A stretch of DNA of 23,043 bases from the IMG/VR virus record IMGVR_UViG_3300020169_000122, positions 1-23,043 of that record. The stretch is one strand, 5' to 3'. This document shows, in pieces, positions 1 to 23,043 of this stretch; within the stretch, counting starts at the first letter, position 1, and every line of letters begins with the position of its first letter. The position numbers and the translations under genes are program-made. The stretch comes from a virus. A model generated the notes under the pieces. The model saw only the letters and a list, made by a program, of their open reading frames with translations. It was not told the origin of the DNA and did not search any database.

Positions 1-1364
1 CCTTTTTCAATTAATAGTTTTTCTAATTCAGGATTTTTTACAATAAATGTTCCTTTAGCACCATTAAACACATAAATGTTTGCTGGTTGGGGTTCAATAC
101 CTGCTGAACAACTATTGATACGAGAGTTAGATACAGTAGGAGCAATTGCTAACAAATGAGTATTTCTCATACCTGTACCTTTACACCAAACTGGTTCTCC
201 ATACTCTAAAGCCATTTGACGGGAAGCTGCTTCAGCTTTTCTTTGAATATCACTAAAAATAGTGTGTGTCCAAGCTGTAGCACCAATAGAGTTAAATGCT
301 ATATTTTTCTGTTGTAAGAATGTATGCCATCCCATTACACCTAAACCTAATGCTCTACCTTTTTTAGCTGAGCGGTGAGTTCTAATCATTGAATCCTTAC
401 CATTGGTTTTCTGGATAAACTCCTCCATTACACCATCTAAGAAGTAAGTAGCAATCTCAACTACATCTGTGTTTTTCCACTCATCATATTTAGCTAAGTT
501 AAGTGAAGATAAACAACAAATAAAACTATGCTCCTCATCTGTATGTAATGTAATCTCAGTACAAATGTTAGTCATAGAAACATCTAGATTATTCATACGA
601 TAAGCTAAAGGATTGTCTTTGTTAACATTGTCCTTAAACATAATGTATGGTTCTCCCGTTTCTACACGTGATTTAAGTATTTCAAGCCATAGTGACATGG
701 CCTCGCTGTCTCGATCCTGTAAGCGCTTCATAAACGCATCATCTACAACAACAGCCTGGTGTAAGTTTAAACATTGTCTGTTAGGATCACCTTTAGGTCT
801 ACGGATCTGTAAAAATTCTTTAACATCAATATGGTTAATATCTAAATTAACAGATGCTGCTCCTCTCCTTACTGAACCTTGATTAGTTGCAATAATAGTA
901 GAATCATAAATTTTAGCCCAAGGAACTATCCCTTCAGATCTTCCGTTTCCTGTGATGCCTTCTCCTCTTCCTCTAATTCTACTAAGGGATATTCCCACGC
1001 CTCCCCCATAACTAGTAAGGCGCATAAGCTCTGCGTTAGTGAGGCCAATACCACGTACCGAATCCGGAGTATCAACACCAAAACAACTAATTGGCAAACC
1101 CCTATCAGTACCAGTATTACTGAGAACAGGAGAAGCGAGACCAATCCATCCATTCCAAATATATTTAAAGAATTTATTAGCTAAGTCTGGTCTGTTTAAT
1201 CTGTCAGCTACAGCATTAGCTACACGTCTATACGCTTTGCGAGGTGTTTCCCCAGGTAATAAATATCCTTTTGAAATCGTAGACAACGCTACGTCATCAA
1301 AAAACTCTGGGTAATCTTTACCTCTTTCCCATTGAGAGGTATCTGCTATAATATTGTTATCCAT
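1..1364 (-). CDS. nrdA: Ribonucleoside-diphosphate reductase, class I, alpha (large) subunit, 3' end cut by window
   Basis: Reduces ribonucleotides to deoxyribonucleotides for phage DNA synthesis together with the beta subunit encoded just upstream. My translation from the ATG at 1364 gives about 454 residues, and the C-terminus lies outside the window. Visible signatures are LASPVLSNTG followed by PISCF, with the first redox cysteine near residue 94. NICTE lies near 266-270 and carries the Asn/Cys/Glu triad equivalent to E. coli N437/C439/E441. CCLSSLNL follows, with the second redox cysteine near 284, and then APTVSNSRI. The first redox cysteine lies near 94 rather than about 225 as in E. 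coli NrdA, so the N-terminal ATP-cone (overall activity) domain is absent. The start follows the nrdB stop by 2 bases (TAATTATG), so the two are probably coupled. The order is nrdB then nrdA. Identification is very secure; full length cannot be judged. Confidence 0.96.
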   Translation of the reverse strand, partial: MDNNIIADTSQWERGKDYPEFFDDVALSTISKGYLLPGETPRKAYRRVANAVADRLNRPDLANKFFKYIWNGWIGLASPVLSNTGTDRGLPISCFGVDTPDSVRGIGLTNAELMRLTSYGGGVGISLSRIRGRGEGITGNGRSEGIVPWAKIYDSTIIATNQGSVRRGAASVNLDINHIDVKEFLQIRRPKGDPNRQCLNLHQAVVVDDAFMKRLQDRDSEAMSLWLEILKSRVETGEPYIMFKDNVNKDNPLAYRMNNLDVSMTNICTEITLHTDEEHSFICCLSSLNLAKYDEWKNTDVVEIATYFLDGVMEEFIQKTNGKDSMIRTHRSAKKGRALGLGVMGWHTFLQQKNIAFNSIGATAWTHTIFSDIQRKAEAASRQMALEYGEPVWCKGTGMRNTHLLAIAPTVSNSRINSCSAGIEPQPANIYVFNGAKGTFIVKNPELEKLLIEK

Positions 1365-1366
1365 AA

Positions 1367-2353
1367 TTAAAATATACTTTCATCCCATTCCATGTGTCCT
1401 TTGGAATAGTTTGTTACTCTATTTGCGAAGAAATCTGTATGTTGTTTTCCACCTGATAAGGCACCAAACCAACTCATTCTCTCTACTGCTGTCATATCTA
1501 CTCCTTCGATGATTGCTTTGTAACCTAAATCACCTAGTTTTACGTTGACTCTATTTTTAATAAAGTGAACTAAATCATCTTTAGGACATCCCTCTAAATC
1601 ACCTAACTCGTAAACTTTATTTATAAAATCTAACTCCAGTTTTAAAGATAATAAAGCTGCTTCATTTATCGCTGCTTCAAGCTCTGGTGTTTTGATTTCA
1701 GGATTTTCATCGATAAGTGTTCTGAATAACCAACATCCTGCTTCGGAATGTAATGATTCATCTCTAATAGACCATTCAACAATTTGACCCACTCCCTTAA
1801 GCTTGTTTCGCATTTTAAAAGATAGGAGGATGGCGAAGGAAGAGAATAAATTAACTCCCTCGGTAAATGCTGAGAATATAGCGAGTGATTTAGCAATCTC
1901 GTGAATATCTTTTTCGCCATTAAAACTATCCCTAACAGAAGTAAGATTTTCAATTTTAGCCATCGTAGCCTCATCTTCCAAAAATTCATCGAAATTCTCA
2001 AGTCCAAGTGTTTCATTTAATAGTGAATATGCTTCAGCGTGTATTGTTTCAAACGCGCCAAATGTTGTAGCCATCATAATAACTTCTGGTTTTCTAAACC
2101 ATTTTGTTACTAATCCTGACCAATAATCGTTTACAACTGTTTCTGTTTGAGCAAATCCTTTAAGGATAGACCCAATAATATTTTTTTCTGTTTCATTTAA
2201 ATTTGAGCTCCAATCTGTGATGTCGCTCATCATTGGTACTTCAGTATGAAGCCAATGTGCCTGCTGTTGTTTTAACCAATAATCAGCAGCCGTTTGGTAT
2301 TCGAAGGGCTTGTATACAATGCGTTCCTCTAGGAGGGATTTACGTTTTGCCAT
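1367..2353 (-). CDS. nrdB: Ribonucleoside-diphosphate reductase, class I, beta (small) subunit
   Basis: Carries the di-iron centre and the tyrosyl radical used by the alpha subunit. The protein is 328 residues, slightly shorter than E. coli NrdB (about 375). The metal ligands can be read: E38 (D84 position), E102 and H105 in FETIHAEAY, E165 in FTEGVNLF, and E199 and H202 in RDESLH. Y109 sits seven residues after E102, which is the spacing of the radical Tyr122 in E. coli, so a standard radical-Tyr class Ia enzyme is expected. The C-terminus ends in acidic and aromatic residues (DESIF), consistent with the tail that docks onto the alpha subunit. The ATG is 13 bases after the helicase stop, and no Shine-Dalgarno motif is visible (AAAACAA precedes it). 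It lies in the replication operon. Confidence 0.96.
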   Translation of the reverse strand: MAKRKSLLEERIVYKPFEYQTAADYWLKQQQAHWLHTEVPMMSDITDWSSNLNETEKNIIGSILKGFAQTETVVNDYWSGLVTKWFRKPEVIMMATTFGAFETIHAEAYSLLNETLGLENFDEFLEDEATMAKIENLTSVRDSFNGEKDIHEIAKSLAIFSAFTEGVNLFSSFAILLSFKMRNKLKGVGQIVEWSIRDESLHSEAGCWLFRTLIDENPEIKTPELEAAINEAALLSLKLELDFINKVYELGDLEGCPKDDLVHFIKNRVNVKLGDLGYKAIIEGVDMTAVERMSWFGALSGGKQHTDFFANRVTNYSKGHMEWDESIF

Positions 2354-2366
2354 TTGTTTTGTTCTT

Positions 2367-3731
2367 TTAAATATTACTTAAAAATTGAGCAGCATTTTGT
2401 TTAGTCTCTAGACTAAAATTGTTAGAACCATCATTTATATATGATTGGGGCTGCTGTGGAGCAATACTTTCTATCTCTTCTTCAGATACAATCTCAAAGG
2501 TACCAGTAGACACATCAGCCTTAGCGCCAAAGGTAAGGCCATCCATACCGTAGCGGTTTTTCATAATATGCCATCTACCGGTTCCATTGATTTTGTCCTC
2601 TTTCTTTCTAGAAAGTGATGCGGCAAAATCAGTCACCATCATTTTATCGTAGGAACCTGCTGCTTTATGACCCTCAATAATGTCATCTTGAGCACCCTGT
2701 CGGTTTACTTGAGATACACTCCATATTGGAACGTCAAGTTGGCGAGCAAGCCCTTTTGTGCTTAGATAAATATCGTCAATTTCGTCCTTACGTTCCCTAT
2801 TTGTTTTCTTACTTCGAAGAAGGTCAACATAATCAATAATTATTAAATCAGGCTTCATACCTAAGTCAATACACTTTACAACGTGTGATTCAACTGTTGA
2901 TACTGCTGCCTTACCTGTCGCAAACTCCTTGATGATTAGGCGACCTGGTAAGTCTTTTAGAGTTTCAGCAATCCTATCTTTATGATTATTTACTTCACTA
3001 ACAGAGATTTTAGTAAAGAAGGCGTCATATCGTTTCCCAACATACTCTTCTCCTAGTTCTAAAGTATAATGAACAACATTATACCCCATTTTTACTGCAT
3101 GACCACCAAGTGCTACTAGTGACCAAGATTTACCACCTCCTGGATTACCAAATATAAGACCAAAGTCACCATTTCCAAGTCCACCCTGTAATAACTCATT
3201 GAACTGAGGCCAAGGTGTAGGGATAGCTGTTCTATGTTCTTCTCTATAACGGTCTTCAATGTCTTTTTCATATTCATGTCCTAGATTTTTATCTTGTCCA
3301 GCTCTTAAAGCATTTTCAATCATCATTTTAATAGAATCATAATCACCAGCCTTAAGTAAATCTACACTACTAAGTAGTGCTTTTTTTAACTGTTGGTTCT
3401 TACAGAAGTCTGAGAACTCACTTTCAACAAACTCTGCATCTGTATCTCTATGGTTAACAGCCTCACGAAGTTGTTCTTTAATAGATACTTGTAATACTTC
3501 GTTTTCAACCCTGGCTAACTCTACTTTTAAAACCTCAAGTGTAGGTGTTGTATGGTATTTGTCGTAATACTTCAATATCTCACCCACAACCCATTTGTGA
3601 GCTTGGTTATCAAAGTATTCTTCGCTTAAGATATCATGGATGTTGATTAGGAACTCTTTATTATTTAATAATGAAGATAGAACCTTAACCTGAAATCCAG
3701 GACCATATTGATTTAGTGAGTTTAGGGTCAT
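2367..3731 (-). CDS. Replicative DNA helicase, DnaB/T4 gp41 type
   Basis: Predicted hexameric 5'-3' replicative helicase of the RecA-like SF4 family. The protein is 454 residues. Residues 1-150 form an N-terminal helical domain, as in DnaB/gp41. The ATPase core follows: Walker A GNPGGGKS at 195-202, Walker B LIIID at 296-300 followed by YVDLL, and the SQVNR sensor motif near 340-344. An RKKEDK/NRYG segment near 375-395 resembles the arginine-finger region of DnaB-like proteins. The C-terminal 35 residues are Gln/Asn/Ser-rich and probably flexible. It sits between the RNase H gene (5 bases upstream) and nrdB. A separate primase gene is not seen in this window. The family call is secure; assignment to gp41 rather than bacterial DnaB rests on the T4-like neighbours. 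Confidence 0.93.
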   Translation of the reverse strand: MTLNSLNQYGPGFQVKVLSSLLNNKEFLINIHDILSEEYFDNQAHKWVVGEILKYYDKYHTTPTLEVLKVELARVENEVLQVSIKEQLREAVNHRDTDAEFVESEFSDFCKNQQLKKALLSSVDLLKAGDYDSIKMMIENALRAGQDKNLGHEYEKDIEDRYREEHRTAIPTPWPQFNELLQGGLGNGDFGLIFGNPGGGKSWSLVALGGHAVKMGYNVVHYTLELGEEYVGKRYDAFFTKISVSEVNNHKDRIAETLKDLPGRLIIKEFATGKAAVSTVESHVVKCIDLGMKPDLIIIDYVDLLRSKKTNRERKDEIDDIYLSTKGLARQLDVPIWSVSQVNRQGAQDDIIEGHKAAGSYDKMMVTDFAASLSRKKEDKINGTGRWHIMKNRYGMDGLTFGAKADVSTGTFEIVSEEEIESIAPQQPQSYINDGSNNFSLETKQNAAQFLSNI

Positions 3732-3736
3732 GTAAC

Positions 3737-4780
3737 TTATTTATTGTAACTGATTAAATCCTTGAATGTGTTTTGAATCCAGTAATCAACATTTTTAATC
3801 AAATGTCTCAAACCATCTTCAGCATATAATCTAAGAAAAAGATCTGAGTTTAACACGGGGAAATCAGAAGCTTCTAAATCTCTTAAATACTCTTTTTCTA
3901 AGTCATCCATCATAGGATTATGTAAATCCATAATCTTATAAGTACGTCTTAAAATCTCAGCATCTAACCCAACACGAGAGTAAATAGTATGTTCTTTATA
4001 TTTTTCAATCGAGGATTCAATAATATCCTCTAAAGTAACAATACGTTCACCTAACTCTGGGAATAGTTTTTTAAGTTTCTTTTCACCTAAACCCTTAATC
4101 CCTGGGATTTTATCTGAAGCATCACCCATAAGGGTTTTATATACAATAAAGTTTTCAGCTAATACCCCAAACTTTTTCATCACTACTTCCTTAGTATAAA
4201 AATCTTTTTCAATAGGACGATAAACTGTGATTTGGTCATCTGTTAACTGAATAAAATCCTTATCACTGGAGACAATAAATGCTTTATTTTCAGGGTCTTG
4301 TTTAGTAATATACTTGCTTAAATAGCCTATAATATCATCAGCTTCAACTTTGTCAAGTGCTACGGTTTTAACAGGTATACACTTTAAATATTGTACTAAT
4401 CTAACGATTTGGTCTACTTTAGCATCGTGTTCTTCATCTAAATCTTCAAAAGTATCCCAGTTAGTTATTCTACTAAGATGACGGCCACCCTTATATTCGG
4501 GGAGAAGGTTCTTCCTATTAGTGGTTGAACCTTCCCCATCGAATACAATATAAATGGATGTTGGTTGGATTTGATTAACTAAAGTTCCTAAAGAGCGAAG
4601 AAATCCACCTAAACCCCCAATATGTGCTCCTTCGGAGTTAACAATATTGAGCATTGCGAAGTTGCGAAAGAATAGATTTAGACCGTCGATTAATAATACT
4701 CTGCTATTTCTACTAAAGGTAGTTTCCTCCCGCTCCTCTGACAGATTGTCAAGGAGACTTAATAAATCCTTTTTGTCCAT
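3737..4780 (-). CDS. 5'-3' exonuclease / RNase H (FEN-type, T4 Rnh-like)
   Basis: Predicted flap nuclease that removes RNA primers from lagging-strand fragments. The 347-residue protein has the PIN/FEN fold signatures. VLLIDGLNLFFR near 28-39 has the first acidic ligand D32. IVFDGEG has D81. KVEADDIIGYL has E146, D148 and D149. SSDKDFIQL has D173 and D175. MGDASDKIPGIKGLGEKKLKKLF near 218-240 has D220 and D223 and forms the helix-3-turn-helix. All acidic positions expected for two metals appear to be present. Because the family A polymerase in this window has no 5' nuclease domain, this protein probably supplies that activity. It lies 2 bases after the uvsX stop and 5 bases before the helicase start. 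Confidence 0.93.
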   Translation of the reverse strand: MDKKDLLSLLDNLSEEREETTFSRNSRVLLIDGLNLFFRNFAMLNIVNSEGAHIGGLGGFLRSLGTLVNQIQPTSIYIVFDGEGSTTNRKNLLPEYKGGRHLSRITNWDTFEDLDEEHDAKVDQIVRLVQYLKCIPVKTVALDKVEADDIIGYLSKYITKQDPENKAFIVSSDKDFIQLTDDQITVYRPIEKDFYTKEVVMKKFGVLAENFIVYKTLMGDASDKIPGIKGLGEKKLKKLFPELGERIVTLEDIIESSIEKYKEHTIYSRVGLDAEILRRTYKIMDLHNPMMDDLEKEYLRDLEASDFPVLNSDLFLRLYAEDGLRHLIKNVDYWIQNTFKDLISYNK

Positions 4781-4782
4781 TT

Positions 4783-5865
4783 TTAATCAGGTTCTTGAGT
4801 GAATGTTACTTGTGATTCGACTACATCTGCTTCTTCTACAATATCAAAATCGCCACCACCTAAAATCTTAACCCATTCTGCTGAATGGTCATTCTTATAG
4901 GCTTTAAGTGATTTATCATTGTCCTCGATAAAACCATGAGGTGTCATAATAATACGACCTCTTGTAGTAATACCATTGATATGGTTTTTATCTACTTGAA
5001 GATTTGTACGCTTAGCAAACTCAACTTGTTTACCATCCTTAATCGCTTTGATTTTAGATGTACCAGCGTTTGAAATATTACCAAATGTAATAACAAAAGT
5101 TGCGTCATACCACATTGTAAAACCACCTTTATTCATCAACTTAGGCATAGACATAGGAGTTTCAGCCTTTGCAGTCCATACTTTATTAACACAAACTAAT
5201 GTATTAGTGTAAGGTGATGACTCTTTACGAGACATTACAATCTTTTGATTAACAACATTTCCAAACTGGGTTGACATAGCACCAGCATTCCATTCGTTGT
5301 TATTTTTCTTTTTCTCAACAGACATTTGACAAGGTATAGAACCGATACTATCCCATAGGAATAATAAATCATAAGGTAAGTTACCTTTCTTTTGCTCATC
5401 TAATAAGTCAAGAATAAAACCAGCAACATCTTCAATAGTGTGGAGTGATTCACGGTCAGCGTAAATAAAGTTACCCTGGTAGTCTAATAACTCACCTGTA
5501 TTTTTATCCCAGATTTCTTCTACCTCAAGACCCATCTGCATAGCGTGTTCCCAGTTCCATTTCATCTCAGTTACGATGAATACGGGAAGGACACCTGATT
5601 TTTGAGCCGATACAGCAGCTTCAATCATTGCTGTAGTTTTTCCTGTATCCGAATGACCACGTAATAAACAAACATGACCCATTGGAATACCAGGGACTGA
5701 TGTTACTGATTGGTAAGCATCAGAGAGCGGGATCCATTTTTGTGGTTTAAACTTAACATTACCACCTAGACCTTTTTTGTCTTTGAAGCTGTTAAGATCA
5801 AACTTGGATTTAATCTCGGCGGACATAGCCGCCGAGAGTGATTTACTTACTTTTTTCTTAGCCAT
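4783..5865 (-). CDS. uvsX: UvsX-like RecA family recombinase
   Basis: Strand-exchange ATPase for recombination-dependent replication and repair. The protein is 360 residues, compared with about 390 for T4 UvsX. Walker A is GHSDTGKT at 70-77, preceded by VPGIPMGHVCLLRG. Walker B is the hydrophobic run LLFLWDSIGSIP with D172. The N-terminal 30 residues are Lys/Ser-rich. The C-terminal tail is acidic (FDIVEEADVVES), like the regulatory tail of RecA/UvsX proteins. It is packed between the gp32-like gene (2 bases) and the RNase H gene (2 bases), which keeps the T4 functional set of UvsX, gp32 and gp41 together. No UvsY-like mediator gene is recognised here. The family identification is secure. Confidence 0.94.
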   Translation of the reverse strand: MAKKKVSKSLSAAMSAEIKSKFDLNSFKDKKGLGGNVKFKPQKWIPLSDAYQSVTSVPGIPMGHVCLLRGHSDTGKTTAMIEAAVSAQKSGVLPVFIVTEMKWNWEHAMQMGLEVEEIWDKNTGELLDYQGNFIYADRESLHTIEDVAGFILDLLDEQKKGNLPYDLLFLWDSIGSIPCQMSVEKKKNNNEWNAGAMSTQFGNVVNQKIVMSRKESSPYTNTLVCVNKVWTAKAETPMSMPKLMNKGGFTMWYDATFVITFGNISNAGTSKIKAIKDGKQVEFAKRTNLQVDKNHINGITTRGRIIMTPHGFIEDNDKSLKAYKNDHSAEWVKILGGGDFDIVEEADVVESQVTFTQEPD

Positions 5866-5867
5866 GA

Positions 5868-6710
5868 TTAGAAGGGCAAGTCATTATCCTTATCCTCATC
5901 AAACAAACTATCAAACTTATCTAGTTTGGTTTGTTTTACTTGAGTATTAGATGTGTTCATCGAATAGTTGTTAGAAGCTGGTGTTTTATCTTCATCGATA
6001 ATATCACCCTCTTGTGCTGATCCTTCAGGATTTAACCATGAAGCCAAATGTTGTTTGGTTTGATCATAATCTACGATACGATTCTTAAACAAATCTTTAG
6101 GATTAACTTGGTCTTCCAACCACGTTTTTACTTGATCTGCATCCTCTGAAGCATTAGATACTTTCATTGATGGAGATGCTGTAGTACGATTGTACTTAGT
6201 ACCTGTTACTTCAGGTCCTACTGTTACTAACTTGATGTCACGACCTGATGCTACATCAGTGTAATCACCTACTTCCTCATCTACTGCTAGTTGTAGGAAT
6301 GTCTCATATAACTCTTTACCAAACTGCCATACTTTAACACCCTCATCTTCACGACCGCGAACGATAATAGGAGCAAAGTAACGAACCTTAGGATCTAACT
6401 TCTTAGCTAGTTTCCAGTTCTCTGATTCGCTGGTTTGGCGGAGTTGTTTTGTAAACTCGATGATTGGATCTTTTAAAGTCTCACCACTTTCGTCTACATA
6501 GTTTGTACGCGAAGGCATTACATTAGCACCAATACCGTAATAGAATAACATCTCGGTAAATGGCATTTTGGGGTTGAACTTCGAAGGTACAATACGAATT
6601 GTTTGTTTACCTACTTCAGGTTTCCAGAAGAGCTGTCGGCGCTCACCGTTGTTTGAATTACCCGTTTTCTCTAGGGCATTCAAACGTTGTTTGATTACGT
6701 CTAAATCCAT
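5868..6710 (-). CDS. Single-stranded DNA-binding protein, gp32-like, without zinc site
   Basis: Binds and protects ssDNA and organises the replisome. The 280-residue protein matches the gp32 pattern of distant T4-like phages: a short basic N-terminus, then FWKPEVGKQTIRIVPSKFN, FHYG-like LFYYGIG, DPIIEF, and WKLAKKLDPKVRYFAPIIVRG. T4 gp32 has a zinc site made of one His and three Cys. This protein has no cysteine at all, so the zinc ribbon is missing. A linker from about 225 to 265 rich in Asn, Ser and Thr leads to a tip ending DEDKDNDLPF, similar to bacterial SSB tips (acidic then PF). The ATG at 6710 has no Shine-Dalgarno motif. A candidate promoter lies at 6748-6779. The function is well supported; the meaning of the tip is inferred. 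Confidence 0.9.
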   Translation of the reverse strand: MDLDVIKQRLNALEKTGNSNNGERRQLFWKPEVGKQTIRIVPSKFNPKMPFTEMLFYYGIGANVMPSRTNYVDESGETLKDPIIEFTKQLRQTSESENWKLAKKLDPKVRYFAPIIVRGREDEGVKVWQFGKELYETFLQLAVDEEVGDYTDVASGRDIKLVTVGPEVTGTKYNRTTASPSMKVSNASEDADQVKTWLEDQVNPKDLFKNRIVDYDQTKQHLASWLNPEGSAQEGDIIDEDKTPASNNYSMNTSNTQVKQTKLDKFDSLFDEDKDNDLPF

Positions 6711-6747
6711 TATTAAAACTATTTATTATTATAACTATTTACTTGAC

Positions 6748-6779
6748 TAAATATACGAAACCGATTTGGGGCATCCAAA
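6748..6779 (-). promoter_or_regulatory. Candidate Bacteroidota-type promoter before the SSB gene
   Basis: On the minus strand TTTG (6779-6776) is followed after 20 bases by TATATTTA (6755-6748). The Bacteroides/Flavobacterium housekeeping promoter is TTTG near -33 and TAnnTTTG near -7, and this matches it except for the last base. It would give a leader of roughly 35-40 bases before the ATG at 6710. It lies in the only sizeable gap of the replication cluster (6711-6780), which is otherwise AT-rich and featureless. Confidence 0.45.
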
Positions 6780-6780
6780 C

Positions 6781-7254
6781 TTAAAGGTCAATTATTTTAA
6801 AAATCTTTGTTTTAAGTTGTTTCAAATCTGATTGTTGGGTTAGAAGGATAGTATTACGATAGTGCATCCATTCTACTCTATATCTTCTATCTACAACCCC
6901 ATCATTTAATGATTTAATAAGCTCATTAAGGGCGTTGATAGTGTATAAAGTGTTTGATTCTTTTTTTCTATGTACTAATATTGTATTAGCTGGGATAGCA
7001 TTGATGTTGCCCTGGTCAACATTGTAAGTAACAACAAGTTCTTCACTGTCTTTAATCTCAAGGACAAACATCTTATTATACATAATGTCGTACTGGGAAG
7101 TAATATCTGAGATTAAGCTGTCTAGGCCCTCACGAGTGGTGAAGGTGCAAAATAATTTATTGTTCAAATCTTTGGTGTTTATACTATCAGTAACAAAATC
7201 GTAACCTGATGTATAAATATCTAAAGGATTAGGTAAAGTTGTAGTTGAGTCCAT
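6781..7254 (-). CDS. Conserved hypothetical protein between polymerase and SSB genes
   Basis: I do not recognise a named family. The protein is 157 residues, soluble, with no signal peptide, membrane span or nucleotide-binding motif. It reads like an alpha/beta domain: a strand-rich middle (MFVLEIKDSEELVVTYNV, then TILVHRKKESNTLYTINALNELI) and a C-terminal half with a conserved-looking W-x-x-Y-R-N-x-I-L-L-T stretch. Proteins of this general pattern seem familiar from replication regions of marine T4-like phages, but that is memory, not a search. The start lies 26 bases inside the 3' end of the polymerase gene, so coupled translation is likely, and a role linked to replication is a reasonable guess. 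It does not resemble T4 RegA, the small translational repressor encoded near T4 gene 43. Confidence 0.75.
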   Translation of the reverse strand: MDSTTTLPNPLDIYTSGYDFVTDSINTKDLNNKLFCTFTTREGLDSLISDITSQYDIMYNKMFVLEIKDSEELVVTYNVDQGNINAIPANTILVHRKKESNTLYTINALNELIKSLNDGVVDRRYRVEWMHYRNTILLTQQSDLKQLKTKIFKIIDL

Positions 7255-8491
7255 TTTTTTCTGTTATTCGTAACTTAAATTTATTAAAAACCTGTTTTAT
7301 TGCATCTATCACATCTTCTTCACCTTTATCTACGTCAAATAAAAATGAATCATACGTGTAAAGAATCAATTTGGTATTCCTACCTTTCAATAGCTTGAAT
7401 ATACGAAAGAGTATTTGAATATTCACGCTTGTTTCCATATTTTGTAAAACGTAGTTAAACAACTTTTGTGGGTTCATATCCTCAAGTTTATCTTTTTCAA
7501 AAACATAGTTAGATATAGGACATACAAGTTTACCCTCTTCTTGAAACTCGTTCCAGATTATCTGTATATACGCACTTGTCTTCTTAAAAAATGGTAAATC
7601 TTGGTATTGTTTAAATACACCCCCGTATAGTTGTTTAAACGTTAGTTCTTTAGCTTTTTTGTAATCAACACCATACATGCTTGCAAAAGCCTTATGTATA
7701 TCACTATCACCAAAGTCATAGTCAACGAGAATCCCACTAAGAGTAGGATGGTAGGCGCTAATATCAAATTCCACAAACTCATCATTACGAGGAATAAAAC
7801 TTTCCCTACAGCCGTTCTCTTTTGGGAGAGCCGCATAGTTGATACCATCATACTTGTTGGAAGGCCTAGTAGTAAGGGTCTTAAAATTGTAAGAAGTAAA
7901 AACATACTCGTTTGACGGAGTCCTCTGGAAGTGTTTTTTAAAGGCATCTTTATCTATTTTTATTCCACTACGCTCTATTGCGTTTAGTACAAGTGTTGCT
8001 TTATTATTATAAAAGTTGTTTACCGGTTGATTAACGCGGTGCTCTAAATCATCATATACTTGCTCGCAAACCTCATAATGTTTGGTTATAGGCACTATAG
8101 CGTTGGTATCAACGCGTGTATCGTATTGTCTGTATATAAAACTATGTGCTTGTGTTTTCGGTGGTATATACGTAGGAAGTGTTAGCGTGATATCGATTAA
8201 AGGTTTTAGAATTGTATAGTGTAGGAAATCTTTCTTATCCCTAACATATATTTTCTTGAAGTTTTTTAACTCCAAATACACCTCATCTTCAAATAAGTTT
8301 AAACACTCACTATGATTAATCGGTAGTATATAACCCTTTGTCTCCCTAATCGGTCTAATATAAAAAGCACATATAGAGTTTTCTATAGGATGTTGCCAGT
8401 GGTTAAGTGGGATGATGTCCATAAACACTTCCTCAAAACCTCTATTACAAAACTCTTTAAACTTATCTTCTCCTTCTATTAACCAAAACAT
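7229..8491 (-). CDS. Divergent, short family A DNA polymerase
   Basis: Predicted phage DNA polymerase of the Pol I (family A) type. The 420-residue protein shows the family A order of motifs. TTRPSN at 207-212 leads to NYAAL and then RESFIP. Motif A is FVEFDISAYHP with D243. D264 and H266 (SDIHKAFA) follow. Motif B is KKAKELTFKQLYGG with K281, F285, Y289 and G290. Motif C is YTYDSFLFDV with D381. The usual motif C is HDE; here it is YDS. The first Arg of motif B is also replaced. Residues 1-160 look like a worn 3'-5' exonuclease domain: D25 sits where DxE begins, but the Glu is missing. There is no 5' nuclease domain. T4 itself uses a family B polymerase, so this is a different replicase lineage. 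It could alternatively be a repair polymerase, but no other polymerase is in the window. Confidence 0.85.
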   Translation of the reverse strand: MFWLIEGEDKFKEFCNRGFEEVFMDIIPLNHWQHPIENSICAFYIRPIRETKGYILPINHSECLNLFEDEVYLELKNFKKIYVRDKKDFLHYTILKPLIDITLTLPTYIPPKTQAHSFIYRQYDTRVDTNAIVPITKHYEVCEQVYDDLEHRVNQPVNNFYNNKATLVLNAIERSGIKIDKDAFKKHFQRTPSNEYVFTSYNFKTLTTRPSNKYDGINYAALPKENGCRESFIPRNDEFVEFDISAYHPTLSGILVDYDFGDSDIHKAFASMYGVDYKKAKELTFKQLYGGVFKQYQDLPFFKKTSAYIQIIWNEFQEEGKLVCPISNYVFEKDKLEDMNPQKLFNYVLQNMETSVNIQILFRIFKLLKGRNTKLILYTYDSFLFDVDKGEEDVIDAIKQVFNKFKLRITEKNGLNYNFT

Positions 8492-8495
8492 AGTG

Positions 8496-8526
8496 TGAAT
8501 ATACGATCACTAGCTTGGTTTCCAAA
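8496..8526 (-). promoter_or_regulatory. Candidate promoter before the polymerase gene
   Basis: On the minus strand TTTG (8526-8523), 19 bases, then TATATTCA (8503-8496). The last part, TCGTATATTYA, is shared with the candidate promoter before the SSB gene. The second box ends only 4 bases before the ATG at 8491, so transcription would begin at or very near the start codon (a leaderless message), or a later start codon is used. It overlaps the end of the upstream virion gene and marks the border between structural and replication genes. Confidence 0.35.
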
Positions 8527-9076
8527 ATTTAAGGTAATCGTTTTTTAAGAATTGGTTAAATGCTGGGAGTGGGAGTTGTTTCATATAAAGTTCAACCATT
8601 TTTTGGTTGGTTTCTTTTACATTAGATTCTTCACCGCTTATTACCCATTGTAGATTAAAAGAAAAATAAATTGGGTTTTGTGATATACTATTATCTACTA
8701 CTTCGTAATAGATATTTTCATTTCTTTTTTTAGTAAAAAACCTTGTTATCTCTCCTGTTTGATAATCCCCTTGAGTTGGTTGGGGGTTATAAGGCACAGG
8801 AAGGGTTGGATTATAAGTTTTTGATTGGTGGGTGATAGTGCTGTATGTTCTATTTTGGGGGGTGAATCTATAATCTATAAGTCCTGGGTAATCAGATGAT
8901 TCTTCTGGGAGTTTTTCTAAGATAAGGGTTTGACCATCATTAGGTTCTTTACCAGTATATAATATACCTTTAAAAGTTTTAAAGTAAGGACCATAATAAA
9001 CTTCCCCAGTAGAAGCGATTATTAATTCACCACTACTAAACAAATTGGTTTCTATTTTGGATTTAGGAATATACAT
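8510..9076 (-). CDS. Probable virion/baseplate-associated protein of unknown function
   Basis: The protein is 188 residues, and no characterised family is recognised with certainty. It begins with a pattern common among small structural proteins of marine tailed phages: a Gly-rich ASTGEVYYGPYFKTFKGILYTGK segment near residues 21-43. A Pro-rich middle (NPTLPVPYNPQPTQGDYQTGEITRFF) follows, then a C-terminal half with W, Y and F residues. There is no signal peptide or membrane span. Its ATG overlaps the stop of the hub gene by one base (TAATG), so it is almost certainly co-translated with the hub and likely acts with it in the baseplate. It is the last structural gene before the polymerase gene. 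Confidence 0.7.
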   Translation of the reverse strand: MYIPKSKIETNLFSSGELIIASTGEVYYGPYFKTFKGILYTGKEPNDGQTLILEKLPEESSDYPGLIDYRFTPQNRTYSTITHQSKTYNPTLPVPYNPQPTQGDYQTGEITRFFTKKRNENIYYEVVDNSISQNPIYFSFNLQWVISGEESNVKETNQKMVELYMKQLPLPAFNQFLKNDYLKFWKPS

Positions 9077-12000
9077 TATGTGTTTGCTCTATTTAATTCA
9101 TCAATTACACCCTGTTGGATAAAGTCTGTAGTAGATGAACGGCGGGTTATTTTACCTTCATCTGCTAAGGCATTTGCTAAGTTTCTAGAGCTAGAAGCTG
9201 CGGATCCACCGCCTATAACCATATGGAAATGTTTACCAGTTGCTTCTTTAGTAGGGTCAGCATACTCATTTATAAAACTAAACTTTTGTAATACATCCCC
9301 AGCTGTATATTCTTGTAAAACTGTCACAATATTTTTTATATTTGTTTCAGTTGGGGGTGAGATTACAAAGTCTAGGGCATTACCCGTAGTATGAAGAGAT
9401 ACATAATCTGCTTGTAGATTTTGATGGTATAAATCATTTCCCCCTGTTACGGAAATAACGAGATTTGGGTAAGTTGCTTTAATATATCTGAAAACAGCCT
9501 CAGATGCTACCTTCATATCAAATGTAATGTCTCCACCATTAGCTATTTCTTCACCCTTTTCTAGATACCCTAATTCATCTAATACAGTTCTTAAATCCGT
9601 GGCATTCGGGATCTCTGAAGGGGTAAAGGAAGGATCATTCGTCACGGCGTTTAAGATTTCATCGCGTATTTGGAATTTATCAAATAATTGTAAGTCTTCT
9701 TGAAATTGGACTTTAGGTTGTGCTATAGTATCAATATTAGTCACCCATCTATTTCCTGTAAACCCATGAGATACTCCTTTAACTATAAAAATTAAATAAT
9801 TAGGATAATATGATGGTAAAAATCTAGTGTCTACATGGATTTGATCATATATTCTAATACCAGAAATACCATCCATTTCAAGATTAAGATTTATAGGTAG
9901 CATCCCTATTTGATTCGAAATACGATTAGGATTTTTTGAATGGTGTGAACATTCTAACTTAATTAAAGATTGTAAAAAGTTTTGTTGTAATTTAATAAAA
10001 CTTGAAAATTCAGTTTTATCTCCCATTGCTGGGAATTTATACACATGATGTTTATTGATGAGTTCCGGACCTTTAAAGGCTTGGATTTGGTACCTACTCC
10101 AAAGTTGGGTAATTTTTGCAGTTAAAGATTGAAATTCTTTTTCTTCATTTATTTCTTTTTGGTCACGGGTTATTGAATCTATTTTTTCAGGGATAAACCT
10201 ATCTACTAAACCAAAATTCCATTTTGATAACATAGTTGAGTCTTCCCCAACAACTTGACCATTGGATTGAGCTCCAATAGCTACAGTAGTTGCAAATTCG
10301 TTAGTTAATTCTGTTTTTAAACCAAAATTAGTTATAAAACTACCATCATTTTCATTTACCCCATATATATTAAATTTTTGAGCTTTTTCTTCGGGTTGGT
10401 TTAATTTAATACCATATAAAGGGGTTTGATCAAAAATTTCTACAATTCTATCTTCCTTAACCCTTATGTCAAGGTTATTAACTCCCCCTAAACAACTATT
10501 GGCAGTATCTAAAAGATTTTTTATAAACTTGTATAAAGGTAATTTACCACTTTTAGCATCTCTTAATTTATCTATTTCACTATAAAGGTATTCTTTTTCA
10601 AAATAAATATTCATTATATCCCCCCCTATAATTTCATTTCCTGGGACTTTGGTGTCAAATTCCTCTAGGTTTAGTGGAATTTCTGCACCCCCATCCAAAG
10701 AAACTTGACTATCAAACACACCTTCAACTGTAAAATAATCAAGGTCTTTTGGGATTTTATCTAATAGGGTTAATGGTAAAATACTACTATCAGAAAATGG
10801 AAGCTTTCTTCGGATCATTACTTTGGAAGGATCTGCTGAAACATTAATTTTAGGATTATAGCAGAAATTTTTACCGGGTGTGGTATCTATAGTAAGTATA
10901 GGGGTTGATTCATTATAAATTAAAAGTTTTTCCTGTATAAAATCTAATAAATCTCCAAATCTTAAATAATAATAGTGGTCTTTTTCTCCAAATATAGCAT
11001 TACCACTAATTATTTTACCTGAGGAATTAGTATAAAACCTATCATATCCTAGAAGAGCAGAATATTCTGTTTGGGTAGAGTTTTTAGAGCCCTCTATATT
11101 AATACCCACGATAGAAATATCTTCTTTAAATTCCCTAACTAATGTTTTTTTAGTAGGTAAAATAGTAGAAGTATCATAAGATGCAAATATAAAACTATTT
11201 ACAGTTGATTCACCCTCGGGGAGTGTTGCCTCATAGATAAAAGCTTCTAAGGCTGAGGAGTTTTTTCTATCTATTACATCAGCAACAGGTTCTCCCTCAT
11301 CGTTAAAATCTAGGAAAATATCCGGAAAGTAGGGGTTAATATTTAGAGATTCAATAATATCACCCCATGAAATCATAGTTAAAGATACACTATAAAACCC
11401 TGATGGGTTATATTCCCAACTAAAGTTGGTCACCTTACCAAAAAACGCATCATAATTCCCACAAGAACGTTTTCTTTCTTCTTCTATCTTATCATTAAGA
11501 ATCCAAACAGAATCAAGTTGTTTTTTAAAAGATTCGATTTGGGAAGGTGTAAGAGTTTCTCCAATACCATCATTATCTAATGTACGTAAGGTTAGTATTC
11601 TATCTATTTCTTGTTGGGTTGGGGTTTCTTGTTGAAGGAAATCATAAATAAGTCCGGGTTCAGCTAGAGCTCCCTTTATATATTCTTTATCATTATTAAA
11701 ATATGAAGAGTTACCCCATTCTAAAAACATAGAATAACCTAATCTTAAATATAATGTTTCTATAAGTTCTAATTGTTCAGCATCATTTACTCTAAGAGAA
11801 ATATTTGCCTCCCTTAAGGAACCCATACTTTTTGATTTTATATCTACAGATTGAATGCCTGGCATAGCTACTAAGCCAAAGTCTCCATTTTTTGAGGAAT
11901 ATGCTGAAGTAGTGGAAGCAGTAGATTGGTCAGTTTTGGTTGTGATTCCTTTCCTCTTAAGTAAAGAATTATTATCATTTCCGAAGATTGATTGTTCTAT

Positions 12001-12429
12001 ACCCCCATGAAGTATTAATTTTTGAGATAATGTAGACCCCATAAAGGAATCATCTAAACCTAATAATTCTAATCTTTGTTCTCCTGTAGGTACTTCAATA
12101 TCTATCCCATTATAACCTTCAGAATTTAGAGTATCTAGATTTATTTTAATAATAGTATTAATTTCAGGAGATACCGTTTGGGAAGAAGTAGTATCCCCAC
12201 CAGCATCATATCGAGCATTTTCATATAATTCTTTAGTTGTGAAGGGGATGCGAATGGTACTATTTTTTATATCAACTGATGAGGCTAGTCTAACCCAAGA
12301 GGTTTTACCACTAGACCAAGATATATCTGTAGAATCTTTAGTGAGTTTACCAAGTTTTTCTTGACGGACCCTTATTTGATCTTGGACGTATTGTTTATGG
12401 GATTTTCCAAGTAGGTTAGTTCCTTCCAT
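9076..12429 (-). CDS. Large baseplate hub-like protein with C-terminal peptidase-M15-like domain
   Basis: The 1117-residue protein is the largest complete gene here. The first third contains a segment typical of phage hub/tail-tip proteins (MPGIQSVDIKSKSMGSLREA, then LYLRLGYSMFLEWGNS near 225-240). The middle is a long beta-rich region with KISWGD-like and GNRWVT-like pieces, near where T4 hub gp27 folds are expected. Residues about 975-1075 form a zinc peptidase-like domain: SLHTTGNALDF gives S1011, H1013, G1016, A1018 and D1020 (the SxHxxGxAxD motif of DD-carboxypeptidases and L-Ala-D-Glu peptidases), and GKHFHM gives H1067 and H1069. This would open peptidoglycan during injection, the job done by the gp5 lysozyme in T4. 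The usual catalytic acid three residues before the last His is Lys here, so activity is uncertain. Confidence 0.8.
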   Translation of the reverse strand: MEGTNLLGKSHKQYVQDQIRVRQEKLGKLTKDSTDISWSSGKTSWVRLASSVDIKNSTIRIPFTTKELYENARYDAGGDTTSSQTVSPEINTIIKINLDTLNSEGYNGIDIEVPTGEQRLELLGLDDSFMGSTLSQKLILHGGIEQSIFGNDNNSLLKRKGITTKTDQSTASTTSAYSSKNGDFGLVAMPGIQSVDIKSKSMGSLREANISLRVNDAEQLELIETLYLRLGYSMFLEWGNSSYFNNDKEYIKGALAEPGLIYDFLQQETPTQQEIDRILTLRTLDNDGIGETLTPSQIESFKKQLDSVWILNDKIEEERKRSCGNYDAFFGKVTNFSWEYNPSGFYSVSLTMISWGDIIESLNINPYFPDIFLDFNDEGEPVADVIDRKNSSALEAFIYEATLPEGESTVNSFIFASYDTSTILPTKKTLVREFKEDISIVGINIEGSKNSTQTEYSALLGYDRFYTNSSGKIISGNAIFGEKDHYYYLRFGDLLDFIQEKLLIYNESTPILTIDTTPGKNFCYNPKINVSADPSKVMIRRKLPFSDSSILPLTLLDKIPKDLDYFTVEGVFDSQVSLDGGAEIPLNLEEFDTKVPGNEIIGGDIMNIYFEKEYLYSEIDKLRDAKSGKLPLYKFIKNLLDTANSCLGGVNNLDIRVKEDRIVEIFDQTPLYGIKLNQPEEKAQKFNIYGVNENDGSFITNFGLKTELTNEFATTVAIGAQSNGQVVGEDSTMLSKWNFGLVDRFIPEKIDSITRDQKEINEEKEFQSLTAKITQLWSRYQIQAFKGPELINKHHVYKFPAMGDKTEFSSFIKLQQNFLQSLIKLECSHHSKNPNRISNQIGMLPINLNLEMDGISGIRIYDQIHVDTRFLPSYYPNYLIFIVKGVSHGFTGNRWVTNIDTIAQPKVQFQEDLQLFDKFQIRDEILNAVTNDPSFTPSEIPNATDLRTVLDELGYLEKGEEIANGGDITFDMKVASEAVFRYIKATYPNLVISVTGGNDLYHQNLQADYVSLHTTGNALDFVISPPTETNIKNIVTVLQEYTAGDVLQKFSFINEYADPTKEATGKHFHMVIGGGSAASSSRNLANALADEGKITRRSSTTDFIQQGVIDELNRANT

Positions 12430-12435
12430 AACTTA

Positions 12436-12735
12436 TTATTGATTTGCACGTTTGTAACTTGATAATACTTGTGATATATTACCTGGGATTCTAAGTTGGA
12501 CGCCTATAGGAGGGAATAAACTACCATCAATATATTCAGGGTTAGCATTGGAAATAACCCACCATAATGATGAATCTGAGTAGTATTGGAGGGCTAACCT
12601 ATCGTATCTATCTTCAGCTTGAGTAATAACGTAGGTATCATTTTCAGAACGAGGAATATCAGGATAGATATTAGTTTTGTAATACCTAGTCCCTGTTTTA
12701 TCCTTTTTACGCCCTATATTAGTATATCTACTCAT
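12436..12735 (-). CDS. Baseplate wedge protein with LysM-type domain (gp53-like)
   Basis: The 99-residue protein is nearly all one LysM-like module: DRYDRLALQYYSDSSLWWVI, then ANPEYIDGS, PPIGVQLRIP. This is the pattern of T4 gp53 and of LysM tail proteins (gpX-like) that bind other baseplate parts, or peptidoglycan. The N-terminal 35 residues are basic (RKKDKTGTRYYKT) and rich in Tyr. Its ATG overlaps the stop of the upstream gene by one base (TAATG), and the hub gene follows after 6 bases. The position beside hub and tube-initiator genes supports a wedge or hub-connector role. It is shorter than T4 gp53 (about 196 residues). Confidence 0.85.
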   Translation of the reverse strand: MSRYTNIGRKKDKTGTRYYKTNIYPDIPRSENDTYVITQAEDRYDRLALQYYSDSSLWWVISNANPEYIDGSLFPPIGVQLRIPGNISQVLSSYKRANQ

Positions 12736-14561
12736 TATTTAACTTTTGTAGCATTTTCAGTTCCCTTATTATATAAACTATTTTCTCTCCCACTATCAGC
12801 AGTTAAAGATAAGAAACGTTCGTTAATACTCCCAGCTCCATTTATATCTTTTACGGTTTGTGGTAAGAATTCATTTATTGGTTTGAAGGTCATTGAAACT
12901 TCAATTCTGTGTGCTAATTCTTTTACATCCGTATCTTCAGTAATTGAAGAGGTGGATGAATCAATATTACCTGTTCTTTCACTTGGAATAGCAATCTCCC
13001 AAGTTGAATCATCTGGAGTTGTATATGTTAAGCTTTGTATAATTCCTGGATATTCGTAGACGTAACCACCAATAGTAAGTTGGTGGATATTTCCTCTCAT
13101 AAACCCAGGACTACTAAAATTAGGAGCTAGAGTTGAAGCTAAATAGTTTAGCTTTTGGTACATTGTAGATAGTTCTCTTTTTGATTGAGCTATTACAGTC
13201 CAGTTTAAGGATAATGTTCTATCAAACCCTTGATAGTTATAAAATTTTTCACCTCTACCTAAATACTTAAAATCACTCCACTCTGCTGAGAAATTATCTG
13301 TAATACCACTAATATAAGATCTAAAGTGGATAAATGTTTTTTTAGATGGTTCATCAGGATCAATTACTGCAATCCTGAATTTGACTAAGTCATTTTTTGT
13401 ACCGCTATTAGTAACATTATCACTACGGTAAAGGTACATATTGTTAATTTTATCAGTCCCCGTATCTGAACCTAATGCAGCATAATCACTTCTATTAATA
13501 TCAAGATTACCAGGATCACCTAAATTAATTCGAGTCTCAATCCTATTTAAAGGATTACTATAATCTAAACCTCTTGATAAAACCCCTGTTTTATTTAGAC
13601 TTTTAATTTCGGGACTACTTAGGCTTTTTCTTTTAACTGCTCTAAAGTCTTGGATTATAGTTGATGTTTTTGAGGAAGTTTGAGATGCTATTTCTTCTTG
13701 AGATAGTGTAGCAAATAGACCTTGGTTTTCAGTATATCCAAACCCTAAACCTTTTAGTTGAGTAGTTGATACTCTATTAACTACTGTTTGTCCTACCCCA
13801 ATATCTGAACCAGGACCTCCTGAATATGTAAATAGTACTCCTGGGTTTGTATCTTTTGTGTTAGTGATTTTATTTCTATAAAGGCTATATAATCGATTTA
13901 AGGTAGCTGGTTGGTTTTGTTTTACTAAATCACTATATGTGATAAGAGATAAAGCCGTTAACCCTGTTGGGTCTATTCCTTGTTTATTAGGGTGAGCCCC
14001 AAAAGCATTTCCACCAGCAGCCAATAATGTAGATAATGGGGTATAAGTTCCTTGGTTTAGTGGGTTTATGCGGTTACGAGTACTAGCAGAAATCCCACCT
14101 AAACCATTTTCTCCTAACCCATTAGAAAGAGCTAAACTAGCTAACTCTTGAACATTTTGAAGTCTTTCACGAGCTGTTAGATTTTCAATAGTATCACCTG
14201 CTTGTAGTTTTACACCGGTTCTAGATAATAGGTTTTGTTTAGCGACAAATAATAAACCATTAGGGGATCTAAAGTCAAAAAACATTTGGGTCAATCTACT
14301 AGCATCCGTAATAGATCTAGTCAGAGATAAAGCCCCACCCCTGATAATAAAATCTGGGGAGTTAGAGGCTAAAGAACCTAGTGTAAAGTTCCTCCTATCT
14401 CTAACTTGTTCAAACGTTTGGTCTGAATCGTTGTAATCAACCCCTGGTATTCTAGATGTGATATAGGGTTGGCTACTGTTACCTCCGTTTTTTCGGTCAG
14501 TAGATGGTGGAACTCCAAACTTTAGCTTATTAAGCTGTGTTGTTGAAGTTACTAAAGGCAT
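12735..14561 (-). CDS. Baseplate structural protein, probable tail-tube initiator (gp48/gp54-like)
   Basis: The protein is 608 residues. The N-terminal 100 residues (VDYNDSDQTFEQVRDRRNFTLGS, then PDFIIRGGALS) and a helical part around FFDFRSPNGLLFVAKQNLLSRTG look like a phage baseplate connector. The C-terminal 200 residues resemble the tube-like fold of tail-tube initiators: IHFRSYISGITDNFSAEWSDFKYLGRGEKFYNYQGFDRTLSLNW, then a helix LSTMYQKLNYLAS. In this fold family the SxxWxxxxYxGRxExxxxYxGxxR pattern is common. The neighbours (tape measure upstream, LysM wedge and hub downstream) fit a protein that nucleates tube polymerisation. I see this by pattern only; assignment to gp48 or gp54 individually cannot be made. 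Confidence 0.65.
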   Translation of the reverse strand: MPLVTSTTQLNKLKFGVPPSTDRKNGGNSSQPYITSRIPGVDYNDSDQTFEQVRDRRNFTLGSLASNSPDFIIRGGALSLTRSITDASRLTQMFFDFRSPNGLLFVAKQNLLSRTGVKLQAGDTIENLTARERLQNVQELASLALSNGLGENGLGGISASTRNRINPLNQGTYTPLSTLLAAGGNAFGAHPNKQGIDPTGLTALSLITYSDLVKQNQPATLNRLYSLYRNKITNTKDTNPGVLFTYSGGPGSDIGVGQTVVNRVSTTQLKGLGFGYTENQGLFATLSQEEIASQTSSKTSTIIQDFRAVKRKSLSSPEIKSLNKTGVLSRGLDYSNPLNRIETRINLGDPGNLDINRSDYAALGSDTGTDKINNMYLYRSDNVTNSGTKNDLVKFRIAVIDPDEPSKKTFIHFRSYISGITDNFSAEWSDFKYLGRGEKFYNYQGFDRTLSLNWTVIAQSKRELSTMYQKLNYLASTLAPNFSSPGFMRGNIHQLTIGGYVYEYPGIIQSLTYTTPDDSTWEIAIPSERTGNIDSSTSSITEDTDVKELAHRIEVSMTFKPINEFLPQTVKDINGAGSINERFLSLTADSGRENSLYNKGTENATKVK

Positions 14562-14568
14562 ATTCTAA

Positions 14569-14913
14569 TTAATAACGTCCGTCTCTAGGACCTAAATCAT
14601 CATAGTTTTGACCTTCTCTTGGGTCATGTGCTTGTGTGTGACCATATCTGGGTTCACTAATCTTAGCACCACCAGCCATATCTAAACGTGAAGGACGGGG
14701 TAAGTCATTTGCAACACCGTCAACATAGTCTTGGTATGCTGGGTTCACAGTAGCAAAATATTTTCCACTAGTAGAGTAACCATGTGCCTCATTACCCCCA
14801 TCAGCGTGTAGTAAAGATTCTTTAGTAGCACCCATGTTAGTTGAAGGAGAAGTTCCTTGCCATTTAGTAAGGTTTGAACTCTTATTTGATAATAATCTAT
14901 CTTTTAAACTCAT
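14569..14913 (-). CDS. Small virion-type protein, unknown function
   Basis: The 114-residue protein is rich in Gly, Ser, Asn and Asp, with little predicted secondary structure. It carries a pattern that looks familiar from small structural genes in marine T4-like phages: SNLTKWQGTSP, then ESLLHADG, then YQDYVDGVANDLPRPSRLD. No enzyme motif, signal peptide or membrane segment. It lies between tape measure and tube-initiator genes, and the downstream ATG is 7 bases away. A copy of the GTTATAAATA motif (plus-strand reading) lies 15 bases upstream of its ATG. It probably connects to the baseplate or is a minor tail component; the function is unknown. Confidence 0.7.
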   Translation of the reverse strand: MSLKDRLLSNKSSNLTKWQGTSPSTNMGATKESLLHADGGNEAHGYSTSGKYFATVNPAYQDYVDGVANDLPRPSRLDMAGGAKISEPRYGHTQAHDPREGQNYDDLGPRDGRY

Positions 14914-14928
14914 AATATGTTATGTTTT

Positions 14929-14938
14929 GTTATAAATA
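14929..14938 (-). promoter_or_regulatory. Recurring TATTTATAAC motif upstream of small virion gene
   Basis: The minus strand reads TATTTATAAC, 15 bases before the ATG at 14913. The same ten bases precede the tube, sheath and coiled-coil genes. Candidate late promoter or translation signal. The plus-strand reading contains TATAAATA, the T4 late promoter, but pointing away from the genes. Confidence 0.35.
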
Positions 14939-16939
14939 TTAGAAACTAGCGCTTTTAGCGAAGGAAGAACCTACTTTATCACTATCCATGTATACGTTTG
15001 AATCTTTTGCTAATAACCGTTCTAACAGGGCATTTGTCCTACTTTGTTCACTATTACCTGCGGATGTAGCCGAGTTTGTAATGTTAGGTGAAGCCATGAT
15101 ACTATCACCTTTAGCTGTAACTGCCATAGCACCGTAGCTATCTGTAATAGTAAATGGTCCTTTAGATGAAGGTGCAATACCATCCTGAACAGATTGAGCT
15201 ACCATAGCTGTACCTGCTCCTATAGCAGACATTAAACCTATAATACCAGCCGCAGCTAACGCAGGGCCAGCAAGTGGTCCTGCGAAAAAAGATGAAGCCG
15301 TAATATCTGCAATAGCTTTTATAATGGATAAAGTTGCTAACCCCGCTAAAACTCCTACTAAGGCTACAGCTGCTACTTTGGATTGAGCTAAAAATCCAAC
15401 TACAGAAGCAAACCCATCTATAATAGGAGACAATACAGTTCCTATATCACCTATAATACCTTGAATTTTTTCGAGTGAAGCTTGGAATTTTTCGGATGCA
15501 GATTGAGCTTGCATGGCTTGGTATGATTGTTCACCATATTGAGCTATAAAATCATCTTGAGCTAAATTGAGGTATTGTTGCTGCATTACCATATCCGCTA
15601 AATCATTACGAGACATGCCTAAAGCAGCTGCAGCGGCTTCTTGTTGGATTCTATTCCCAGTAGCAAATGTTTCAGTAAGGGCAGTATTTTCAGCTATTTC
15701 TTTTGATAAAGCAGCTGAATCGTTATTAAGAGCTGCTAATCTAGCTTTTTCTAAATTAATTTCTTTACCTAATAATAATTCTGCTTTAAGTTCGTTCTCA
15801 ATAGATGATTCAAACTGAAGTAAAGAAGCAGCAATTGCATCTACTTTTTCTAAGTTTAAACCTAAAGCTCGAGCTTCAGTAGCTGCTTCTGCTAATAGCT
15901 CAGGAGACATCCCTAACGATACTACAATAGATGCGGATGCTGTTGCAATATCATTTAGTACTGCTTTAGCACTGATTGCTGATTTATTTTGTTTGTTTAT
16001 AGCGTTAACAGTATCAACAGTATTTTCTAATACTGAGTTTGTGTCTTCGCTTTGTGTTCTAGCTAATAATGATAGTTGAGAGGCTTCTTTAGCACCAAAC
16101 CCTAACTGTTTAGTTAGAGTAGTCATAGTAACTAAAGTATCACCACTAAATGTTGAAAGTAAACCTGTAGTTTCTACTAAATCTGTAAGGGATTTATTTA
16201 AATCCTTAGAATTAATAAATAATTTTTCTGAATTGGTAGCAGATAATGCTAAGTTATTTTGTAGTTGGTAGGCATTGTTGTAACTAATACCTAAGTTTTT
16301 CTGTAGGTTAGCTATATTATCGCTACCAGCCAATGCTGCCTTAGCAATAGCTAAAAAAGCAGCTTCTCCTAATAAAGCTGTTTTTTGAGCTTTATTAAGT
16401 TCACCCCCTAATAATTTAGCTGATAAGCCTGATTTGTCAAGATTAGAAAGATATTCTTTAGCATTTTCAAGAATATTACCTGTAATACCTTTTTGAGCTA
16501 TTTGTTCAGTATTAATGTCATTAATAGCACCTAAAGTGTCTATTTGGGATTGGAAATAATCCCTTTGATTTTGTAGAGTTTCTTCGTTAAATATAGCTCC
16601 TGCCGCTTTAGCAGCATTGATTTTCCTTTCAAAAGTTGCTTTTTCTTTTTGAACTTTAGCAAGTTCTTTTTCTACTTCTTTAGCAACGTTTTGTCCTTTT
16701 TGAGCTTTTTCAAGTAACCCCTGTTGAACCTTTAATTGAGTATTAGAACCTTTAACCCCTTTTACTAAGTCATCCCCTAAGGATTTAACCACACCCCTGG
16801 CTTCTTCCTGAACCAGATTAAGATTATCTTTTAGTTCAACCTTAAGTGCATCCCCAACTCCTTTAAACCCACCTTCTAGGAGAATAAATTCCTCTCTAAG
16901 TTCTTGTATTTGTTTTTTTATTTCTTCGGGTGTAGCCAT
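14939..16939 (-). CDS. Tail tape measure protein
   Basis: The 666-residue protein is predicted to set tail length, at about 0.15 nm per residue giving a tail of roughly 100 nm. It begins with long Lys/Glu/Gln-rich coiled-coil helices (residues 1-150), continues with Ala/Leu/Asn/Ser-rich helices, and has a strongly hydrophobic stretch around 510-605 (VAALVGVLAGLATL-type, then AGPALAAAGIIGLMSAIGAG) that could insert into the host membrane during injection. The C-terminus carries VQDGIAPSSKGPFTITDSYG and ends LLAKDSNVYMDSDKVGSSF, an ending pattern familiar from tape measure proteins of marine myoviruses. It lies directly after the gp26-like/chaperone pair and before baseplate genes, which is the classic position. 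T4 gp29 plays this role and is of similar size (590 residues). Confidence 0.88.
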   Translation of the reverse strand: MATPEEIKKQIQELREEFILLEGGFKGVGDALKVELKDNLNLVQEEARGVVKSLGDDLVKGVKGSNTQLKVQQGLLEKAQKGQNVAKEVEKELAKVQKEKATFERKINAAKAAGAIFNEETLQNQRDYFQSQIDTLGAINDINTEQIAQKGITGNILENAKEYLSNLDKSGLSAKLLGGELNKAQKTALLGEAAFLAIAKAALAGSDNIANLQKNLGISYNNAYQLQNNLALSATNSEKLFINSKDLNKSLTDLVETTGLLSTFSGDTLVTMTTLTKQLGFGAKEASQLSLLARTQSEDTNSVLENTVDTVNAINKQNKSAISAKAVLNDIATASASIVVSLGMSPELLAEAATEARALGLNLEKVDAIAASLLQFESSIENELKAELLLGKEINLEKARLAALNNDSAALSKEIAENTALTETFATGNRIQQEAAAAALGMSRNDLADMVMQQQYLNLAQDDFIAQYGEQSYQAMQAQSASEKFQASLEKIQGIIGDIGTVLSPIIDGFASVVGFLAQSKVAAVALVGVLAGLATLSIIKAIADITASSFFAGPLAGPALAAAGIIGLMSAIGAGTAMVAQSVQDGIAPSSKGPFTITDSYGAMAVTAKGDSIMASPNITNSATSAGNSEQSRTNALLERLLAKDSNVYMDSDKVGSSFAKSASF

Positions 16940-16952
16940 AATATATCTATAT

Positions 16953-16965
16953 GTTATACATATTA
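16953..16965 (-). promoter_or_regulatory. Variant of the recurring upstream motif, before tape measure gene
   Basis: The minus strand reads TAATATGTATAAC, one base different from the TAATATTTATAAC copy seen before the coiled-coil gene, and it ends 13 bases before the ATG at 16939. It overlaps the 3' end of the chaperone-like frame. Weaker than the exact copies. Confidence 0.25.
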
Positions 16966-17256
16966 CTTATAACTAGTTTTATTACCAAATTTTGGGGTAG
17001 AGATTTTACCATCTTTACCTATTAAATTGCTAGTATTAGAAGATTTTTTAGATTCAGATGTTTGTTCTGCTTGTTTATCGTAATGTTCCTTTATCTTTTG
17101 ATAAGTAAACTTACGGAGCCAAAGTGGCATATTGTAAACATCGTTCCAACTATAACCACCTTGACCATAAAAACAAATTTCATGGATTTGAGTTAAAAAG
17201 TTAACTCTATACTGCTTAGCCGAGGTCGACGTCAGGCCAAAAAAAGCTAATCCCAA
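16963..17256 (-). CDS. Small tail-assembly-chaperone-like frame, probably expressed by frameshift from the gp26-like gene
   Basis: The 97-residue frame carries QIHEICFYGQGGYSWNDVYNMPLWLRKFTYQKIKEHYDKQ, the pattern of small phage tail chaperones (short helix, a Gly-rich turn, a hydrophobic MPLWLRxFT helix), and then a Lys/Ser-rich tail. It starts inside the 3' end of the gp26-like gene and overlaps it by 41 bases. The only possible start is a TTG at 17256; there is no ATG and no Shine-Dalgarno sequence. The overlap contains seven T on the message (17245-17239) at which a shift to +1 or -2 joins the two frames in phase. Position between tube and tape measure genes is the classic position for frameshifted chaperone pairs (lambda G/GT, P2 E/E'). 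I read it as the extension part of a fusion product. It may also be translated separately at low level from TTG. Confidence 0.7.
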   Translation of the reverse strand: MGLAFFGLTSTSAKQYRVNFLTQIHEICFYGQGGYSWNDVYNMPLWLRKFTYQKIKEHYDKQAEQTSESKKSSNTSNLIGKDGKISTPKFGNKTSYK

Positions 17257-17950
17257 TTGGGATAGAGAGAGATTTTGTTGTTCCGGAGGGAAAAAAAGTT
17301 AAATCAACGTCAGGTTGGATTTTTTGAATATATTCCCTAAATGCTCTAGCATCTCGAGCTAAGAAAGCAGTATCCACAAACTCTCGAATAGTTTTTCTTT
17401 CTCTATCACCATTGATAGACGTAATCATATACTTCAACCTAGTTGTTAGTTCTGGGGAACCCTCTACGTTAATTTTCTTTAAACCCTCTAACTCTTGAGA
17501 GACTTTAGTTTCGTCCCCCTGAGTTAATAGTTTAAATGAGATTTCATTACTAGAGGTAGGGAGAGTGAATTGAAATTCATTTAATCCCTTAGTATATAGT
17601 GATTCATCTAATGGTTTATTTTCTAATAAAGATAAGTCTACTGATTCTTCTTTACCGTTGTATGTAAACTTATAATCAGCTCCATACCCTAAAATACGAG
17701 CAGCTATCATAATAGCATTTTTATCCCCAATAAGTAAATCATTATAATTAATATCAGATACTATTAAGGATTTTAGGAGTTTATCCAATACACTCCCATT
17801 AGCAATATAATTCTGGTTGGTGAGGATATCTTCCTCCTTAGCAGTCATATACTTAATTTCAATTGTACCCGAGGAAAGTAGGTTATCACTAGGATAAATT
17901 AAACCTTTAGAAGGTAATTCGATTGTTTCTGTTGGTAATTTAAAACTCAT
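17216..17950 (-). CDS. gp26-like baseplate hub / tail assembly protein
   Basis: The 244-residue protein matches the T4 gp26-type baseplate family. It opens with LPTETIELPSKGLIYPSDNLLSSGTIEIKYMTAKEEDILTNQNYI, the most recognisable block. A middle beta-rich domain follows (FQFTLPTSSNEISFKLLTQGDETKV). A helix then ends near EYIQKIQPDVDLTFFP, and the last residues are SIPIGISFFWPDVDLG, where PIGxxFFWPD is the familiar end of the family. The Pro-Asp-Val-Asp pair occurs twice (around PDVDLTFFP and again at the end). It precedes the tape measure and overlaps the chaperone-like frame by 41 bases, arguing that it acts in tail assembly rather than only as a finished baseplate part. The spacing to the upstream 101-residue gene is 66 bases. 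Confidence 0.82.
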   Translation of the reverse strand: MSFKLPTETIELPSKGLIYPSDNLLSSGTIEIKYMTAKEEDILTNQNYIANGSVLDKLLKSLIVSDINYNDLLIGDKNAIMIAARILGYGADYKFTYNGKEESVDLSLLENKPLDESLYTKGLNEFQFTLPTSSNEISFKLLTQGDETKVSQELEGLKKINVEGSPELTTRLKYMITSINGDRERKTIREFVDTAFLARDARAFREYIQKIQPDVDLTFFPSGTTKSLSIPIGISFFWPDVDLG

Positions 17951-18016
17951 ATTTTATGTTATAACTTTATTCAAAAATAAATACCGCGAAGGTAAATTCT
18001 TTAACAAATTATTTAA

Positions 18017-18322
18017 TTAGTATTGGCGAGACTGTTGTCTCTTTATATCAAGATCACCATAGATCTTACTTTCTAGTTTATCGACTCTGGAGTCGGTATG
18101 TCGAACAACGTTTTGTTCTACTTCATCAATTCGAGAATATAACTCTTGTCGAGTCTTCTCAAGTTGTCTATAAATATCTTCAAACGCGTGGTTTGATGAA
18201 ATATTTAAGTTATCAATGTCCTTCTTAAGGACTTTTGTCGTCATGTAATTCACGGACGTAATCGCAACCATAGCCAGCGCTATAACAGCAAGTACACCCA
18301 AAATAAATGATGTTATTTCCAT
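18017..18322 (-). CDS. Small membrane-anchored coiled-coil protein, unknown function
   Basis: The 101-residue protein opens with a membrane segment at about residues 4-26 (ITSFILGVLAVIALAMVAITSVNYM). It is followed by a charged region that reads as a long parallel coiled coil (FEDIYRQLEKTRQELYSRIDEVEQNVVRHTDSRVDKLESKI). There is no signal-peptidase site, so it would be an inner-membrane protein with most of its length on one side. It lies between the terminator after the tube gene and the gp26-like gene, so it has its own upstream region (AACATTTATATAC before the ATG). I cannot assign a function. Possibilities include a lysis regulator, a superinfection-exclusion factor or a membrane-associated assembly factor; the position alone does not decide. 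Confidence 0.7.
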   Translation of the reverse strand: MEITSFILGVLAVIALAMVAITSVNYMTTKVLKKDIDNLNISSNHAFEDIYRQLEKTRQELYSRIDEVEQNVVRHTDSRVDKLESKIYGDLDIKRQQSRQY

Positions 18323-18371
18323 AGTATATAAATGTTATGCTAAAGAACTTACCTCGCAGTAATCCCAAGAT

Positions 18372-18399
18372 AAAAAAAGAGCTTGGCATAGCCAAGCTC
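18372..18399 (-). terminator. Rho-independent terminator after tail tube gene
   Basis: On the minus strand GAGCTTGGC, loop TAT, GCCAAGCTC, followed by seven T (18378-18372). The 9-bp perfect stem with a T run is a textbook intrinsic terminator, lying 25 bases after the tube stop at 18424. Confidence 0.88.
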
Positions 18400-18423
18400 C
18401 TTTATAAAGTATGTTAAATCTTC

Positions 18424-18912
18424 TTAGAAGTTTAATACAGCGTAATCGATAGCAACAGTCATTGAGATTTCGATAGCAGTATCAACAGTATCCCAGTTAT
18501 AATCTCCAAATGAAGCATCTTTAATGAATGCACCTTTTAGTACCCATTCAGATACTACATCTCCTACAGGACCTAATACGTTAAATCTAAGATCTTTCTT
18601 ATAGAAATCTGAGTAACCATCTCTACCAGTAACTGATTCGTGGTGTAAACGAACCCATTCCATTACTGATTGTGCACCTGAAGGTGTGATAGGATCAAAT
18701 AATGTAAATGATACATCGTTCCATACGGACTTACCTTTTACCTTACGTTGTACATTCATATGGTTAAGAGTCACTTCACCTTGTGCCAAAGACACTGCAC
18801 CTACACCTTTTACCATGTATGAAGGAACACCGTCCATATACATGATAAACCTATTTGCTTGTTTTGGTTCAAATGCTGTGAAGAAAACTTCGTTTGTATC
18901 TAATACTGCCAT
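18424..18912 (-). CDS. Tail tube protein (gp19-like)
   Basis: The 162-residue protein is the usual size of T4 gp19 (163). It forms the inner tube. Recognisable blocks are FTAFEPKQANRFIMYMDGVPSYMVKGVGA, then LNHMNVQRKVKGKSVWNDVSFTLFDPITPSGAQSVMEW, then RDGYSDFYKKDLRFNVLGPVGDVVSEWVLKGAFIKDASFGDYNWD. This order is very typical of myovirus tubes. It follows the sheath gene after 47 bases and is closed by a strong terminator. A copy of the recurring TATTTATAAC motif lies 21 bases before its ATG. It is produced at very high copy in such phages, which fits its having a promoter-like motif and a terminator of its own. Confidence 0.93.
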   Translation of the reverse strand: MAVLDTNEVFFTAFEPKQANRFIMYMDGVPSYMVKGVGAVSLAQGEVTLNHMNVQRKVKGKSVWNDVSFTLFDPITPSGAQSVMEWVRLHHESVTGRDGYSDFYKKDLRFNVLGPVGDVVSEWVLKGAFIKDASFGDYNWDTVDTAIEISMTVAIDYAVLNF

Positions 18913-18933
18913 TTTGCTATGCTATTTTATTCG

Positions 18934-18943
18934 GTTATAAATA
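18934..18943 (-). promoter_or_regulatory. Recurring TATTTATAAC motif before tail tube gene
   Basis: The minus strand reads TATTTATAAC, 21 bases before the ATG at 18912, in the 47-base gap after the sheath gene. Same motif as before sheath and two other genes; candidate late promoter. Confidence 0.35.
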
Positions 18944-18959
18944 TCTACTTTTCTTCTCC

Positions 18960-20675
18960 TTATGCTGGGAATGAAGCGCCAGTTGGTTGTAAGTTAAAGT
19001 CTAAGTAGATGAACTCAGCTGTTCTAGTTGGTTGGATATAAATCTGACCTATTAACTGATTTCTATCAATCACATCAGGTGTGTTATTACTTTCATCCAT
19101 GATTACTTTAAAAGCATATAAACCTTGTCTTGATTGAACACTTTCTAAGTATGGGTTAACTTGAGCTAAGAAGTTATTTCTTGTAGCTGCTGTATTTTGT
19201 TCAAATACTAAGTTTTGACCTATTTGAGAAATATATCCTTTTAGTTCAATCAACAATCTTCTAACGTTTACTCTATCAAGTGCTGAAGCTTGTTTTTGTA
19301 AGGTTTTCTGACCATATACTACAACACCAGTTCCTGGGAAAGTAGCGATTGGGTTAATATTTGCTTGATATAAATCATCTCTGTTAGTAGCTGATAGTTT
19401 TCTTTCTGCTTGGATTACTGTTCCTAATCCACCTCTGTTGATACCAGCAGGTGCGAACCAAGGCTCTGATGCGTTATCGTTAAATGCGAATACACCACCC
19501 ATCATAGTTGAAGCTGGTACCCATACGTTTTCACCTGAATCTGGGTCGATTGTTCTTAACCAAGGCCAATACATAGAAGCATATGAAGTATCTCTACCTG
19601 CTGCTTCTGTTTTAGCTTGAACTTGAGTCGAAGCATAGTTTACAGGATCAACTATCACCATATGATCTCCTCTTGATTGAGCATTTGAGATTGCTTTTGT
19701 GATTGGAGATGAGTGTGATTGATCTGTTAAACCAGGTAATAACATCAAGTTATATCTGTAATCATCTTGATTAGATAATAAGTTTAACATATCAGTATAA
19801 TCACCAGCTACCAAACCTTGAGTTTGAGCTGCTATCTTATCGTAGTATAAACCTGCACTAGATGGAATATTAGAACCAGAACCACCATCAAACGAACCAC
19901 CATAAGAACCTGATCCTACTACTGGAATGTTACCAACAAACTCTGATCTTGCGGCTCCAGCGTTATTAAAGTAGTTTAAAGTAGCACCTGGTACTGATTT
20001 TACTCTTACATATCTTGAAGCGTTAGGATAAGAACCTGATACTTCAACATAGTTTTCTGTTGAGTTGTAAGCTAACGTTTGATCACCTATTACCTTTGAA
20101 ATATAGTTTTCAGATTTAGGATCTAGTGATAAGTTAGGATAAGTTTCTAAAGCTACTTTACCAGTACTATTATCATCACCTCTTCTGATGATTAAAGAGA
20201 AAGTACCTGATGCTGTGTTAGCTGTATTAATCTCCCATCTAATACTATCTTTAGAACCACTATCTAGGGCTCCGTTAGATAATAATGAAGAAGTGTTATT
20301 GAATAATATTCCTTTATCTAAAGTTTCTAATACAAATGAACCTGAAGTATTTGATCCACTAACTTCTGCAGTGGCGTAACCCCAATCACTAGAAGAAGAT
20401 ACTACACGTGTTACTAATAAGCTATCACCACCGTTTTGGAAATAGTTATAAGCTGAAATAGAAGTTAAGTAAGTGTACTCACTGCTACCACTTTCAAACG
20501 TAGTACCAAATCTGTTTTGGTAATCTGAATATGAAGTTACTAATGTTGGGATTTCAACTGGTCCTTTAACTGCAGGACCTACAATAGCAGCACCTGCGTC
20601 TACTGGTTGCTGCTGAATAAAAGTATTATCGTTTTCACGAGCTAATACGCCTGGTGATACTAATGTTTCTGCCAT
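18960..20675 (-). CDS. Contractile tail sheath protein (gp18-like)
   Basis: The 571-residue protein forms the contractile sheath. It starts with SPGVLARENDNTFIQQQPVDAGAAIVGPAVKGPVEIPTLVTSYSDYQNRFGT, the conserved sheath N-terminus (VSPGV, GPAxKGP, TSYxDYxxxFG). A variable, Ser/Gly/Asn-rich surface domain occupies about residues 100-280. The conserved C-terminal domain follows: LLPGLTDQS, VDPVNY, SMYWPWLRTIDPDSGENVWVPASTMMGGVFAFND, APAGINRGGL, GVVVYGQKTLQ, VNVRRLLIELKGYI, and the end YIQPTRTAEFIYLDFNLQPTGASF. T4 gp18 is 659 residues, so this one has a smaller surface domain. It is followed by the tube gene, as in T4. Confidence 0.96.
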   Translation of the reverse strand: MAETLVSPGVLARENDNTFIQQQPVDAGAAIVGPAVKGPVEIPTLVTSYSDYQNRFGTTFESGSSEYTYLTSISAYNYFQNGGDSLLVTRVVSSSSDWGYATAEVSGSNTSGSFVLETLDKGILFNNTSSLLSNGALDSGSKDSIRWEINTANTASGTFSLIIRRGDDNSTGKVALETYPNLSLDPKSENYISKVIGDQTLAYNSTENYVEVSGSYPNASRYVRVKSVPGATLNYFNNAGAARSEFVGNIPVVGSGSYGGSFDGGSGSNIPSSAGLYYDKIAAQTQGLVAGDYTDMLNLLSNQDDYRYNLMLLPGLTDQSHSSPITKAISNAQSRGDHMVIVDPVNYASTQVQAKTEAAGRDTSYASMYWPWLRTIDPDSGENVWVPASTMMGGVFAFNDNASEPWFAPAGINRGGLGTVIQAERKLSATNRDDLYQANINPIATFPGTGVVVYGQKTLQKQASALDRVNVRRLLIELKGYISQIGQNLVFEQNTAATRNNFLAQVNPYLESVQSRQGLYAFKVIMDESNNTPDVIDRNQLIGQIYIQPTRTAEFIYLDFNLQPTGASFPA

Positions 20676-20692
20676 CGTGTAAGGTTGTTATT

Positions 20693-20702
20693 TGTTATAA
20701 AT
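20693..20702 (-). promoter_or_regulatory. Recurring TATTTATAAC motif before sheath gene
   Basis: The minus strand reads TATTTATAAC, 17 bases before the ATG at 20675. A run of C (CCCCCC) and T lies just upstream. Candidate late promoter; the exact motif also precedes the tube gene. Confidence 0.35.
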
Positions 20703-20722
20703 ACCTAAAAGGGGGGTAAAAA

Positions 20723-20971
20723 TCAAGCTTTTGTAAACTCACCTGTATTCAAATCAACGTTTCCGTCGCCATATGCTTCTGTCATCTGTTGTCCTAAAGT
20801 ATATTGGTCTTTTCTTAGTTGAGATAGTTGTTCTGTTAAAGAATCTTTGTCTAACTCTAAAGATTGGATTTGATATTCAATCTGGCCTAAACCAATAATT
20901 ATTTGTTCTTCACGTTGACGAAACTCAGTTAGTTTTGCTTTTTCGTTTTCTGTAATAAATTGTTGTTCCAT
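20723..20971 (-). CDS. Small coiled-coil protein upstream of sheath
   Basis: I start it at the ATG at 20971, giving 82 residues. The frame stays open further upstream, but that part overlaps the oxygenase gene and reads like non-coding sequence. Nearly all of the protein is a charged heptad-like helix (LTEFRQREEQIIIGLGQIEYQIQSLELDKDSLTEQLSQLRKDQYTLGQQM), ending in a short loop DGNVDLNTGEFTKA. No signal peptide, membrane span or Cys. It lies before the sheath gene, where T4-like marine phages often carry a small coiled-coil gene. The function is unknown; a scaffold, chaperone or minor virion role is possible. The recurring upstream motif ends exactly at its start codon. Confidence 0.7.
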   Translation of the reverse strand: MEQQFITENEKAKLTEFRQREEQIIIGLGQIEYQIQSLELDKDSLTEQLSQLRKDQYTLGQQMTEAYGDGNVDLNTGEFTKA

Positions 20972-20984
20972 GTTATAAATATTA
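20972..20984 (-). promoter_or_regulatory. Recurring TAATATTTATAAC motif abutting a start codon
   Basis: The minus strand reads TAATATTTATAAC immediately followed by ATG. Because there is no space for a leader, this copy either drives a leaderless message or shows that the motif works in translation rather than transcription. Confidence 0.3.
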
Positions 20985-21008
20985 CTTATTTTGTTAAAAT
21001 GTGTTTTA

Positions 21009-21596
21009 TTAATACTCTGTATTAAAGAAGAATGTTTGGAATAATCTACCTGTTTCTTTGTCTTCACCAAAATACTTCATTGATGAATGGAATAAATCAC
21101 CTCTATAAAGAACCAAACGATTAAACTTATTAGAGACCATATCGACCATATCCCATTTGGACATATCCCTAGAATCTTGGTATATATGGTTCATTGTTTC
21201 TTCATCATATGAACCATCGGCGTGGCGAGGAGCACTGTATAAACCCGTTTCTTTGTGGCGATATAACGCGGTACCTGAGTTTAGAGGTGCATCAGGAGTT
21301 AGATAACAAACACCAGCCCACATAGTGGTTTGATCACAATGAATCCAGCTACTATCATGTTTAGTTGTATACTGGTAAGAACCATTATATTGAATATCTT
21401 CGAACTGGGTGATATTTCCTCCAGCTTGTTGAACTAAACCTTGAATACAGTTTCTTAACTCATTATAATGCCAAGTACGAGTACGTTGCCCTGGGTAGTT
21501 ACCATATGTTTGGAACTCTTGAGATAAAGCAAAGTTACGGGGGATCATAGGATCAATCCCATAAAAGTCATCTACAATAATAACATTAGTTTGCAT
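21009..21596 (-). CDS. 2-oxoglutarate/Fe(II)-dependent oxygenase-like protein
   Basis: The 195-residue protein looks like a double-stranded beta-helix oxygenase of the 2OG-Fe(II) superfamily, of the kind common in marine phages. The iron ligands would be H86 and D88 (WIHCDQT) and H170 (YRGDLFHSS); R184 (GRLFQTFFF) would bind 2-oxoglutarate. Between them lie AGVCYLTPDAPLNSGTALYRHKETG and the helix-like KWDMVDMVSNKFNRLVLY. Such enzymes hydroxylate amino-acid side chains, nucleobases or small molecules; the target is unknown. It lies directly downstream of the collagen-like tail fibre gene, separated by a terminator, and upstream of the coiled-coil and sheath genes. The context allows a virion-modification role. 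Superfamily membership is fairly secure; substrate is not. Confidence 0.8.
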   Translation of the reverse strand: MQTNVIIVDDFYGIDPMIPRNFALSQEFQTYGNYPGQRTRTWHYNELRNCIQGLVQQAGGNITQFEDIQYNGSYQYTTKHDSSWIHCDQTTMWAGVCYLTPDAPLNSGTALYRHKETGLYSAPRHADGSYDEETMNHIYQDSRDMSKWDMVDMVSNKFNRLVLYRGDLFHSSMKYFGEDKETGRLFQTFFFNTEY

Positions 21597-21644
21597 ATTA
21601 TTTACTCTTTTTATTTATTAGAATGTTTATATCGGGTAATATAC

Positions 21645-21666
21645 AAAAGGGGAGCTAATGCTCCCC
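21645..21666 (-). terminator. Rho-independent terminator after tail fibre gene
   Basis: On the minus strand GGGGAGC, loop ATTA, GCTCCCC, then TTTT (21648-21645). The 7-bp GC-rich stem starts 28 bases after the stop of the fibre gene at 21694. Only four T follow, so it may be less efficient than the one after the tube gene. Confidence 0.8.
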
Positions 21667-21693
21667 TCTTACTTTTAAGATATTTTAGATTTT

Positions 21694-23043
21694 TTAAAGT
21701 TTTTCAATCTTCGCATCTAACTCTTTAACAGCCTCAATAAGAACGGCTACTAGTTTTTCGTATTTAACAGCTTTGTATCCGTTTTCTCTTGTAGTTACTA
21801 CTTCTGGTAGGATTGCTTCTATTTCTTGGGCAATCACCCCAATATCAGTTCCTTTATGAGAGTGAACAGATTCAAACCCTTCTTTCCATTCAAAGTTAAC
21901 ACCGTTAATAGCTTTTACTTTATCCAAAGCGTTACCTATTTTAACAATATTACCCTTTAGTTTTCTATCTGAAGAAGAATACGCTATAACATCAGCTCCA
22001 GCATGTATTTCACCAGCTGTTGTTCCTAAAGTACTAGTACCTGAGGTCGTAACTGAGAGTGATTTACCTACGATAACAACATTACCTGAGTTATTATATA
22101 AGTTAGCTGTGTTTAGTGTTGTAGCTCCTGTTCTATAAGTAAAGTAGTTGTTAGTACCACTTATAGTAGCTGTTGGACCCGTAGGACCAATATTACCAAT
22201 AGGACCAATAGGGCCAATAGGACCAATAGGGCCAATAGCACCTTGAGGACCGATAGGACCTGTAGGACCTGCTACTGTTGAAGCTGCTCCTGTAGGACCG
22301 ATAGGACCTGTAGGACCAATAGCACCTTGGGGTCCGATAGGACCTGTAGGACCAATAGCACCTTGGGGTCCGATAGGACCTGTAGGACCAATAGCACCTT
22401 GTGGACCGATAGGACCGCTAGGACCTTGAGGACCGATAGGACCGCTAGGACCTTGAGGACCGATAGGACCACTAGGACCTGTAGGACCTGCTACTGTTGA
22501 AGCTGCTCCTGTAGGACCAATAGGACCTGTAGGACCTGCTACTGTTGAAGCTGCTCCTGTAGGACCGATAGGACCTGTAGGACCTGCTACTGTTGAAGCT
22601 GCTCCTGTAGGACCAATAGGACCTGTAGGACCTGCTACTGTTGAAGCTGCTCCTGTAGGACCGATAGGACCTGTAGGACCAATAGCACCTTGTGGACCGA
22701 TAGGACCGATAGGACCGCTAGGACCTGTAGGACCAATAGCACCTTGTGGACCGATAGGACCGATAGGACCTGTAGGACCAATAGCACCTTGTGGACCGAT
22801 AGGACCGATAGGACCGCTAGGACCTGTAGGACCAATAGCACCTTGTGGACCAATAGGACCTTGAGCACCTTGTGGACCAATAGGACCTTGAGCACCTTGT
22901 GGACCAATAGGACCTTGAGCACCTTGTGGACCAATAGGACCTTGAGCACCTTGTGGGCCTATAGGACCTTGAGCACCTTGTGGACCTATAGGACCTTGAG
23001 CACCTTGTGGACCAATAGGACCAATAGGACCTTGAGCTCCTGT
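21694..23043 (-). CDS. Collagen-like tail fibre with C-terminal S74 (intramolecular chaperone) domain, 5' end cut by window
   Basis: The reading frame is open across all 450 codons to the window edge. Its start lies beyond 23043. The visible N-terminal part (about 290 residues) is Gly-X-Y repeat, with Pro mostly at X and Ile, Thr, Gln or Ser at Y, and with GAASTVA interruptions. A non-repetitive beta-type linker ([38 protein letters not shown]) follows, then the C-terminal chaperone domain: [73 protein letters not shown]. The Ser of SDRKLK and the Lys five residues later fit the self-cleaving Ser/Lys pair of S74 endosialidase-type chaperones (S911/K916 in endoNF). The fibre is therefore expected to trimerise and then shed its chaperone. 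It is probably a tail fibre or tailspike-like adhesin. Confidence 0.9.
22321..22392 (-). repeat. 36-bp tandem units in the fibre gene
   Basis: Two identical units start at 22321 and 22357, with a third diverging copy at 22393. Each encodes [12 protein letters not shown]. Confidence 0.85.
22490..22681 (-). repeat. 48-bp tandem units with interrupted collagen motif
   Basis: Four copies at 22490, 22538, 22586 and 22634, differing at a single ACC-A/G-AT position or the last base. Each encodes [16 protein letters not shown], so each carries a break (STVA) in the Gly-X-Y pattern. A fifth copy of the core lies apart at 22271. Confidence 0.9.
22861..23022 (-). repeat. 27-bp tandem units in the fibre gene
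   Basis: Six copies starting at 22861, 22888, 22915, 22942, 22969 and 22996, exactly 27 bases apart, with a few silent changes (such as GGACCAATA to GGGCCTATA). Each encodes GPIGPQGAQ. Confidence 0.92.

What the first reader, a model, noticed from the sequence alone, without database searches (positions are those of the whole stretch)
17216..17256. Probable programmed ribosomal frameshift joining the gp26-like protein to a tail chaperone frame
Seen: the chaperone-like frame (16963-17256) begins inside the gp26-like gene, has only a TTG start at 17256, has no Shine-Dalgarno sequence, and overlaps 41 bases. The message strand of the overlap has seven T in a row (17245-17239, AGC TTT TTT TGG in the gp26 frame). 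A +1 or -2 slip moves into the chaperone frame, which then reads GGC CTG ACG. Known: tail genes between tube and tape measure often use frameshifting to make a short and a long chaperone (lambda G/GT, P2 E/E', Mu with -2). Inference: gp26 and this frame form such a pair in a T4-like phage. A second T7 run lies at 17297-17291.
Basis: partly seen in the sequence, partly recalled or inferred. Interest (0 to 1): 0.72.

Follow-up and report, generated by a model that had tools for sequence, protein, structure and literature searches.

The report
Frameshifted tail chaperone in T4-related phage
A phage tail gene very probably makes two proteins, a short one and a longer one, because some ribosomes slip forward by one base at a conserved TTTTTTTGGCCTGA; such frameshifts are common for phage tail chaperones, but here it is an unusual +1 slip at an ordinary codon, kept in more than 80 related viruses.

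Summary
The gene at 17950-17216 (-) is a T4 gp26/gp51-type tail assembly chaperone (phrog_150). Near its end it reads TTT TTT TGG CCT GAC. The +1 frame then encodes a 92-residue C-terminal domain ending 23 bases before the next gene, probably the tape measure.

In 83 of 83 related loci that domain lies in the +1 frame. Across 81 homologues (median 63% identity) the only codons without synonymous variation are the two slip Phe codons (TTT) and the CCT after them. The TTG start is a by-product of an Ile-Gly pair and is not conserved. Two relatives that have an ATG for the second frame lack the slip sequence. Variants that break the T-run argue against a -2 slip and against polymerase slippage, leaving +1 slippage on UUU-pyrimidine.

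Chaperone frameshifting is a known kind, including in T4-like phages (Vladimirov et al. 2022, cited in PMC12846349; text not held). Less documented, as far as I could find: the +1 sense-codon site, and the same gene pair using -1 in cyanophages and some proteobacterial phages, separate ATGs in two contigs, and duplicated genes 26/51 in T4. No wet evidence exists.

The parts
17216..17950 (-). TAC-N, short form of the tail assembly chaperone (T4 gp26 equivalent), 244 aa, stop TAA 17218-17216
   Evidence: ATG ORF; phrog_150 E=1.6e-8; 80+ homologues
17231..17245 (-). +1 slip region TTTTTTTGGCCTGAC (0-frame TTT TTT TGG CCT GAC); slip on a UUU-pyrimidine at the first or second Phe codon
   Evidence: invariant or near-invariant at DNA level in 81 homologues
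16963..17241 (-). TAC-C, C-terminal domain read in the +1 frame after the slip (FGLTSTSAK...SYK, 92 aa plus stop); with the first 236 residues of the N part it gives TAC-NC, 328 aa (T4 gp51 equivalent)
   Evidence: open +1 frame; +1 in 83/83 loci
17254..17256 (-).
17291..17297 (-). Second, upstream T7 run: not the slip site in homologues
   Evidence: codons vary; +1 stops downstream of it in several homologues
14939..16939 (-). Probable tape measure gene (666 aa), 23 bases downstream of the TAC-C stop
   Evidence: position; tape measure annotated at the same place in immuto; no profile hit of its own
18424..18912 (-). Tail tube protein (gp19-like), upstream neighbour
   Evidence: phrog_4542 E=3.9e-19

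Best explanation
[quoted passage not shown] Most ribosomes read to the stop at 17218-17216 and give the 244-residue TAC-N (T4 gp26 equivalent). A fraction slips one base forward when tRNA-Phe in the P site re-pairs from UUU to the overlapping UUU (UUC in some relatives) in UUU-YUU-UGG-CCU-GAC, and continues into a helical domain to give the 328-residue TAC-NC (T4 gp51 equivalent). By analogy with lambda G/GT, the N part would coat the tape measure protein while the extra domain of the few long molecules recruits tail tube subunits; both would leave before the tail is finished. Shown: sequence architecture, conservation, +1 frame relation, family membership. Inferred: that slippage occurs, its efficiency, and the chaperone roles.
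For: Frame: the C-domain is in the +1 frame in 83/83 loci, with the GG[YF]...Y.MP motif in all, and in more remote Rhodothermus RM378, Thornevirus LIS04 and Streptococcus GXN1. Selection: of 163 testable codon columns only F236 TTT (81/81), F237 TTT (73/73) and P239 CCT (81/81) lack synonymous variation; D240 is GAC 75/77 while GAC is 19% of Asp codons elsewhere. The third base of F236 is not explained by +1 coding, since the +1 codon covering it is not read in either slip model. Start: 59/82 homologues have no ATG ahead of the domain, the ATGs that exist are scattered, and 65/82 have no ATG/GTG/TTG between slip and the conserved His. Natural control: L119 and L124 have an ATG 5-8 nt after the stop in another frame, and the slip sequence is absent (TTC TTG TAT; TTC CTT TGG CCA). 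Direction: TTC TTT TGG (L109 clade), TTC TTT CGT (GXN1) and TTT CTA TTC (L004) fit +1 on UUU-Y but not -2. Family: phrog_150 covers T4 gp51 over 13-280 but gp26 and the frameshift 0-frame products only to about 235; fusion products match across clades by profile at 99%. Position directly upstream of the probable tape measure gene.
Against: No ribosome profiling, mass spectrometry or reporter data. No recognised stimulator: no conserved Shine-Dalgarno-like element, no consensus RNA structure, and an A-site codon that is neither a stop nor very rare (UGG 10 per 1000, UUU 33 per 1000). Which of the two Phe codons slips cannot be resolved in the window. L119 and L124 suggest the domain may work as a separate protein in some phages. 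The direct profile match of the fusion family to T4 gp51 is weak (E=0.66), so that link is transitive through phrog_150.
Confidence: 0.93

Rival explanations
1. Two separate proteins: the second frame is translated independently from the TTG at 17256 or another start, perhaps by coupling to the end of the first gene.
For: A TTG exists at 17256; the window's genes do without an obvious Shine-Dalgarno; L119 and L124 do have an independent ATG; some homologues have an ATG in the open +1 stretch.
Against: The TTG is a by-product of ATT GGN and is missing in many homologues; 6 of 82 have no ATG/GTG/TTG at all ahead of the domain and 59 no ATG. All 18 checked genes of the window start with ATG. The rival does not explain zero synonymous variation at the slip codons, nor the absence of the slip sequence just where an ATG exists.
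Confidence: 0.04
2. -2 ribosomal frameshifting (as in phage Mu) at the T-run, giving one extra residue.
For: The net frame is the same as +1, and T7 would allow re-pairing in the window.
Against: TTC TTT TGG (L109 clade), TTC TTT CGT (GXN1) and TTT CTA TTC (L004) cannot re-pair at -2 but keep the same frame relation.
Confidence: 0.05
3. Transcriptional (RNA polymerase) slippage on the T7 run makes a mixed mRNA population.
For: T-runs can promote polymerase slippage in AT-rich genomes; PMC3711429 quotes Tn with n>8.
Against: The run is only 7 and is broken in relatives that keep the frame relation (TTTCTTTGG, TTCTTTTGG, TTTCTATTC); ten other runs of at least 7 lie in the same window.
Confidence: 0.03
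4. Sequencing or assembly error, or a decayed gene.
For: Homopolymer runs are error-prone in general.
Against: The same frame relation in 83 loci from many metagenomes and in isolate genomes; the domain is conserved.
Confidence: 0.005

Closest known systems
T4-like tail assembly chaperones TAC-N/TAC-NC (T4 gp26/gp51; Vladimirov, Gautam & Davidson 2022, Virology 566:9-15, cited in PMC12846349; paper not held, content partly from memory)
   Same: Same protein family (phrog_150, PF12322); short form plus long form with an extra C-terminal domain; frameshift signals are reported there for TAC-N genes of T4-like phages.
   Different: T4 encodes the two forms by separate divergent genes; here one gene with a +1 slip. 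Whether that paper covers this clade or the +1 direction could not be checked.
lambda G/GT and its counterparts (-1; Xu et al. 2004; PMC5009743)
   Different: -1 at a heptamer in lambda; +1 on UUU-Y here; no sequence homology shown. The HK97 tail assembly chaperone 2ob9 is the PDB match with the best probability but E=0.85 is not significant.
Halorubrum myovirus HSTV-2 (+1 inferred) and Listeria phages PSA/A118/A500 (+1 at CCC-UGA) (PMC5009743)
   Same: +1 frameshift in phage tail genes.
   Different: The Listeria phages slip on a proline codon, next to a stop in the tail gene; here the slip is on Phe UUU with a sense codon in the A site. The HSTV-2 site was not compared.
prfB (RF2) +1 frameshift, CUU-UGA
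   Same: P-site codon slips to UUU one base downstream; CTT-T variants in L050, L058 and immuto look alike.
   Different: prfB has a stop codon in the A site and a Shine-Dalgarno spur; neither is present here.
[quoted passage not shown]
   Same: Short and long chaperone without frameshift, as in T4.
   Different: Separate paralogous genes; this locus uses one gene.

Membership tests
Phage tail assembly chaperone, G/GT type | Located between tail tube gene and tape measure gene | tested here: met
   Tube 18424-18912 (phrog_4542), one small ORF, chaperone, then a 666-aa ORF 23 bases downstream; tape measure annotated at that place in immuto
Phage tail assembly chaperone, G/GT type | Second frame overlaps the first and has no conserved start of its own | tested here: met
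[quoted passage not shown]
Phage tail assembly chaperone, G/GT type | Short and fused protein both made, in an unequal ratio | not testable with these tools
   needs proteomics or a reporter
Phage tail assembly chaperone, G/GT type | Binds tape measure protein; absent from the mature virion | not testable with these tools
Phage tail assembly chaperone, G/GT type | Fold of a known tail assembly chaperone | tested here: inconclusive
   HK97 chaperone 2ob9 has the best probability in the PDB (0.38) but E=0.85
T4 gp26/gp51 family (phrog_150 / PF12322) | Profile match of the first-frame protein | tested here: met
   window E=1.6e-8 to phrog_150 over residues 4-135; no Pfam hit for the window itself, but remote relatives pass PF12322
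T4 gp26/gp51 family (phrog_150 / PF12322) | gp51-type C-terminal extension in the long form | tested here: inconclusive
   The domain aligns in register with the gp51 C-terminus but weakly (E=0.66); strong between frameshift clades (99%)
prfB-type +1 frameshift | Stop codon in the A site and upstream Shine-Dalgarno spur | tested here: not met
   A-site codon is TTT/CTT or TGG; the glycine codon upstream varies GGG/GGA/GGT/GGC

The most novel reading that the evidence does not exclude
A large group of T4-related phages uses a +1 frameshift on an ordinary UUU-pyrimidine site with no stop or rare codon, Shine-Dalgarno element or RNA structure to stimulate it, which would imply an undescribed stimulator (for example the nascent peptide, or a property of the host's tRNA-Phe or ribosome). 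Within one homologous gene pair, evolution has moved between +1, -1, independent start and gene duplication.
Probability: 0.4. Interest if true: 0.65.

Novelty: new variant of a known kind. Interest (0 to 1): 0.5.

Why it matters
It gives a strongly conserved, testable +1 frameshift at a sense codon in phages related to cultivated Flavobacterium phages. It adds to the published view that the T4 hub proteins gp26 and gp51 are the short and long tail chaperones. The same pair appears as a +1 fusion, a -1 fusion, separate ATG genes and duplicated genes, so the cost and benefit of frameshifting can be compared within one family. It also corrects annotation: the C-domain is annotated as a truncated gene in immuto and syn9, and the short cyanophage gp51 noted in PMC3037559 fits a -1 extension of gp26.

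Tried and rejected
(1) The T7 run as evidence by itself: rejected, 11 runs against about 14 expected. (2) Missing Shine-Dalgarno as evidence: rejected, none is obvious in the 18 genes checked. (3) Downstream stimulatory RNA: windows starting 40-80 nt after the slip are more stable than shuffles (mean z about -1.6 to -1.8), but RNAalifold finds no common structure in 78 sequences; not adopted. (4) Upstream T7 run, and -2 slip: rejected by homologues. (6) Sequence search of solved structures: nothing relevant. (7) Two scripts crashed on an empty sequence list; corrected. (8) The key paper of Vladimirov et al. 2022 is not held. (9) Reports on immuto: nothing useful found.

Full report
OBSERVATION. 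On the minus strand, ORF 17950-17216 (244 aa, ATG) overlaps by 41 bases an ORF that the mechanical list starts at TTG 17256 and ends at 16963. The message reads ATT AGC TTT TTT TGG CCT GAC GTC GAC CTC GGC TAA in the first frame. The +1 frame is open from 17298 and encodes, after the run, FGLTSTSAKQYRVNFLTQIHEICFYGQGGYSWNDVYNMPLWLRKFTYQKIKEHYDKQ.... Runs of seven or more A or T are no commoner than chance in this 35% GC window (11 against about 14 expected), so only comparison can decide.

COMPARISON. A scan of IMG/VR with the first-frame protein gave 80 loci, to which Flavobacterium phage immuto, Microcystis phage Mel-JY01 and a huge phage were added. In all 83 the domain with GG[YF]...Y.MP lies in the +1 frame directly after the first gene. 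The 0-frame proteins of 81 of them have a median pairwise identity of 63%. The slip region is TTT-TTT-TGG-CCT-GAC in most, with TTT-CTT-TGG, TTT-CTT-TAC, TTT-TTT-TTC and TTT-CTA-TTC variants. I measured synonymous variation in 163 codon columns: the median ratio to expectation is 0.91, and only three columns have none, namely Phe236 (TTT 81/81), Phe237 (TTT 73/73) and Pro239 (CCT 81/81). Other conserved Phe columns use TTC 4-11 times. Asp240 is GAC in 75 of 77 although GAC makes up 19% of Asp codons. CCT and GAC are explained by coding in the +1 frame (CTG AC = Leu Thr). The third base of Phe236 is not, because the +1 codon covering it is not translated in either slip model; the slip itself is the best explanation.

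START CODON. The TTG at -11 arises whenever Ile-Gly is written ATT GGN; it is missing in many homologues. Of 82 loci, 59 have no ATG between the +1-frame opening and the conserved domain, and where ATG occurs its position is scattered. In L078, L080, L083 and L085 a +1-frame stop lies within 11 bases upstream of the run, and in L016, L022 and L034 just over 20 bases upstream, which also excludes the upstream T7 run as the site there. Two relatives provide a natural control: L119 and L124 have the domain in another frame with its own ATG 5 and 8 bases after the stop, and their sequence at the slip position is TTC TTG TAT and TTC CTT TGG CCA.

DIRECTION. More distant relatives keep +1: RM378 (TTT TTT TGG), LIS04 (TTT TTT AGT), GXN1 (TTC TTT CGT) and the L109 clade (TTC TTT TGG). 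The common denominator is a UUU codon followed by a pyrimidine, so that tRNA-Phe can re-pair one base downstream. A -2 slip cannot re-pair in TTC TTT TGG, TTC TTT CGT or TTT CTA TTC. Polymerase slippage is unlikely where the run is broken. In the window itself the first or the second Phe codon could be the slipping one; the protein is the same. A -1 slip in the window would meet a stop after four codons.

SAME GENE PAIR, OTHER SOLUTIONS. In Stenotrophomonas RAS14, Agrobacterium Atu_ph07 and Pseudomonas Paride the domain is in the -1 frame after T TTT TTT or T TTT TTC. In cyanophage syn9 and in 80 of 80 related viral contigs the first gene carries T TTT TTC two codons before its stop, and in 79 the domain follows in the -1 frame, the last contig ending too early. 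The syn9 record annotates it as gp51 from an internal ATG, and PMC3037559 had noted that cyanophage gp51 is only about 20% of the usual length. In T4, genes 26 and 51 are divergent. Both belong to phrog_150, gp26 matching positions 14-235 and gp51 13-280, and they match each other over about 190 residues (probability 98.8%). So gp26 corresponds to the short and gp51 to the long form.

FUNCTION. PMC5009743 describes lambda G/GT: G binds the tape measure protein and T the major tail protein; that review names T4 as the exception. PMC3004832 lists gp26 and gp51 as hub assembly chaperones, gp51 being absent from the finished particle. The gene here sits directly upstream of the probable tape measure gene. 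The AlphaFold2 model of the short form is confident (pLDDT 90.5), matches predicted 'baseplate hub' proteins of other phages, and has the HK97 tail assembly chaperone as its best-probability PDB match, but at E=0.85, which is not significant. The chaperone role is therefore inferred from family and position.

KNOWN OR NEW. Frameshifting of tail chaperones is classic. For T4-like phages, Vladimirov, Gautam and Davidson (Virology 2022) identified the genes; PMC12846349 cites that work for poly-T slip signals in T4-like TAC-N genes. I could not read it; from memory its abstract reports frameshifting in several T4-like groups and separate genes 26 and 51 in T4. PMC2147016 proposed a comparable two-gene form for phage 0305phi8-36. 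Hence this is not a new kind. The +1 direction on a sense UUU-Y site, its conservation in a large environmental clade related to Flavobacterium phages, and the independent ATG in L119/L124 are what I found no report of, within ten searches of an open-access library.

LIMITS. No experiment. No stimulator was identified. Homologues are related, so counts are not independent events; the comparison with other codons of the same genes is the control for that.

Noticed in passing
L143:679-1592 (syn9) and L144-L223: Cyanophage-type T4-like gp26 genes all carry a T TTT TTC heptamer just before the stop, and gp51 lies in the -1 frame (79 of 80 contigs; one is cut off). gp51 in syn9 is annotated from an internal ATG.
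   Followed up: yes
L119:1650-1800 and L124:1650-1800: Relatives in which the C-terminal domain has its own ATG just after the stop of the first gene, and the slip sequence is absent.
   Followed up: yes
L089 (RAS14), L090 (Atu_ph07), L091 (Paride), L092 (huge phage): Same gene pair with the second domain in the -1 frame after U UUU UUU/UUC or a longer T run; annotated as hypothetical pieces or not at all.
   Followed up: partly
L088:5803-7229 (T4 genes 26 and 51): gp26 and gp51 are paralogues; gp51 carries an additional C-terminal part of about 45 residues that resembles the frameshift-encoded domain.
   Followed up: partly
window 17105-17205 (40-140 nt downstream of the slip): RNA in this stretch is more stable than shuffles in 27 homologues (mean z about -1.6 to -1.8 for windows starting at 40-80 nt), but no common structure was found.
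   Followed up: partly
window, 18 genes checked: No obvious Shine-Dalgarno sequence upstream of any of these genes; upstream regions are A/T-rich, as is usual in Bacteroidota.
   Followed up: no
window 18017-18322 (-): 101-aa ORF between tail tube and chaperone genes with weak coiled-coil matches; immuto has no annotated gene at this place.
   Followed up: no
window 17303-17314 and 17225-17236: Short near-repeat CCTGACGTTGAT / CCTGACGTCGAC near each of the two T7 runs, where Pro-Asp-Val-Asp occurs twice; possibly chance.
   Followed up: no
L002:3839-3949 (immuto): The Flavobacterium phage immuto record annotates only a 36-aa hypothetical ORF inside the +1-frame domain, missing the fusion.
   Followed up: yes
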